Both the position numbers and the translations under genes were made by a program. Below are positions 1 to 62,494 of a stretch of DNA of 62,494 nt, piece after piece. Position 1 is the stretch's first letter. The number at the start of each line of letters is the position of its first letter. The DNA comes from an uncultured Desulfuromonadales bacterium (lineage in GTDB: Bacteria; Desulfobacterota; Desulfuromonadia; Desulfuromonadales; Geopsychrobacteraceae): NCBI GenBank assembly GCA_947259685.1, contig CAMYNC010000021.1, positions 1 through 62,494 on the forward strand, in the 5' to 3' direction. The notes below the pieces were generated by a model, which made no database searches, had not been told where the DNA came from, and was given only the letters and a program-made list of their open reading frames with translations.

Positions 1-101
1 CCGCTGAACCTTTGGGTGCAGCTCAGATTTTTGAATCACTCATTCAATCCAAGCACTTGCACTCTTCATCCACCTTATATCCACTGATTCAGGTTTAAGA
101 C

Positions 102-1481
102 TCAGGAGTGTGGGAGGTCACCATTGAGATTATACTTTTCCAGTTTATAGCGCAGAGTGCCTCGCGGCACGTTAAGAATTCTAGCGGTTTTCGCCACATT
201 GCCACCGGTGATCCGGTAAGCTTTTTCGACCAACTCTTTTTCAACTTGAGCGACCGCCTCGTCGAGGACAATTCCTTCGGGCGGGATCTCAAAACTGAAA
301 GGAACTTCGCTCTGCGGTGCCTCTCCCCAGATTTCGCGCGGCAAATGTTCAGACCGAATCTGTTCAACATTGTGCATAATACAGATGCGTTCAACCACAT
401 TGCGCAGCTCACGGACATTCCCCGGCCAATGGTAGCGCATCATCAGATCGAGCGCTTCGCGAGAAAAACCCTGCATCACTTTATGGAAATCCTTACTGAA
501 TCGCTGCAGAAAATGGCCGAGTAAAAATGGCACATCTTCGCGCCGCTCACGCAAGGGTGGGATATGAATCGGGAAAACGTTGAGTCGGTAATAGAGGTCT
601 TCGCGAAACTCTTTCCGCTCGATCGCACCCTTCATATCGGCATTGGTCGCGGCGATTATCCGCACATTGATATCGATATTGCGGTTACCTCCCAGGCGGC
701 GGATTTTGCGATCTTCCAGCACCCGCAACAGTTTGACCTGCAGGTTCATATCCATCTCGCCGATTTCGTCGAGGAAAATCGAGCCACTGTCCGATTCTTC
801 GAAGAGGCCGATTTTCCGTACTTTGGCATCGGTAAAAGCCCCCCGCTCATGGCCGAAGAGTTCGCTTTCCAGCAGGTTGAAAGGCAGGGAACCGCAGTTA
901 ATTTCAACAAAGGGGCGGTCACTTCGGGGCGACAGATTATGGATCGCATGGGCGACCAGTTCCTTACCGGTGCCGCTCTCCCCGGTAATCAGCACCGTTG
1001 CGGTTTCATGCTTGGCCACTTCGCGAATCTGCCGAAAAATCTGCAGTAATGCCGGACTGGTCCCGACCATATTGATCCCCGGCTCATCGCGCGAAAGTCG
1101 CTTGACTTTACGCCGCAGGTTCTGGGTTTCCAGAGCCAGTTTGACAATCAGGTGGATGGCATCGGCCTTGAACGGCTTTTTGATGTAATCGTAGGCACCG
1201 ATTTTCAGAGCTTCTACAGCACTTTCAACCGTTCCGTAGCCAGTGATGATGATGACCAGAACATCCGGGTCGACCTCTTTCATCGCCTTGAGAACATCCA
1301 GGCCGCTACGATTGCCAAGGTTCAGATCCAGCAGCACCAGGCTGATTTCTTCTTCGGCGACAATCTTAACAGCATCATCCGGCGAATCGGTGGACAGGGG
1401 ACGATATCCATCTTCGGCGAGAATCCGTTCCAGATTTTCGCGGATAAACGCTTCATCGTCGACAATAAGTATTTTTTCCAT
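102..1481 (-). CDS. NtrC-family sigma-54-dependent response regulator
   Basis: A 459-aa regulator that, when phosphorylated, would activate sigma-54 RNA polymerase in the cytoplasm. The N-terminal receiver domain (about 1-120) has the acidic pocket D9/D10, the likely phospho-acceptor D52 in LLDLNLG, and K102 followed by Pro. The AAA+ domain (about 138-380) has the Walker A GESGTGKE (about 167-174), the sigma-54-contacting GAFTDA loop (about 214-219) and the Walker B FLDEIGEM. A Fis-type helix-turn-helix closes the protein (about 425-455). The ATG at 1481 fits the family start MEKILIVDDE. The gene lies 153 bp downstream of a sensor kinase on the same strand, so the two are probably cognate. 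The target genes cannot be read from the sequence. Confidence 0.95.
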   Translation of the reverse strand: MEKILIVDDEAFIRENLERILAEDGYRPLSTDSPDDAVKIVAEEEISLVLLDLNLGNRSGLDVLKAMKEVDPDVLVIIITGYGTVESAVEALKIGAYDYIKKPFKADAIHLIVKLALETQNLRRKVKRLSRDEPGINMVGTSPALLQIFRQIREVAKHETATVLITGESGTGKELVAHAIHNLSPRSDRPFVEINCGSLPFNLLESELFGHERGAFTDAKVRKIGLFEESDSGSIFLDEIGEMDMNLQVKLLRVLEDRKIRRLGGNRNIDINVRIIAATNADMKGAIERKEFREDLYYRLNVFPIHIPPLRERREDVPFLLGHFLQRFSKDFHKVMQGFSREALDLMMRYHWPGNVRELRNVVERICIMHNVEQIRSEHLPREIWGEAPQSEVPFSFEIPPEGIVLDEAVAQVEKELVEKAYRITGGNVAKTARILNVPRGTLRYKLEKYNLNGDLPHS

Positions 1482-1634
1482 AAGACTGGCTCCTCTAGCA
1501 ATTCCGTATACGCGGCTGAATATAGCCAGAAAGAATCAAGGGCGCAAGCTGAATGGTGAATTTTGGCCACACGTCCCTAAGGGCCCTATGGCCTATTCAG
1601 GGTTTTTTCATTGGGAGAGGAAAACTGGCCAATT

Positions 1635-4154
1635 TCAGCCAGGAAAGAGGTTTCGGGTATCCCGCTCTCTCGGCAGCTGGATTTTAATCGTCGTGCCTTC
1701 CCCGGGGGGACTTTCAACATCGATTTTACCCTGGTGCTCGGAGATAATATTATAGCTGATCGCCAAACCGAGACCGGTCCCCTGCCCTTTGCTGGTATAG
1801 AAGGGTTCAAAGATCAACGGTAACTGCTCAGCGGTAATCCCAAGGCCGGTATCACTGATTTTGATTTCGATAAAAGCCTGTTTGACCTCGGCGCTAACCG
1901 TTAGACTGCCGCCATCCGGCATCGCGTCGATGGCATTATTGAACAGGTTGAGAAAAACCTGTTTAAGCCGGTCAGCGTCAAGCTTTAGACTGGGCAGATC
2001 GCTGGCAAACTGTTCGACAATCTCAATCTGGCAACGTTCACACTGTTTCCGAACCAGCAGCAGTGAGTCCTGAAGAATTTTTGTCAGTTCTCCTTCGGCC
2101 AACCGCGGCGACTGCATCGCAGCGAAACCAAGCAGCTCATTGACCAGTGTCTCCAGACGTTCGATTTCTCCCAGGGCCTGTCGGATCAACTGCTGATCCG
2201 CCTGTTGCCCCAAGAGTCGATCATGCAACTCATCCAGCAGCAGACTGACCCCGGTCAGTGGATTGCGTACTTCATGGGCGATACCGGCCGACATCCGGCC
2301 GAGAGAGGCTAGTCGATCCATACGCGCCATTTGTTGGCGCATATTGACCCGTTCGGTCAAGTCCTCAATCGTCAGCAACCAGCCGGCCGTTTGTCGGAAA
2401 CGCAAAGGGAAAAGCACCATCCGATAGGTCAATGGCCGTCCGGCCCGCTCCAGCGGAACATATATTCGCTGGGGTTCAGAGTCATTGCCGACAAACCAGC
2501 CGGCCAGAACGGTGGTTATTTCTGGCCAGCCGCATAAAAGTTCCTGCCAGTCACAGGCGGTTTGCGGACGCTCAAGATCCAGAATTTTACAGGCGGGACC
2601 ATTCACAGAGGTGATTTTGTGATTGTAGTCGAAGGTGAGAATACCGGTTTCGATATTTTCAAAGACAGTGTCCTTGAAATTCCGTTCGCGGATAATCTCT
2701 TTTCGCGAACGACGTAGCGCCTGCAGGGTCTGTAACAAACGGCTGCGGCGAAGATTAAGTTCATCGACCATAGTGTTGAAGGAATCAGCCAAGACTCCAA
2801 CCTCGTCATTCGACCGAACATCAACCCGGGTCGACAGGTTGCCCCGAATCATCTCCCGGGTCCCTTCGGTTAAGGACAATACCGGCCGGACAATGCCATT
2901 GGAAAGGTGGTAAGCAAAGAGCGCGACCAATAGAACCGACATGGAAATGACCAGCCAGGACTCATTGAGATAGTTGGTGATTTCCTCTCGAATCAATTTG
3001 GCCGTAGCGACCGCCGGCATATGAAAATGGTCGACTTCCGCCCCAATTGTGACCCCGCCGAATACTCCAAACTGCCGATAGACCCCCTGATCATAAAAGA
3101 TCGGCGCGTAGGCCATGATTTTTTTTGAGCCACCGATATTTGTGGTGTCAACAACCCCGGTTTTCCCGCCACGCACCGCTTCGGCGGCCTGAGGGTAGTT
3201 TTTATGGATAAACGCTGCATCCAGCAGATTAAAAGGAATCCGGCCACGCCGGATGTCCTCTTCACTGGTGTTTTCCGTATAGGCTGGAACTAAACGACCA
3301 TCCGGATCATAACCACGAATGTCCCAGTACTTGGGGTGGGCAATGGTCCAGCCCTGGTCGTCAAACATAAAGGCATAGTTGCCGCTGGCATAGGAGGGAA
3401 AAACAACGTAGCGGTCTTCAGTTGGTGAGATATGCTGGGTAAACTCCATCAGGTGGCGATGATCCAGAGACAGGACCACGACGCCTTGAAAAACGCCCCG
3501 CTGATAAACCGGTGTGGCAAATCGGATCACCCCACGGTAAGGCGCACCCTGCACTGCCTCGAGTGGAGTTTCGGCTCCCTGAAGCTGTTCGTCGCGACTG
3601 ACATACCAGCCATTCAGGTGGGTAACCCAGACCTCCCCTTCGTTTAGCGCAACGGCCCGCTGGAAATAATCTTCGCTATTATAGGTCGTCTGGGCCGGGT
3701 CAGCGACATTACGCAAGCGGCTGGAGGGACGTCCATCGACAATCCGCAACTTTTCCTGGCCAGAGGCGTCAACATAAGCCAGTTCGCTATAAAGCAGGAC
3801 CTTTTCACGCACTTCAATCGGCGTTTCGTTGGTCCCCCGGCGGTACCAGAGGGTTCGTTGATGACTCCAGCTGAAGTCGAGGTAAGCCTGTTCGCGGACG
3901 TCAAGCAGGGCCAGGTCCCGCAGATCTCCTTCCACCTGCTGTAAAAAAGAGCTGACCTCGCGGGCAACCATTTGCGCCCGCAACTCAAGCGCCTTGGCAG
4001 CCTGGGTATCAAGTGCCTCAGTGGTTCGCTGGCGCAGTAGGGTTTCAACGAGACGCAAGCTATGGTGCGAATTTATCAGCAGCAGCAGCAGCGGCACCAG
4101 CGAGAGCAGCAAAAAAGCGCCGAGCACTTTCTTATGCAGATTGACTCGAAACAT
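1635..4154 (-). CDS. Membrane sensor histidine kinase with Cache, HAMP and PAS domains
   Basis: A 839-aa kinase, probably the partner of the adjacent NtrC-type regulator. It has an N-terminal membrane segment (about 10-28), a long periplasmic Cache-like sensor (about 35-390), a second membrane segment (about 400-418), HAMP (about 420-475), a PAS-like region (about 495-605), then HisKA with the phospho-acceptor His in HEVRNPLTG (about residue 627). HATPase_c follows, with DTGLGI and GTGLGLAIS. The frame can be extended to a TTG at 4178, but the ATG at 4154 (MFRVNLHKK) puts the membrane anchor at the very N-terminus and is my choice. Neither start has a strong ribosome-binding site. The ligand is unknown. 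Confidence 0.9.
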
Positions 4155-4213
4155 GCGCGGATTATAGCGGAAGCACAAAGTTGAGCATAGTCATAGTGGA
4201 ATTAGCTCCGGGA

Positions 4214-4244
4214 TAAAAAAAGGGGCTCCCAATCGGAAGCCCCT
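4214..4244 (-). terminator. Rho-independent terminator after the polyprenyl synthase gene
   Basis: On the minus strand AGGGGCT and AGCCCCT arms (4221-4227 with 4238-4244) form a hairpin followed by a run of seven T. It lies just past the stop of the polyprenyl synthase gene at 4269 and separates that gene from the kinase/regulator pair. Confidence 0.85.
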
Positions 4245-4268
4245 CGCATGGAACGGTAAAGTGTAGGT

Positions 4269-5237
4269 TTATTTTTTTCGCGACACGACATAGTCGGCTA
4301 AAATATATAGCGCCTGCCGAGCTTCATTATCAGGAAAAATTTCCAACTGACGTTTCGCCAGCTCGATTCGCTCAACCGCCTTCTGCTGGGTATAATTTAT
4401 CCCATCGTTGCGATCGATCAGGTTACAGATGTAGTCCAGATCCTCACTCGAAAGCTCTTCCGCTTCAACAATGCGAGCAACCTGCTCCCGCTCTTCAGCG
4501 CTGGAATTGGCATAAGCGTGGATCAACGGCAGGGTCATCTTGCCTTCGAATAGATCATGCCCCTTCTCCTTGCCGAAATCTTCCTGGTCGGCAACATAAT
4601 CGAGGGCATCATCCATCAACTGAAAAGCGGTCCCGATTTCCAGACCGAACTCCTGCAGGGCATCTTCCTGCTCTTGGGGCGCGCCGGCAAGTACCCCGCC
4701 GACCTGACAGGCTGCGGCAATCAGAATCGCGGTTTTATCACGCACCACCTGCAGATAGCGGGATTCGTCAACTTCAAGGTCACAGGTATTGATCAGCTGC
4801 AGGATCTCCCCTTCAGCCATGTGGGTGGTAGTATCGGAAAGGATTTTAAGAATTTTGAGACTTTCGCTGCCGACCATCACCGAAAAAGATTTGGCAAACA
4901 GAAAATCACCAACCAGCACCGAAGCTTGATTGCCCCAAACTGAATTTGCCGAGCGGTTACCCCGCCGTAAGTCAGCGCTGTCGACCACATCATCGTGCAA
5001 TAAGGTTGCGGTATGAATAAACTCAACCACGCTGGCAAGCTCTACCTGCTTATCCCCTTGATAATTACAGAGCCGCGCGGCCAGCAACAGCAGCATCGGT
5101 CTGATCCGTTTGCCGCCACTGCCAAGGATATATTCCCCGACCTGACTGACCAGTGGAACATCGGAGGTCAGGTTCTCTTTAATTTGCCCTTCAACCGCCT
5201 GCATCTCATCTTTCAGCAGGGCATTCACTGTTTCCAT
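4269..5237 (-). CDS. ispB: Polyprenyl diphosphate synthase (IspB-like)
   Basis: A 322-aa trans-prenyltransferase that would extend FPP with IPP units to make the side chain of menaquinone or ubiquinone. The first Asp-rich motif is DDVVD (D82, D83, D86) and the second is LMDDALDY (D209, D210, D213), both complete. The N-terminal GGKRIRP is the usual IPP-binding segment. Length is normal for long-chain synthases of this class. The chain length made cannot be decided here; the residue before the first Asp-rich motif is His with Leu-Leu ahead of it, consistent with a long-chain enzyme. It is transcribed alone, between a terminator and an upstream kinase gene. Confidence 0.93.
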   Translation of the reverse strand: METVNALLKDEMQAVEGQIKENLTSDVPLVSQVGEYILGSGGKRIRPMLLLLAARLCNYQGDKQVELASVVEFIHTATLLHDDVVDSADLRRGNRSANSVWGNQASVLVGDFLFAKSFSVMVGSESLKILKILSDTTTHMAEGEILQLINTCDLEVDESRYLQVVRDKTAILIAAACQVGGVLAGAPQEQEDALQEFGLEIGTAFQLMDDALDYVADQEDFGKEKGHDLFEGKMTLPLIHAYANSSAEEREQVARIVEAEELSSEDLDYICNLIDRNDGINYTQQKAVERIELAKRQLEIFPDNEARQALYILADYVVSRKK

Positions 5238-5436
5238 ATATAACTAAAATCCTCGGCTATTAAACATAAGATACAAACAGGCATAAGTGGTCGAAGCTAT
5301 TAATTGGGTTCCCTCCCGGCCAAGACCGAGCCACATAATCGCGTCATTCTAAAAAGCCCACCGATGCTTGTCAAAACCTTTTTTCCAACTCTATGCAGCC
5401 TTTGGCCCTGCAAATATTCTGTTTACAAAATTCTGC

Positions 5437-6936
5437 TCAGGTTATGGGCGTGGATATTGGCAGGCTGATGTGCAGCAACGCTCCGCCATGGCTGGAGTTT
5501 CCAGCGGATATTTCTCCGCCGTGTTCTTCAATCAGCTTGCGACAGACAGACAGACCCAGACCGGTTCCCTGATTACGTCCTTTGGTCGAATAAAAAGGTT
5601 CAAAAATCTGCTCAAAAGCATCTTCTGGAATTCCCGGGCCATTATCGTGTACGGCAATCCTTACCTGCTCCTCGGTCGTTTCCAGCTCAATCCACAGGCT
5701 GCCAGTCCCCTGGAGAGCTTGAGCAGAGTTGAGCAACAAATTCACCAGAACCTGACGCAGTCGATCGGCATCGCCGGTGACCTGGGGTAGCAGGATGCCG
5801 CGGTCGAAATGGATGCGGATTTGCCGAAAAAGTTTCTGCGGCTGTAGTGAGTCGATGGTTTCGGCAACTAAATCTGTCAGCTGGACAGGTTCCAACCGCT
5901 GGGCCCCATTACGCACCAAACCAAGCAGCCCACCGGTAATCTTTTTGCATCGCCGGCATTCTGCGATAATCCCCCGAAGATCCTCTGCACGTGGCTCGTC
6001 CGGGTCGCAATCCTCTAACAGCAGTTCGGCATAGCCGAGAATAATTCCTACCGGATTATCAATTTCATGGGACACACCGGCAGCCACCTGACCCACAGCG
6101 GCAAGCCGCTCGGTCCGGATCAAACGTTCCTGGATCTGCTGCAACTGCTGATTGGCCTGCTGCAACTGTTGGTTTTTATCCTGTAATTGGGCCTGACTGC
6201 TGTCGAGATTTGTCGCCATCTCGTTAAAAGCCAGCGCCAGATTAGCCAACTCATCTGTGCCCTTGCTGACAATATGGGTCTGCAGCTCGCCCCGGGAAAT
6301 CGCCCGGACCCCTTCGGTCAGTCGTTGAATCGGCAGGGTAAAGCGTTTGGCCACCAGAAATACCAGGACGATGGCGATGATGGCCGCAACCAGGGCAATG
6401 GTCAGAAAAGCTCGCCGCATTTCCGCCAGACGTTGGTCGACCGATGAAAAGGAAAACAGATAGCGAACACTCAACACCTTGGCGCCAGTCGGCCCGAATG
6501 CTGGCGCCACGATCTCCAACAAACGTCGGCCATCGTCAAGCGCTATCGACCTGGCCACCGGATCCAGCGCATCCCGAGCCCAGACGAGGCTAGGCTGAGA
6601 ACTGGGGATCGGGTCCGACTGTGACAAGGGTGGCGGATCGAACAAAACTCGGCCACTGGGAGAGTGCAAGGAGAATTTGAGTAAATCCTGATTAAAGCCG
6701 AGCAGGCCCTCTAGCTGCTCACGATGTGCCGGGCCGGTCGCTTGGGAAAAATTTCCGCGAAAATGCTTCAGCAATTCAGGGGTAGCGAAACGGGCAAAGG
6801 CGATCTGCTGTACTTGAAGGTATTCCTGCCATTGCCGAGCCTGGCCGCGTTCAAGTACAGCGAATGCAATCAACAGCACAAACAGTAACAGCCCACTGGT
6901 ATAAAAAAAGAGTTTTCGACCTAGGGTTATTTGCAT
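5437..6936 (-). CDS. HAMP-domain sensor histidine kinase
   Basis: A 499-aa membrane kinase. TM1 is about 12-28, a periplasmic sensor of roughly 145 residues follows, and TM2 is about 177-197. HAMP (about 198-250) leads into a very Gln-rich coiled coil (about 250-272). HisKA has the phospho-acceptor H290 in SHEIDNPVG, and HATPase_c has DNGPGI and GTGLGLSV. No cognate regulator is adjacent; the nearest is the NtrC-type protein 4 kb away, so this may be an orphan or share that partner. It is divergent from the cbb3 oxidase genes, but nothing here proves that it controls them. A strong sigma-70 promoter precedes it. Confidence 0.9.
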   Translation of the reverse strand: MQITLGRKLFFYTSGLLLFVLLIAFAVLERGQARQWQEYLQVQQIAFARFATPELLKHFRGNFSQATGPAHREQLEGLLGFNQDLLKFSLHSPSGRVLFDPPPLSQSDPIPSSQPSLVWARDALDPVARSIALDDGRRLLEIVAPAFGPTGAKVLSVRYLFSFSSVDQRLAEMRRAFLTIALVAAIIAIVLVFLVAKRFTLPIQRLTEGVRAISRGELQTHIVSKGTDELANLALAFNEMATNLDSSQAQLQDKNQQLQQANQQLQQIQERLIRTERLAAVGQVAAGVSHEIDNPVGIILGYAELLLEDCDPDEPRAEDLRGIIAECRRCKKITGGLLGLVRNGAQRLEPVQLTDLVAETIDSLQPQKLFRQIRIHFDRGILLPQVTGDADRLRQVLVNLLLNSAQALQGTGSLWIELETTEEQVRIAVHDNGPGIPEDAFEQIFEPFYSTKGRNQGTGLGLSVCRKLIEEHGGEISAGNSSHGGALLHISLPISTPIT

Positions 6937-6964
6937 AATCGCCTAAAACCATTCATAAACCGGC

Positions 6965-6994
6965 ATCATAGGGGGGGACTGCAAAAACTGTCAA
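6965..6994 (-). promoter_or_regulatory. Sigma-70 promoter of the HAMP kinase gene
   Basis: On the minus strand TTGACA (6989-6994) and TATGAT (6965-6970) are separated by 18 bp, 29 bp upstream of the kinase ATG. The spacer contains a run of seven C. Confidence 0.65.
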
Positions 6995-7021
6995 GAAATG
7001 GTATTTTTTGACGATAAACTG

Positions 7022-7050
7022 TTGACATCAGCGTGTATACAATCTATTAC
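7022..7050 (+). promoter_or_regulatory. Candidate promoter of the cbb3 oxidase operon
   Basis: TTGACA (7022-7027) and TATTAC (7045-7050) are 17 bp apart, about 105 bp upstream of ccoN. A second TTGACA at 7083-7088 has only a poorly spaced TATAAA. I see no convincing FNR box (TTGAT-N4-ATCAA) in this intergenic region. Confidence 0.45.
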
Positions 7051-7154
7051 TTTTACCGTTTTGGTAATATTTACTCTGCCGATTGACATTCCTACACTTA
7101 TTTATAAACTTACGGATACTGCACCACTGTTATTCATCCCTATAAGGAGGCTAT

Positions 7155-8570
7155 ATGGAAAAACCAACCTATAATACTGACATTGTCAGAGGCTTCGTAA
7201 ATTGGAGCATCATCTGGGGGCTGGTCGCCGTATTGGTCGGGGTGATCGCCTCACTACAGATGATTAATCCTGATCTTAATTTTCCTCCCTATCTGACCTT
7301 TGGCCGGCTACGCCCGATCCACACCAACGCCGGAATTTACGGTTGGGGTGTTGGTATGATCTTCGCCATGTTCATCTATATGGCCCAGCGGCTCTGCAAG
7401 ACGCCGATCTGGAGCCCGGGACTGGCTAAATTTCAGCTGTGGTTTTTCAATGCCACCATCATCGCTTCGGCGGTGACTCTGCTGATGGGTTACACCACCT
7501 CGAAGGAATACCACGAGATGGAATGGCCGATCGACTTAATGATCATCGTGCTCTGGGTGGTTTTCGCGATTAATATCATCATGACCATCCTGAAACGGAA
7601 AGAGGAGCAGATGTATATCTCGCTCTGGTACATGATGGCGGCGATCATCGGCGTGGCCATCCTGTTTGTGGTCAACTCTGCGGCGATGCCGGTTTCACTG
7701 TTTAAATCCTACTCGGCCTATGCCGGCACCAACGATGCCAACGTCCACTGGTGGTTCGGCCACAACGCGGTCGCCATGGCATTGACCGCGCCGCCACTGG
7801 CGATGTTTTACTATGTTCTGCCAAAATCGACCGGAGTCCCGATCTACAGCCACCGGTTGTCGATCATCTCCTTCTGGTCGCTGATTTTTATGTACCTCTG
7901 GACCGGTGCCCACCATCTGCTCTGGACTCCGGTTCCTGACTGGATTCAGACCCTGGCGATGGCTTTCTCGGTGATGCTGATTGCCCCCTCCTGGGGTTCG
8001 GTGATCAATGGCTACCTGTCCATGAACGGCCAGTGGCACCAGATGCGCGAAAACTACCTGGTCAAGTTCCTGATCATGGGGATTACCTTCTACGGCCTGC
8101 AGACCCTGCAGGGCCCGATGCAGGCGATTCGCTCCTTTTCCGCCTTCATCCATTACACCGACTGGGTCCCGGCGCACATCCACATGGGTACCATGGGCTG
8201 GGTTTCAATGATCGGTTTTGCCAGCATCTACTACCTGGTGCCACGAATTTACGGCAAAGAGCTGTTCAGTATCCCGCTAGCCAACCTGCAATTCTGGTTG
8301 ATCCTGATCGGCCAACTGATCTGGTCGATCAGCCTCTGGGTCGCCGGTGTTCTGCAGGCGGGTATGTGGAACGCCATGAATGCTGATGGCAGCCTGACTT
8401 ACACGTTTATGGAAACCATGGTCGAAATGTACCCCTACTGGTGGGCACGGGCGATCGGCGGCATTATTTACCTGGTCGGCGTGCTGGTCTTCATCTACAA
8501 CCTGTACATGACGGTGAAAAAAGGCAAAGATCCTTCACCGGCACTTGTTGAAGCTGAAGGGAGGGCCTGA
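7155..8570 (+). CDS. ccoN: cbb3-type cytochrome c oxidase subunit I
   Basis: The 471-aa catalytic subunit of the high-affinity terminal oxidase in the inner membrane. It carries low-spin heme b, high-spin heme b3 and CuB. Candidate ligands are visible: H56 in the HTNAGIYGWG segment, H203 in WWFGHNAVAM, the H253-H254 pair in GAHHLLWTP for CuB, and H341/H343 in AHIHMGTMGW for the hemes. About 12 hydrophobic segments span the protein, and length is typical of CcoN. A near-perfect ribosome-binding site TAAGGAGG lies 6 bp before the ATG. It is the first gene of the oxidase locus, followed after 2 bp by ccoO. Confidence 0.97.
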   Translation: MEKPTYNTDIVRGFVNWSIIWGLVAVLVGVIASLQMINPDLNFPPYLTFGRLRPIHTNAGIYGWGVGMIFAMFIYMAQRLCKTPIWSPGLAKFQLWFFNATIIASAVTLLMGYTTSKEYHEMEWPIDLMIIVLWVVFAINIIMTILKRKEEQMYISLWYMMAAIIGVAILFVVNSAAMPVSLFKSYSAYAGTNDANVHWWFGHNAVAMALTAPPLAMFYYVLPKSTGVPIYSHRLSIISFWSLIFMYLWTGAHHLLWTPVPDWIQTLAMAFSVMLIAPSWGSVINGYLSMNGQWHQMRENYLVKFLIMGITFYGLQTLQGPMQAIRSFSAFIHYTDWVPAHIHMGTMGWVSMIGFASIYYLVPRIYGKELFSIPLANLQFWLILIGQLIWSISLWVAGVLQAGMWNAMNADGSLTYTFMETMVEMYPYWWARAIGGIIYLVGVLVFIYNLYMTVKKGKDPSPALVEAEGRA

Positions 8571-8572
8571 TC

Positions 8573-9430
8573 ATGTGGGAAAAGAAACCTGTCCTCTTAA
8601 TGGTTATGGCTACCGCCGCGATCCTGGTCGGTACGATTGTCACCATGGTCCTACCCTTCGCCTGGGTCAACACTGACGCGGACCGAATAGAAGGCGTCAC
8701 TCCCTATACGCCGCTGCAGCAGGAAGGTCGCGACGTTTATATTCGCGAGGGCTGTAACAACTGCCACTCGCAGACCGTGCGTCCCCTGGTCACTGAGGTG
8801 CTGCGCTACGGCGACTATTCGAAATCGGGTGAGTTCGTATATGACCGCCCCTTCCTCTGGGGCTCCAAACGGACCGGTCCCGACCTGGCTCGCTTAGGCG
8901 GCAAGTATCCGGATGCCTGGCACTACAAACATATGGACTCACCGCGCTCGATGGTCCCGGAAACCAACATGCCGGACTACAAATGGCTGCGCGATTATCC
9001 CCTCGATCCTGATATGATCCGGCGTAAAATGGACGTTCTCGGTTTCCCTTATACCGAAGCACAAATTTCCGGGCTTTCAGGACAGAACGAAATGGATGCC
9101 ATCGTTGCCTACATGCAGAAACTGGGCAGCGACATCCCCTGGCGAGACGCAGTAAAGACTGAAATTGTCGGCGAGCTGGTGAACCCCTTCCCTGCAGATC
9201 CAGCTGCGATAGCTGCCGGTGAGCAGGTATATGCCGACAACTGCGCCGCCTGCCATGGCGACAATCTCGAAGGCGATATCGGTCCTGAGTTGGCCGGCGC
9301 CGGCTATGATGACGCCAGCCTGTTCGAACTGATCTACAGTGGGATCACCGAAAACGGCATGCCGGCCTTCTCTTCACTTGGGTCGGAAAAGGTCTGGCAG
9401 ATAGTCAACTTCATTCAGTCAAAGGAATAA
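8573..9430 (+). CDS. ccoO: CcoO fused to a CcoP-like cytochrome c domain
   Basis: A 285-aa protein. The first about 195 residues are CcoO: one N-terminal membrane anchor (about 8-30) and a monoheme domain with CNNCH at 61-65, followed by the typical RTGPDLARLGGKYPD region. The C-terminal about 80 residues add a second class I cytochrome c domain with CAACH at 224-228 and a candidate Met ligand in NGMPAF. In a standard cbb3 oxidase this second type of heme domain belongs to CcoP (FixP), which usually has two hemes. Here no separate diheme CcoP is present, and the CcoP N-terminal anchor is a separate small gene downstream. The fused tail is therefore probably the electron-entry domain that replaces CcoP. 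Confidence 0.92.
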   Translation: MWEKKPVLLMVMATAAILVGTIVTMVLPFAWVNTDADRIEGVTPYTPLQQEGRDVYIREGCNNCHSQTVRPLVTEVLRYGDYSKSGEFVYDRPFLWGSKRTGPDLARLGGKYPDAWHYKHMDSPRSMVPETNMPDYKWLRDYPLDPDMIRRKMDVLGFPYTEAQISGLSGQNEMDAIVAYMQKLGSDIPWRDAVKTEIVGELVNPFPADPAAIAAGEQVYADNCAACHGDNLEGDIGPELAGAGYDDASLFELIYSGITENGMPAFSSLGSEKVWQIVNFIQSKE

Positions 9431-9433
9431 CCG

Positions 9434-9574
9434 ATGGACTTAGCTTCTCTCATTTATTTGGGTATAACCTTCGGATTGTTTATTATCTTTGCGGCCATCG
9501 TATTTCGGACCTACAGCCGTAAAAACAAACAAAAGAACGAAGAAGCTAAGTATAAGATGCTGGATGATGACTGA
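9434..9574 (+). CDS. ccoQ: CcoQ-like small membrane subunit
   Basis: A 46-aa protein with one membrane helix (about 6-24) and a charged, lysine-rich tail ending MLDDD. Size, topology and position 3 bp after ccoO match CcoQ, the small subunit that helps stabilise cbb3 oxidase. AAAGGA in the end of ccoO can serve as ribosome-binding site. The tail KYKMLDDD closely resembles the KYRMLDDDD tail of the CcoS homologue in this locus, so the two small proteins share a C-terminal signature. Confidence 0.75.
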   Translation: MDLASLIYLGITFGLFIIFAAIVFRTYSRKNKQKNEEAKYKMLDDD

Positions 9575-9603
9575 TTTTACCTTCGCAAGGAAAGGATAAG
9601 CCG

Positions 9604-9807
9604 ATGAGTTCAGATTCTCATGACGAACATGCTGACGGGATCGTCGAAGATCGTAAACAGGCGCCCCCGAGCTATTTTTATATACTGTTTTTTGGCTTGA
9701 TTATCTGGGGTGTGATATTCTGCGGTTATTATCTGTTCAGCGGCTGGAGCTCTGATTCGGAGTTTCAAGAAAAAATGGGAACCTACCAGGAACAGGTAGC
9801 AAAATAA
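9604..9807 (+). CDS. Stand-alone CcoP N-terminal (FixP_N-like) membrane anchor
   Basis: A 67-aa protein with an acidic soluble start (DEHADGIVEDRKQAPP), a single membrane helix (about 24-44) and a short periplasmic tail, but no heme motif. The DGI-E-D-R-PP-YF pattern followed by one helix is what is seen in the N-terminal domain of CcoP/FixP. In this locus the heme part of CcoP is attached to CcoO instead, so this looks like the leftover anchor kept as its own gene. It is the last gene before a strong terminator and is preceded by a good ribosome-binding site (AGGAAAGG). Confidence 0.75.
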   Translation: MSSDSHDEHADGIVEDRKQAPPSYFYILFFGLIIWGVIFCGYYLFSGWSSDSEFQEKMGTYQEQVAK

Positions 9808-9817
9808 GTTGGAACTT

Positions 9818-9857
9818 GACACGGGGGAAGCCAAGCTTCCCCCGTTTTACTTTTTAT
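9818..9857 (+). terminator. Terminator between oxidase structural and assembly genes
   Basis: ACGGGGGAAGC (9821-9831) pairs perfectly with GCTTCCCCCGT (9835-9845) around a 3-nt loop, followed by TTTACTTTTTATT. It would end or attenuate transcription of ccoN-ccoO-ccoQ-anchor before ccoG. Confidence 0.85.
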
Positions 9858-9869
9858 TGAGAACCCTGG

Positions 9870-11108
9870 ATGGCAAACCCAAACCTGCTTGGCCCGAAAC
9901 GGCGAACTTTTCAGTGGGCAACATCATTGTTGATTCTGCTGCTCCCCTGGATCCAGCCTGGTGGTGACAGTCTCTTCAGAATCGATGTTGCTAATCTCAG
10001 CCTGCATCTATTCGGTCAGGTCCTCCGTATTGAAGAGCTTTACCTATTCCTGCTTTTTTGCCTGAGCTTCGGTATTGGCTTCCTACTGATTACCCTGGTT
10101 TCAGGACGGGTCTGGTGTGGTTGGGCCTGTCCGCAAACCACCCTGAACGACATCGCTGAATGGTTTGCGAAAAAACTGCGCCTGAAAATCCTCAACAATC
10201 GTCTGCAAGGTGAACTCTGGAGGAAACTGGCAGCGCAACTGCTCTATTTCTGCCTGGCCCTGCTGGTCGCCGCCAACCTGCTCTGGTACTTCATTGAGCC
10301 GCAACAATTTTTGCTGAGTCTGTGGCGTGCCGAAATGACCTTCGGCGTACTTGCCACCTTCCTCGTACTGACCCTGTTGATCTATCTTGATCTGGCCCTG
10401 ATTCGCCGTTTGATGTGCAAAGAGTTCTGCCCCTACGGGCGGATTCAGACTTCGCTGGTCGATCCCGGCACCCTGACCCTGCATCTGCCAGAGAGTGAAA
10501 AAGAGCGCTGTATCCGTTGCAACTCCTGCGTGCGTTGTTGTCCCATGGAGATCGACATTCGCGACGGCTACCAGGTCGAATGCATCAACTGTGGCCGCTG
10601 CCTGGATGCCTGTCGGCAGGTGATGCAAAAACGCCAGCAGCCCGGCTTGATATATTACAGTTTTGGGATAGGCAACCAGGGCCCCAAGGTCCTCTTCAAC
10701 CCCCGCACCCTGGTCCTCGGCCTGGCGCTGGTCAGCCTGCTAGCGGTGCTGAGCTTTGCGGTGGTTACCCGGGTCGATGCCACTTTAAAAGTTGCCCACT
10801 CCCACACCGCGATCAGTCGGTTGCTGAAGAATGGTCAGCAAGCTAACTTTTTTAATGCCTGGGTGAACAATCGTAGTACTGAAGACACAACTTTCCGCCT
10901 GCAGGCACGGAACATTTCCGGCGAACCGTTGATCATCAAAGGACCCTCTTCAGGCATTGAATTGCAAGGGGGCGAAAATCGCAAACTGGATTTCGTGTTA
11001 GTCACTCCGGAAAGCAAACAGCCATTCATGATAGAATTCGTTTTATCAAATTCGCGAGATGAAAAATTGGCACTGGCCAAAGCGCAAATCACACCAGCCA
11101 CCCCCTAA
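9870..11108 (+). CDS. ccoG: Cytochrome c oxidase accessory protein CcoG (FixG/RdxA)
   Basis: A 412-aa membrane iron-sulfur protein that, in known systems, helps reduce Cu(II) for cbb3 assembly. It has an N-terminal block of membrane helices, a GWACPQT motif near residue 88, and a Cys-containing segment CKEFCPYGRIQ. Two ferredoxin-type 4Fe-4S cluster motifs follow around 213-250: CIRCNSCVRCCP and CINCGRCLDAC. A last helix (about 285-305) anchors a C-terminal Ig-like periplasmic domain. It is somewhat shorter than many CcoG proteins (about 460-480 aa). The ATG lies about 10 bp after the end of the upstream terminator's T-rich tract. Confidence 0.95.
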   Translation: MANPNLLGPKRRTFQWATSLLILLLPWIQPGGDSLFRIDVANLSLHLFGQVLRIEELYLFLLFCLSFGIGFLLITLVSGRVWCGWACPQTTLNDIAEWFAKKLRLKILNNRLQGELWRKLAAQLLYFCLALLVAANLLWYFIEPQQFLLSLWRAEMTFGVLATFLVLTLLIYLDLALIRRLMCKEFCPYGRIQTSLVDPGTLTLHLPESEKERCIRCNSCVRCCPMEIDIRDGYQVECINCGRCLDACRQVMQKRQQPGLIYYSFGIGNQGPKVLFNPRTLVLGLALVSLLAVLSFAVVTRVDATLKVAHSHTAISRLLKNGQQANFFNAWVNNRSTEDTTFRLQARNISGEPLIIKGPSSGIELQGGENRKLDFVLVTPESKQPFMIEFVLSNSRDEKLALAKAQITPATP

Positions 11109-11119
11109 GAGGAAAATCG

Positions 11120-11566
11120 ATGCCGAAACATTTTTACCCCTTGCTCATTATCACCCTGCTCGGCAGTTTTCTGCTGTTTTCCGGCTGGTCTGCCTATCGG
11201 ACAAGCACCCAGGGGAGCCAGGTTACCGATCGTGACTATTACAGCAAGGGGCTGAAATACAACTCCACCCTGGTCGAGAAACGCGCCGCTTCGGTGCTTG
11301 GCTGGCAACTGAAGACCAGCCTGCGCGATGGACAGCTAGAAATTAAATTGCTCGACGGCAAAGGCGCGCCAGTGGCCGGGGCCAAGGGTCAGCTGACCTT
11401 TTACCTGCCAACCGACCGCAGCACCCCTTCCCTGCTGCTTCATGAAACTGCCCCCGGCAACTATCGGGTTCAGCTCCCTGCCAGCCTGAAGGGTGAAGTG
11501 AACGTCAGGATTGTTTTTGAAAGCGAAGGTGCACGGATCAACCGTCAACTGTTGTTAAACATCTGA
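11120..11566 (+). CDS. ccoH: FixH/CcoH family assembly protein
   Basis: A 148-aa protein with one N-terminal membrane helix (about 5-22) and a periplasmic domain that starts with the family-typical VTDRDYYSKGLKYN segment. FixH is needed for assembly or stability of cbb3 oxidase, together with the copper ATPase. The ribosome-binding site GAGGAAA precedes the ATG, and the stop overlaps the ATG of ccoI by one base, so the two are translationally coupled. Confidence 0.92.
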   Translation: MPKHFYPLLIITLLGSFLLFSGWSAYRTSTQGSQVTDRDYYSKGLKYNSTLVEKRAASVLGWQLKTSLRDGQLEIKLLDGKGAPVAGAKGQLTFYLPTDRSTPSLLLHETAPGNYRVQLPASLKGEVNVRIVFESEGARINRQLLLNI

Positions 11567-13968
11567 TGAACAACCTGCCTTCCCCCTTGCAGTGCATCCA
11601 CTGCGGCGACATTTTTCCCCCTGCCGAGTTGGTTAGCGAAGAAGTGGCCGGAAAAACTTTGTATTTCTGTTGCTACGGCTGTCGCGGGGCTTATCTGATC
11701 ATCAGCGGCGCCGGACTGGAAAGCTTCTACCAACGCCGCGATCGCAAGGCCGGGGCACTCAAAGAAGCCTTTCAATCCCAGTTTGATGCCGAATACCTTG
11801 AGCGGTTCATCAGCAGGTCGGACGACGCAGCAAGGATCAGCCTGATCATCGATGGAATCCGTTGTGCCAGCTGTATCTGGCTAATTGAGCGGATTCTGCA
11901 GCAGCAGCCCGGTATCTCTGTGGCCCGAGTTAATTTTGCCACCCATCGGGTATTAATCGATTTCGACGCTGCACAGATTTCTCCGCAGGAAATCTGTGTT
12001 CAGCTGGCGGAAATCGGCTACCTGCCACGCCCCTACTCGCCTGGCGAGCTGGAAAAACTCCAGCAGCAGGAAACCCGAAAATTGCTGTTCCGTTTCGGCA
12101 CGGCGGTTTTTCTTTCAATGCAGCTGATGGGCTTTTCGATTGCTCTTTATGCCGGATATTTTCATGGCATCGACCCGCAAACCCGCACTCTGCTGCAGAT
12201 TTTTGCCGCGCTGGTAACCACGCCGGTCATTTTCTATTCCGGGGCGCCTTTTTTACGCGGAGCCTGGTTCAGCTTGCGCAACCGCCAGCCGAATATGGAC
12301 TTGTTGATTGCCCTCGGTTCCCTGTCCGCCTATAGTTACAGCCTTTACGCCCTGACCCAGGGAAAAGAAGTATATTTTGACACCGCCGCCATGATTATCA
12401 CCCTGATTCTGGCCGGCCGGCTGTTCGAAAATAGTGCGCGCCGTAAAGCCTCGGCCGGAGTCGATCGTCTGCTGAAACTGGCTCCGGCCAAGGCCAGCTG
12501 TAGGCGCACCGGGACCTGGATCGATATCGACAGCCATCAGCTGCAGCCTGGCGATTTAATTCAGGTGGCCGCTGGCGAACGCTTTCCCGCTGATGGGATT
12601 ATCCGCTCTGGTGCCACTGAGATCGACGAATCGGCGGTCAGTGGTGAGTCCCGGCCGGTGGTCCGTACTCAGGGTGCGCCGGTCATCTCCGGCAGCCTCA
12701 ACTTGACTGGCCGGATCGAGGTTGAAATCAGTTCGGTCGCAGCCGAATCTTTTGTCGCCCGGGTTGCCGCTCTGGTCGAGCAAGCCCAGGCCCGCAAGGC
12801 CCCGGTCCAGCAGTTGGCGGATCGGCTTGCCAGCCGCTTTATCCCCCTGGTGCTGCTGATTGCCTGTGGAACTTATATCTATTGGGGTGGTGGCCAGACC
12901 GGCCTGTTGAATGCGATTACCGTGCTGGTGGTGGCCTGCCCCTGCGCCCTGGGCCTGGCGACACCGACTGCGGTGATGGTCGCCACCGGGCGTGCCGCCG
13001 AGGCGGGAATCCTGTTTCGCGGTGGAGACATTCTGGAAGCAACCGCCGGGTTAAAGCTGATTGCCTTTGATAAAACCGGCACTTTGACCAGCGGCCAGCC
13101 GCAGGTCATCGCAATTCACCCACATCAATGTCATCCGCAGGAGCTGCTGCAGTGGCTTGCAGCTGCTGAGGCCGGCAGCCAGCATCCCCTCGCCAAAGGG
13201 ATTTTGCAACGCGCCAAACAGGATAATATCCAACCGATCACGCCAAGCGAATCGACGGCCTCCCCTGGCCGTGGCATCAAGACCATCAGCAACCAGGATT
13301 GCCTGCTGGCTGGTAGCCGGCTGTATTTGAGCGAACAGGGGATCGAGCTGCCAAAGCTTGAGCATACTAACGTTTGCAGCGAAGTTCATTTAGCGCAAAA
13401 TGGACAGTATCGCGGCTATGTCGCGCTGAACGATCAACCGCGCGAGGGCGCCGCCGCTCTGATTTCCGGTCTGCAACGCAAAGGTTTGCAGACCCTGCTG
13501 CTGACCGGTGATCGAGCCTCGGTTGCCAAAACTCTCTGCGCCACTTTACAGATAAAAAATTATCGCTCCGAGCTGACGCCGGCTGATAAAGCCGCTATTC
13601 TGGAAGAGCATGAGGAAAAGAACTGCATGATGGTCGGCGATGGGATCAACGACGCTCCGGCACTGACTGCCGCTCAGGTCGGATGTAGTCTGGCCGGCAG
13701 TACCGACATTGCTGTAGAAGCGGCCGACCTGCTCTTGACCCGACCAAAACTGCTAAAGCTGTTAACAGCAATCGGGCTTGCGCGGCAGAGTATGCGAATC
13801 ATCCGCCAGAACCTGTTCTGGGCATTCAGTTATAATCTCTTGGCCCTGCCGCTGGCCGCCAGTGGCAATCTAGCGCCGGTATATGGGGCTGCCGCCATGG
13901 CGTTCAGTTCGGTGTGTGTGGTGTCAAATTCTCTGCGACTGAAAAGGATAAACCTGGACGATGCTTAA
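11566..13968 (+). CDS. ccoI: Copper-transporting P1B-type ATPase for cbb3 assembly (CcoI/FixI)
   Basis: An 800-aa inner-membrane ATPase that exports copper for oxidase assembly. The Cys-rich N-terminal region (CIHCGDIF at about 10-17 and FCCYGCRGAY around 34-43) is typical of FixI-type pumps. A heavy-metal-associated domain follows with GIRCASC at 97-103. The transmembrane metal site is CPC (about residue 458, in ACPCALGLATPT), the phosphorylation site is DKTGTLT (about 502), and MVGDGINDAPAL closes the P domain. It overlaps ccoH by one base and ccoS by eight bases, forming a tight ccoGHIS unit. Confidence 0.96.
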   Translation: MNNLPSPLQCIHCGDIFPPAELVSEEVAGKTLYFCCYGCRGAYLIISGAGLESFYQRRDRKAGALKEAFQSQFDAEYLERFISRSDDAARISLIIDGIRCASCIWLIERILQQQPGISVARVNFATHRVLIDFDAAQISPQEICVQLAEIGYLPRPYSPGELEKLQQQETRKLLFRFGTAVFLSMQLMGFSIALYAGYFHGIDPQTRTLLQIFAALVTTPVIFYSGAPFLRGAWFSLRNRQPNMDLLIALGSLSAYSYSLYALTQGKEVYFDTAAMIITLILAGRLFENSARRKASAGVDRLLKLAPAKASCRRTGTWIDIDSHQLQPGDLIQVAAGERFPADGIIRSGATEIDESAVSGESRPVVRTQGAPVISGSLNLTGRIEVEISSVAAESFVARVAALVEQAQARKAPVQQLADRLASRFIPLVLLIACGTYIYWGGGQTGLLNAITVLVVACPCALGLATPTAVMVATGRAAEAGILFRGGDILEATAGLKLIAFDKTGTLTSGQPQVIAIHPHQCHPQELLQWLAAAEAGSQHPLAKGILQRAKQDNIQPITPSESTASPGRGIKTISNQDCLLAGSRLYLSEQGIELPKLEHTNVCSEVHLAQNGQYRGYVALNDQPREGAAALISGLQRKGLQTLLLTGDRASVAKTLCATLQIKNYRSELTPADKAAILEEHEEKNCMMVGDGINDAPALTAAQVGCSLAGSTDIAVEAADLLLTRPKLLKLLTAIGLARQSMRIIRQNLFWAFSYNLLALPLAASGNLAPVYGAAAMAFSSVCVVSNSLRLKRINLDDA

Positions 13969-14134
13969 ATCGATACTCCTATTGATCTTTCTGTCCTTCT
14001 GCATCGGCACCGGTGTCTGGCTGTTTTTTCTTTATGCGGTCAAAAAAGGCGAGTTCGATGACATTGAAGCGGCCAAATACCGCATGCTGGATGATGACGA
14101 TGAGCTCGACCCTCCCCCGGACAATCAACGGTAA
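13961..14134 (+). CDS. ccoS: cbb3 oxidase assembly protein CcoS
   Basis: A 57-aa membrane protein with one helix (about 5-27) followed by VKKGEFDDIEAAKYRMLDDD and an acidic tail. The helix plus F-D-D-EA-K-R-L-D pattern is characteristic of CcoS, required for cofactor insertion into cbb3 oxidase. The ATG at 13961 lies inside the last codons of ccoI, the usual arrangement for this gene pair. It is too short for many gene finders. Confidence 0.93.
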   Translation: MLKSILLLIFLSFCIGTGVWLFFLYAVKKGEFDDIEAAKYRMLDDDDELDPPPDNQR

Positions 14135-14209
14135 TTCGCCAAACTTCATGGCGAGGCTTTTGCTAGAATCACCTGCATTAATTGCCGGAGGCCAGGCAGG
14201 GAGAGACTG

Positions 14210-14896
14210 ATGGAACCACTTTATTCGCTTGCATTTATGACCGGACTGCTCGGGTCCGCCCACTGTATCGGCATGTGCGGCGGACTGGTCAGCGCCCTCT
14301 CATTGACCAAGGACGGACAAAACAGCGGGGTTACCTTTCACCTGCTCTACAATCTCGGCCGGACCCTCACCTATACCTTCATCGGCTTGATCGTCGGCTG
14401 GATCGGTTCGGCTATGGCGTTTAAGGGCTCGCTGCAGGAAATCACCAGAATGCTCCTGATCGGCAGTGATCTGCTGGTAATTCTGGTTGGTTTGGGCAGT
14501 GCCGGACTCTTCAGTCGGTTGAATATCATGTCTCTGGAATTCAGCGGACCGATCAGGAGTTTAAGTCGAGCGGTCAAAGGCCTGCGTCAACTACCTCCCG
14601 CTCTGGCCGCCCTGCCACTGGGAATTCTTTTTGGCTTTCTCCCTTGCGGCTTTCTTTACGCCATGGTGCTGACCGCAGCACAAAGCACCGACAGCCTCGT
14701 AGGAGCCATCACCATGGCGGCGTTCGGCCTTGGGACAGTACCGGCACTGTTTCTGGTGGGTAGCGCGGCGCAGTGGTTCAGTTCGCAACGAAGCTGGATG
14801 TTGCGGGCGGCAGGCATATTGGTCGCTTTAATGGGTTGCTATAATCTTTTCCGCCACATCCGCATGCTGACCATGGCTAGCGGCATGCATCACTGA
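14210..14896 (+). CDS. TauE/SafE-type membrane protein of the cbb3 locus
   Basis: A 228-aa polytopic membrane protein with about six helices. The first helix carries GSAHCIGMCGG (Cys and His in the membrane) and a later one has FLPCGFLYAM, the pattern of the cytochrome-biogenesis/DsbD-like branch of sulfite-exporter-like proteins. Homologues commonly follow ccoS and have been linked to copper handling for oxidase assembly. That role is inferred here from position and the conserved Cys/His pairs. It overlaps the converging XRE regulator gene by 7 bp. Confidence 0.85.
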   Translation: MEPLYSLAFMTGLLGSAHCIGMCGGLVSALSLTKDGQNSGVTFHLLYNLGRTLTYTFIGLIVGWIGSAMAFKGSLQEITRMLLIGSDLLVILVGLGSAGLFSRLNIMSLEFSGPIRSLSRAVKGLRQLPPALAALPLGILFGFLPCGFLYAMVLTAAQSTDSLVGAITMAAFGLGTVPALFLVGSAAQWFSSQRSWMLRAAGILVALMGCYNLFRHIRMLTMASGMHH

Positions 14897-15840
14897 TCAT
14901 CGGAAACTTCCGCTTCCGGTAGCACCACCTCGGGTACCGGGCGAACCGGCACGAAACTTTTCTGCTTCGCATTCCATTCATAGCCTCCGGCATCCCAGAG
15001 CTTTTCGATCTGCTCCCAGCCCAGATGCAAGCGCCCTGACGCATCAATCAGGTCGGAGACTTCGAGTATTTCCAGGTCATCGATAATCTGATTGCCATTG
15101 GTGTCTGCCCAGTGGATCGGCTGCACCTGAATCTCACCTGAATCTTCCAACGGAACCTCGAAGCGCCGCCCATCAGGATTGGCGATCAACTGACCGGAAA
15201 ATTTCACCAGCGAACCGACTTGCGCCTCCCCAGCAACTTCAAGCATATAAGAAACAACCAGCGACTGCTCAGGACTGCGGAAAATCCAGCGCGCCATCCC
15301 TTCCAGATTATCCAGGCTGGAGGCCGGCGGGTCGGCTTCCAGCAATTTCCAGCCACGGGGAAATTCTTCCCGCAGAATCATCCCTTTGAGCGGTTTATCC
15401 GAGGAAAGTTTGACCTGAACCAACACCCGGCTGGCAGGAGCTGCATAGGCTGGGACCAGCCGTTTCGCCTCAAGTTGAGGAGGATGATAGCTGCCATTTT
15501 TGAAATAGTAACCTAAGCTGATAGCTCCCAGGAGCAACAGCCATAGCAACAAAGACCAAGGCCGCTTAGGCTTCTGCACGACCGGTATATCGATTTCCGG
15601 AGCAGACTCCGGCATTTCCTGCTTGAGAATATTTTCAAGTTCAACTTCAAGTGCTTCAGCAAGTTTGATGGCATTGTCACGCCGAATCGTTGGGTAACGC
15701 TTATTTTCCCAGCGTGAAACCGTATCGGTGGTGACGCCAACAACCTTTGAGACATAAAGCTGAGTAAGACGCTTTTCTTCGCGTATCTGCCGAATCGCCT
15801 CACCGTCAATCGCAACGGAGGACGCATTTCCAAATTCCAT
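14890..15840 (-). CDS. Membrane-anchored XRE regulator with extracytoplasmic EF-hand-like motif
   Basis: A 316-aa protein. Residues about 13-70 form an XRE/Cro-type helix-turn-helix (RLTQLYVSKVVGVTTDTVSRWENK). A single membrane helix (about 108-124) follows a short linker. The rest (about 130-300) should lie outside the cytoplasmic membrane; it looks like an Ig/cohesin-type beta domain, then DTNGNQIIDDLEIL, a dockerin or EF-hand-like calcium-binding loop. This topology resembles RodZ-like membrane XRE proteins, but the outer part differs from RodZ. It is divergent from the tetraheme cytochrome gene, which it could regulate. The function is not known to me. Confidence 0.75.
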   Translation of the reverse strand: MEFGNASSVAIDGEAIRQIREEKRLTQLYVSKVVGVTTDTVSRWENKRYPTIRRDNAIKLAEALEVELENILKQEMPESAPEIDIPVVQKPKRPWSLLLWLLLLGAISLGYYFKNGSYHPPQLEAKRLVPAYAAPASRVLVQVKLSSDKPLKGMILREEFPRGWKLLEADPPASSLDNLEGMARWIFRSPEQSLVVSYMLEVAGEAQVGSLVKFSGQLIANPDGRRFEVPLEDSGEIQVQPIHWADTNGNQIIDDLEILEVSDLIDASGRLHLGWEQIEKLWDAGGYEWNAKQKSFVPVRPVPEVVLPEAEVSDDQ

Positions 15841-15997
15841 AGCAAGCCCAAATCCAATGAGATCAGCATAAAGTGCAACCTTGTGAGTGTAACAAAGGCC
15901 GGATCATGCTGTAAACAGCGTTATATAAGGATTTACCCGGCATTTAATTAAACCCGGGGTTAAAAGTATAACATACTGAATTTATTTATTTTCAACC

Positions 15998-16027
15998 CGA
16001 CATCTTACGACATTTCGCCCGATGTCG
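15998..16027. promoter_or_regulatory. Inverted repeat between XRE regulator and cytochrome genes
   Basis: CGACATC (15998-16004) and GATGTCG (16021-16027) form a perfect 7-bp inverted repeat, with an extra CGACAT copy inside. It lies in the 273-bp divergent region, about 90 bp before the cytochrome start, and could be the binding site of the adjacent regulator. Confidence 0.35.
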
Positions 16028-16113
16028 ACTGTAATCAATCCAAAAATGTGAAAATATGCGCAACGAACGTGACGAGGAACCGGTCACCTGGATTCTAAAC
16101 CTAAGGAGAATAG

Positions 16114-16437
16114 ATGATGAAAAAGCTCATGACCCTGTTTGTTGCCATCGCCATGGTATCTACTGCTGCGTTTGCTGTCATTGCTGCCGACGCCCCTGAT
16201 GAAGTAAAACTGGAAGCCAGCATGGGCACCGTGACCTTCAACCATGCTGCTCACACCGAGCGCGTTCCTGACTGCGCCACCTGTCATCACCAAGGTGTTG
16301 AAGCTGGCGCCTGCCGTAGTTGCCACGACGCTAAACCGGAAGTCCCGAAATCCAAAACAGTTTTCCACAAACTTTGCAAAGACTGCCACAAGACCAGCAA
16401 CGGTCCGACCAAGTGTAAAGGCTGCCACGTTAAATAA
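16114..16437 (+). CDS. Small periplasmic tetraheme c-type cytochrome (c3/c7 class)
   Basis: A 107-aa secreted cytochrome. A signal peptide of about 25 residues precedes a mature domain with four CXXCH heme sites: C54-H58, C67-H71, C88-H92 and C101-H105. Extra histidines (H44, H47, H59, H85) could provide the distal ligands, as in class III cytochromes. Related Geobacter PpcA-type cytochromes carry three hemes in about 70 residues; this one has four in about 82. It probably shuttles electrons in the periplasm to metal oxides or electrodes. AAGGAG at 16103-16108 suits either the ATG at 16114 or the one at 16117. A terminator follows. Confidence 0.92.
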   Translation: MMKKLMTLFVAIAMVSTAAFAVIAADAPDEVKLEASMGTVTFNHAAHTERVPDCATCHHQGVEAGACRSCHDAKPEVPKSKTVFHKLCKDCHKTSNGPTKCKGCHVK

Positions 16438-16465
16438 CCACCAGACCCCGGTCTTCGGTTCCATT

Positions 16466-16503
16466 AAAAAGGGCGGTGCAAAAACAGCACCGCCCTTTTT
16501 TAG
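16466..16503. terminator. Bidirectional terminator after the cytochrome gene
   Basis: GGGCGGTGC (16471-16479) pairs with GCACCGCCC (16487-16495), flanked by an A-run on the left and a T-run on the right. It can serve the cytochrome gene (plus) and the kinase gene ending at 16523 (minus). Confidence 0.9.
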
Positions 16504-16522
16504 TCAACTGGATCACTGACAT

Positions 16523-18274
16523 TCAACCAAGCGGCAATCGGCAACGCACCTGGGTTCCTTCTCCCAAACTGCTTTCAATCCAGATCCGCCCACCATGCGC
16601 ATGAACGATATATTCCACAATGCTCAAACCAAGCCCCGTACCGCGAATTCCGGAATCTGAAGTATCGACCCGATAAAACCGGTCAAAGGCATGTTCAATC
16701 TGCTCCGCCGACATTCCAAGCCCCTGATCGATAATGGCAAGCTCCACCTCCTGCTCAACTTGAGCGACTGAGACCTCAATCTGGCCACCTTCAGGTGAGT
16801 ATTTCATCGCATTACTGAGCAGATTTTGCGCCACCTGCAGCAGCCGATCCGGATCGGCCTGAAGCTGGATGCCAGCCTCTGGCATCGTCACCTTGAACTG
16901 ATGGTTGTCGCCATCATGAAGTTTGCTTTCGGTGATGGAAGAAGCCACCAGTTGGCAAAAATCAACCCGTTGCAACCGCAGCTCCAGCGGCCGCCCTTCT
17001 TCAATACGGGTCACATCCAGAAGGTCATCCAAAATCGCCGCCAGCGCCACCGCCTTATCGTTGATAATCGAGGTAAACTCCTGCACCTCTTCCGCAGAGA
17101 AAGAGTGATTTTCGACCAGCAGTTCGGAGTAGCCGAGAATCATCGTCAACGGAGTGCGTAATTCATGCGCCGCCATCGAGACAAATTCGCTTTTCATCCG
17201 CTCAATGCCCCGAACCTTGGTCACATCCTGTAACAGCAAGACGGTTCCGCGCTGTTCTCCACCCTCATCCAGAAGCATGGCTGAGCGTATGGCAAAGACT
17301 TTATCGTCGGCCTGCTCAAGACTTAACAATAGGTCGAATTCAGCATTGAGACCATCCGCCAGCTTGGTTTTTGCCCGGGTAATATTTTCCAACAGCTCAG
17401 GCTGAGCCAGCAACTCAGTCAGTGGGGTCCCTTTTTGCCAGGATTCAACCATAAATAGGCGTTCGGCCACCCGATTCATCAGGACGATGCGGTCCTTGGA
17501 GTCAGTGACGATCAAGCCATCGGCAACCGAAGAGAGAATAGCATCGAGCTGGGTGTTGGCCAGGCGAAGTTGCCTGGTCCGTTCATTGACCCGCAATTCG
17601 AGGGACTCATTTGCCTGATGTAATTCAGCTTCAGCTATCTGCAGCGCGACAAAGGTTTTTTGGGCGCGCCATAAGGACAGCAGCAGCAAGCCAACAAAAA
17701 CCAGGGAACCGGTGATCAGTAACAGAGTTGCACGTAGGTTTAATGCGGAGAGCCGTTGTTGAGCCTCGGTAATATCGTAATAAATTTCAACCGCGCCATG
17801 GAAACCGTTCACGGTCATGATAGGGACATAGGTTTCAACCACGGCCTGTGCAATCGCCTCGCCATCTGCAGTGACCTCATCCTCTTGCACCACCTTGGAA
17901 TAGACCTGGCCCTCAGCCACCAGGTCGACAAAGTAACTGCTGGTATTTTTCTGGCCGATCTCACTGGCCTGGGTCGAATAGACAATTCGTCCAACTGAGC
18001 TGAAGATCCTTAATTTGACCAGCAGGGCATCATCCTGCATGCGGATAATCTCACTGGTGACTGACGTATCAAGTCGCTGCGTCTCCAGATCAATCTTTTC
18101 CAGCTGCTTGGTTGCCACCAGAAAGCGCACAAAACGCCCCGCTTCACTCTCGGTCTGCTTGATCAGTAATTCACGATAAGAAGGATAGATATACAGGTAA
18201 TCATAGAGCGGCAGACCGATGGCCAGAGCCAACGAAAGCCAAAAAACGGTGCGTAGAAAATTGGTTTTCAACAT
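16523..18274 (-). CDS. PAS-domain sensor histidine kinase
   Basis: A 583-aa membrane kinase. TM1 (about 8-25) and TM2 (about 180-200) enclose a periplasmic sensor of about 150 residues. A coiled coil (about 205-242) is followed by a PAS domain (about 243-355), HisKA with HELRTPLTM, and HATPase_c with NLLSNAMKYSP, DQGLGM and GTGLGLSIV. The kinase core is of the PhoR/WalK type. No response regulator is adjacent, so the partner is unknown. It shares a bidirectional terminator with the cytochrome gene. Confidence 0.9.
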   Translation of the reverse strand: MLKTNFLRTVFWLSLALAIGLPLYDYLYIYPSYRELLIKQTESEAGRFVRFLVATKQLEKIDLETQRLDTSVTSEIIRMQDDALLVKLRIFSSVGRIVYSTQASEIGQKNTSSYFVDLVAEGQVYSKVVQEDEVTADGEAIAQAVVETYVPIMTVNGFHGAVEIYYDITEAQQRLSALNLRATLLLITGSLVFVGLLLLSLWRAQKTFVALQIAEAELHQANESLELRVNERTRQLRLANTQLDAILSSVADGLIVTDSKDRIVLMNRVAERLFMVESWQKGTPLTELLAQPELLENITRAKTKLADGLNAEFDLLLSLEQADDKVFAIRSAMLLDEGGEQRGTVLLLQDVTKVRGIERMKSEFVSMAAHELRTPLTMILGYSELLVENHSFSAEEVQEFTSIINDKAVALAAILDDLLDVTRIEEGRPLELRLQRVDFCQLVASSITESKLHDGDNHQFKVTMPEAGIQLQADPDRLLQVAQNLLSNAMKYSPEGGQIEVSVAQVEQEVELAIIDQGLGMSAEQIEHAFDRFYRVDTSDSGIRGTGLGLSIVEYIVHAHGGRIWIESSLGEGTQVRCRLPLG

Positions 18275-18396
18275 TTCTGCCCCTTGCCAGTTGTCCTCGA
18301 GTGTAACGGAAACAACTGATTAAACGTAATTTTTTCTACCTGATGAATAGTCGCCCTCAGAGTTAAATTTATTTTTAAGTTTTTTCTTATTTTTAG

Positions 18397-18424
18397 TTGA
18401 CTTTTATTATATTAGCCTTATAAT
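18397..18424 (+). promoter_or_regulatory. Sigma-70 promoter of the putative small RNA
   Basis: TTGACT (18397-18402) and a perfect TATAAT (18419-18424) are separated by 16 bp in an AT-rich stretch. It points away from both flanking genes, which are on the minus strand, so its only obvious product is the short transcript ending at the terminator near 18500. Confidence 0.7.
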
Positions 18425-18430
18425 AACAAT

Positions 18431-18501
18431 CAAACAGCAAGACAAACTCTCTCAAACTTTTCGCCCCGTGTTCTCCCTCCTGACGCGGGGCTATTTTTTT
18501 C
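18431..18501 (+). ncRNA. Putative small RNA with an anti-Shine-Dalgarno terminator loop
   Basis: Starting about 7 bp after a perfect TATAAT box, a transcript of about 70 nt would end at a strong terminator. The stem is GCCCCGTG (18463-18470) with CGCGGGGC (18484-18491), one G-U pair, followed by TATTTTTTTC and a further T-run. The 13-nt terminator loop (18471-18483) contains CTCCCTCC, complementary to purine-rich ribosome-binding sites. The 5' part (18431-18462) is unstructured and contains CTCTCTC. No reading frame of note is present. This is the layout of a trans-acting regulatory RNA that blocks translation initiation. The targets are unknown. Confidence 0.6.
18463..18501 (+). terminator. 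Terminator of the putative small RNA
   Basis: An 8-bp GC-rich stem (18463-18470 with 18484-18491), a 13-nt loop and a long T-rich tract reaching beyond 18500. Confidence 0.85.
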
Positions 18502-18534
18502 TTTTTTTTTCAACAGTCTCGCATTACAACGAGA

Positions 18535-18574
18535 AATGGCCAGGCACGGAGAAATAATCCGCAGACCTGGCCAT
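18535..18574 (-). terminator. Hairpin downstream of the pyrophosphatase gene
   Basis: ATGGCCAGG and CCTGGCCAT are perfect inverted repeats of 9 bp with an inner CGGA/TCCG pair. On the minus strand it follows the pyrophosphatase stop at 18604. The T-run after it is weak (TTTCTCG), so it may be a poor terminator or a 3'-end stabiliser. Confidence 0.45.
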
Positions 18575-18603
18575 GCTTATCAGAGGCCCCAACCGCGGCG
18601 CGA

Positions 18604-20259
18604 TCAGACGTTTTTAAAAACCTTGAGCAAATGCGGAACCAGCTGTTTCTTACGGGATAAAACCCCTTTGAGCCGGTAAAGGTTCTCACCTTCCTGGGGA
18701 TAGCCAATGATATAAGGCAATTCATTCGGCCCGGCGGTTAACAACAGGCTGGTTTCCATGACAATGTCGGTCACCAACAAGGCCGCAAGCTCATAGTTAT
18801 GCTCTTCACGAATTTTTTGCAGTTCGGACAGCAGCTCGTCGCGGCGCTGATGAAAAGAATGAAAATTGACCACTTCGACCTGCCCAAGACCCAACAAGTA
18901 ATCGCCGACCATATATTCCTTGAAATCTGTTAGCAGCAGCTCTCTGGCAGGGATGCCACTGGCCATAGTGCTGCCGGCGGCAAATAGCTCGGCGCCGAAG
19001 GTTTCAAACGTCAGTCTGGAATGCTCTTCCAGCCAGGGGACCAATTGCCGATCAATCTCGGTGGTGGTCGGTGACTTAAGAATAACCGTGTCGGAAAGCA
19101 ATCCGGCCAGCAGCAATCCAGCAACCGGTTGACTCGGCGCAATGCCCGCCTGCTGATAGAGCGTCGCGACCAAGGAGCAGGTACTGCCGAGGGGTTGATT
19201 GATAAAGCGGATCGGGGTATCGGTGTGAAAATTTCCGAGTCGATGATGATCGATCACCTCGACGATTTCCACCTTATCGGCCCCCGGAACCGACTGGGAC
19301 AACTCGTTATGATCGACCAGAATCAAACGATTCGGAGAACTTTTAATCAAATGACTCTTGGTAGCAACTCCGCTGACCCGGCCATCGCTAGAAAGAACAA
19401 TTGCCCCAGCCTGCTGGCTGTGAATCAATTTTAACCGCAGATCCTCCAACAGGTCATTGCGACCGATGGTGATAAAATCATCATCGAGCAAAGCTCCAAC
19501 CGGGGTGGCCATCCTGGTCAGCCAGACACAATTGGCGGTATCCAGACTGCTGACCAGTATCGACACATGTTTCTCCCGGGCTGCGACAATCAGTTCTTCG
19601 CTGACCGCCGACCGACCGGACACAATCAGTAGCCTGACGCCGGCCTGGATGGCCATTCTTTGGATACCGACCCGGTCACCGGTTATCAAAATCGTTTGTT
19701 CAGGGGTAATTTCATCGACCCAGCGGCCAAAAGTCTCCTCACAGCGGGCGCCAACATACAGATCGAACTCTTCCACCACCTCTGAGTTCACCAAATTGAG
19801 CGCCTCAGCCCCAAGGCAGGCCTGGATTGAGGCTAATGAAGCGGTGACCCGGCGCAGTTTTTCCGGTTCGGTCGGTACCAGAAACACTTCTGAGGCCTTT
19901 TTCAGCAGCAATAGCCCTTTGGGCCGCTGCTGATCATCAATGACCGGCAGCTGCCGGATATGATGCCGATGATATAATTCGATCGCCTTCGACATCGGCG
20001 TCGATTCGTGGATGCTGATCACCTCTTCGGTCACGACATCTTTGATTCTGGGATGCACATCTGCAAGCAGGCCAGGGACGTCAACCTGCAGCTTGTCGAG
20101 AACAAACTCGGTTTGTTGGTTGATATTTCCAGCCCTGGCCGCCTCAACCCTTTCCAGCCCCTGCTGGCGGCGCAATTCTGCATAGGCAATGGCACTACAG
20201 ATTGAATCGGTATCGGGGTTACGATGTCCGACAACATAGGTTTTAGCTTTTTCACTCAT
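18604..20259 (-). CDS. ppaC: Manganese-dependent family II inorganic pyrophosphatase with CBS and DRTGG domains
   Basis: A 551-aa cytoplasmic enzyme that hydrolyses pyrophosphate. The DHH catalytic domain starts with GHRNPDTDS (H12, D16, D18). The chain is interrupted after about residue 65 by a regulatory insert with a CBS pair flanking a DRTGG-type domain (about 70-300), then continues with the DHHRLGNFHTDTP signature (about 335) and the DHHA2 domain to the end. Regulated enzymes of this architecture respond to adenine nucleotides bound to the CBS domains. The length is as expected for the CBS/DRTGG subtype. The ATG at 20259 has AGGAT upstream. Confidence 0.93.
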   Translation of the reverse strand: MSEKAKTYVVGHRNPDTDSICSAIAYAELRRQQGLERVEAARAGNINQQTEFVLDKLQVDVPGLLADVHPRIKDVVTEEVISIHESTPMSKAIELYHRHHIRQLPVIDDQQRPKGLLLLKKASEVFLVPTEPEKLRRVTASLASIQACLGAEALNLVNSEVVEEFDLYVGARCEETFGRWVDEITPEQTILITGDRVGIQRMAIQAGVRLLIVSGRSAVSEELIVAAREKHVSILVSSLDTANCVWLTRMATPVGALLDDDFITIGRNDLLEDLRLKLIHSQQAGAIVLSSDGRVSGVATKSHLIKSSPNRLILVDHNELSQSVPGADKVEIVEVIDHHRLGNFHTDTPIRFINQPLGSTCSLVATLYQQAGIAPSQPVAGLLLAGLLSDTVILKSPTTTEIDRQLVPWLEEHSRLTFETFGAELFAAGSTMASGIPARELLLTDFKEYMVGDYLLGLGQVEVVNFHSFHQRRDELLSELQKIREEHNYELAALLVTDIVMETSLLLTAGPNELPYIIGYPQEGENLYRLKGVLSRKKQLVPHLLKVFKNV

Positions 20260-20335
20260 ATTAATATCCTAGTAGATATAAAGTCAGAATTGGTTTGCTA
20301 GCTTTATCACTCAGAGGCAAAACCGTCAGCAGCAG

Positions 20336-20369
20336 ACAAAAAACCTGCAACGCACAGATTGCAGGTTTC
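20336..20369 (-). terminator. Terminator of the DUF3108 gene
   Basis: AAACCTGCAA (20341-20350) and TTGCAGGTTT (20359-20368) are a perfect 10-bp repeat. On the minus strand it is followed by more T residues, directly after the stop at 20394. Confidence 0.85.
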
Positions 20370-20393
20370 ACGGATGGCTTGAAAATACCAAGG

Positions 20394-21230
20394 CTAGTTC
20401 ACTATCCCGCCGGGTGAAATCACCTGCCGAAGCACCCCTTTGACATCGCCCAAACCAATGACATTTTTTACCACCGCTTTTTGCGGTTGACTGTGCTTAT
20501 CAAAGCTGATCAGCAGATCGCGCCCTTTGGTACCAAACACAGACGGGTCGAGAAAAACCTGGCAAAGCACATTTTCGGCGCCGAAGAACCTTTGGTCGGC
20601 TGCCGAGCTGGCCTTGATCGGGGCAACCACGATCTCTTCAACCCCTTTTCGATAGAAAGTCGGCATGTGAATCTGCTGATTGCTATATGGCCCGAAGAGG
20701 CCTGCACGTAAGTTATAAAAGCCGCTCAAAATATCGTAAACAGGCTCTTCGGTCCCCAGAGCAAGCAGTTCATCGGCACGAACACGATTATTTTTGATTT
20801 TCTGATACGTCACCTGCTGATGCTGATAATCGAAAGAATAGCTGGTAACTTTTTCCCGCCGACCTTTCCCCTGCCCTTTGATCGAGTGAGAGCTGTGCCG
20901 CAACGGACGTAAAGTGCCAGTCGGCCCTATTTCCATCAATGTTTGAAACTTTTCGATCCGTTTTTTTGTCACGAAGGCCGCAAGACCAAGGGTCCGCGCC
21001 TCCAGAACAGCCAAATAAGTTCCCGGCTGCTCACCACGACTCAACCGAATCGAACCCTCTGCCAAATGATCAAACCAAAGGAAGGACACATCATAAGAGA
21101 GCTGTTCACCAACCAAAGCCTCGATCGGGTGTGGCTTGGACCCAGGCAAATCAACACTGTCTACAGCAAAGGCGACCCCGGGCAGCAGCAGAAAAATTAC
21201 CAGAACAAGTATGTGCACTAACCGCTTCAT
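20394..21230 (-). CDS. DUF3108-family exported protein
   Basis: A 278-aa protein with a signal peptide (about 1-22, ending VAFA) and an all-beta domain with the segments LVGEQLSYDVSFLWFDHLAEG near the start and GDVKGVLRQV near the end, as in DUF3108 proteins. The family has no established function; its fold is thought to be related to lipoprotein-carrier-like beta sheets. The ribosome-binding site GGAG lies 7 bp before the ATG. It is a single-gene unit with its own terminator. Confidence 0.75.
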   Translation of the reverse strand: MKRLVHILVLVIFLLLPGVAFAVDSVDLPGSKPHPIEALVGEQLSYDVSFLWFDHLAEGSIRLSRGEQPGTYLAVLEARTLGLAAFVTKKRIEKFQTLMEIGPTGTLRPLRHSSHSIKGQGKGRREKVTSYSFDYQHQQVTYQKIKNNRVRADELLALGTEEPVYDILSGFYNLRAGLFGPYSNQQIHMPTFYRKGVEEIVVAPIKASSAADQRFFGAENVLCQVFLDPSVFGTKGRDLLISFDKHSQPQKAVVKNVIGLGDVKGVLRQVISPGGIVN

Positions 21231-21415
21231 AGAATCTCCAAATGCAGCGCAATGGCTAAAAACACCACCCCGCTAATATAGCATCAAGTTTAATGCCAGC
21301 GCATTCCCCTGCCTTTCAACCAGAAACCACCATGCAAACCGAGATGAAGCTTGACGGTAATCTAGCTAGCCATTAATATTCATATATTCAAAACTATTTC
21401 GATTAGGAATACCAG

Positions 21416-21724
21416 ATGCCCGATCCCAATCAAACCATGCCGTTTGGCAAAGAGCAGGACTACGATCGCGAATCGGAAATCCTCAAAGTCCTCGGGCATC
21501 CGATCCGGCTGAAAATCGTCGCTGGACTGATGTCGGAATCCTGCAATGTGAAAAAAATCTGGGAATGCCTCGGCCTGCCGCAGGCCACAGTTTCACAACA
21601 CCTGGCACTGTTAAAAAACAAGGCGATTATTTCCGGGCGCCGTGAAGGCGTTGAGGTCTTCTATCAGGTGACTTCCCCCGAAGCCCGACGGATCGTTGGC
21701 GCCATCTTCGACGAACCCAAGTAG
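21416..21724 (+). CDS. ArsR/SmtB-type transcriptional regulator
   Basis: A 102-aa winged-helix repressor. The HTH region reads KVLGHPIRLKIVAGLM, then NVKKIWECLGLPQATVSQHLALLKNK. Two cysteines (C43 and C51) lie near the start of the DNA-recognition unit, where ArsR-type sensors often place thiolate ligands, but the classical ELCVCDL motif is absent. The inducer could therefore be a metal or a redox/sulfur signal. No metal-resistance gene is adjacent. A terminator follows within 35 bp, so it is monocistronic. Confidence 0.88.
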   Translation: MPDPNQTMPFGKEQDYDRESEILKVLGHPIRLKIVAGLMSESCNVKKIWECLGLPQATVSQHLALLKNKAIISGRREGVEVFYQVTSPEARRIVGAIFDEPK

Positions 21725-21755
21725 CAACTAGACACATCTGGTTTAATCAGACCAC

Positions 21756-21787
21756 AAAAAAGGCCGCCAATTCAGGCGGCCTTTTTA
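21756..21787. terminator. Bidirectional terminator between arsR-type and tautomerase genes
   Basis: AAAAAGGCCGCC and GGCGGCCTTTTT form a hairpin with A- and T-runs on either side. It serves two convergent transcripts. Confidence 0.9.
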
Positions 21788-21804
21788 AATAGCGTAAGCA
21801 ACGG

Positions 21805-22002
21805 CTACTTTCCGGAACGGATAGCCTCGACGGTTTTTCCGCGGATTCCCCAGTTTTCAGCCGGGACTTCCTCAATAATGATATGGGTCGCCTCGGGATT
21901 TTTCCCAAGGACTTCTTTCATGGCAAGAGTGATTCTGTCGATCAACTGCTCTTTTTGCTCTTCGTTGCATCCGCCGACCATGCGTACTGTGACAACAGGC
22001 AT
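21805..22002 (-). CDS. 4-oxalocrotonate tautomerase-like protein
   Basis: A 65-aa protein whose second codon is Pro (MPVVTVRM); after Met removal Pro becomes the N-terminal catalytic base of the tautomerase superfamily. The following pattern with EEQKEQLIDRIT, HIIIEEVPAENWGI and GK near the end matches small 4-OT enzymes. The ribosome-binding site AAGGAGG is strong. It lies 85 bp downstream of bioC on the same strand but has no known link to biotin synthesis. The substrate is unknown. Confidence 0.85.
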   Translation of the reverse strand: MPVVTVRMVGGCNEEQKEQLIDRITLAMKEVLGKNPEATHIIIEEVPAENWGIRGKTVEAIRSGK

Positions 22003-22087
22003 TGACTAGCCTCCTTTCAACGCAGATTGAATTGAGCACTCAGTATAGCCTGCAAGGCAAAAGAATCAATAGACTTTTGCACTTCTT

Positions 22088-22909
22088 TCAGGAAATCCGG
22101 CGACCCAGAAGATAGATCACTTCGTAGGTAGCGGGAATACCTTGAGCACTGGCATAATTCAGCTGGTAAAACTCGATCATTTCTTGCATCACCCGCCTGG
22201 AAGCCAACCCCTGAGGACGCTGACTGCTGGCGTTTTGAGCCCCAATCCGTTTTAAATTTTTCAACAACTGGGGCACCGATGGATGCCATTCCACTTCAAA
22301 GTCAGAACGCAGCAATAAAGGCTTAAAATTCTCCTCCAGAGCGGAGTTAACCAGATCCAGGCTGGCAAACTTTTGACCATGCGAAGGCTTTGCGCCCAAT
22401 GCGGCCTGATGGGAATCACGCAACTCGAAAAGGGTTTTCTCACCAAACAGAGCAACAGCGAGGAGGCCGTCAGGCTTTATCACTCGAGCGGCTTCGGCAA
22501 AAGCCGCGGGGAGATCTTCAAGCCACTGGTAAACAGAGCTGGAAACGACCAGGTCGAAACTGTCCGACAAAAACGGCAAGGCGGCCGCATCGGCATCACA
22601 TATCAGCTCGGCCTTGGTCACCAGACGGGTCTGTTGACTCATGCCGTGAGCCAAATCTGAAAACAGCAGCGGCAAATCAGGAAAATGTCGTACCAGTCGC
22701 CGACTCAGCTGACCACTGCCGCAACCGACTTCCAAACCTTGCCGCCAACATTGTTGCTGGCTGAGCAGCAGCTGCAGCAGATTTTCAGCCACGTTCTGCT
22801 GAACCCGGGCGTAGCGGTCGTATTCCCTGGCATGGCAAGAAAAATGCTGTTGCACCTGGCGCCGATTAAGGGTCTGTTCCATCATATTTACACGAGAAAA
22901 TCGAGCCAT
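22088..22909 (-). CDS. bioC: Malonyl-ACP O-methyltransferase
   Basis: A 273-aa SAM-dependent methyltransferase. It would methylate the free carboxyl of malonyl-ACP so that fatty-acid synthesis can build a pimeloyl chain for biotin. Motif I is LEVGCGSGQLSRRL, preceded by the BioC-like N-terminal segment AREYDRYARVQQNVAENLL; SVYQWLEDLP is also typical. The ATG at 22909 (inside bioH) has AGGAG about 12 bp upstream. Internal ATGs at 22885 and 22882 would leave a 2-bp gap to bioH but have no ribosome-binding site. It is the last gene of the bioWFHC operon. Confidence 0.87.
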   Translation of the reverse strand: MARFSRVNMMEQTLNRRQVQQHFSCHAREYDRYARVQQNVAENLLQLLLSQQQCWRQGLEVGCGSGQLSRRLVRHFPDLPLLFSDLAHGMSQQTRLVTKAELICDADAAALPFLSDSFDLVVSSSVYQWLEDLPAAFAEAARVIKPDGLLAVALFGEKTLFELRDSHQAALGAKPSHGQKFASLDLVNSALEENFKPLLLRSDFEVEWHPSVPQLLKNLKRIGAQNASSQRPQGLASRRVMQEMIEFYQLNYASAQGIPATYEVIYLLGRRIS

Positions 22910-23700
22910 TGAGTTACCGACTCCTGCGGACGGCTGAAAAAGGGCGCATGTCCGACGCTATTCATTTTGACCAATCGAGCCCCGGCTATCCCCTCGGCCA
23001 GGTAGCTTCCTGCAGCAGCAGGGATAATCTGATCGCCTGCGCCATGCATCACCAAGCAGGGCAAATCAATGTTAACTAGCTGATCGCGTAAATCTTCTCG
23101 ACCGAGGAGCGCCAGACTTTTTTGCGCTTCTGCGGCCTGCGGTAGCTGTGAAGAGCGCACGGCAAACTGTAGAATCTCCCGGAATCGCTGCTTATCGATT
23201 TCTGTGGTTGAGAACTGCAAGCGGAAGAAATCCCCCATGGTCTTTTCATATGCCCGGCCCAGATTACGTGCCAGCGCACGCAGCTGAGTCGCTGGCAACC
23301 CGTGCGGCCAATCTGACGACTGGCAAAACCGAGGCGTGGTCGCGACCAATAACAGTTGAGATATTTCCAGCTGCTGATGAATAGCTAACTGCAAAGCAAC
23401 CTGTCCACCCAGCGACCAGCCAAGCAGGGCAGTGGGACCGATCCCCAAATGTTTTGCCCAAGCTGCGATACTCTCGGCAAAAACTACAAGACTACATGCC
23501 GTAGCAGGCTCCGATTCGCCGTGGCCAGGCAGATCCGGGCAAAGAATACGGTATTTTCGGCTCAGAGGGACTGCCACTTCACTGAAGACTGCAGCAGACA
23601 TTGACCAGCCATGGAGCATGAGCAGTGGCCGACCTGCGCCCCATTCCCGCCAGCTCAAGCGCTGACCGTCAGGCAATTGCAGAGAGTGCCGCTCAGCCAT
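22888..23700 (-). CDS. bioH: Pimeloyl-ACP methyl ester carboxylesterase (BioH-type alpha/beta hydrolase)
   Basis: A 270-aa alpha/beta hydrolase. The nucleophile elbow is GWSLG (S96), the oxyanion segment is LHGWSMS, and a late GAGDQIIP Asp and VGHAPF His complete a Ser-Asp-His triad. Placement between bioF and bioC supports the BioH role of cleaving pimeloyl-ACP methyl ester, which ends the BioC-started chain. Its stop overlaps the start region of bioC, and its start overlaps the end of bioF by 8 bp, so the genes are translationally coupled. Confidence 0.85.
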   Translation of the reverse strand: MAERHSLQLPDGQRLSWREWGAGRPLLMLHGWSMSAAVFSEVAVPLSRKYRILCPDLPGHGESEPATACSLVVFAESIAAWAKHLGIGPTALLGWSLGGQVALQLAIHQQLEISQLLLVATTPRFCQSSDWPHGLPATQLRALARNLGRAYEKTMGDFFRLQFSTTEIDKQRFREILQFAVRSSQLPQAAEAQKSLALLGREDLRDQLVNIDLPCLVMHGAGDQIIPAAAGSYLAEGIAGARLVKMNSVGHAPFFSRPQESVTQWLDFLV

Positions 23701-24874
23701 TGCCTAATTCGCCTCGCACGCAGTCGATTAAGAGCTGCGCAGCCTGACGCAACTCAACCTGAGTATGCTCGGCCATCAGGGTTGCCCGCAGCCGACAGGT
23801 GCCATCAGGCACGGTCGGCGGCCGAATGCCGCTGAGAAAAACGCCTTGCTGGAACAGCGCTGTCGCTGCCCGCATGGTCGGTTCCGGAGCGCCGATCAGG
23901 GTCGGAATAATCTGCGTTTCACTGCCACAAAGATCCAGACCGGCGTCACTCAGCAAACCGGCAAACAATTGTCGATTTGCTTCTAGGCGGGTCCGCCGTT
24001 CAGACCCTTCCCGGCTGTCGACCAAATCGATAGCCGCCAGGTTTGCGGCCAGCACCCCAGGAGGCAGACTGGTCGAAAAAATAAAACTGCGCGACCGATT
24101 GATCAGGGTATCGATCACCGTGCGACTGGCAGCGAGATAGGCGCCGAAGCTGCCTAGGGCCTTGCCGAAGGTGCCCATCTGCAGATCGATCTTCCCCAGG
24201 CAACCGAAATGTTCCGCGGTCCCCCGCCCCTGCGCGCCGAGCACGCCGCCGCCATGGGCATCATCGATCATCAACCAGGCCCCGTAACGCTCTTTGAGGG
24301 CAACCAACTTGTCGACGGGCGCCAGATCGCCATCCATGCTGAAGACGCCATCGGTAACGATCAGCCAACGCCCCTTGCGGTTGTGACTTTCGCGCTCCAA
24401 CATGGCTTCGAGGGCCACCATATCGCTATGCGGATAAACCGATATGCGCGCCCCGGACAATCGGCAGCCGTCAATGATCGAAGCATGATTCAGGCTGTCG
24501 GAAAAGACCCTATCCTCTGGCCCGAGTAACCCTTGAATGATGCCGTTGTTAGCGGCATAGCCGGTGTTGTACACCAGGGCCGCTTCAGTCTGCTTGAATT
24601 CGGCGGCCCGCTCCTCCAGACGATGGTGCAGGGACATGCTGCCGGAAATCAAACGGCTGGCTCCCGTGCCGGTGCCGAACTCGCGGGTCGCCTTGCAGGA
24701 CGCCTCGATCAGGGCCGGATGATTGGCAATACCGAGATAGTTGTTGGAACAGAGCAGCAGGTAGTCCTCACCAGCGATACTGACCCGCGGACCCTGAGCG
24801 GATTCAATCTCGCGCAGAGTCCTGAGCATCCCCTTTTCGGCCAAGGCGGTTAAGTTATCCTGCAATTTTTTCAT
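23693..24874 (-). CDS. bioF: 8-amino-7-oxononanoate synthase
   Basis: A 393-aa PLP enzyme joining L-alanine and pimeloyl-CoA or pimeloyl-ACP, the first committed step of biotin ring assembly. The PLP lysine is K238 in GTFGKALGS, and D204 and H207 of DDAHGGGVLG hold the cofactor ring. The GTGTGASRLISG and TDGVFSMDGD segments are highly typical of the family. It overlaps bioW by 4 bp and bioH by 8 bp. Confidence 0.95.
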   Translation of the reverse strand: MKKLQDNLTALAEKGMLRTLREIESAQGPRVSIAGEDYLLLCSNNYLGIANHPALIEASCKATREFGTGTGASRLISGSMSLHHRLEERAAEFKQTEAALVYNTGYAANNGIIQGLLGPEDRVFSDSLNHASIIDGCRLSGARISVYPHSDMVALEAMLERESHNRKGRWLIVTDGVFSMDGDLAPVDKLVALKERYGAWLMIDDAHGGGVLGAQGRGTAEHFGCLGKIDLQMGTFGKALGSFGAYLAASRTVIDTLINRSRSFIFSTSLPPGVLAANLAAIDLVDSREGSERRTRLEANRQLFAGLLSDAGLDLCGSETQIIPTLIGAPEPTMRAATALFQQGVFLSGIRPPTVPDGTCRLRATLMAEHTQVELRQAAQLLIDCVRGELGNG

Positions 24875-25677
24875 GCGCCCCCCTTCCAGATCTGCGACGG
24901 ATGAATTTTACCGACCTGCTCGATCAGTAGTGGTGTCCGCTCCAGCCAGGCCACCAGCTCAGGTAATTCAATTTCCGCGCGACGAATAAAAAAAGCCCGC
25001 CCGCCACGCTCTTCACCAGCCGGTTTCAGGTGATTTATCCGTTGGTAACCGAGCTGTGACGAGGCGACATAGCCGGCCAGGTAATCAGGATCGTCCGACC
25101 AGCAGAGTTCGGCCAACACTCCGGGTGCCGCGATGACTTTCGCAGCCAGGGTCAGGGCTTCGATGACATGTGGATTGTCAAGCGCTTCAACAGCCAGCAG
25201 CTGGCGCAACTGTGCCCGCGCAGAGGCTGACAGATCCATCCGGCTGGCCCTGACGCCGCGCGCCTGATCAGCCTCCAGCCGTTGCCCGGATTCTGCATCG
25301 ACCAGCATAGCACCACGCATACTGCTGCCGTCTGGTGCAGCTCCTTCAGCCAGCGCAGAGAGCGCCTTAGCTGCGGCGATTTTAGAAACCCCGGCCGTTT
25401 CGAGCAGCTGTTGGGCCAGTTCACGCCCCTGCTGCCAGTCTGAGACCTGATGGTTGTGCAAATCGGGCAAAGTCCCGCTATTGACCTGATTTGCAGGAAT
25501 CGGATCGACCTGCAGATAAATATGTTCAGCAGGGCCGCGCGGGTGCTGCAGGGCGCGCTGCAATAACTCCACCGCAGCAGTAGTCAGATCGGTGGTTTCC
25601 AACAGTCGTTCCGCCCCCGAAATATGCTGGCCCTCCCGTTCAGCCCGCATCCGTAAACTATTTAAGACATTCGGCAT
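24871..25677 (-). CDS. bioW: 6-carboxyhexanoate-CoA ligase (pimeloyl-CoA synthetase)
   Basis: A 268-aa enzyme that activates free pimelate to pimeloyl-CoA with ATP and CoA. The N-terminal LRMRAEREGQHISGAERL and the later segments with GAAPDGSSMRGAMLV and RASRMDL are BioW signatures, and the length fits the family. It is the first gene of the biotin operon, directly behind a BirA operator. The promoter suggested by the operator region would start transcription only a few bases before the ATG at 25677, and I see no Shine-Dalgarno sequence, so the mRNA may be nearly leaderless. Having BioW and the BioC/BioH route in one operon is unusual. Confidence 0.9.
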   Translation of the reverse strand: MPNVLNSLRMRAEREGQHISGAERLLETTDLTTAAVELLQRALQHPRGPAEHIYLQVDPIPANQVNSGTLPDLHNHQVSDWQQGRELAQQLLETAGVSKIAAAKALSALAEGAAPDGSSMRGAMLVDAESGQRLEADQARGVRASRMDLSASARAQLRQLLAVEALDNPHVIEALTLAAKVIAAPGVLAELCWSDDPDYLAGYVASSQLGYQRINHLKPAGEERGGRAFFIRRAEIELPELVAWLERTPLLIEQVGKIHPSQIWKGGA

Positions 25678-25706
25678 GGCGGCGAAATTATCACTTCAAT
25701 CATGAC

Positions 25707-25738
25707 TTGTCAACCGGGCTACCCGCCCTGGTTGACAA
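25707..25738. promoter_or_regulatory. BirA (biotin repressor) operator
   Basis: TTGTCAACC (25707-25715) and GGTTGACAA (25730-25738) are perfect 9-bp inverted repeats with a 14-bp spacer. This matches the known bacterial BirA operator format of TTGT-AACC repeats spaced by about 14-16 bp. The minus-strand copy of the left arm supplies TTGACA, a good -35 for bioW, with GATAAT 15 bp on or TAATTT 17 bp on. Bound BirA would therefore block the promoter. Confidence 0.9.
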
Positions 25739-25815
25739 CCCCTCAACTTTCCTTTTCTCTCCCTGCGTGGTAATTTTTCAAGCTAAATTTCCCTGCTGAA
25801 AGGTCGACACTCCAA

Positions 25816-26610
25816 ATGACCAACCTTCACCTGCTGCAGATCGCAACGGTAGCTTACGCCCTGGCCGTTGCCAGTTACCTATTGCAACTCTTCTTTAAAC
25901 AACCCTGGCTGCAAAAAATTGCTTTTGGTTCGGTCTTCGCCGGGGTGCTGTTACAGACCGGCTGTTTATTCTGGCGCTGGCAGCTGGCCGGTTTTCTGCC
26001 GGTGACCAATCTCTTTTCCACGCTGTTCTTTTTCAGTTGGGCACTGGCCGCCTGCTATCTCTATTTCGAAATCCGTTACAAAATTGGCGCCAGCGGACTG
26101 TTCGTAATGTTCCTCAACCTGCTGCTCCTCTCTGCGGCGCTGCGGCGGGACCCCGTCCTGCCACGGCTTATTCCTGCACTGGATACGCCGTTTTTCAGTC
26201 TGCATATTGTGTTTTCTTTTCTCGGTTACGCGTTTTTTGCCATGGCCTTCTCCCTAGGGGTGCTCTATCTCTGGCAACGCTTCTTGCCGAATCCACAACT
26301 GCCAACACTTGGCACCCTGCGTAAGTTGAATGAAGAGTCGATTTTTCTCGGCTTTGCCCTGTTCACCCTCTGTCTGATTGTCGGCGGGATCTGGGCGCAC
26401 TGGGCCTGGGGCTACTATTTTTCCTGGAATATCAAAGGGGTCTGGTCATTTCTGGTCTGGCTGTTTTACGCCGGCATGTGTCACGCCAAATTTATCAAAC
26501 GCTGGCAGGGAACCGGTTACGCCTTGCTGTCGATTGCCGGATTCGGCGTAGTCCTGTTCACCTATTTAGGCATCGGGCTGTTGCTCGAAAGCAACCATCC
26601 ACTGGAGTAA
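25816..26610 (+). CDS. ccsA: System II cytochrome c maturation protein CcsA/HemX type
   Basis: A 264-aa membrane protein with eight predicted helices. It would work with the next gene to carry heme out and attach it to apocytochromes c in the periplasm. The heme-handling segment reads GGIWAHWAWGYYFSWNIKGVW (first 20 residues quoted to V): a WWD-type motif, but the usual WDP is WNI here. Histidines in helices (HIVFSF, H in WAHWAW, CHAKF) could ligate heme. It is divergent from bioW and sits 5 bp before ccsB. The many multiheme cytochromes of such organisms need this system. Confidence 0.85.
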   Translation: MTNLHLLQIATVAYALAVASYLLQLFFKQPWLQKIAFGSVFAGVLLQTGCLFWRWQLAGFLPVTNLFSTLFFFSWALAACYLYFEIRYKIGASGLFVMFLNLLLLSAALRRDPVLPRLIPALDTPFFSLHIVFSFLGYAFFAMAFSLGVLYLWQRFLPNPQLPTLGTLRKLNEESIFLGFALFTLCLIVGGIWAHWAWGYYFSWNIKGVWSFLVWLFYAGMCHAKFIKRWQGTGYALLSIAGFGVVLFTYLGIGLLLESNHPLE

Positions 26611-26615
26611 ACCTG

Positions 26616-27662
26616 ATGCTGCAACGACTTTGGGAAACCTGTTGCTCGCTGAAGCTAGCGATATATCTCGCCTCGGCAGCAACCCTGCTGCTGATGGGAG
26701 GCTCGCTGCTGATTCCGTTTAATGCGCCCATCTTCGGCAGTATGGATCAGCTAACCCTGGGAACCTGGCTGAATCAGATCGCGGTAAATTCTCCAAAGCA
26801 AACCTGGTGGTTCTATTTGGCCGCCGGCCTGATGCTGCTGTTCGGCCTGAACACCCTGTGCTGCTTTATTGACTGGCTGCGGAATATCCGCGCCCGTTGG
26901 CGTAAAACCGGCGAATACCTGCTCCACCTTGGGGTCATACTGGTCTTGATTGCTTATACCTGGGGGAATATTGCCGGCTGGCGGCACACTGGCCTGCAAT
27001 GTCAGATCGGCGGAATCACGCCACTGCCGAAATGGCCAGGACACTTTTTACGAGTGGATAAGTTCCAGCCGGTCTTTACCGGGCAAGGCCCCCCGCAGGA
27101 TATGATCAACGATATCAGTATTCTTCAGGGAGATAGTTTGCTGCATCAGGGCCGCGTGAAGATCAATCAGCCGTTCCTCAAAGGAGGGCTGGTGGTCACA
27201 CCGGTCTCCTTCGGCCGGCAGCCATCCGGCTATCGAATGCACCTGGCAGATTTTCGCCGGGCGGATTTCAAAGCCAACACTCATTTCAGTCTGAAGGACG
27301 GTGAAACCATTCGGGTGCTGCGCTTTTTACCCGACGCCCGACAACAAGCCAACGGGCAGATTTTTTATCGCAGCAACCAATTGGGCAATCCAGCCTTCGA
27401 ACTGCAATACACCGGCCGCAACGGCGACAGCTGGCGCGGCTGGTATTTTCTTCGCCAGCAGCTGCCACCAGCACTGGAAAAACGTGGCTTACGACTGAGG
27501 CCTGAAGCTCCCCTGTTCGACAGCTTCAGCAGCTTGACAGTCAACTACGATCCCGGAGCACCACTCGCCGCTGTCGGCAGTGGCCTGATGGGTATCGGGG
27601 TGCTGCTGGCCCTATTTTCTTTTTATCGGAAACGCCTGCGGCAGGATCGTCCGGAAGTTTAA
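26616..27662 (+). CDS. ccsB: System II cytochrome c maturation protein CcsB/ResB type
   Basis: A 348-aa protein with membrane helices near 12-32, 70-90 and 104-121, a large periplasmic domain (about 130-310) and a last helix (about 320-340). This is the ResB layout, shorter than the 450-600 aa of many homologues. The true start is the ATG at 26616, 5 bp after the ccsA stop; an upstream in-frame extension from 26478 overlaps ccsA and can be dismissed. It pairs with CcsA to form the heme lyase. Confidence 0.87.
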   Translation: MLQRLWETCCSLKLAIYLASAATLLLMGGSLLIPFNAPIFGSMDQLTLGTWLNQIAVNSPKQTWWFYLAAGLMLLFGLNTLCCFIDWLRNIRARWRKTGEYLLHLGVILVLIAYTWGNIAGWRHTGLQCQIGGITPLPKWPGHFLRVDKFQPVFTGQGPPQDMINDISILQGDSLLHQGRVKINQPFLKGGLVVTPVSFGRQPSGYRMHLADFRRADFKANTHFSLKDGETIRVLRFLPDARQQANGQIFYRSNQLGNPAFELQYTGRNGDSWRGWYFLRQQLPPALEKRGLRLRPEAPLFDSFSSLTVNYDPGAPLAAVGSGLMGIGVLLALFSFYRKRLRQDRPEV

Positions 27663-27956
27663 CGCAACAGCTTCATTGGAATCAAATTGTCAATTTTTTT
27701 AATTGTTTTGAGACCAATCCTTAAGGAGTCACCTTCACTAATTCCATAATGTTCAGTGCTCCATTGTAATGACTTCAAGCCCGCAGCCTTACCTAACAAG
27801 ACGAGATTTTATCTCGGTGGATGCTTTCAGGTGGAGGTTGGTCGTGATGTTTTGCCCAGCTATCACTTTCGGCAGTGTTTACTTCTCTTTCTTCTCAGTT
27901 AAACTGAGGTTAGACTCTGCAGGTAGACTGAATTTCCCTTTTGCACAAATGAAATT

Positions 27957-29483
27957 ATGAAAAAACGCCCAACAATGGCTTCTCTGGCTGCACTGGTTGA
28001 CCAGTTGGAACGAGATTCAAATCAGAGCCACGCGGAATTGCGCAGACGCGACCGCAGCATCGGCCGGGATTTGGAGCATTTGCGTAAAGATCAGCTGGCT
28101 CAACTGATGGCCTGGCTGGAACGGGTGCAGGTACCAGAGGAGGAGATTCCCGGCCAGCGCGCGGCCACCGCCCTACGCATAGGAACAGTGATCCTAGTGC
28201 TCGCCGGGCTCATTCTGGGATGGCTTGGGGCGGCGGCGGTTTTTTACTATGATGGCTCCCGGCCCGTCAATATCATCCATGGACTTGCCGTGTTCGTGGG
28301 ATTCCAGCTGCTACTACTGATCCTTCTGGCCATCGCGCTACTGCCGGAAAAGGCGCTCGGGTTTCTGCCCGGAATGCAGTCCTTCCAGGACACCCTGCGG
28401 ATGCTCAGTCCGGGTCGGCTGCAACGCCTGGTCAACCACTGGCTGCCTGTGCGCTACCGAAATGCCGTGGCCTCTTTCTTTGGCAGATCCTTGGCCCACC
28501 AGCATCTCTTTGGTGCGGTGGAAAAATGGGCGGTTGTCCGCTCTGGACAGGCGTTCGGAGTTGCTTTCAACCTGGGCGCTCTGTTCGGCTGCCTGTACCT
28601 GATAGTCTTTACCGACCTGGCCTTTGGCTGGAGCACCACCCTGCAAGCAGATGCCCAGCACATGCAGATGCTTACCGACGCCCTGGCCTGGCCCTGGTCG
28701 TCTTTGGTGCCTCAGGCCCGGCCATCTCTGGAGCTCATCGAGGCAACCCGGTATTTTCGTCTGCATCCTGGGGCGCTAAGTGATTCGGCTCCGGTTGCGC
28801 CCGAAATATTGGGCGGCTGGTGGCCGTTTCTCATCCTTTGTATCCTCGTGTATGGTCTCCTGCCGCGGATCCTCCTCTGGCTGCTGGCCCAGGTCTCTTT
28901 TAACACAACCCTCAAGCGCACCATGCTGCACCTACCCGAAATACCTCCCCTGTTCCAACGCCTGAATACCCAGCTGGTCGAGACCCGTGCCCCCGAGTCT
29001 GAAATCGATGCGATTAGCGAGATTAAGCCGGCAGATAAGCAGCGAGACATTTCCAAGCTACAGGGGGAAAGCCTATCTGTGGTGGACTGGTCGGATACCG
29101 GGCTCGAAAAAGCTCCACTGACCCAATGGTTAAGTGCCACCAGCAGCGGAAAACTGAACTCCTTTCAGTATGCTGGCGGAGCCCGGTCGCCGGAACACGA
29201 TCAGCAGGTTCTGAGCTCGCTCTGCGCTGACGGTTCGACCGCCAGCCTGATTCTGGTTAAAGCCTGGGAACCGCCGATGGCAGAGTTCCTCGACTTTCTT
29301 CGCGAGTATCGCCACGTAGCCGGCAATGGGCGAGCACTGGCTGTGGTCCCCTTAGGGGTCGGCAGTGCTTCCGAGCTTATTCCTCCTGACCCGAAGCAAA
29401 AAGAGGTCTGGGAGGCTGCGGTCCAACAACTTGGCGATCCGTGGACATTTATCACCTCTGTAGACCAAAAAGGGGGTGGATAA
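27957..29483 (+). CDS. DUF2868-type membrane protein
   Basis: A 508-aa protein with helices at about 72-95, 103-125, 205-225 and 285-310 and a C-terminal soluble part (about 340-508). The family is of unknown function and is regularly found as the partner of a DUF3482 GTPase. The stop overlaps the ATG of the GTPase gene by one base, so the pair is co-translated. The 294-bp upstream region holds no clear promoter. Confidence 0.7.
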   Translation: MKKRPTMASLAALVDQLERDSNQSHAELRRRDRSIGRDLEHLRKDQLAQLMAWLERVQVPEEEIPGQRAATALRIGTVILVLAGLILGWLGAAAVFYYDGSRPVNIIHGLAVFVGFQLLLLILLAIALLPEKALGFLPGMQSFQDTLRMLSPGRLQRLVNHWLPVRYRNAVASFFGRSLAHQHLFGAVEKWAVVRSGQAFGVAFNLGALFGCLYLIVFTDLAFGWSTTLQADAQHMQMLTDALAWPWSSLVPQARPSLELIEATRYFRLHPGALSDSAPVAPEILGGWWPFLILCILVYGLLPRILLWLLAQVSFNTTLKRTMLHLPEIPPLFQRLNTQLVETRAPESEIDAISEIKPADKQRDISKLQGESLSVVDWSDTGLEKAPLTQWLSATSSGKLNSFQYAGGARSPEHDQQVLSSLCADGSTASLILVKAWEPPMAEFLDFLREYRHVAGNGRALAVVPLGVGSASELIPPDPKQKEVWEAAVQQLGDPWTFITSVDQKGGG

Positions 29484-30883
29484 TGTCCAAACCGGTTTTT
29501 GCGGTCGTCGGTCATCCAAACAAAGGCAAATCGAGCATCGTCTCCACTCTGGCGCACGATGATTCTGTAACGGTCGGCCGGATTCCAGGAACCACCACCC
29601 GTTGCCGTGCCTACCCGATGACTGTCGATGGTGAGGTGCTTTACACCCTGGTCGATACCCCCGGTTTTCAGCGGGCCAGGCGGGCCCTCGAGTGGATGCA
29701 AAAACATGAAAGCACCGCAGACAAGCACTCAGAGGTGGTCCGCGCATTTCTGGGCGCCCACCGCAAAAGTGACCTTTTTGTCGATGAGTGCGAATTGCTG
29801 AGCCCGCTGATGAGCGGGGCCGGTATTCTCTATGTGGTCGATGGATCCTTGCCGTACGGCTCCGAGTACGAAGCGGAAATGGAAATTCTACGTTGGACCG
29901 GCCGGCCGCGGATGGCTTTGATCAATCCCATCGGCGAAGCTGACCATATCGAGTCCTGGAAGGCGGCGCTCAACCAGTATTTCAGTGTAGTGCGGGTCTT
30001 TGACGCGGTGTCGGCCGATTTTTACAAGCGGATCGAGTTACTGAGAGCCTTCGGCCAGCTGCAAGGGGATTGGCGCCTACCCCTTCAGCAGGCGGTCGAC
30101 AGTCTTGAACAGAGCCGGGCTCAATCGCGGCTCAGCGCAGCCAGCTGTATCGCGGGCGCCCTCTCGGAAATGCTTCTGCTGAAGCTGGAGAAAAAAGTCG
30201 ATCCTGAGGTCGACACCACCGAGGCCAAGCTGCAGCTTGAAACCGATTACCGCATGCAGATACAGCGCCTGGAGGGGCGCTGTCGCAAAAAGGTGGAAGA
30301 CATTTACGACCATCATAAGGTCGACCGCATTGAACAGGAGATCGATTTGCTCGATGCAGGCGAACTTTTTTCCGGAGAATCCTGGCGGCTGTTCGGGCTG
30401 TCCCGCACCCAACTACTGAAATACGGCATCATCAGCGGAGCTATGGTGGGTGGAGCCATCGATTTGGCTGTAGGACAAGTGAGCATGTTTCTCGGTTCCA
30501 TTCTCGGCGGTGGTATCGGGGCCGCCACCACCCTGATGGCTGCTGATCAGCTCATCAATATCCGCATTCTCAATATGCCCCTCGGCCACACCCTGTTGGT
30601 TGCTGGCCCGACCCGCAACATCAACCTGCCCCACATGGTGTTCGCCCGAGCCCGCCTGCACCATACCCTGATCTCCAGGCGCACCCATGCCGACCGGGGG
30701 GAACTAAAAATCGAAGAGAGCCTCAAAGAACTTGTCAGGCCACTCAAAGATCAGGAACGCCGCGATCTGGAGAAAATTTTCGGCCGCTTGCGTACTGCAG
30801 ATGAGGCTGTCGGTACCGAAGAGGAATTGGCAAAAGTGATTGCCGATATTTTTTCTGAAGATGACCGGGGTGGAATAGAGTGA
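29483..30883 (+). CDS. DUF3482-type GTPase
   Basis: A 466-aa GTP-binding protein of the Era/TrmE-like class. G1 is GHPNKGKSS (about residues 8-16), the switch I Thr is in GTTTRCRAYP, and G3 is DTPGF. The G4 NKxD motif is degenerate (NPIGEAD). A coiled-coil middle (about 200-290) and two hydrophobic segments (about 312-360) precede a charged C-terminus, so it probably associates with the membrane. An in-frame extension to 29441 lies inside the DUF2868 gene and lacks support. Confidence 0.75.
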   Translation: MSKPVFAVVGHPNKGKSSIVSTLAHDDSVTVGRIPGTTTRCRAYPMTVDGEVLYTLVDTPGFQRARRALEWMQKHESTADKHSEVVRAFLGAHRKSDLFVDECELLSPLMSGAGILYVVDGSLPYGSEYEAEMEILRWTGRPRMALINPIGEADHIESWKAALNQYFSVVRVFDAVSADFYKRIELLRAFGQLQGDWRLPLQQAVDSLEQSRAQSRLSAASCIAGALSEMLLLKLEKKVDPEVDTTEAKLQLETDYRMQIQRLEGRCRKKVEDIYDHHKVDRIEQEIDLLDAGELFSGESWRLFGLSRTQLLKYGIISGAMVGGAIDLAVGQVSMFLGSILGGGIGAATTLMAADQLINIRILNMPLGHTLLVAGPTRNINLPHMVFARARLHHTLISRRTHADRGELKIEESLKELVRPLKDQERRDLEKIFGRLRTADEAVGTEEELAKVIADIFSEDDRGGIE

Positions 30884-31286
30884 CCAATGACAGTCTCACA
30901 GATCCAAGGAGTTTAGAAGTGTGACCTGCCCCCTGTTATGAATCAAACCTACCACCCTCCCCCTGAAAGGGATGGGGTCTGTGAAAAATTTTATTATTTG
31001 TACAATTAGCCCTCCTGTGTCCCCCCGCGGCCGCAATCCCCTCAACACCTAAGAGATATGAAATCCTATTTTGACCTGATATTTGCGAAACGAATTGAAG
31101 GGACTTGCCGGTTACTCTGGTCACTGTCGCAACTGTCTAAGCTTCAAGAATTCCTCAACTATAAATTTTATAGAATTGAAATGCCCCCACGGCCTTGTGC
31201 TTTGAAAATCGGGATGATTTTTTTCACAGACTTGACCTCTCATTAAGTTCTGGTAGAAGTAGAAACAGATAAGGATAAGAAAAGAA
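30884..31286. other. Gene-free stretch with a weak promoter
   Basis: About 400 bp without a credible gene; the short frames on both strands lack start signals and family resemblance. TTGACC (31232-31237) and TAGAAG (31254-31259), 16 bp apart, could be the promoter of the leader RNA that follows. Base composition is more AT-rich than the cluster downstream. Confidence 0.5.
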
Positions 31287-31370
31287 ATCCTGAAAAGCCA
31301 ATCCTTCCGTGAGGAGGGGACGGAAAGCGCCGGGTCTTTGTGGTTAAAGATGGCCGAGCTGCCAAAGGAT
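31287..31370 (+). promoter_or_regulatory. Candidate GEMM-I-like cyclic-dinucleotide riboswitch
   Basis: The folded parts match GEMM-I. P1 is ATCCT (31287-31291) with AGGAT (31366-31370). A stem CCTTCC/GGAGGG (31303-31308, 31313-31318) is capped by the GNRA tetraloop GTGA. The joining segment GACGGAAAGC (31319-31328) resembles GACGCAAAGC. A third stem TCTTT/AAAGA (31335-31339, 31346-31350) is followed by GGCCGAGCTGCC, comparable to AGCCGGGTTGCC in the second riboswitch of this window. The J1/2 segment reads GAAAAGCC where c-di-GMP aptamers have AAGGGC, so the base matching Vc2 G20 appears to be A. That change is associated with cGAMP-responsive variants. It lies about 160 bp before the giant-gene cluster. 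Confidence 0.6.
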
Positions 31371-31402
31371 CTTAGCTCCTGATGGTGGACTCGGCTATTT
31401 TT
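31353..31402 (+). terminator. Terminator overlapping the GEMM-like aptamer
   Basis: GCCGAG plus CTGCC (31353-31363) can pair with GGTGG-A-CTCGGC (31384-31395), followed by TATTTTTATA. The left arm is part of the aptamer, so ligand binding would block the terminator: an ON-switch layout. Confidence 0.65.
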
Positions 31403-31560
31403 ATAACCAGTACCCAAGATGCTACGTAATTATCAAGGTATGAATGTACTGTCGTCCACGATGCGCCGTCATTCGTCCTGAGGTTTACGAACGGGCCCAC
31501 CCCTTTCTTGTGGGGGAAATGGTCCCATAAATTCTTGAATTCGATTCCAGGAGCGCTACG

Positions 31561-34057
31561 ATGTCCCTTTTGGTATTACCACATTGCGATATCCATCTTG
31601 CGCTTGATGATGTGTCTCGATCAAGCGTTGAGTTCAAACTGTTTCGTCAGAGAGAGACTGACGCCTCGGCGCAATTATCGCTTAGCGATCAAACCAGGGC
31701 CGGAACCTATCTCACATTTTCCCCTTATGAGGCAACCGGCAGTCGGCTGACTACTAGTCACGTCACAGTCACCACTACGGGAAACATCGGCACCATCACC
31801 GGAGTTTCCCTCGGCACCACTTTCATCATAATGAAGGCCGCATCGAGGTATATCGTGGTGCGGGTCCAGGTGCATCAATCGATGGTCGGCTGGTGGTTCG
31901 GCAATACTTCGATCACGACTGCAGTTGATCCAGATTTCGGCCACGCACAGCCGTCGATCTATGCCCAGTTTTCTGACGACAATACAGCAACCAATCTGGT
32001 GGGCACCGATCTAGTAGGCGATATCACCGGGCACGGCTTTGTACCGCTGGCCATCGCTGATACAACAAAATGTGTTTTAGATGATCGCAATCAGCGCGGG
32101 CGGCTACGCGGTGTGGCCCCCGGCAATACCAGTTTGTCTGGAACACTGTTGGGTGTACCTCAGCAGATGGACATTAAGGTCGTCGATTACGGGGCGGCGC
32201 GAGAGAATCTGGATGTCATTACGCGTGGAAAGCGGGCTATCACGGATTCACATAACATCTTGTTCCTGCCCGAAGGATTCACCTCCTCACAAGCCGATAA
32301 AAACATGTTTGCAAAGATTGTGCGCAGGTCCCAGCGAAGTATGTTCAGCGCACGGCGGCACGAACCTTTTGGCGCACTGAAACACAGTTTCCGTGTTTTT
32401 TCGGCCTACGAGGAAAGCGCCCAGGACCTAATGACCGTCGGCTATAAAATCAAGGACAATACAAATGGCGATGTACCCAAAGGCGTGCGCCTGCCACCGG
32501 ATAAACATGATTACGACGTTGCCGATGGCAAGTACAGCGTGGCCCAGCTTGTAAAAATTGTCGGGTTTCCGAAACGCGGCGAGACCGGAACTACTTCCAA
32601 TCTCAAGCAACTCTGGAGCGGCCAGTCTTTGACAGGATACACAGATACCAAAGTGGACGCCTCGGTTGTAAATGCCTGGAAAGCCTCTACCTCGGTAGGC
32701 ATTCTCGAGGCAAGAGACACATATTTTGGTTTAATGGTTGGTAACCGCAATGCCGACCAGAAATCATACCGAGACGCCAATCCGGTCATCAACCGGCCTG
32801 CAAATGACGTGGCCACGGATACCAACCTCAGGCCATTCGTCAACGCGGTCTATAACTGGTTCCGAACGCGCGGGACGACACGGTCAATAAGTCTCGACCC
32901 CAGGCGTCATCCGCCAGAGCTTTACCGCAGAAGTCGCGAATCCCGTGACAGTGCTGTTATGCGCTACATCGGCAACTCAGCACTGAAGTTATCTCCTAAC
33001 ACTGCAATCGGTAACGAATGGGTGCCTACCCCCGGGAGTTTTATCCAAAGTCGTGGCCTGGTGTGCTTTGTGGTTAAAGACGGTGTCCATGGCGGTACAA
33101 ACTTTAACAAAAACACGCTTATCGGTGTAACGATAAGAAAGGGAAGAACGCTTGGATTTGAATATGACCCAAACAATCCGGCCACGCGCAAGGTAATGCG
33201 GCGCAATCCTTCAAACCCGCCCGAGCTGGATCTCATTCCCACCATTAACACCAGGGATCGTGGGGCTTTGGCTGCTCAATGTCATCGGCGCCAATCTCGA
33301 CGCCATCGGTTTCGATACGATTCAGCTGTCTCCCGCTGGTGCTACCGGCCGTGAAATCGACCCGTCGCAGATCAAGTGGGCAAGCCTGCCACGTATCATC
33401 CGCTCGGCCAGACTGCTCACCAATGCCAGTATCAGCGGATCAACCATCGTGGTAATGATTGACCCCGACTGGGTTGGACCCTTTGAACTGGCACGCAGTA
33501 ATACCGAAACTGTGGTGCTACGCAGCTGGTCACCGACCGATCGTGGCGGGCAGCTGGTCGATGCAGTCGAGATCAATAATCTCAACGTCAGCGACACTGA
33601 TTTCAATACGGGCAGGATTGTTCTGGGCGGTTCGGGTGTTCCTGGCTCGCTGCCAACAACCTTTGGACCTGGCTCTATGATCTATGTGCAGCGAAAAAAT
33701 GATGAAAACAAGACCCTGACACTGATCGAGCGCGAGGTGCTGGCGCATATGAACAACCATCACCTTCCGCTGAACAAGAATACCGATCATCAAAACAGCA
33801 GCAATAAAAACGATGAGCCCGTTTCGATTGACGGTGATTTTAAACCGCCCTGCTCCTCTTCAACGTTAATCGGCCTGTTCGAAGGCGCCAATACATTTTC
33901 GGGCAAGATGTACCGACCTGCCGGGGCTTGTAAAATGCGCAAGAAGGCTGGTGGCTTTTGCCATGTTTGCAAATGGTTGATTACCAACCGGGTTGATGCC
34001 AACCGGCATATCTGGGTCGATTTCGAGTTCTATCCGGAGGCCAAAAAAAATGAGTGA
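31561..34057 (+). pseudogene. M64-like metallopeptidase gene with a +1 frameshift
   Basis: Two frames form one protein of about 831 aa. The first (from ATG 31561, with AGGAG 8 bp upstream) has a bacterial Ig-like segment (about 60-105), then the M64-like start HNILFLPEGFT (about 231-241). The second frame, which takes over at a GGGG run (33262-33265), ends with GLFEGANTFSGKMYRPAGAC and FCHVCKW, resembling the end of M64 (IgA-type) peptidases. Skipping one G joins INTRDRG to LWLLNVIG. No HExxH zinc motif is present in either frame, so the product may be inactive even if the shift is repaired. No signal peptide is visible. The last bases overlap the next gene. Confidence 0.6.
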
Positions 34058-37000
34058 TCAGGGTGCACTGGAAACTGTCGTCGGTGAAATCGGCAAATTG
34101 CTGTTACCGCTGCGCAATGCCACTGCATCACCCGAGGCTTTCCAATCCCTGCTATTCGAGCTCGGCTGGGATGCTGATGTCATTCCGCAACCGATTGCGG
34201 CGTTGGTGCCGGATATTCAGATCCTGTTTGATCGGCTGCAGAAAATCCTTGGCAGCGGACTTTCAGCGGATGCCTCAGCCAATACCGGTGGCGTCGAGGT
34301 TGAAATCGACGTTCCACTGACAGATCTACTGGACACAATCGAGGCTGTCGCTAGGCTGGTTAACGGTATCAGTGATCTGGCCAGTGCCCCGTCCTCAAGC
34401 TTTCCAGCGACGCTAAACGCCGACAATTTTAAAGGTGAGTTTCCCGAACAATTACTCGGCTATCTCTTTGCGATCTATCTTGAGCGACATCAGCCACGAC
34501 TGGGACAGATGCTGCGCGCTTTCGGTGTTATCAAGCGCCTGGATGTCAATGCTGCTGGCAATCGACCCGGATACACACAGGTACGCTTTGATTTCAGTGA
34601 CCTACCTGAAATTTTCTCGAATCCAGGTGTTATTTTCAAGAACGCATTTAACTGGGGCAGTGACGATTTCGATTTTGAAGAAGTCACCATGGTCGCGGAC
34701 GATCTGTTCAGCGCCTTCGGTCTGGAAACCTATTATGAACCGTTCAACACCGCCGCCGCTCAAGCTCTTGAGGCAGGCGCCATCATTGACGGAAATCCCG
34801 AGCGCAGCCGCCTGCGCGGGCAGTTTTTCCAATATACCCGTAATACCTCCACCCTGACCGCTGATATCGGCCTGTTCTCATTACCCAGGGTGGGCGCACG
34901 CAAACCGGGCATCGCGCTAATGCCAGCGTTTTCCGGTGCGCTGAACCTACGAATGGAGTTAGGTCCAACCATAGCCGTTAGCTTTGCCGCCGATGTCGAT
35001 CTTGCCGGTGGTGTCGGCATCATTCTTCGCCCGGATGAGGGCATTGAGCTAATCCTTGGTTTTGAAAGCGACAGCGCACCGACCACTGCCAAGGGCTCGG
35101 GCACGGTGTCGATCGACTATGCGCCCAGCGCCACCGAGCCCACGATCATACTGGGCAACAAGGACGGCATGCGGCTTGAATTTGGTTCGGCTGGGGGAAC
35201 CGGCGGCTTCCTGCTGGATGCGGATGGCGCGGTCGATGTCTTTGTCGAGGCCGAAACCGAAGGTCTGGCCTTTGTTCTCGACGGTAGCGGCTCGGACGGA
35301 TTTCTTAGCACCATCTTGTCGGGAATAAACGGCCGGTTCGAGGCCGATCTCGGCCTCGGGGTCAGTCTCGCTCGAGGCGTCTATTTCCGCGGCACTTCGC
35401 ATCTGGAAATCCAGCTTCCGGCACATATCGACCTGGGACCGATAGAGATACAGGGCCTGACTATTGCGGTATCACCCTCCGGCGATGGCCTGCCGATCGA
35501 TCTGGGCACCACCTTTAAGGCCAAGCTGGGGCCACTTGACGCGGTGGTTGAAAATATCGGGCTGCGTACCAACCTCTCGTTCCCTGGAGACGGCGGCAAC
35601 CTGGGACCGGTCGATCTGGATTTTGGCATCAAGCCGCCAACTGGAGTTGGCCTGTCGCTGGATGCCGGGCCGGTTAAGGGCGGTGGATACCTTTTTTTCG
35701 ACCCAGACCGTGGTGAATACGGTGGCGCGCTCGAACTGCGCATCCTCGACTTTTTGAATGTCACCGCCATCGGGATTATCACCACTAAGATGCCCGATGG
35801 CTCGGACGGATTCTCGTTCCTGGCGTTGATCAATGTGCAGTTCAGCCCGGGCATTCAGCTGGGTTTTGGATTTACCCTGATCGGCGTCGGCGGACTGGTT
35901 GGTTTGAACCGATCGATGGATCTTGATGCACTAGTCGAAGGTGCCCGCTCGGGCAGTCTGGAAAACCTGCTGTTCCCCGAGGATGTGGTGGCCAATGCGC
36001 CCAGCATCATCTCGGATCTCAAGCTATTTTTCCCAGCAGAGGAAGGTACGTTTCTGGTTGGCCCGATGGTCAAGTTTGGCTGGGGCACGCCGACCCTGAT
36101 CAGCCTGTCGATGGGCATCATCATCGAGATTCAGGGCAATATCGCGATTGTCGGCAAGCTGATTGTGGCTATTCCTGATGAAAGCGTGCCGCTGATCATT
36201 ATCAAGGTCGCCTTCATGGGCACCATCGAATTTGACAAGAAACGCGGCTGGTTCTTTGCCAATATCTATGACAGCCGCGTGGTGTTCATGACCCTCGAAG
36301 GCGGCATGGGCGTATTGGCGGCCTTTGGCGGTGACAGCAATTTCATCGTCACGGTGGGCGGTTTTCACCCGGCCTATAACCCGCCCAGCCTGCCCTTTGT
36401 CGATATCCGCCTGATTACCATCAACATCCTGAACACGTCGGTGGCGCGTATCCGGATCATGGCCTATTTCGCGGTCACTTCGAACACGGTTCAATTCGGG
36501 GCGCGGGCTGAGCTTTACTTCGGCGTTTCGATCGCGCGGATCGAGGGGCATCTGGCCTTTGACGCACTGTTCCAGTTCTCGCCCTTCTATTTCATTATCT
36601 CGATCTCGGCATCGCTGTCGGTCAAACTATTCGGCGCCGGGTTGTTCTCGGTGCGCTTCCGCGGCTCACTTGAGGGGACCTCGCCCTGGCATGTCGAAGG
36701 CACGGGATCGATCTCGATCCTGTTCTGGGACGTCGATGTCGATTTCTCTCATACCTGGGGCGAGGACGAGGACACCAAGCTGCCTCCCGTTTCAGTCATG
36801 CCTCTGCTTGCCGCCGAATTTGCCAAAGACGAAAACTGGACCGCCGAGTTGGAAAATCAGGAAATGCTGTCGGTTTCGCTGGCGCCACCCCAAGGTGTCG
36901 GTGAACTGGTATTGCACCCGGTCGGCACACTGCGAATCACCCAGCGCGCAGTACCGCTAGGTATTGAGATAGACAAGCTGGGCGCGCAGCGACCAGATGA

Positions 37001-37556
37001 TGCCAATCGGTTCGACATCAAAGTCAAAACCGGGGGAGTCGAAAAACGCGCCGACATTCAGGAAGATTTTGCCACCGCTCAGTTCCAGGAACTGTCGGAC
37101 AGCGACAAGCTGAAGGCACAGGATTACGAGAAGGAAGACGCCGGGCTTGAGCTATCGTTGAGCGGTCCGCAGGCCAATACCAGCTTTGTCGCCAAACGCA
37201 TCGCGCGCTATGAGCAAGTCATTGTCGACAACAATTTCAAACGCAAATTGTTTCGGTTTCTGCCGCTCATTGGAGGACTCTTCGCCCATTTCCTCGCCGG
37301 TAATGCCATGTCGCGCTCGGTCACCTCAGCGCGCAGCAAGTCGTTGGCCAAGCCCTTTGATGACAAGATCAAATTGCACGCCAACGGTTATGTGGTTGTC
37401 AATCTGGCAGACAATTCAACCCTTGACTCACAGGCCGGTAGCTTTGGCTCACGAGCCCGCGCCGAACAGGCAATCAAAGACGAAATCGCGGCCAATCCAG
37501 GATTGGCCGGTCAAATCCACATCGTGCGCGCGCATGAAATGAAGGAGGCGGCGTGA
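34050..37556 (+). CDS. Very large DUF6603-like protein
   Basis: A 1168-aa protein without signal peptide. After a helical N-terminal part (about 1-130), the chain is a long run of hydrophobic, glycine-rich beta repeats. The segments PPTGVGLSLDAGPVKGGGY, GFGFTLIGVGGLVGLNRSMD and LVGPMVKFGWGTPT (about 540-700) match my memory of DUF6603 proteins, a family without known function. The middle and later parts (about 700-930) look like transmembrane-type or amphipathic beta strands. The C-terminal about 200 residues are charged and more soluble. The ATG at 34050 overlaps the end of the peptidase gene; an extension to 33993 is inside that gene. Confidence 0.7.
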   Translation: MSDQGALETVVGEIGKLLLPLRNATASPEAFQSLLFELGWDADVIPQPIAALVPDIQILFDRLQKILGSGLSADASANTGGVEVEIDVPLTDLLDTIEAVARLVNGISDLASAPSSSFPATLNADNFKGEFPEQLLGYLFAIYLERHQPRLGQMLRAFGVIKRLDVNAAGNRPGYTQVRFDFSDLPEIFSNPGVIFKNAFNWGSDDFDFEEVTMVADDLFSAFGLETYYEPFNTAAAQALEAGAIIDGNPERSRLRGQFFQYTRNTSTLTADIGLFSLPRVGARKPGIALMPAFSGALNLRMELGPTIAVSFAADVDLAGGVGIILRPDEGIELILGFESDSAPTTAKGSGTVSIDYAPSATEPTIILGNKDGMRLEFGSAGGTGGFLLDADGAVDVFVEAETEGLAFVLDGSGSDGFLSTILSGINGRFEADLGLGVSLARGVYFRGTSHLEIQLPAHIDLGPIEIQGLTIAVSPSGDGLPIDLGTTFKAKLGPLDAVVENIGLRTNLSFPGDGGNLGPVDLDFGIKPPTGVGLSLDAGPVKGGGYLFFDPDRGEYGGALELRILDFLNVTAIGIITTKMPDGSDGFSFLALINVQFSPGIQLGFGFTLIGVGGLVGLNRSMDLDALVEGARSGSLENLLFPEDVVANAPSIISDLKLFFPAEEGTFLVGPMVKFGWGTPTLISLSMGIIIEIQGNIAIVGKLIVAIPDESVPLIIIKVAFMGTIEFDKKRGWFFANIYDSRVVFMTLEGGMGVLAAFGGDSNFIVTVGGFHPAYNPPSLPFVDIRLITINILNTSVARIRIMAYFAVTSNTVQFGARAELYFGVSIARIEGHLAFDALFQFSPFYFIISISASLSVKLFGAGLFSVRFRGSLEGTSPWHVEGTGSISILFWDVDVDFSHTWGEDEDTKLPPVSVMPLLAAEFAKDENWTAELENQEMLSVSLAPPQGVGELVLHPVGTLRITQRAVPLGIEIDKLGAQRPDDANRFDIKVKTGGVEKRADIQEDFATAQFQELSDSDKLKAQDYEKEDAGLELSLSGPQANTSFVAKRIARYEQVIVDNNFKRKLFRFLPLIGGLFAHFLAGNAMSRSVTSARSKSLAKPFDDKIKLHANGYVVVNLADNSTLDSQAGSFGSRARAEQAIKDEIAANPGLAGQIHIVRAHEMKEAA

Positions 37557-37575
37557 TGGCACTCGATAGCGGAAC

Positions 37576-40500
37576 ATGAGCGACACGCTAGGCACCTATT
37601 CCTTCCTGCCCTGGCTACGCCAGGGGATCGCCAACAATATCACCGCGGCGGATAACGATCCTGCAGTGATACTGCGCGCCAGCATACCGGTTGAACTCGA
37701 GCTGACCGGTAAGGGCGTCGATGGCGGCGCCAACCTGACCCAGACCATCCCTCGGGATGTCGGTCTCTATGGACCGGGCGACATTATCGGACTCGACAAA
37801 GACGCGATCATCAAAACCGAGCCCGGTCACTGGATCACCAATTTTGAACCCAATTACATGGCCTACGTGGATTTTAACGATCCCGATCTGTTGTGGCGCT
37901 ACTCACCGGCGGCGCCAGATCTGGCGGTGCATCGGCTACGCCCATGGATGACGCTGATCGTGGTGACCGAGGACGAAATCGAGTCCGGTACACCGATCAA
38001 CGGACCCCTTGACGCGGTGACGTTGAAAGCAACCGCCGATCAGGTCTTTCCACCTGCCGATCAGCTTTGGGCCTGGGCCCATGTGCATGTCAACAAGGAC
38101 CTAGTCAAGTCAGAGGGCGTAACCACCGTCGCCAATAGCGACGCCACTCGATCGCGAATGGAAACGCTGGTGACCCATTCCCCCGATGACGCCTATTGCC
38201 GCTTGCTTTGTCCGCGACGGCTTGAGGCCAATATCGGCTATCACGCCCTTCTCGTGCCTACATTTGAGGCTGGCCGTCTGACCGGGCTTGGGCTTGACCC
38301 AGGCGCGAACCCAGCGGTCTTTGCCACTCGCTCAGCCTGGTCCGAGTATGATGACCGACCGCAGGGAGGCACCTATCCGGTCTATCACCGCTGGTATTTC
38401 AAGACCGGCACAGTGGGCGATTTTGAATATTTGGTAAGGCTGCTCAAGCCGCGACCACCCAATGCCAAGCTGGGCCGGCGTGACATGGATGTGCAAACAC
38501 CGGGGTCAAACATTTCCGGTATACGCGAAGAAAAACTGAAAGGGGTTTTGCGTCTGGGCGGTGCTCTGAAAGTACCCGACGAGGCCCTGACCGACAAACA
38601 AGAAGAAGAGGCGCAGGAGTACGAGGACTGGGACGCGCCCTATCCCCATGATTTTCAGGTCGAGCTGGCCGAGTTCGTTAATTTATCAGAAGAGTACGAC
38701 GCCAAGCCCCCAGGCGATGCCAATAGTCTTGCAACCAATCTCGCCCCTGCCATACGTAACGATCCAGACCCGCTAATCACGCCACCGATCTACGGGCGCT
38801 GGCACGCACTGACCGAACGCGTATTGTTCGACGCCGATAGCAGTGACGCGCCGCAGCGCCAGAACTGGCTGCACGAACTTAATCTTGATCCACGCTGGCG
38901 GGTGCCGGCGGGCTTTGGCACCGAGATTGTGCAGGACAAACAGGAAAAGCTCATGGATGACGCCTGGGATCAGGTGGGTGACATCCTCGAGGCAAATGCA
39001 CGAATTCGACGCGCCAAGTTGGCCCAGGCCACCACAACGGTTTGGCACGCTGACCATCTGGCGCCGGTGGCGACCGCGCTTGGACCGGCGAGGATGCTGG
39101 TGATGACCGCGCCGGTGCAGCGCCGAGTGCTGCAGGACGGCATGACCTTGCACCACCGCGTCAACCAGTCAATGGTGCCGCGCGCGGCGCTGTCGCCGAC
39201 GCTACGCCGGGCGGTCCGACCACGCGGAAAAGTCGCGCGCCGGCTAAACCTTGAATCCCCCGGTGGGCCGCTCGAGCTGATTCCTAAAATCAATGCAGGT
39301 GAAGTCAGTGCCGCGCCGCCGCGCAAGCCTTCTGACACGCTGCCCACCGTCGACGCCGTGGCCGATGAAATTGGCCCCGCCGCAGTGCCGAATGCATTGG
39401 CCGATTGGCTGCGCCGCTATCCATGGCTGCCAATCGCCGCGCTGATCCTGTTTCTACTGCTGGCGGTGATCCTTTTTATCACAGGCCTCGCAGCACTTGG
39501 CGGCATTCTGGGCGTTGTAGGCGCCGGCGTCGGCGCCTATCTTGAGTGGCTGCGCCGTCAGCTTAAGGTTACCGATGCACTGCACCCGGTCGGCCAGGCA
39601 CCAGATGTCATCGACGCACTACCTGACTTCCCGAACTTTGATCTGGAAGAATTTGGCGAAGGCGACACCCCCACCAGTGACGGCGGGCCGGACAGCCCGG
39701 TAGCGGTGCGATTCAAGGCGGCACTGAAAGATGTTCATAGAATTCTGGATACATCCGCGACGCTGGGTGCGCTGCCGCAACGCACGCCGCTGAATCTATC
39801 TGCGGTATCAGTCGCGACATTAAAAGGGTTGGACCCCAAACACACGATTCCATCCTACACCCTGGCAGGCATCACTTTTCCGGCGCGGTTCGTCGATCAA
39901 TTCACCGAAACCTTTCGCGAAGCGATGGCCTATCCTGAATTCGACACCCCGATGTACGAAGCCCTTTTGGATATGTCGAGCGAGCATTTCCTACCGAATA
40001 TCGACAAGATCAAGCCCAACACCATCACTCTTTTGGAAACCAACCAGCGCTTTATCGAAGCTTATATGGTGGGCCTCAATCACGAATTCGCGCGCGAACT
40101 TTTGTGGCGCGAATATCCAACCGACCAGCGCGGTAGCTATTTCCGTCAGTTTTGGGATGTCAGCGGGGTGATCGACCGTGAAGGGTTGTCAAAAGAAGAG
40201 ATGCGCGAGAAATACAAGGATATTCCGCCACTGCATCTGTGGTCGAAATTCTCCAACCTGGGTGATCACGACCATCGCGAAAAGCCCGGAGACAACGAAG
40301 AAGAGGTGGTGCTGGTGATCCGCGGCGAGCTTCTGAAAAAATACCCCAACGCGGTGATCTATGCCCACCGCGCCAAGTGGCACTTGAAGGACGGCAAGAT
40401 CGACACCAGCCGCGAACGGATGCTGGATACGGACGCCGCGCCCACCGAGGTGATCAAGACTCCGCTCTACGAGGCACGTGTGAAGCCCGATATCTTTTTT

Positions 40501-40893
40501 CTGGGCTTCGATCTGACTGCTAAGGAAGCCAAGGGCGGCAGTGGCCGCGGCACCGATACCGAGCCAGGCTGGTTCTTCGTTATCAAGGAACGTCCTGGTG
40601 AACCGCGATTTGGTCTCGATATCAATCGGACCGGTCCGATGAATGTCTGGAATGATCTGGCCTGGCCCGATGTTTTACCCGAAGGCGGCAGGTTCCTAAA
40701 AATCGGTGAAATGAATCCTCCGCCCCTTACCGAACCATTGCCAGGCACCGAACACGAGGAAAAGATCGAACAATGGAACGACGACAAAGCCATCACCTGG
40801 ACGAACAACATCAACGCCGCTGAGCTGGCCTATATCCTCTACCAGGTCCCGGTTTTGGTCGCCGTCCACGGCAGTGAAATGCTGCCCCGTTGA
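37576..40893 (+). CDS. Unrecognised 1105-aa cluster protein with a central membrane hairpin
   Basis: I do not recognise a named family. The N-terminal part begins LGTYSFLPWLRQGIANNI and continues with segments such as VGLYGPGDIIGLD, WITNFEPNYMAYVDF and HRLRPWMTLIVVTEDEIE; these are well-formed, conserved-looking blocks rather than low-complexity sequence. A hydrophobic hairpin (about 614-662, two helices) splits the protein into two large soluble halves; no signal peptide is seen. It starts 19 bp after the DUF6603-like gene and ends 9 bp before the next. Hypothetical proteins with a similar PWLRQG start occur in other bacteria, so this is probably a family that travels with its neighbours. 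Confidence 0.75.
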   Translation: MSDTLGTYSFLPWLRQGIANNITAADNDPAVILRASIPVELELTGKGVDGGANLTQTIPRDVGLYGPGDIIGLDKDAIIKTEPGHWITNFEPNYMAYVDFNDPDLLWRYSPAAPDLAVHRLRPWMTLIVVTEDEIESGTPINGPLDAVTLKATADQVFPPADQLWAWAHVHVNKDLVKSEGVTTVANSDATRSRMETLVTHSPDDAYCRLLCPRRLEANIGYHALLVPTFEAGRLTGLGLDPGANPAVFATRSAWSEYDDRPQGGTYPVYHRWYFKTGTVGDFEYLVRLLKPRPPNAKLGRRDMDVQTPGSNISGIREEKLKGVLRLGGALKVPDEALTDKQEEEAQEYEDWDAPYPHDFQVELAEFVNLSEEYDAKPPGDANSLATNLAPAIRNDPDPLITPPIYGRWHALTERVLFDADSSDAPQRQNWLHELNLDPRWRVPAGFGTEIVQDKQEKLMDDAWDQVGDILEANARIRRAKLAQATTTVWHADHLAPVATALGPARMLVMTAPVQRRVLQDGMTLHHRVNQSMVPRAALSPTLRRAVRPRGKVARRLNLESPGGPLELIPKINAGEVSAAPPRKPSDTLPTVDAVADEIGPAAVPNALADWLRRYPWLPIAALILFLLLAVILFITGLAALGGILGVVGAGVGAYLEWLRRQLKVTDALHPVGQAPDVIDALPDFPNFDLEEFGEGDTPTSDGGPDSPVAVRFKAALKDVHRILDTSATLGALPQRTPLNLSAVSVATLKGLDPKHTIPSYTLAGITFPARFVDQFTETFREAMAYPEFDTPMYEALLDMSSEHFLPNIDKIKPNTITLLETNQRFIEAYMVGLNHEFARELLWREYPTDQRGSYFRQFWDVSGVIDREGLSKEEMREKYKDIPPLHLWSKFSNLGDHDHREKPGDNEEEVVLVIRGELLKKYPNAVIYAHRAKWHLKDGKIDTSRERMLDTDAAPTEVIKTPLYEARVKPDIFFLGFDLTAKEAKGGSGRGTDTEPGWFFVIKERPGEPRFGLDINRTGPMNVWNDLAWPDVLPEGGRFLKIGEMNPPPLTEPLPGTEHEEKIEQWNDDKAITWTNNINAAELAYILYQVPVLVAVHGSEMLPR

Positions 40894-40902
40894 GGACCCG
40901 CT

Positions 40903-43900
40903 ATGAGTGAATTTGACGATCTCCAAACCAAGCTAGCCGAAGCTCAGAAGACGAAAGCCGGTGCTGCTCGAAAACTGTTTTCTGACCGTCAGTTGCTGCA
41001 GCGCGCCAAGGGTAAACGCCGCGATGCTGAGCGAGTTGCCATCGATCCGGTAGATGATGGTCGGCTCGTCGAGATCGACGCGGAGATAACACGACGCGAG
41101 GCGGCTGTCGAGGCAGCGAGAGCCGATCTAAAGGCGGCCCACGGCGCCGCTGATGAAAGGCTGCGGCCGTTCCTCGATCTAACCGATCCGCGTGAGCATC
41201 TCGCCAATCTGGATGACAACATACCGATCCTGTTGATGCCGCTCAGGATCGAAACTCGATTTCGGCTGGCTGATCCTAATAGCGATAGCGGCCGCGATAC
41301 ACAAAGCGAATTGTGGGTGCGGGTGTTTCCCGATGATTTCGCCGTTGACACGTTTGAAGAAACCCTTTCCGAAAGCGAGCTGCGTCGGCTCAAGGTTTAT
41401 TGGGCAGCCATGTGGGCAGCCGGCGGCGGCGAGGCAGACCAGCGCGGGGCATGGAAGGTGTTTGCCGGCGCGGTTGGGTCGGGCCGCGCCCATTGGCTGC
41501 AAAGCGTCTATTTTCCCGACGGCGATCCACCGCTAAAGGCCGAGGGTGTACCCTTGTTGATCCTCGCCATCCCAACCGAAGAAGCGCTGATCGACCCCGA
41601 GCGGGCGCAGCTCGCGACCTTCTGGGAAGCGCATTGGCGCGCCGGAGACAATGCCGCCGCTCAAGCTGCCGCCGCGCAAGCGCTGGCCTTGGCGCTTGGT
41701 GATGCGCGGGCGGAGTCATTGGTTAAGAGCCATGCTCCGGCCAACATATCCGACCCCGCTCCGGCAGGCACCGACGCGGCGACCGTGCCGGTCGAGGTGG
41801 CCTTTGTTGTCTTTCCGTCGAGCGCCGAAATGCCGATCCGCGAACACAGCTGGAGCAGCGCTCCCAAGGTCGAGATCTTGCCCGACCGGCTGGTGTTGGT
41901 CGGCTATAACAATGGAGAAAAGACAATTGAAAGGCTGGGAAATCCGATCCCCGATAGTCTGGTTGTGGCGCCGGATCCGGACGCTGACGAAGATGATCAA
42001 CTAAAGCCCGAAGGCCCAGATAACGAGGACATTACCCTGGGCGCCGAGCTGGAATGGATCGCTGATTTCGACAAGGCGGTAGCAATCGGCATGGGCTTTC
42101 GCATTCCACTCGATCCAATTGCGTTTCGAACCGGATTTGATCAGCTGATGGTGCTTGGCGTACGACTGAAGGCCGATGCCAGCGCCAGTAAGGATGCATT
42201 GGAACAGCTGATCACGCGCCATAAACAATCACGCGCCGGGTTTGAGCTATTGCCACAGGGCATCCCAACCAACAACCTCGAAACCGAAGGTGCAGGGTAT
42301 AAGCGCAAATCCGACGCTGACCTAAGTTTCGACCGCTATTTCGGCACCCCGCCGGACGACCCCGCTGGTTGGTTCGAAAAACGTGACGGCCGCTGGCTGG
42401 CCGACACGCTGGGCCTGCCGCCGTCCTTGTTTTTTGACGTCGCCGGCGGCCGCGGGGTGGATATCCGCGACGCGCTGGCGATGAACACCTTACTGTGGCC
42501 AGCGACCGCAGGCTATTTTATGGACGCGATGTTGGACACGGTTTTCGATACCGATACCATCACCGACACGCGCGATTTCTTTGTCCGCCATGTCAGCGCT
42601 CGCGGCACCGTTCCAGTGATCCGCATCGGCCGTCAGCCTTATGGCATCCTGCCCGCTACGCCGCGCTCGCGCATCGGCTGGATGCGCCCGCGGCACAGCG
42701 ATACCGCAACCACAGCGGTTCCGTCGGGCAATTCGAATCTACCTTTCCTGCGGCGCCTCTATTCTCTTCTGCGTCTGGTCGAGACCGATTGGCGAGCGCT
42801 CGACAACCAGGTCTCGTGGATTGGTAAACCCGGCATTGAACAGCATCAGGTATTGTTGGATGTGCTGGGCCTGCATCCCGCTTCGGTCGAGTACTACCAG
42901 CGCTATGCCGAAAGTTTTAAACAACTCTACAACCGCATGCGACTGGAAGGTGCTGGCGGTGCGTTTGCTGCTGCAATCGCCGCACTGTCCTATACCTTTA
43001 GTGGACAACAACTGCTGACGCGGCTGGGTCATGTATCCGGCGATAATGAGGGGTTGCCGGATATTTTAGAAAAGCTGTTCCTGCGTGATCCAAACCTGCT
43101 GACCGGTGGTCTGGTGCAGGACATTCCACTGTCCGAAGCCGATCCGCTTCGAACCTATACCGAAACTGGCGAGAATTATTTGACCTGGTTGAATGCTGCG
43201 GCGGGCACCTCCCATGACATGCTCAGGCTGCAAAAAGGTTTTGAGGGTGGCGTCCCGACCGCGCTGCTTTATCTGGTTGCACATCACGCGCTGGATCTCA
43301 GCTTTGTCGAAGTTAGTCAAGTATTGCTGGTACAAGCCGGGCTGATTACGGCCGAGCAACGCTTTGCCCGCCGGCGCGAAGCCCAGTTTCTGCATGTCGA
43401 TGCCGCCGCAATCGACTCCCCTGCTCTCATGGCCGAGAGCCGCTGGACCGATCTCTACCGCGCCGAGCCGGTGATCACCGGTTCGACAAACCTAACCATT
43501 GGTGAGCACATACCAAAGATCATCAAGACCCACGTCGCGACCGCCTATCTCAGTCGCCAGCTTGACGCATTGCGGCGGCTCGAAAGCAGGCCCTCGGCCG
43601 CGCTGGAGAGAGCCTTTGCCGAGCATCTGGATCTGCTCAGCTACCGGCTTGATGCGTGGTATGGCGGCATTCTGAGTTATCAGCTCGAGCGAATGCGGTT
43701 TGGCGCTAGCGGATCGGCCGACGTCACCGAACCGTTGCCCGGGGATAACGGCGATCTGGCAACAACAATAGACAGCGATGGTGACGGCCTGCCGGATCAA
43801 CCCGACCCTGCGAACGCACCCGACCAGCCAGGCGGCGCTGCCGAAGGGCTGTATCTGGGGGCCTATGGCTGGCTTGAAGATGTGCGGCCTGAATTCAAAA

Positions 43901-46677
43901 CCTTGACAGAAGTTGAGCTGGAACCGGAACTTGCGAAGATCTTCAAACGGCCCGACGATGTGCCACCAGTAACCGACAATCGAAACGTCGGCTATATTCA
44001 TGCGCCGTCGCTGAATCATGCGGTTACCGCAGCGGTTTTGCGAAACGGTTATTTGTCCAATGCCACACCCCAAAACCCCGGTAGCCTGGCAATAAACCTG
44101 TCTTCCGAACGGGTGCGTCTGGCGTTGCAGATCATCGAGGGCATGAAATCGGGCCAAAGTCTGGGCGCTCTGCTAGGATATCAATTCGAGCGTGGATTGC
44201 ACGACCGGCACAATGTCGAGGTGGATGCCTTTATTTACGAATTGCGTTCCGCTTTTCCGCTGGCCTCAGGTCGGCTCAAGGCAACCCGTGCCCCGCGCAC
44301 CGATGAGCTGGGCTTGAAAGTGAACATTCGAAAAGTCGAAGCGCGCAACGTCCTTGATGGACTGGCGCTGGTGGAACACATACGCGACAGCGGCAACAAA
44401 ATCTATCCGTTCGGCAAGGGTGACATCCTGCCCGACGCCACTGAGGCCCAACGCGATGCGATCAGCGAAGAGGCTGACCGAATCGCCAATATCGCCGACG
44501 CCACCGCCGATCTGGCAATGGCCGAATCCGTGCATCAGGTGGTTCAGGGCAATTACGATCGGGCTGGCGCAACCATGGATACGTTCTCGAAAGGCAAATT
44601 CCCCTCAACGCCGGATGTAATCCGCACACCGCGCTCGGGCACCGGGTTGACCCATCGAGTCGGGCTGCACCTTGCCACCGGACTCGATCCCTCCACCGCG
44701 CCGGGCGCGCGAGCGCGGTCGGAGCCAGCGCTGAACGACTGGTTGGCTGGACAACTACCGGCCCCGGCACGGGTGGTCTGTCAGGTCCGACTGGCCGACC
44801 CCGACGACAATTCCGAAACTCTGGTGCTGGTTAGCCAGACTGATCTCGGGCTTTCGGCTCTCGACATGCTCTACCTGCTCGACGTCGATGACCAGCAGTC
44901 GATGAGGACGCTGGACGATTTGGTCGAGCGCCATATTATTGCCACCGAGACCCCGCGCCCGGATATCAGCCCGTCGATCGGTTATCTTGAACGGCTCGCT
45001 GCAGTCCCTGATCACGTACCGTTTTTTGAACTGGCGGCGCAGATCCGCCCGTTGCGGGGTTTGCTACTGGACTCCCGCCCGCTACGCCCGACCGATCTGG
45101 CACTGGCCCAGGAGGCCAAACGCGCAACCGATGCCGGCCCCAGCCTTGATCCGCAACGCATCACTCTGAATCGTACAGCGATAGACGCGGCCCGCACGTC
45201 GTTGACCGCATTCCACACCCCGCTTGCTGCCAGAATCGAGGGCAAAGAGACGCCACAGATCGTCGCCGAGATTGATGGCAATATCACTGCCTTCGTCGGC
45301 GAGATGTCAAAACTGGCCGCGTTTTCTGATCTGCGCAGCGGTACCGGACAGGTGTTTGAGGACCGGCGTAAGATATTCGCTGGTTTGCGGGCGGTACTGT
45401 CAAAATATGCCGACCGCTGGACTGCGCGGCTGGCCGAGTTTGACCTCGCTATCGCCGACTACGATGCTCTGCCGGTGGCGACGGACGATGCGGCGCGCTT
45501 CCTTGCGCTGCAAAAGGCAGAGCGGTTGATCACGCTAACCCCGACCCCGGACGACATGCTGCCGCCCAATCCGGCAACCTTCCGCACAGATCAAGACTCA
45601 CGCCGAGGCGCGTTTGACGCTCAGCTGACGACCCTGACTGCGCTTGGCACAGCGCACGCCACAATCTCAGGATTGGTGGCCGGGATCCAGGCCGAAACAG
45701 CGGCCAATGTCACCTTCATGCTGGAGCCCCTTGATATTGAGAAGGGCACCCGAGCGATCCTCCCGCTGGCCCAGGACATGGCGAAACGGGCAGCGGCGCT
45801 GATTAATGCACTGACCAGCCGAATCGACCAGATAGACGCTTATCTTGCTGAGGCGGCTGCGGCCAGCAGCGGTAATGCACAGGTCGCCGCACTCACGACA
45901 GCAGCGCAGGTGATGTTCGGCGAGACCTTTCAGATCGTGCCAGAATTTATTTTACCTGCGGAACAGGCGCAGGAACTTGCCAATGCCTGGGGTCCGGGGC
46001 TAACCGCCGCCGACGCCATTCTAGATCATGTCCAAACCACCCTTGGCCGGCCATTTGCGGTCGACGACTGGTTGCACGGCATCGCAAGGGTGCGCACCAA
46101 GATGCGCCAAATCGAGACCGCCGGGATGCTGGCCGAGACCTTTGGCAGCGGCAGCATAACCCTACAGCCGCTGCAATTGCCACACCGACCCGGCCTGCCT
46201 TGGCTGGCGTTAGACTTGCCCGAGCTCGACGCCGAGGGCGAACCCTTTGCCGTGGACGAAGACAAGCTACTCTATACCGCGCATTACCCGGCCGCGCTCA
46301 ACGCCAACGGGCCGATTGGCGGCTTGTTGCTGGATGAATGGACCGAAGTGATTCCCTCGCGCAGCGAAGAAACCGGGCTGGCAGTGCATTACGATCGCCC
46401 CAACTCCGAAGCGCCGCAAACCCTTCTTCTGGCCCTTCCGGCCGAATTTACCGGCGCCTGGGAATGGCCGGACCTGGTCGATACCGTACGCGAGACGATG
46501 GACATGGCGCGTCTGCGCGCGATCGAACCGGACCAAATCGACACCACCGCATACGCCCGGTTCCTGCCCACGACTGTCTCGGCCGTCACTTTTAAACCAA
46601 TCACCGCGATGCTAAATCTGGCAGCCAATAACGGGCTGGTTGCAGCTTACGTCGCCCAGGAAAGTGCCAATGACTGA
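40903..46677 (+). CDS. Giant unrecognised 1924-aa cluster protein
   Basis: The largest gene of the window. The N-terminal about 85 residues are a coiled coil (KLAEAQKTKAGAARKLFSD onward). A block then reads DNIPILLMPLRIETRF and WVRVFPDDFAVDTFEE. Near 575-590 comes VIRIGRQPYGILPATPRSR. At about 956-975 a short DSDGDGLPDQPDP loop looks like a calcium-binding thrombospondin type 3 repeat unit. The C-terminal third is rich in helix-forming Ala/Leu stretches. No signal peptide, membrane helix or catalytic motif that I know is visible. GAGG precedes the ATG. The stop overlaps the ATG of the next gene. A structural or scaffold role is possible but is inference only. Confidence 0.8.
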   Translation: MSEFDDLQTKLAEAQKTKAGAARKLFSDRQLLQRAKGKRRDAERVAIDPVDDGRLVEIDAEITRREAAVEAARADLKAAHGAADERLRPFLDLTDPREHLANLDDNIPILLMPLRIETRFRLADPNSDSGRDTQSELWVRVFPDDFAVDTFEETLSESELRRLKVYWAAMWAAGGGEADQRGAWKVFAGAVGSGRAHWLQSVYFPDGDPPLKAEGVPLLILAIPTEEALIDPERAQLATFWEAHWRAGDNAAAQAAAAQALALALGDARAESLVKSHAPANISDPAPAGTDAATVPVEVAFVVFPSSAEMPIREHSWSSAPKVEILPDRLVLVGYNNGEKTIERLGNPIPDSLVVAPDPDADEDDQLKPEGPDNEDITLGAELEWIADFDKAVAIGMGFRIPLDPIAFRTGFDQLMVLGVRLKADASASKDALEQLITRHKQSRAGFELLPQGIPTNNLETEGAGYKRKSDADLSFDRYFGTPPDDPAGWFEKRDGRWLADTLGLPPSLFFDVAGGRGVDIRDALAMNTLLWPATAGYFMDAMLDTVFDTDTITDTRDFFVRHVSARGTVPVIRIGRQPYGILPATPRSRIGWMRPRHSDTATTAVPSGNSNLPFLRRLYSLLRLVETDWRALDNQVSWIGKPGIEQHQVLLDVLGLHPASVEYYQRYAESFKQLYNRMRLEGAGGAFAAAIAALSYTFSGQQLLTRLGHVSGDNEGLPDILEKLFLRDPNLLTGGLVQDIPLSEADPLRTYTETGENYLTWLNAAAGTSHDMLRLQKGFEGGVPTALLYLVAHHALDLSFVEVSQVLLVQAGLITAEQRFARRREAQFLHVDAAAIDSPALMAESRWTDLYRAEPVITGSTNLTIGEHIPKIIKTHVATAYLSRQLDALRRLESRPSAALERAFAEHLDLLSYRLDAWYGGILSYQLERMRFGASGSADVTEPLPGDNGDLATTIDSDGDGLPDQPDPANAPDQPGGAAEGLYLGAYGWLEDVRPEFKTLTEVELEPELAKIFKRPDDVPPVTDNRNVGYIHAPSLNHAVTAAVLRNGYLSNATPQNPGSLAINLSSERVRLALQIIEGMKSGQSLGALLGYQFERGLHDRHNVEVDAFIYELRSAFPLASGRLKATRAPRTDELGLKVNIRKVEARNVLDGLALVEHIRDSGNKIYPFGKGDILPDATEAQRDAISEEADRIANIADATADLAMAESVHQVVQGNYDRAGATMDTFSKGKFPSTPDVIRTPRSGTGLTHRVGLHLATGLDPSTAPGARARSEPALNDWLAGQLPAPARVVCQVRLADPDDNSETLVLVSQTDLGLSALDMLYLLDVDDQQSMRTLDDLVERHIIATETPRPDISPSIGYLERLAAVPDHVPFFELAAQIRPLRGLLLDSRPLRPTDLALAQEAKRATDAGPSLDPQRITLNRTAIDAARTSLTAFHTPLAARIEGKETPQIVAEIDGNITAFVGEMSKLAAFSDLRSGTGQVFEDRRKIFAGLRAVLSKYADRWTARLAEFDLAIADYDALPVATDDAARFLALQKAERLITLTPTPDDMLPPNPATFRTDQDSRRGAFDAQLTTLTALGTAHATISGLVAGIQAETAANVTFMLEPLDIEKGTRAILPLAQDMAKRAAALINALTSRIDQIDAYLAEAAAASSGNAQVAALTTAAQVMFGETFQIVPEFILPAEQAQELANAWGPGLTAADAILDHVQTTLGRPFAVDDWLHGIARVRTKMRQIETAGMLAETFGSGSITLQPLQLPHRPGLPWLALDLPELDAEGEPFAVDEDKLLYTAHYPAALNANGPIGGLLLDEWTEVIPSRSEETGLAVHYDRPNSEAPQTLLLALPAEFTGAWEWPDLVDTVRETMDMARLRAIEPDQIDTTAYARFLPTTVSAVTFKPITAMLNLAANNGLVAAYVAQESAND

Positions 46678-48559
46678 ATTTATCGCCATCGAACAAATCA
46701 CCGACGTTCTAAAGGCCAAGCGCGTCTGCCCGACCATCACCATGTGGAACCGGCTTGAAGGACGGCCGCGCACCCATGAGTTCGACCGCGCGTTGCAGGC
46801 CGAGATTCGCGATCCACTGTGGATGCTGACACGGCAGTGGCAAATGGGTGAGTTTAAGGGTGATGACGCGGGCTCGCCGATCAAAGCCAAGGTTCATGTC
46901 GAAACAACTCAGATCACTAAATACCGGCCAGGGATCGACACCGGCGCAGTGCAGGAATTTCCCGATGTCCTGCCACTAGAGGCAAAGGTCGAACAGCGGC
47001 CGGTGCCAATGGCCGCAGGAAATCAGAAACTGTCCTATGATTTGCGCGTGTTGATTGGGCGACGTTGGTTGCGGTTGGCCGCCAGCGTCGAACCTGGTCT
47101 GAGCGCCAAGTTTATCGCCGCCTACCGGATCGAGATGCCCGACTCGGAGACCGCCGCCGAGGTTGCGGTAACCGGCAATCGCACTGCCTGGTCACATCTA
47201 GCTGCATTGTCGGGGCGGGCGATGGATGGGTTTGCGCTGTATACCCATCTCAAGGCAAACCCGGCCAATCACAGTCATGATGGCATCGCGCTGGACAATG
47301 CGGGCAGTGCCGGGGCGCTGGAGGCGTTGGAAGCGGGATTCACCCAATGGTTCGAGCGGCTGATCCTGCAACCGGATGCGCAGACCCCAACCGCCTGGCA
47401 ACCACCCCATCTTGAATATCAGTTCGAGGTATCGGCCCCGCGCGGCGCGGCCGAACAGCATCTTGTAGCGGATGAATATTTTCACGGCCATTTGGACTGG
47501 TACAACCTGGACATATCGCCTGGAGAAAATGGGCTGCCGCCGATTGATCCGGCACCGCCGCCAGTGGATGTCGAAGCCGCCCATACCCGCAGCTTTATCC
47601 CGGTCCCGATTAGCTTTGACGGCATGCCGCATACCCGCTGGTGGGCCTTCGAGGACGGCTTGACCAATTTCGGGGACATCACCCCGGACACGACCGAAGT
47701 GAACAAACTGCTGTTGATGGAATTTGCATTGGTGTTTGCCAATGACTGGTTCCTGATGCCGTTCACCGTCCCCGCCGGGACCATCGCCAAAGTGCGCGGC
47801 GTTACCGTCACCAACACCTTTGGCGAGCGGACCTGGATCGAGCCTTCAGGCAGTGGCAATGACGAAGACTGGCAACGCTGGACGATGTACTCACTGTCGA
47901 CTAAGGGCAACCAGGATGTGCCCGCCGATCTCAGCCTTGTAGTGGTCCCGAGCGTGCCGAAGATACAGGAAAGCGAGCCGGTCGAGAGTATTCACCTGGT
48001 CCGCGACGAGGTGGCCAATCTCGTCTGGGGAATCGAAACCGTGGTGTCCTCGCCCACCGGCGCGCCGATGTCGGGTCGCCGCGCCGGCCTCGACACCAAG
48101 CGGGCGCTGACCCGGATCGCCAGGGACCAGTTCCCGCCCGGACCCGAGGAAGAGCTTCTCGATAACGCCGCTGCTATCCGCTACCAGCTGATGACTAAAG
48201 TGCCCGAGAACTGGATTCCTTTCATCCCAGTTCATATCGCCAACAACCACCGCGAGGTGCAGCTACGACGCGCCGCGATGCCGCGGATCATCGAGCACAC
48301 GGATTTTTCGGTCGAGAAAATCCGCCCCCGGACACAACTTCTGCGCCCGGGCCTCGACCCTGTACCCAACGCCAATTATGACCTGCACGAGGAAGAGGTG
48401 CCGCGCGCAGGCACCCATGTCAGCCAAAGCTTTCAGCGCACCAGGTGGTATGACGGCCAAGTCGTGACCTGGCTCGGGGTGCGCAAGACGACGGGCCGCG
48501 GTGAACGGTCAAGCGGTCTGCGCTTCGACCAGATCCGCCCCGTGCGCCGCAAGACCTGA
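46670..48559 (+). CDS. Unrecognised 629-aa cluster protein
   Basis: The last gene of the cluster. The N-terminal third has a striking block, PLWMLTRQWQMGEFKGDDAG (about 45-65), that looks conserved; further blocks are HFHGHL-like (EYFHGHLDWYNL), LLLMEFALVFANDWFLMPF and WGIET. No signal peptide or membrane helix is seen. The ATG at 46670 overlaps the stop of the giant gene by 8 bp, so the two are coupled; an extension to 46640 lies inside that gene. I do not know its function. Confidence 0.78.
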   Translation: MTEFIAIEQITDVLKAKRVCPTITMWNRLEGRPRTHEFDRALQAEIRDPLWMLTRQWQMGEFKGDDAGSPIKAKVHVETTQITKYRPGIDTGAVQEFPDVLPLEAKVEQRPVPMAAGNQKLSYDLRVLIGRRWLRLAASVEPGLSAKFIAAYRIEMPDSETAAEVAVTGNRTAWSHLAALSGRAMDGFALYTHLKANPANHSHDGIALDNAGSAGALEALEAGFTQWFERLILQPDAQTPTAWQPPHLEYQFEVSAPRGAAEQHLVADEYFHGHLDWYNLDISPGENGLPPIDPAPPPVDVEAAHTRSFIPVPISFDGMPHTRWWAFEDGLTNFGDITPDTTEVNKLLLMEFALVFANDWFLMPFTVPAGTIAKVRGVTVTNTFGERTWIEPSGSGNDEDWQRWTMYSLSTKGNQDVPADLSLVVVPSVPKIQESEPVESIHLVRDEVANLVWGIETVVSSPTGAPMSGRRAGLDTKRALTRIARDQFPPGPEEELLDNAAAIRYQLMTKVPENWIPFIPVHIANNHREVQLRRAAMPRIIEHTDFSVEKIRPRTQLLRPGLDPVPNANYDLHEEEVPRAGTHVSQSFQRTRWYDGQVVTWLGVRKTTGRGERSSGLRFDQIRPVRRKT

Positions 48560-48850
48560 CGTATCTCCGCAGTCGGACAAACGGGCTGGTCCGCCCAAGA
48601 ATAGGAAAAATAGCCCACCACTAATCCACATTGTGTAAAAGGGGTTATCTGGGTAATGAACGACGACCGTAATGGCTAGGGCGTTCAAAACGTGCGGAAA
48701 GCCCCTCAGCTTTCGGAAAATAATCGCCGGGGGAGGTGCGGTTCACAGCTCCGCAGGTGCGATCCCCAAAAAGCAATTTCCTATCCGTAACTAGAGTCCG
48801 TCCCATTCAAAGCAAACGCCCTGTCCATGGCGATAGCAGCATAAAACAAT
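48560..48850. other. Spacer between the giant-gene cluster and the insertion sequence
   Basis: About 290 bp with no gene. It contains a TGCGG/CCGCA hairpin flanked by GGGG and CCCC (about 48733-48772), which could be a structured RNA or remnant. The left end of the insertion sequence probably lies here, but I could not find terminal inverted repeats matching the right side. Confidence 0.4.
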
Positions 48851-50413
48851 CCGCCAAAGGAGGCATTTTTACCTCCTTTGGCGGAAATAGATGCCTTATA
48901 CTTTTGTCACCACAACAAAAAAGAGAAGGCGTCTATGAAAACTATCGCATTTCAATCCGAATTTCGTCCAGCACTTCCTGTTGTTTTTGGCGCAAAAGAT
49001 TATCGTGAGTTCCGGGCCACGCTCGAGGAAATGGATCGCATCCTGACAGCAACGGGAATCGAACATCGAATGCTCGTTCAGCATTTAGAATCGTCAACCC
49101 GGTCTCGCCCCGCAAAACACAGCCAGAGAACGTACAAAACGTTACGCCGCGCTTTGCGTTATTCCATTCTCCTGGGGATGACGGACCTTTCGTATCGAGA
49201 ACTTTCCCATCGTGTTGCGGATAGCTCACTTTTTCAGTGGTTTACCCATACTGCTGAGGTAGACGGGGTTCGCCCCGTCGCCAAGAGTACCATTGAGCGG
49301 TTTGAGAAAATCTTCCCCAGCGAAGAAATTTCAAAACTTATTCATGATTGCAATATGGCGGTCGCCGATCCTGTAGGCGCACAAGAGTTGCTCTCCACGG
49401 GAACGGCCTTCCGTTTCGATGAGATCTTTGCCGACACGACCTGCGTGAAGAGCAATATCCACTTTCCAGTTGATTGGGTCCTGCTCCGCGATGCGACCCG
49501 AACGCTCATCAAGGCCATTGAGCTTATCCGCTTACAAGGATTGAAGCACCGCATGGGAGACCCGAAAAAATTCCTGCGTGAGATGAACAAGCTCTGCATC
49601 GAGATGACGCATGTTCGCAAGAAGAAAGGCGCAAGGAAGATGCGCAAAAAGATCTTCCGGCGCATGAAGAAACTGATGAAGACGGTCGAAAACCACGCCT
49701 GCAACTATCATCATGTCCTTGAGACACGCTGGCAGGAAACCGACTGGAGCGAGACCCAGACTCAGGTGGTCCTCGATCGCATCCAGAATGTCCTCGACCA
49801 GCTCCCACAGGCAGTGCATCAAGCGCATGAACGTCTTATTGGCGAACGCCGGGTTGCGAATCAGGATAAAATCCTCAGTCTCTACGAACCTGACGCCCAT
49901 GTTCTCGTCCGCGGCAAAGCTGATGCCGAGGTTGAATTTGGCAACGGTTTCTACCTGGCGGAACAATCAGACGGCCTGATTGTTGATTGGCAATTTATCA
50001 AAGAGCAACCGGCAAGCGATAATAAGCTGGTCGCAGGGAGCATAGCGCGACTCACAAAAATCTACGGACCCCCGAAAAGCTACACCGGAGATCGTGGATT
50101 CGATGCTCAAGATAACCGGAATGATCTTGAAACCCACAATATTTTCAATGGAATCTGCCCCCGCTCCGTTGTGCACCTCAAAGAACGGCTTGAAGACGAT
50201 TATTTCTGCCAATTACAAAAACGTCGTGGCAGCACCGAAGCCCGCATCAGCATCTTCAAAAACATCTACCTTGGAACTCCCCTGAGAAGCAAAGGCTTCG
50301 AAAACCGCAAAGTCCGTATTGAGTGGTGCATTCTGGCGCACAATCTCTGGAAGTTGGCGCGCATAGCTGTGCAACAACGAGAAAGTGCGGCGGAACAAAA
50401 AGCAGCAGCCTGA
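48851..50413 (+). mobile_element. Insertion sequence (ISNCY-like), ends not resolved
   Basis: One transposase gene with an upstream perfect 13-bp hairpin, CCGCCAAAGGAGG (48851-48863) with CCTCCTTTGGCGG (48872-48884). The hairpin would trap any ribosome-binding site in read-through transcripts, as many insertion sequences do. The true ends lie outside these coordinates. I did not find terminal inverted repeats or a target duplication by eye. Confidence 0.6.
48935..50413 (+). CDS. DDE-type transposase
   Basis: A 492-aa transposase. The N-terminal region contains RTYKTLRRALRYSILLGMTDLSYRELSHRVADSSLFQWF; the catalytic part includes DEIFADTTCVKSNIHFPVDW, a later SYTGDRGFDA and a C-terminal RRGSTEARISIFKNIYLG with E. 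These are candidate D, D, E residues. It resembles the unclassified (ISNCY) group rather than IS3, IS5 or IS66. The ATG at 48935 follows AGAAGG; the frame is intact, so the element may still be active. Confidence 0.85.
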   Translation: MKTIAFQSEFRPALPVVFGAKDYREFRATLEEMDRILTATGIEHRMLVQHLESSTRSRPAKHSQRTYKTLRRALRYSILLGMTDLSYRELSHRVADSSLFQWFTHTAEVDGVRPVAKSTIERFEKIFPSEEISKLIHDCNMAVADPVGAQELLSTGTAFRFDEIFADTTCVKSNIHFPVDWVLLRDATRTLIKAIELIRLQGLKHRMGDPKKFLREMNKLCIEMTHVRKKKGARKMRKKIFRRMKKLMKTVENHACNYHHVLETRWQETDWSETQTQVVLDRIQNVLDQLPQAVHQAHERLIGERRVANQDKILSLYEPDAHVLVRGKADAEVEFGNGFYLAEQSDGLIVDWQFIKEQPASDNKLVAGSIARLTKIYGPPKSYTGDRGFDAQDNRNDLETHNIFNGICPRSVVHLKERLEDDYFCQLQKRRGSTEARISIFKNIYLGTPLRSKGFENRKVRIEWCILAHNLWKLARIAVQQRESAAEQKAAA

Positions 50414-50808
50414 TTGATCGACTCCCGGCTCAGCCATCTTCAGGGGGGAGTGGGTCTGAATTCGGGAGGAGCGTCTAAAAAACACCAGAAATCTTCCCGA
50501 ACACAGATGCCTGCCAAATACTTTGACAGGCGCCCCTGTTACAAAAGCAGAAACCGGGGAAATTGCCCTTACTGGGACAGGATCTAAATAAACCTGAATG
50601 ATGTCTTAAGTGGCTGAAATAAAAAAGGTGTTTTTGGGGTGGAGAGTCTTTGGGGGGATCTGCGACAGGAGAAGTATTCATCAATGTGTCATTGAATTTC
50701 TTATGTTGGCCTATCGCTGTGACCGGTTGCCGACCCTTCGCTGCTGCTGTGCGCTGAATGATTCCAGGCGGTGCTTTTGCAAAAGCCAGGTCATAAAGGG
50801 GCGCTTGG
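50414..50808. other. Gene-free stretch after the insertion sequence
   Basis: About 395 bp. The only frames are short, with no credible start signal or family resemblance. It should hold the right end of the insertion sequence and the end of the sodX transcript; I see no clear terminator. Confidence 0.4.
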
Positions 50809-51186
50809 TCATGATGCTGGTGCAAAGCGGCTGGTGACGCGCCCTAGGATCAGCTTAGCGGAAACCATGCAGGGGCTATTTTGAACGGGGTCAGGATTGT
50901 CCCCCCGGAGCTGATAAAGCCCGTCTTCTCTCACCGCCTGAACACGTTTGATAATCTGCAGGCCGACCTGGGTCGGGTGCCTGGCGACAACGATATCGCC
51001 GAGGCGCGGAGATTCACCTCGGTAGGCCTGGGGATCGACCAGGACTTCATCACCGGCGGACAGCAGGGGCCGCATGGAGGGGCCGACCACACGGTAGCGC
51101 CGCCGAAGCCTGATCAGCCACAGGAAAATCTCTTTGCCTTTGCTCTCTCGCATGCCGCCAAACCCGCAACGATTTATGGCCATCAT
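50809..51186 (-). CDS. sodX: Nickel-type superoxide dismutase maturation protease
   Basis: A 125-aa signal-peptidase-like (S26/S24) protease. The nucleophile is S37 in GPSMRPLL, and the general base is K80 in IIKRVQAV, with the GDEVLVDP and GDNP segments of the family between and after. It would remove the propeptide of the Ni superoxide dismutase encoded immediately upstream (12 bp), exposing the N-terminal His needed to bind nickel. An internal ATG at 51153 is a possible alternative start. Confidence 0.87.
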   Translation of the reverse strand: MMAINRCGFGGMRESKGKEIFLWLIRLRRRYRVVGPSMRPLLSAGDEVLVDPQAYRGESPRLGDIVVARHPTQVGLQIIKRVQAVREDGLYQLRGDNPDPVQNSPCMVSAKLILGRVTSRFAPAS

Positions 51187-51198
51187 CCCCTGAGACTA

Positions 51199-51657
51199 TC
51201 AACTGGCGGTGTAATAGGGAACATCGCGCCCCTTGGTCGCCCAGAAAATCGTGTGAATCTTGTTGATGATCTTCATCAGGTCTTCGGCTTTTTCCAGGTT
51301 TACCTCGACTTTGACCGCCGAGCAGAGCTTGGCCGCCTGCCAGAAGGTGTCGTGCAGATCGGGGTACTCTGCCAGGTGCGGCGGTTTGAAATAGTCGGTC
51401 CACAACACCAGCAGGTCGGTTTTGGCTAACTGGGCCTGCTCTTCTTTAATGGTGATGAAGCGCGATAGGCTGTTGGCGGTGTTATGGCTGCGATGATTGG
51501 GGTCGAGGGCGAGGATCTTTTTGGTCATGGAGAGGACCGCTTCGGCGGCAATCCGGGCCGAGGCTGGGTCGTAAACCCCGCATGGGCCATCGCAGTGAGC
51601 ACTGACAGTTTTTGAGGCTGGAAAGAATTGTTTTATTGTCTGAGTTAATGGTTTCAT
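51199..51657 (-). CDS. sodN: Nickel superoxide dismutase
   Basis: A 152-aa cytoplasmic enzyme that destroys superoxide. A 20-residue propeptide ending TVSA precedes HCDGPCGVYDP, the nickel hook: H21, C22 and C26 become His1, Cys2 and Cys6 after cleavage. The Leu usual at the fourth hook position is Gly here (HCDLPCG in Streptomyces). The remaining four-helix bundle has the normal length. ATG 51657 follows AGGAAGG; a longer frame to 51891 has no support. The sodX protease gene follows directly. Confidence 0.93.
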   Translation of the reverse strand: MKPLTQTIKQFFPASKTVSAHCDGPCGVYDPASARIAAEAVLSMTKKILALDPNHRSHNTANSLSRFITIKEEQAQLAKTDLLVLWTDYFKPPHLAEYPDLHDTFWQAAKLCSAVKVEVNLEKAEDLMKIINKIHTIFWATKGRDVPYYTAS

Positions 51658-51964
51658 GGATCGATCCTTCCTGGGTCTTGGTGAGAGTCTCTGATATGAG
51701 GAGGAGACAGCCGTTTCGTCCCAACCCTCCCTCCTGCCCTGCTGATTTATTGGTGACATCTTTAGCAGCGGATCAACATGACCATGATAGCTCGCTTCCA
51801 GGATGAATGTCCAACCGCGGGGGCAGTTGACGGATGTCATGATATAAGGTGACAGGGGAGCTGGCCAGTCCTGTGGATATAATTGATTCATTTATCAAGC
51901 TTATGCATGCAGACTGTATATAAGCTTGAATGCAGTCCTCTCTCTACAGTAAAGATCGGTTTGC
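51658..51964. other. Upstream region of sodN
   Basis: About 307 bp without a gene. It contains the long inverted repeat described separately. No standard promoter stands out. Confidence 0.4.
51895..51929. promoter_or_regulatory. Perfect 10-bp inverted repeat upstream of sodN
   Basis: TCAAGCTTAT (51895-51904) and ATAAGCTTGA (51920-51929), spaced by 15 bp, are perfectly symmetric. There is no T-run on either side, so an operator is more likely than a terminator. It lies between the thioredoxin-like gene and sodN. Confidence 0.45.
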
Positions 51965-52213
51965 TTATCCCGGGTCCTCGAAAGTGCTGAGGTAGTCTTT
52001 GATCTCTGCAACCGACATACCGGTGCTTGTGGCATTCAAGTGTCCGTTGATCACCAGCTGCGGCATGCTCAGGGTATGCAACTCGGTCAGTCGCTCCGGA
52101 TCCATGACCGAGAGGACTTTAACCTGAAGACCGAGCTCTGCGACCGCCTGTTCGGCCTTTTTTTTCAAAGCAGCGCATTTACTGCAACCATCGCCTAGAA
52201 TTTCGATTTTCAT
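51965..52213 (-). CDS. Small thioredoxin-fold redox protein
   Basis: An 82-aa protein with the redox site CSKC in GDGCSKCAALKKKAE near its N-terminus, and a cis-Pro segment SMPQLVINGH. This fits the 'redox-active disulfide protein 2' (thioredoxin_3) group. The ATG at 52213 has GGAG 6 bp upstream; an ATG at 52225 is possible. The substrate is unknown. Confidence 0.85.
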   Translation of the reverse strand: MKIEILGDGCSKCAALKKKAEQAVAELGLQVKVLSVMDPERLTELHTLSMPQLVINGHLNATSTGMSVAEIKDYLSTFEDPG

Positions 52214-52340
52214 GCTGTGCTCCACTTCCAGGGCTCTTGTTCCCTTGTTTAATCATCGCACTCATTGCCTCAGGCGACAAGCAGGGGCGCTGATATTTAT
52301 CGAGAATCCTAAGGAGTTGCTGAGGGCGGCAGGGATGAGA

Positions 52341-52823
52341 TCATTTTTTGATTTGTTGGTGGTTGTTGCTGTGGATTTGCGGAATATAGCCTTTCGCAAC
52401 CGCATAGGCATGGCCGGTTTCAGACAGGGAGAAACGGATGCCGAAAAAGGAGCTGATAGCAACCCGGACCAATTTTTTTTGGCTGAGAGATTCCAGGGTT
52501 TGTTTCAGGGTGGTCGATTCCAGATGCAGAGTCTCGTTCAGCTGTCTGCGTGAAAGAGCTTTTCCGCTGGTTTGGCTCAGCTGCCAGAGCACCAGAGTTT
52601 CAAAATCATTCAGAGACTGAGCCATTGGTTGAGCGGCAAGAGGCGGCTCTGCTTGAGGTTGTTCGAAGAGTTCTGTCAGCGGTTCCAGCGACTTGGTCTG
52701 CTCTTCGAGAAATTTACGGATCTTTGCTGCAGACCGTTTCCAGGCCGGATAGATCCCGATCAGGACGAAAAACATCAGAAAGAAAATAAACAGCACTGAC
52801 ATGGGGAGATCGGAGAGCGGCAC
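52341..52823 (-). CDS. Membrane-anchored winged-helix protein
   Basis: A 160-aa protein with one N-terminal membrane helix (about 8-26), a charged linker (about 28-70) and a winged-helix DNA-binding-like domain (about 72-145: FETLVLWQLS, SRRQLNETLHLESTTLKQTLESL, LVRVAISSFFGIRFSLSETG). It starts with GTG at 52823, chosen because GGGAGG lies 6 bp upstream; the ATG at 52802 has no such site. The combination suggests a membrane-tethered regulator. The function is unknown. Confidence 0.6.
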   Translation of the reverse strand: MPLSDLPMSVLFIFFLMFFVLIGIYPAWKRSAAKIRKFLEEQTKSLEPLTELFEQPQAEPPLAAQPMAQSLNDFETLVLWQLSQTSGKALSRRQLNETLHLESTTLKQTLESLSQKKLVRVAISSFFGIRFSLSETGHAYAVAKGYIPQIHSNNHQQIKK

Positions 52824-53062
52824 GGCAAACCTCCCTGCGTTTTAAGATGCAACGGGAAGACCAGGGTCGTTACTAATACGTTAGAAGGCCTCACCCAAAA
52901 GTCAATTGAGTTTCCCCCTGGGCAGTTTGCTGTTTTGGTGTTGCAAAGTGGTTATTGACGCCCATAAGGGTGACCAGATGTTGAATTTCCATTCAAAAAT
53001 ACAATTTCACCAAAAAAATTTAGCCAAAATAAAACATTCCTGCTAATATCGTTCTAATAACC

Positions 53063-53081
53063 TTGGTCCATATTGGACCAA
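53063..53081. promoter_or_regulatory. Palindrome ahead of a small gene
   Basis: TTGGTCCA (53063-53070), TAT, TGGACCAA (53074-53081): a perfect 8-bp inverted repeat with a 3-bp centre, 23 bp before a small gene. It could be an operator or a 5'-leader hairpin. Confidence 0.45.
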
Positions 53082-53104
53082 AAGATTGCATCAGGAGGTA
53101 TCTT

Positions 53105-53260
53105 ATGCGTGAAGAAAAAGACCGTGTTAAGCGGATCGCGATTATGGCGATCAAGGAAAATGCGCCGAAGAATGTCGAGCGCGAAATGCTGAATCTGATT
53201 TCCAAAGGCTACAACCTGCACGATTTGAAAAAGGCAGGCTATACCGAACACCTTTCTTAG
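53105..53260 (+). CDS. Small basic protein of unknown function
   Basis: A 51-aa, highly charged helical protein (MREEKDRVKRIAIMAIK start, KKAGYTEHLS end). AGGAGG lies 6 bp before the ATG, a strong initiation signal that makes the gene believable. No family is recognised. A palindrome lies just upstream, and a terminator follows immediately. Confidence 0.6.
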   Translation: MREEKDRVKRIAIMAIKENAPKNVEREMLNLISKGYNLHDLKKAGYTEHLS

Positions 53261-53263
53261 CTG

Positions 53264-53300
53264 AAACGGGGCAGAATCTATTTGGTCCTGCCCCGTTTAT
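53264..53300. terminator. Bidirectional terminator between convergent genes
   Basis: AAACGGGGCAG (53264-53274) pairs perfectly with CTGCCCCGTTT (53288-53298). The right arm is inside the end of the 53278-53700 gene. Confidence 0.85.
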
Positions 53301-53700
53301 TTACTGGCCTGCTGTCACCGGGTCGGGAACTCGGTTGCTGACAAAGAACCTTGACAGCAAACCAGTTGATCCCAAGCACGAAGGCCAGTCCAAGCAGGCC
53401 GACCAGATGCATTCCGCTGCCGATTCCCGCCTTGAAGGTGTCCACCAGCACCACCCCGAACATGCAGATACCGATCGCCATGTTCGCCATCATCGTCCAG
53501 CTGGCGCGCGAGCGCCAGGCCCAACTCAAAATGTAGATATTCAGCAGTCCGTAACCGCCGGCCACATAGGCAAAGGTCTTCAGCCACTGTGAGGCCTCGC
53601 TGCCGTAGATGACGCTGACGGCGTAGTAGACAAAAAGAAATGAGGTGAGGGCGCTGAAGATGGCAAAGCCGATACGCAAGGTCTGGTCTGGTTTGCTCAT
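53278..53700 (-). CDS. Four-helix integral membrane protein
   Basis: A 140-aa protein with four predicted membrane helices (about 9-29, 43-60, 68-86, 94-114) and a basic C-terminal tail. No known motif is visible. The ATG at 53700 is preferred over an extension to 53745, because the N-terminus then leads directly into the first helix. Confidence 0.65.
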   Translation of the reverse strand: MSKPDQTLRIGFAIFSALTSFLFVYYAVSVIYGSEASQWLKTFAYVAGGYGLLNIYILSWAWRSRASWTMMANMAIGICMFGVVLVDTFKAGIGSGMHLVGLLGLAFVLGINWFAVKVLCQQPSSRPGDSRPVNKRGRTK

Positions 53701-53808
53701 GGTCGGTCCTTGGATTATGAGAAGGTGATCGGCAGAGATTAGCAAATTAACGCTTAAATGCCAAAAAAATCAGGCGAGCCATTGTGCCCAGGCCAGGCCG
53801 CCGGGACT

Positions 53809-54765
53809 TTAGGTCCTTCGTTTTACCAGGGCCAGGGTCTTTTGTGCCAAGCTGTGAAGCCAAACCGCAATGCCGCCAAACAGAATTCCCGCCAGGGCAT
53901 TGACTGTGACGGGTGAGAGGTGGGCCAACGCCTCGCCGATGGTGGGAACGGCTCGGACGGCTTCTTCGATTTGGTGCAGCAGGTCATGCGAGCCAGGAAT
54001 ACCATGCACCAGAATTCCACCACCGACCAGGAACATAGCGGCGGTTCCAGCCACGGAGAGGGTCTTCATAAGATAAGGCGCAAAAACGAGAATGCCGCGG
54101 CCAAGGGTGGCTTTCAGGCGGTTTTGACCCCCCTGCGCAGGCTCCTTGACCAGATACATCCCCAGATCATCGAGTTTAACGATTCCGGCAACCAGACCAT
54201 AAACGCCGACTGTCATGATGGCGGCTATAGCGGTGACCACGGCGAATTGACTTGCCAGGGGGGCATCCTTGACCGTTCCCAGGGCGATGACAATAATCTC
54301 GGCCGAAAGAATAAAATCGGTCCTGATGGCCCCTTTGATCTTCTGTTTTTCAAGCGCCACCATGTCAACAGTCGGGTCGAGCAGGGCTTTTAGCTTTACT
54401 TCATGCTGAACTGCGGTTTTCTCATCGGGGTGAAGGAATTTGTGCGCAACTTTCTCGAACCCCTCAAAGCAGAGGAACGCCCCACCGATCATTAACAACG
54501 GTGTGACGGCCCAGGGAAGAACGGCGCTAATCGCCAAGGCGGCCGGAACCAGAATCAGCTTGTTTTTTAGCGAGCCTTTGGCGACGGCCCAGACGACCGG
54601 GAGTTCCCGTTCGGCTCGCACGCCGGAGACCTGCTCGGCATTCAGAGCCAGATCGTCGCCCAGAACCCCTGCGGTTTTTTTTGCGGCGACTTTCGTCATT
54701 AAGGCGATATCGTCAAGCACGGTGGCGATATCATCGATAAGTGTCAGAAGGCTCGAACCTGCCAT
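53809..54765 (-). CDS. DUF808 (YedI-like) membrane protein
   Basis: A 318-aa inner-membrane protein that starts [21 protein letters not shown], the DUF808 signature. It continues with [21 protein letters not shown] and [17 protein letters not shown], and several membrane helices in the second half. The family has no proven function. The ATG at 54765 follows GAGGAAC; an extension to 54876 runs into the next gene's end and is not supported. Confidence 0.9.
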
Positions 54766-54796
54766 CAAGATGTTCCTCGTTTCGTTGCCAGTAAGG

Positions 54797-55699
54797 TTAT
54801 AGCTGCCGGATCCGGGCCTTGGTCCCATCATCCTCTGACTGCTGCAGGTTGATTGCGCCATGCTCGCGAAATTCATCCAGCGGAATTTGCATCGCCAGCA
54901 TGCCGAAGGAGGTCACCGCCAACAGCGCCAGAAAGGCAACGCCCATAAGGATTCGTTTGCCAGAACTCACTGCATAATAGCGTGCTTTTTCGGTCTTGGA
55001 ACGTTTTGCTGACGAATAGATCTGAAAGCTGCCCATGATGATAATCAGGGCGACAATCGGCGACCAGGTGTAATAAAACAGACCGACTGCGCCGACCAGC
55101 CCGACAATCCAGAGTTTTGGACTGATGACGCCGATGATCCGTCCGCCATCGAGCGGCGAGATCGGCAACAGGTTAAACAGGTTGAGCAGAAAACCGGACA
55201 TCGCCAGGGCGAACCAGAAGGGGTTGCCGGTGATAAAACCCGCGCCAGCGCAGCCGATCGCACCCAGGGTGCCGAGCAGCGGTCCACCATAGGCCATCAC
55301 CGCTTCGGCAAAGGCGTTCTCCGGCATCTGTTTCATGCCGATATAGGCGCCCATAAAGGGAATGAACATCGGCGCGGTCGCTTTGATGCCCATCATCCTC
55401 AGCGCGACGACATGCCCCATTTCGTGAATAAACAGCAGGGCGACAAAGCCGGCGGCAAAGGGCCAGCCCCAGAACATGGCATAGGCCCAGATACTGACCA
55501 GCATGCTGAGAAAGGTTTTAAACTTTCCGACCTGCAGGATCAGGCCCAGGTATTTAAGCTTTCCGAGAACAAAGACCAGCAGCAGTCCAAGCGGGCCCAA
55601 TTTGCGCAGCAGATTCTTTTTTTGTGCTGGCGGACTCTCAACCGGGGGATAGCTGTTGGAAAGGTCAGTTTTCGAATTGGTTTGGGGATCGTTCATCAT
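54797..55699 (-). CDS. Site-2 protease family (M50) membrane protease
   Basis: A 300-aa intramembrane zinc protease. The metal site is HEMGH (H92, E93, H96), and the third ligand is D184 in [13 protein letters not shown], both complete. About six membrane helices are present, and a proline-rich, charged N-terminal tail (about 1-35) lies outside them. There is no PDZ domain, which suggests the short, Rip-type subgroup. The substrate is unknown. Confidence 0.88.
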
Positions 55700-55963
55700 C
55701 TATCCAGAGTAAAAGTGTGAGGCCAAATAAGAAAAGCAGCAAGGACAGCAAGTGTCGCTACTGGCTTGGTGTTCATCGAAGCATAAGCCATTTCGGCTTC
55801 CGCTGCCAGTGGCAATCAGGACCAGCCTGCGGATTCTGTTATGGAACAACATTGAGCTATGGAAATGAACTCGGTCAGCAAAACCCACTTTATCTTGCTG
55901 GCGAAGAATGTTATTTATAATCCAAAAGAATTCAGGTAGAAGACCTGAGAGAAAACCGAGAAA
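55700..55963. other. Gene-free stretch before the riboswitch
   Basis: About 265 bp upstream of the c-di-GMP aptamer. Only short, unconvincing frames are present. A promoter for the leader must lie here, but no clear -35/-10 pair stands out. Confidence 0.4.
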
Positions 55964-56050
55964 TTCTCCGATAAGGGCAAAACCAGAGCGATCTGGCGAC
56001 GCAAAGCCACGGGTCCTTCAGCATCAGGACAGCCGGGTTGCCGAAGAGAG
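55964..56050 (+). promoter_or_regulatory. Cyclic-di-GMP-I (GEMM-I) riboswitch aptamer
   Basis: P1 is TTCTC (55964-55968) with GAGAG (56046-56050). The conserved J1/2 AAGGGCAAA is followed by CCAGA/TCTGG capped by the GNRA loop GCGA (55983-55996). Next come GACGCAAAGCC (55998-56008) and the P3 region CGGGTCC...GGAC, and the 3' AGCCGGGTTGCCG. Every major GEMM-I landmark is present. The base matching Vc2 G20 is G, so the expected ligand is c-di-GMP. Confidence 0.9.
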
Positions 56051-56060
56051 TGCAGATTTT

Positions 56061-56129
56061 GTTTTGTCCCTTTCGCGCCATCGACAAAACCAAGCGCTCT
56101 GCTTCGCAACGAAGTGAGCGTTTTTTTTT
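56061..56129 (+). terminator. Expression platform of the c-di-GMP riboswitch
   Basis: A hairpin GTTTTGTC/GACAAAAC (56061-56068, 56083-56090) is followed by a terminator with arms CGCTC..CTTCG and CGAAG.GAGCG (56095-56120) and a run of nine T. GCAGA at 56052-56056 can pair with TCTGC in the terminator's left arm, a possible anti-terminator. Confidence 0.75.
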
Positions 56130-56165
56130 GTCCGCAACCGACACAAGAGATACGGGCGATTGCAT

Positions 56166-57197
56166 ATGCAGCAGAATCGATTTTTTGGCTTGAAGTTTCT
56201 TGGCAGTGGATATCTTGCCGGTCTTTTGGTTTTTTCTACCCTGCTGTTGGCAAGTTGCGGTGGCGGCAGCAGTGAGGGTGGCGCAGACACCAGTAACGAT
56301 TCAGCAACCCTGCAGCAGGGGGTGTTTGTCGACAGTGCAGTTGCTGGTCTAAGTTACCGTACCGCCAGCCGAGAAGGGGTGACCGATAGCAATGGCACTT
56401 TCCGCTATCGAGCTGGAGAACAGGTCCGCTTTTTGATCGGTGACCTGGAGTTGGGCCGGAGTGATGGGCAGGCGCTTGTTTCACCGCTGAATCTGGTTGC
56501 GGGTGCCGACGATGCTAACGATCCGGCAGTCACCAATATCTGCCGCCTGCTGCAGTCATTGGACGCTGATGGCAACCCGAATAACGGCATTGTGCTGCCC
56601 GATGCTGTTCATGCTGCGATGACGGGTCGTCAGATCGCTTTTGCCATCACGCCAGAGGCTTTCAGCAACGATACCGAAATCCTTGGACTGCTGGCTGCTT
56701 TGAATGCTCAAAACACTTTTCCTAACGGCCCGCGAACGCTGATTTCGGCGGCCCAGGCCCGCAGCCATCTAATGGCCAGTCTGGGGCTGGATGAAAACAG
56801 TGGCGAGCAGGATTGCAGCAATGGCGGGACGAACTGCCCAACAGCCGAGAGCAGCTTCGAAATCAGCCTGCGTGGTTTGATCAACAGCTACCGCAATCAA
56901 TCGGGCCTCGGCCCCCTGACCTTCGATTCGGCACTTTACCAGCTGGCTCAGCAGCACAGTAACGACATGCAGGCCGTCGGCGAGATGAGTCATGATGGCT
57001 TTCAAGAGCGCTATGTCGATTCGGGGTATCGAGCCTGCGTGGAAAATGTCGCTTGGAATTACCAGACCCCTGAATCCCTGCTCTCGGGCTGGCAGAATTC
57101 TTCAGGCCATGATCGCAACCTGTTGAATGTGAGTATCGATTTTGTCGGTCTGTCCAAGAGCGGGCCCTATTCAACCTTCTTTGCTTGTGGAAATTAG
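56166..57197 (+). CDS. CAP-domain (SCP/PR-1) lipoprotein controlled by c-di-GMP
   Basis: A 343-aa lipoprotein. The lipobox LASC puts the lipidated Cys at about residue 31 of the ATG-56166 start, followed by a Gly/Ser-rich linker. The middle (about 50-210) is a beta-rich domain with a DSNGTFRY segment. The C-terminal part (about 230-343) is a CAP/SCP domain: LRGLINSYRNQSGLGPL, QLAQQHSNDMQAVGEMSHDGF and ENVAWNYQTPESLLSGW with HDRNLL. It is probably exposed at the cell surface or in the extracellular matrix. A TTG at 56160 is an alternative start. Upstream lies a c-di-GMP riboswitch with terminator. Confidence 0.85.
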   Translation: MQQNRFFGLKFLGSGYLAGLLVFSTLLLASCGGGSSEGGADTSNDSATLQQGVFVDSAVAGLSYRTASREGVTDSNGTFRYRAGEQVRFLIGDLELGRSDGQALVSPLNLVAGADDANDPAVTNICRLLQSLDADGNPNNGIVLPDAVHAAMTGRQIAFAITPEAFSNDTEILGLLAALNAQNTFPNGPRTLISAAQARSHLMASLGLDENSGEQDCSNGGTNCPTAESSFEISLRGLINSYRNQSGLGPLTFDSALYQLAQQHSNDMQAVGEMSHDGFQERYVDSGYRACVENVAWNYQTPESLLSGWQNSSGHDRNLLNVSIDFVGLSKSGPYSTFFACGN

Positions 57198-57667
57198 TTG
57201 GTTCGAAGCCCAAGTGATTTTTCCTGCAGCAACAGAAAGGTTATTTGCGCGAGCACAGCTTAGGAGACTGCCAGACTATCCATGAGCCGGCTGCAAATTC
57301 GACTGGTTGGCCCAGATTCCAGCTCCTTTACGGCCTATAGCTACGGCTATGAGCTCTCAAACGAGCCAAAATCTGGTCACAAATATCCAAATTTTCGCTT
57401 CGGCCCGAATAGTCCGACTGCCTCTCAGAGAAGCCCTTTTTCTCTTATTGGCTTGAGCGCATTATCACTTGTGCTCAAGTCCACCGTCGTTTCGTTTTCT
57501 CCCATCTTGCGTAATCTCACGCAACTGAGTTAGCAGTAGCTGAAGGCGTTATTCTCCTCCAGCGATTTTTTCTCTAGGTTGCCTTGCGGAGGAGCGAGGA
57601 CCTGTAGCAGAGAGACTGCTATACTAGGTAGCGGGATCAAATGAACTATGTTGCCAAGGAGTGACCT
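57198..57667. other. Gene-free stretch between CAP lipoprotein and alarmone synthetase genes
   Basis: About 470 bp. An 83-codon frame (57282-57533) has no start signal or family resemblance. TATACT (57620-57625), inside a short inverted repeat TAGCAG/CTGCTA, could be a -10 box for the next gene, but no -35 was found. Confidence 0.4.
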
Positions 57668-58732
57668 GTGCCTTCTCTTAATTTCGAGTTGGAACGCCGA
57701 AATTTTGTCAAGTATTACGATAAAAATCGGCAGGTGTTCGAAGAAGCTAAAAATGCCTATACCAGTATTATCGGCTCGCTGATCAAACAGTCGGATGTGG
57801 GCGAAGTTACAACGATCGAGGGGCGGATCAAAGACAAGTACGAGTGCATCAAGAAGTTTCACCGTAAATACCAAGGCACCCTTGAAGCCGCCGAGCAGCC
57901 CTATCAGATCCGGGACTACCTTTCCGATCTGCTCGGCATCCGCATCGTCTGTCTTTATGTTGATCAGATTACCGTGGTTTCAGAGCTGCTGCAGCGGCAT
58001 TTCAGGATCATCGATGTGACTGACAAGATTACTGCCGTAGAGAGCACCGAAGGCTCCTTCGGTTATAAGGGTTTGCACATGGATCTGGCGCTCAGTGAAG
58101 AGCTGGCCGCTCTGCCGAAATACCAGCCCTATGCCGAGCTGCGTTTCGAAGTACAGATCCGCTCGCTGATTCAGGACGCCTGGAGTGTCCTGGATCATAA
58201 GATCAAATATAAAAAATCGATCCCTAACGATCTGCGCCGGCGGATCAATGTGCTTTCCGCCTTATTCGAGCTGGCCGACCGTGAATTCAAGGAGATTCGA
58301 AATGCCACCGACGAGTTGATGCAGCAGGCAACGGTGGCACCGATCAGCGAAGACGATGATTTGCTGACGGAGAAGGCCGGTAACGGCAAGGCGATCAATG
58401 CGTTTAATTTCCTGCGGGTCGCTGGGCATTTTTTTCGCGATTTCGAATTTGAGGACTACAAGGTCGACGGTTTTGTCCAGGATATTCTAAAATTGGATGA
58501 TGGCTTTGAGAAGGGGGTTTTACACCGGAGTCTGGTCGAAAATCTGAAGCGGGTCAGAGAGTATCGCAGCGAATTTCTCGCCGCTGACCCCGAGAATAGC
58601 TTCAGTCCTTACACGGAAATCCGCCATTGTTTGTACCTGTATGATCGGGCCGGCTTCGAGCGGATTCTCTCCCGCGGGGCGCGGGAGCGCTTCGAGGCCT
58701 GGCTGGCAGCCGAGGAGGGGCCCCAGGGTTAG
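57668..58732 (+). CDS. RelA/SpoT-domain alarmone synthetase-like protein
   Basis: A 354-aa protein with a (p)ppGpp-synthetase domain (about 45-215) and no HD hydrolase domain. Motifs are EGRIKDKYECIKK (R53, K55: ATP binding), RDYLSDLLGIRIVC, GYKGLHMDL (Y133) and EVQIRSLIQDAW (E161, Q163, R165). About 140 extra C-terminal residues have no recognised domain, so it is longer than classical small alarmone synthetases. It starts with GTG at 57668 behind AAGGAG. It may be a housekeeping synthetase or a toxin-like member; no neutralising partner is adjacent. Confidence 0.85.
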   Translation: MPSLNFELERRNFVKYYDKNRQVFEEAKNAYTSIIGSLIKQSDVGEVTTIEGRIKDKYECIKKFHRKYQGTLEAAEQPYQIRDYLSDLLGIRIVCLYVDQITVVSELLQRHFRIIDVTDKITAVESTEGSFGYKGLHMDLALSEELAALPKYQPYAELRFEVQIRSLIQDAWSVLDHKIKYKKSIPNDLRRRINVLSALFELADREFKEIRNATDELMQQATVAPISEDDDLLTEKAGNGKAINAFNFLRVAGHFFRDFEFEDYKVDGFVQDILKLDDGFEKGVLHRSLVENLKRVREYRSEFLAADPENSFSPYTEIRHCLYLYDRAGFERILSRGARERFEAWLAAEEGPQG

Positions 58733-59141
58733 AGTCCTGACCTGTCGCGCTATCAACAACTCCCGCCTGAATGTCTTGGAAATAACCTGATATTACTACC
58801 AGCTCCCTCCCAAAAAAATAAGGACACTGCCTTCAAGTAGTCTTTGCCGGGGTATTTGCCTCGCTTGATTTCCTATCGAATTATGATTGTATGGACAGCT
58901 CTGGATTGATTTCGTATGTCGATTTGACAGCTCCACTAATGCCGGTATATTGTGAGTGAATATTTCCTCCAAAATTATGCGTGTTTAGTTGGCTCTGTTT
59001 GGAAGGTAGTATCCCGTTGATTTGACAGGGCAGAGATGTGAATTGTGGGGGGCTGCCGCAAATCTTTTAAAAACCGGCTTTCCCGTCCTCTGTCATCGGC
59101 TTTAGTCATGAACCTCCCTTTAAAACCAAGGAGCCTATGAC
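58733..59141. other. Upstream region of the TonB receptor gene
   Basis: About 409 bp without a gene. It holds the promoter listed separately, a second TTGACA at about 59021 and a GACAG...CTGTC repeat. I cannot match it to a known riboswitch. Confidence 0.4.
58924..58951 (+). promoter_or_regulatory. Promoter of the TonB receptor gene
   Basis: TTGACA (58924-58929) and TATATT (58946-58951) are 16 bp apart, giving a leader of about 185 nt before the receptor ATG at 59142. Confidence 0.55.
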
Positions 59142-61223
59142 ATGTCTCAATACACCCAAATTTTGCCATTGACCTGTCTCGTCGTCATATTTGTTATGGG
59201 GCCAAGTTTTGCGGAAGACATCCTGATCCTGGAGGAAATTACCGTCCGAGGACAGCGGGAATCACCTCAACAGGAAACCCTCAGTATCCGCGAGGTCCGC
59301 GAGAGCCCAGCCCGGGACATCGGTGAAGCCCTTGAATCAGTACCCGGAATCACCACTGTCAACAAGGGGGCCATCGCCAATGATGTGGTTCTGCGTGGTT
59401 TGCAGCGTGATAACATCAATGTCTTTCTGGATGGTGTGCGGCTGCACGGGGGCTGCCCTTCACGCATGGACCCCCCTTCTTTCCATTTTGACTTTGCCGA
59501 AGTCGATTCGATCGAAATCATCAAGGGACCCTACGATCTGCGCAACCCCGGTGGTCTTGGAGGGATGATCAACGCTGTTTCCAAGCCTCCGCCCCTTGGC
59601 CCCAGTGCGACGGTCACCGGAACCTACGGCTCCTACGGCCTGGTCAATATCTCAGGCTCTGGCTCGTATGCCACTGAAAACGCCAACATCCTGGCCGGTT
59701 ACGCCTATAAAGAGTCCGATGTCCCCGAGTCCGGCGACGGTAAATTGATTACGGATATTTATCCAGCGACCAGCAGGAATCGCTACAAACCAAAGTACCT
59801 GGACTCCAAAGCCTATGAGATTGATACCTTCTGGATCAAGGGTGGGGGTAAGGTCGGCCCGAGCGAGTTCTCGCTGAACTATTCCTATCAGGATGCAGAG
59901 CATGTTCTTTACCCCTACTTGCTCATGGATGCCGACTACGATCGGACCCACCGGGTCAACTTTATCTCCTCAACGGCACTGCCCGGTTCAGTTCTAGAGG
60001 AGATCAATTTTCAGGCCTATTGGAATAAAGTAGACCACCTGATGTTTGACAAATATCGGGTCAGCTCTACTCCCAGCATGATGGTCACCCGTGATGTGAT
60101 GATGGAGACCGATTCAACCACCAAAGTCTACGGAACCAAGTTGGCTACTGTCGCAAAGCTTGGAGTCGGCCAGTTGGATACCGGAATTGACTTTTACTAT
60201 CGCAACTGGGACGCCACCAATATCAGTGCCATGTTCAATATGTACCAGCCGCAACCGATGCTGCCGGACGTGGATTCCACCAACATCGGCGGCTTTGCGG
60301 AATGGACCGTTCCCCTGGGAGCGCAGCTTAAATTTATCGGTGGCGCCCGGATTGATTTTACCGATGTCGAAGCCAATGACCTGTCCACGGCCCGCCTGAA
60401 CTCTCTTTATCAACCCTATCATTCGGGAAACTTAAGCAATTCGACCGATTTTACCGAGGTCAGCGGCAATCTGCAGCTTTCCTGGACCCCCACAGAGGGG
60501 GTAGAGATTTTCACCGGGCTGGCCTCCGGGGTCCGTCCTCCTGATGCCCAGGAACTCTATATCGGCCTGCAGCGACCGGCCATGTCCACCAACTGGGTCG
60601 GGAACCCCGATCTGGATGCTAGTCGAAACAACCAGGTGGATCTCGGTATCAAGTTTTCCGGGGATCGTTACTACTTGAATACCTCAGTGTTTTACAGTTC
60701 ACTGGACAATTTTATCTACCTGGTTCCGGTTGCTGACCCGGACGGTATGGGGCCGCTGGCCAAGGCCCGCACCTACCGGAATATTGATGCTGAGATTTAC
60801 GGTGGCGAACTTTCCGGCCAATATGCCCTGCCGTTGGACTTCTATCTGCGGACGACTCTATCCTATGTCCACGGTGAAAACCGGGACAGTAACACCTCGC
60901 TGGCGGAGATGCCTCCCCTGATCGGCAATGTTGCCCTGCGATACGACATCGGGGACTTCTTCATTGAAGTGACCGAGCGTTTTGCCCAAAAACAGGATCG
61001 GGTCGATTCAAATCTAAAGGAGGATGAAACCTCCGGTTGGGGAGTTACCGATGTGAAAACCGGGGTATTCTGGCGCAAATGGTCTGCCATCGCGGGTATT
61101 AGCAACCTCTTTGACAAGCAGTATTTCAGTCATCTGTCCTACCAGCGGGATCCTTTTGCCAGTGGGGTCAAAGTTCCCGAAACCGGCTTGCTGGCTTACC
61201 TGACTCTGGCTTACCGATACTGA
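59142..61223 (+). CDS. TonB-dependent copper-type outer-membrane receptor (OprC/NosA-like)
   Basis: A 693-aa outer-membrane receptor. A signal peptide (about 1-24) is followed by an EEITVRGQR TonB box, a plug domain (about 40-150: IGEALESVPGI, VVLRGLQRDNINVFLDGVR, IEIIKGPYDLRN) and a 22-strand barrel ending in an aromatic YRY. The plug contains GGCPSRMDPP: a CxxxM pair (C105, M109) as in OprC/NosA copper receptors. Copper uptake is therefore likely, but siderophore or heme transport is not excluded. A dedicated TonB gene follows 12 bp on. Confidence 0.88.
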   Translation: MSQYTQILPLTCLVVIFVMGPSFAEDILILEEITVRGQRESPQQETLSIREVRESPARDIGEALESVPGITTVNKGAIANDVVLRGLQRDNINVFLDGVRLHGGCPSRMDPPSFHFDFAEVDSIEIIKGPYDLRNPGGLGGMINAVSKPPPLGPSATVTGTYGSYGLVNISGSGSYATENANILAGYAYKESDVPESGDGKLITDIYPATSRNRYKPKYLDSKAYEIDTFWIKGGGKVGPSEFSLNYSYQDAEHVLYPYLLMDADYDRTHRVNFISSTALPGSVLEEINFQAYWNKVDHLMFDKYRVSSTPSMMVTRDVMMETDSTTKVYGTKLATVAKLGVGQLDTGIDFYYRNWDATNISAMFNMYQPQPMLPDVDSTNIGGFAEWTVPLGAQLKFIGGARIDFTDVEANDLSTARLNSLYQPYHSGNLSNSTDFTEVSGNLQLSWTPTEGVEIFTGLASGVRPPDAQELYIGLQRPAMSTNWVGNPDLDASRNNQVDLGIKFSGDRYYLNTSVFYSSLDNFIYLVPVADPDGMGPLAKARTYRNIDAEIYGGELSGQYALPLDFYLRTTLSYVHGENRDSNTSLAEMPPLIGNVALRYDIGDFFIEVTERFAQKQDRVDSNLKEDETSGWGVTDVKTGVFWRKWSAIAGISNLFDKQYFSHLSYQRDPFASGVKVPETGLLAYLTLAYRY

Positions 61224-61234
61224 TTGAGAAAAAC

Positions 61235-62065
61235 ATGTTGACCCGCGACAGGTGTGTGCCGACAACCTGGGAGAATCTCTGGTTGGGACCAATACTGAAA
61301 TCGCTGCTGATACACATCTGTGTGATAAGTCTCTGCTGGATGACGTTCCGCGCCCAGCCCAAACTGCAACCGTTCAAGGAGTCGATCAGCGTAAAACTGA
61401 TCAACCTCAAGGCCGTCCAGCCGGTGGAGAAATCTGTGAACAGGCCAGAGGTTGCCCCACCTAAACCCATGATTCCCACGCCTGTAAAACCTGGCCCGGA
61501 AAAGAAGACTCCAGCAAAGCCGGTCAGGAAAAAAGCTCCGGCACAAACCAGAAAAGTTATCGAACCGGCAATAATGACAAAACAACCGATTAAGAAGTCG
61601 GAGCCGGTACAACAAGCTGAGCCACTGATAACAAGCACCGCGGATCTTCCCCGACCGGTAGCAGATGCTCTCCCTGAGCGAGATGTGGTCAGTTCGGGCT
61701 CTGTCAGCCGACAACCAGCGAAAGTGGTTGAGGATGCCCCTGAACCGGAGTTTTTGCAGAATCGACAAGTCGCAATTCGCAACAGTTACCTGGCAATTTT
61801 GAAAAGACAGATTGAGCACCATAAGCAATATCCCTTAATTGCGCGTAAGGGGCGTCAGCAGGGGACGGTGATCGTTCAGTTTGAATTGACCGCGGATGGA
61901 AACCTCAAGTCCTGTCAGGTCCAAAAATCATGCGGTTATCGGCTGCTCGACAAGGCCGCAGCCCGAGCGGTCAGAGCAGCGGCACCCTTTCCTGATCTTC
62001 CGGCGGAAATCGATCTGGCGGATACCAGCTTTATTCTGCCGATCAAGTTTGTTCTGAACAGATAA
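61235..62065 (+). CDS. tonB: Energy transducer TonB
   Basis: A 276-aa protein with an N-terminal membrane helix (about 20-38), a long Pro/Lys-rich spacer (about 50-170: PPKPMIP, KKTPAKPVRKKAPAQ) and a C-terminal TonB domain (about 185-276) with YLAILKRQIEHHKQYP, GTVIVQFELTADG and AAAPFPDLPAEIDL. It passes proton-motive-force energy to outer-membrane receptors, most likely the receptor encoded just before it. No exbB or exbD is in the window. Confidence 0.92.
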   Translation: MLTRDRCVPTTWENLWLGPILKSLLIHICVISLCWMTFRAQPKLQPFKESISVKLINLKAVQPVEKSVNRPEVAPPKPMIPTPVKPGPEKKTPAKPVRKKAPAQTRKVIEPAIMTKQPIKKSEPVQQAEPLITSTADLPRPVADALPERDVVSSGSVSRQPAKVVEDAPEPEFLQNRQVAIRNSYLAILKRQIEHHKQYPLIARKGRQQGTVIVQFELTADGNLKSCQVQKSCGYRLLDKAAARAVRAAAPFPDLPAEIDLADTSFILPIKFVLNR

Positions 62066-62213
62066 CGAGGAAATTTTCCGCCAGAGTTTTTTCAACAGTT
62101 TTTTGCTAAATCATAGCTATCAACTCTGCACCTATAGGCGCTGAGTCAGATTTCCTCATCAACAGCCACTTGTTTTACCGAGGAGTCGTGCTTTAATCCT
62201 TAAAGGAGCAGCG

Positions 62214-62494
62214 ATGAGATTTGTCCTCTACAACATCCGCTATGCCACCGGCCCGAAAGTGCGTAACTACGTGCGCACTTCAGGCAAGAATCTGCAGCGG
62301 ATTTCAGGTTTTCTGCGTGAGCTGGAACCCGATCTGGTCGGTCTGATCGAGGTGGATCAGGGGTCTTACCGCAGCGGCGGAAAGAATCAGGCCGAACAGC
62401 TTGCCGAATCGCTTGGGCACTATCATTCCCATTCAATCAAGTATGGGGAACGCTCGTTCTGGCGGCATGTCCCGGTGGTGCGCAAACAGGGCAA
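62214..62494 (+). CDS. Endonuclease/exonuclease/phosphatase-family protein, 5' part
   Basis: The window ends inside this gene; about 93 residues are visible. MRFVLYNIRYATG, FLRELEPDLVGLIEVDQGS and the following GHYHSHSIKYG match the start of the metal-dependent nuclease/phosphatase fold (DNase I-like), with the first N and E of the metal site in view. AAAGGAG precedes the ATG. The substrate cannot be told. Confidence 0.8.
   Translation, partial: MRFVLYNIRYATGPKVRNYVRTSGKNLQRISGFLRELEPDLVGLIEVDQGSYRSGGKNQAEQLAESLGHYHSHSIKYGERSFWRHVPVVRKQG

Follow-up and report, generated by a model that had tools for sequence, protein, structure and literature searches.

A probable c-di-GMP-I riboswitch, predicted to act as a transcriptional ON-switch, precedes a conserved DUF6603 gene cluster

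The closest described systems are the Vc2 c-di-GMP-I aptamer of Vibrio cholerae (RF01051), the 3',3'-cGAMP riboswitches of Geobacter (GEMM-Ib; Gs1761 and pilM) and the c-di-GMP-I-GGC family (RF03167). The published account of the Geobacter cGAMP aptamer gives J1/2 as A9-A14, a C15-G40 pair in P2 and ligand contacts at A14, A41 and C75 (PMC6274999); in our mapping A14, C15-G40, A41 and C75 would correspond to A20, C21-G46, A47 and C92 in Vc2 numbering. Related work equates G11 of Cd1 with Vc2 G20, reports that point mutations in lower P2 shift affinity and selectivity, and describes the pilM riboswitch of Geobacter metallireducens as an ON-switch whose terminator sequesters C75 (PMC9262584). 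An A20G replacement in the Gmet_0970 cGAMP riboswitch is reported to confer selectivity for c-di-GMP (PMC6456294). Gmet_0970 presumably carries the C-G pair beside position 20.

The window analysed here is the whole stretch of 62,494 nucleotides. It holds two above-cut-off matches to the c-di-GMP-I clan, at 31287-31366 and 55967-56046. Ligand contacts are given in Vc2 numbering (G20, A47, C92), which we take to map onto the window as shown in the features of the first switch, all on the + strand:

31232..31259, +: possible, weak sigma-70-like promoter, TTGACC-16-TAGAAG (by eye)
31287..31370, +: c-di-GMP-I (GEMM-I) aptamer, P1 to P1 (RF01051, 58.0 bits; P1 letters checked individually)
31287-31291 with 31366-31370, plus G31292-C31363, +: P1 (letter-by-letter check)
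31293..31297, +: J1/2, AAAAG, with G31297 as the Vc2 G20 equivalent (register of both Rfam models)
31298..31323, +: P2, lowest pair C31298-G31323 (Vc2 21-46), then C31299-G31322, GUGA loop at 31309-31312 (Rfam, letter check, covariation)
31324..31360, +: A31324 (A47 equivalent) and a short P3 (31326-31360) (Rfam alignment, letter check)
31361..31363, +: G31361, C31362 (C92 equivalent) and C31363, which is paired to G31292 (letter check)
31346..31404, +: predicted intrinsic terminator, 23 pairs (31346-31402) with a U-run at its end (folding, shuffles)

RF01051 matches 31287-31366 on the + strand with 58.0 bits (curated cut-off 35, E 9.4e-9), and the parts stand in GEMM-I order: P1, a P2 capped by a GUGA (GNRA) loop, GACGGAAAGC and P3. 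The initial annotation had recognised a GEMM-like riboswitch from these same elements, P1, the GNRA stem, the joining segment and the third stem, and had named the Rfam c-di-GMP-I models as the means of checking it; the RF01051 score bears this out. RF03167, listed as a clan member on 31200-31560 at a loose threshold, reaches 55.5 bits against its cut-off of 59, and A31324 occupies the 47 column, after GACGC, where that consensus has G; membership of the window aptamer in RF03167 was dropped on these two grounds. The folding energy of 31280-31376 is not special (z -0.53, with 55/200 shuffles equally good), so the case for an aptamer rests on the covariance model. Judged by its sequence, the GEMM-I RNA before the giant-gene cluster is real.

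The aptamer shares with Vc2 the three-stem order, the GNRA loop, the junction letters and the equivalents of G20, A47 and C92 (G31297, A31324 and C31362). It differs from Vc2 in its lowest P2 pair, which is C-G rather than G-C, in a J1/2 with one base less and in a short P3. J1/2 has 5 nt, one below the usual 6; over 160 aptamers, 6 nt fits 107, 5 and not 6 fits seven (the window included) and neither fits well in 46. P1 carries a two-base bulge and P3 a G-A mismatch. Together with the short J1/2, these mean that the affinity of the aptamer for its ligand may be low.

The P2 pairing must fix the register before position 20 can be read, and doing so corrects the specificity call made for this RNA. 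Both Rfam models put G31297 at the conserved G that precedes the two-pair base of P2. Beside it, C31298-G31323 is a standard pair with its letters exchanged relative to the consensus G21-C46, and it is here that the window departs from consensus. The initial annotation had placed an A at Vc2 position 20. This was ruled out: G31297 would then face G31323 and the internal loop would have to take up one more base, and relatives keep a compensated C-G at this pair.

A model built from the window aptamer and one relative (L121) to test the register matched 95 of the 107 genomes in the L001 family. L001 is a Woeseiaceae MAG that encodes an 88% identical DUF6603 protein and is the nearest relative found. 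The covariation alignments were fitted to a model already containing pair 21-46; in the first of them, 64 of the 75 distinct rows have G-C at this pair, 11 have C-G and none has lost the pairing, and the covariation score of the whole structure was reached by 0/500 shuffles. The class was sampled as well (49/369 genomes with a match), and the 29 matches read in 28 new loci, with others listed left out, gave 21 G-C, seven C-G and one gap; G20 accompanies the C-G pair in six of the seven and A20 in one. The compensated exchange in relatives supports the register and hence G20 in the window. The cGAMP reading rests, as far as the alignments tell, on a misregister.

RF01051 matches are present in 91/101 genomes of the L001 family, with up to 21 in one genome, and the exact-letter pattern of the window aptamer core matched 1/101 family genomes. 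The survey comprised 134 distinct aptamers, two in the window and 132 in the family (137 rows, three identical ones removed; the family has further matches). Because the sampling favours high RF01051 scores and close kin of the model, the counts are not population frequencies. The combination G20, G21-C46, A47 and C92 is found in 112 of the 134, and two more differ solely at pair 22-45. G20 with C21-G46 and C92 occurs in 11, the window among them, and three others have G20 and C21-G46 with U at the C92 column; taken together, G20 with C21-G46 accounts for 14/134 (window included), and for 6/28 of the readable aptamers from the class. A20 occurs with G21-C46 in four and with C21-G46 in two.

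That the window RNA is a GEMM-Ib riboswitch responsive to cGAMP, as had been suggested at first, is very unlikely. The window and the Geobacter RNAs do have in common the C-G lowest P2 pair (Gs C15-G40, here C31298-G31323), A47, C92 and a predicted ON-switch logic in which the terminator takes the ligand-pairing C. The defining A is absent, since position 20 is G (G31297), and with it goes the diagnostic substitution on which the cGAMP argument stood; the A20G change reported for Gmet_0970 moves selectivity from cGAMP to c-di-GMP (PMC6456294). The C21-G46 pair is at most a partial echo of GEMM-Ib and is no marker of cGAMP by itself, because it also co-occurs with G20 in Gammaproteobacteria.

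The GEMM-Ib-like signature proper, A20 with C21-G46, was observed in three genomes of the gammaproteobacterial family and class (L123, L124 and L212). We take Ser at the Hypr position to be the signature of Hypr-type GGDEF domains for the purpose of this survey. Of the 33 GGDEF matches listed for these three genomes we took 30, of which 25 were readable at the Hypr position and five were not; Ser was found in 0/25 (24 Asp, one Asn), which also speaks against GEMM-Ib.

As the window has G20, and A20G renders a cGAMP riboswitch c-di-GMP-selective, c-di-GMP is the expected ligand of the window switch, though its affinity may be shifted and it may show some promiscuity. We regard it as quite unlikely that the RNA is a promiscuous or retuned c-di-GMP riboswitch in which C21-G46 and the 5-nt J1/2 alter affinity or admit cGAMP. 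Such a reading draws on the effect of lower-P2 point mutations on affinity and selectivity (PMC9262584) and on the recurrence of the flipped pair with G20, with A20 and three times with U at the C92 column. Against it, the flip combined with G20 and C92 occurs in several genomes that also carry canonical switches, which fits a neutral compensatory change.

A broader and unlikely version of this idea is that C21-G46 marks a branch of gammaproteobacterial GEMM-I RNAs that keeps recurring, with G20, A20 and G20/U92 types, and in which the flip would alter ligand choice or affinity, the window being a member of the terminator type. Were it true, one cell could read two cyclic-dinucleotide thresholds or ligands through the C21-G46 branch.

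The preferred reading, a c-di-GMP ligand, bears on the second switch of the window:

55967..56046, +: second aptamer, its c-di-GMP-I letters canonical, followed by a CAP-domain gene at 56160 (RF03167)

A second c-di-GMP switch had been noted at 55964, and it is indeed present at 55967-56046, where RF03167 scores 62.8 bits (cut-off 59) and the letters at 20, 21-46, 47 and 92 are canonical. Although Rfam labels this RNA c-di-GMP-I-GGC, the letter after GACGC is A and not the G of that consensus, so that it resembles the ordinary c-di-GMP-I type. The suggestion that the two switches sense different ligands is not indicated by the letters, G31297 being the G20 of canonical aptamers; the best reading is that the switch at 31287 reads the same signal as that at 55967.

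The 3' arm of the aptamer can instead form a terminator, as had been proposed. The span given for it, 31353-31402, was too short, and the predicted stem runs from 31346 to 31402 with 23 pairs, overlapping the 3' arm of P3, C31362 and the 3' strand of P1. Since it takes in C31362 and the P1 strand, aptamer and terminator are mutually exclusive. Predicted folding gives -47.1 kcal/mol for the free leader 31280-31402 (z -3.07, 2/200 shuffles as good), -28.5 kcal/mol for the leader with the aptamer enforced and -29.8 kcal/mol for stem 31346-31402 in isolation. The cost of enforcing the aptamer is 3.3-4.1 kcal/mol at transcript ends 31369-31384 and 18.6 kcal/mol at 31402; even within the aptamer stretch, the enforced aptamer lies 3-4 kcal/mol above the free fold.

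When 31371-31402 was dinucleotide-shuffled with the aptamer held fixed, 0/1000 shuffles reached 23 pairs with the aptamer 3' end (mean 5.3, maximum 22), and in a separate set of 1000 the total fold energy was matched by 2 (z -3.6). A crude scan for hairpins formed between an aptamer and the DNA downstream of it ranked the window top of 161, with 24 pairs; three others had 23. A simple consensus scan flagged neither a terminator nor a + strand promoter at the switch; it may have missed the terminator because of its limit on loop size or because the U-run is paired.

We propose that the locus is most probably a class I c-di-GMP (GEMM-I) riboswitch working as a transcriptional ON-switch. Because the terminator consumes the 3' half of the aptamer, ligand binding should turn transcription on, and the 23-pair stem sustains the GEMM-I ON-switch with overlapping terminator of the initial annotation. 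In the absence of ligand, the nascent leader would fold into the long terminator, absorbing the 3' arm of P3, C31362 and the 3' strand of P1, and transcription would end ahead of the cluster. Co-transcriptional binding of c-di-GMP would keep P1, P2 and P3 joined and block the terminator, so that the cluster from 31561 onward could be transcribed. Aptamer homology, covarying register, the G20, A47 and C92 letters and the mutually exclusive predicted folds are directly computed; ligand, kinetics and regulation we infer. The abundance of RF01051 matches in the L001 family also favours the proposal. Weighing against it are the C-G pair shared with the cGAMP aptamer, the short J1/2, the bulged P1 and mismatched P3, the unremarkable folding energy of the aptamer, the cost of enforcing it even in short transcripts, the lack of a switch ahead of the cluster in L001 and the terminator scan that did not flag the site.

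Downstream of the switch lie six frames, again on the + strand:

31561..33354, +: cluster gene 1, 5' portion of 597 aa that by itself matches no Pfam family, preceded by GGAG at 31550
33257..34057, +: gene 1, 3' part, in another frame, with a weak, below-cut-off PF09471 (M64 peptidase) match
34050..37556, +: DUF6603 protein (PF20248, E 2.7e-129)
37576..40893, +: conserved cluster protein, 1105 aa, without Pfam family
40903..46677, +: conserved cluster protein, 1924 aa, without Pfam family
46640..48559, +: conserved cluster protein, 639 aa, without Pfam family

On our best reading the window switch would control this conserved DUF6603 cluster. The best 80 loci with DUF6603 relatives come from records of many phyla, several of them on contigs that end early; the three large neighbours occur in 77, 71 and 56 of these loci, with the order mostly kept (L004 is an exception), and gene 1 in 17. 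None of the six cluster frames matched anything in PADLOC or NCBIfam. Homologues with 85-90% identity to the DUF6603 protein exist (P0009-P0012). The single DUF6603 protein found nothing by sequence in the PDB; two weak YjgF/L-PSP matches of its profile (E 0.0034 and 0.037; 48 residues) were not believed. Its AlphaFold2 model is beta-rich, with a mean pLDDT of 54.3, too poor for a fold search. A weak DDE transposase-like match (E 0.00094, below cut-off) lies directly after the giant-gene cluster, at 48878-50413.

The M64-like gene 1 consists in the window of overlapping frames of 597 and 266 aa (at 33209-33354) and in L001 of a single 875-codon frame, and was found in 1/107 genomes of the L001 family; the split is either a frameshift or an assembly error. 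L001 has the cluster, with no such aptamer in the 479 bases 5' of the gene, so the switch was gained in the lineage of the window or lost in that of L001. An Rfam scan of 6/80 cluster loci gave no family at cut-off, and model R1 run over all 80 gave a best score of 15.9 bits (E 0.37), none convincing.

The split first gene, open in L001, the absence of a switch there and the bulged P1 of the window could be taken to mean that the RNA is a decayed remnant, aptamer-like with its switching lost. We hold this to be extremely unlikely: the junction letters and P2 pairs are undamaged, a remnant would hardly keep 23 pairs overlapping the aptamer (0/1000 shuffles), and faulty assembly may account for the frameshift.

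With a working c-di-GMP switch as the preferred reading, c-di-GMP would be linked, in one lineage, with a widely distributed, uncharacterised DUF6603 cluster, which hints at a possible role of that cluster in surface or biofilm life. Among the papers searched, none joined Woeseia with riboswitch and none dealt with DUF6603.

The three aptamers of the survey that combine G20 and C21-G46 with U in the C92 column (L131 743-861, L133 1501-1620 and L159 122-240) possibly have an altered ligand. Those of L131 and L133 precede similar predicted exported proteins, the start of which is also visible in L159.
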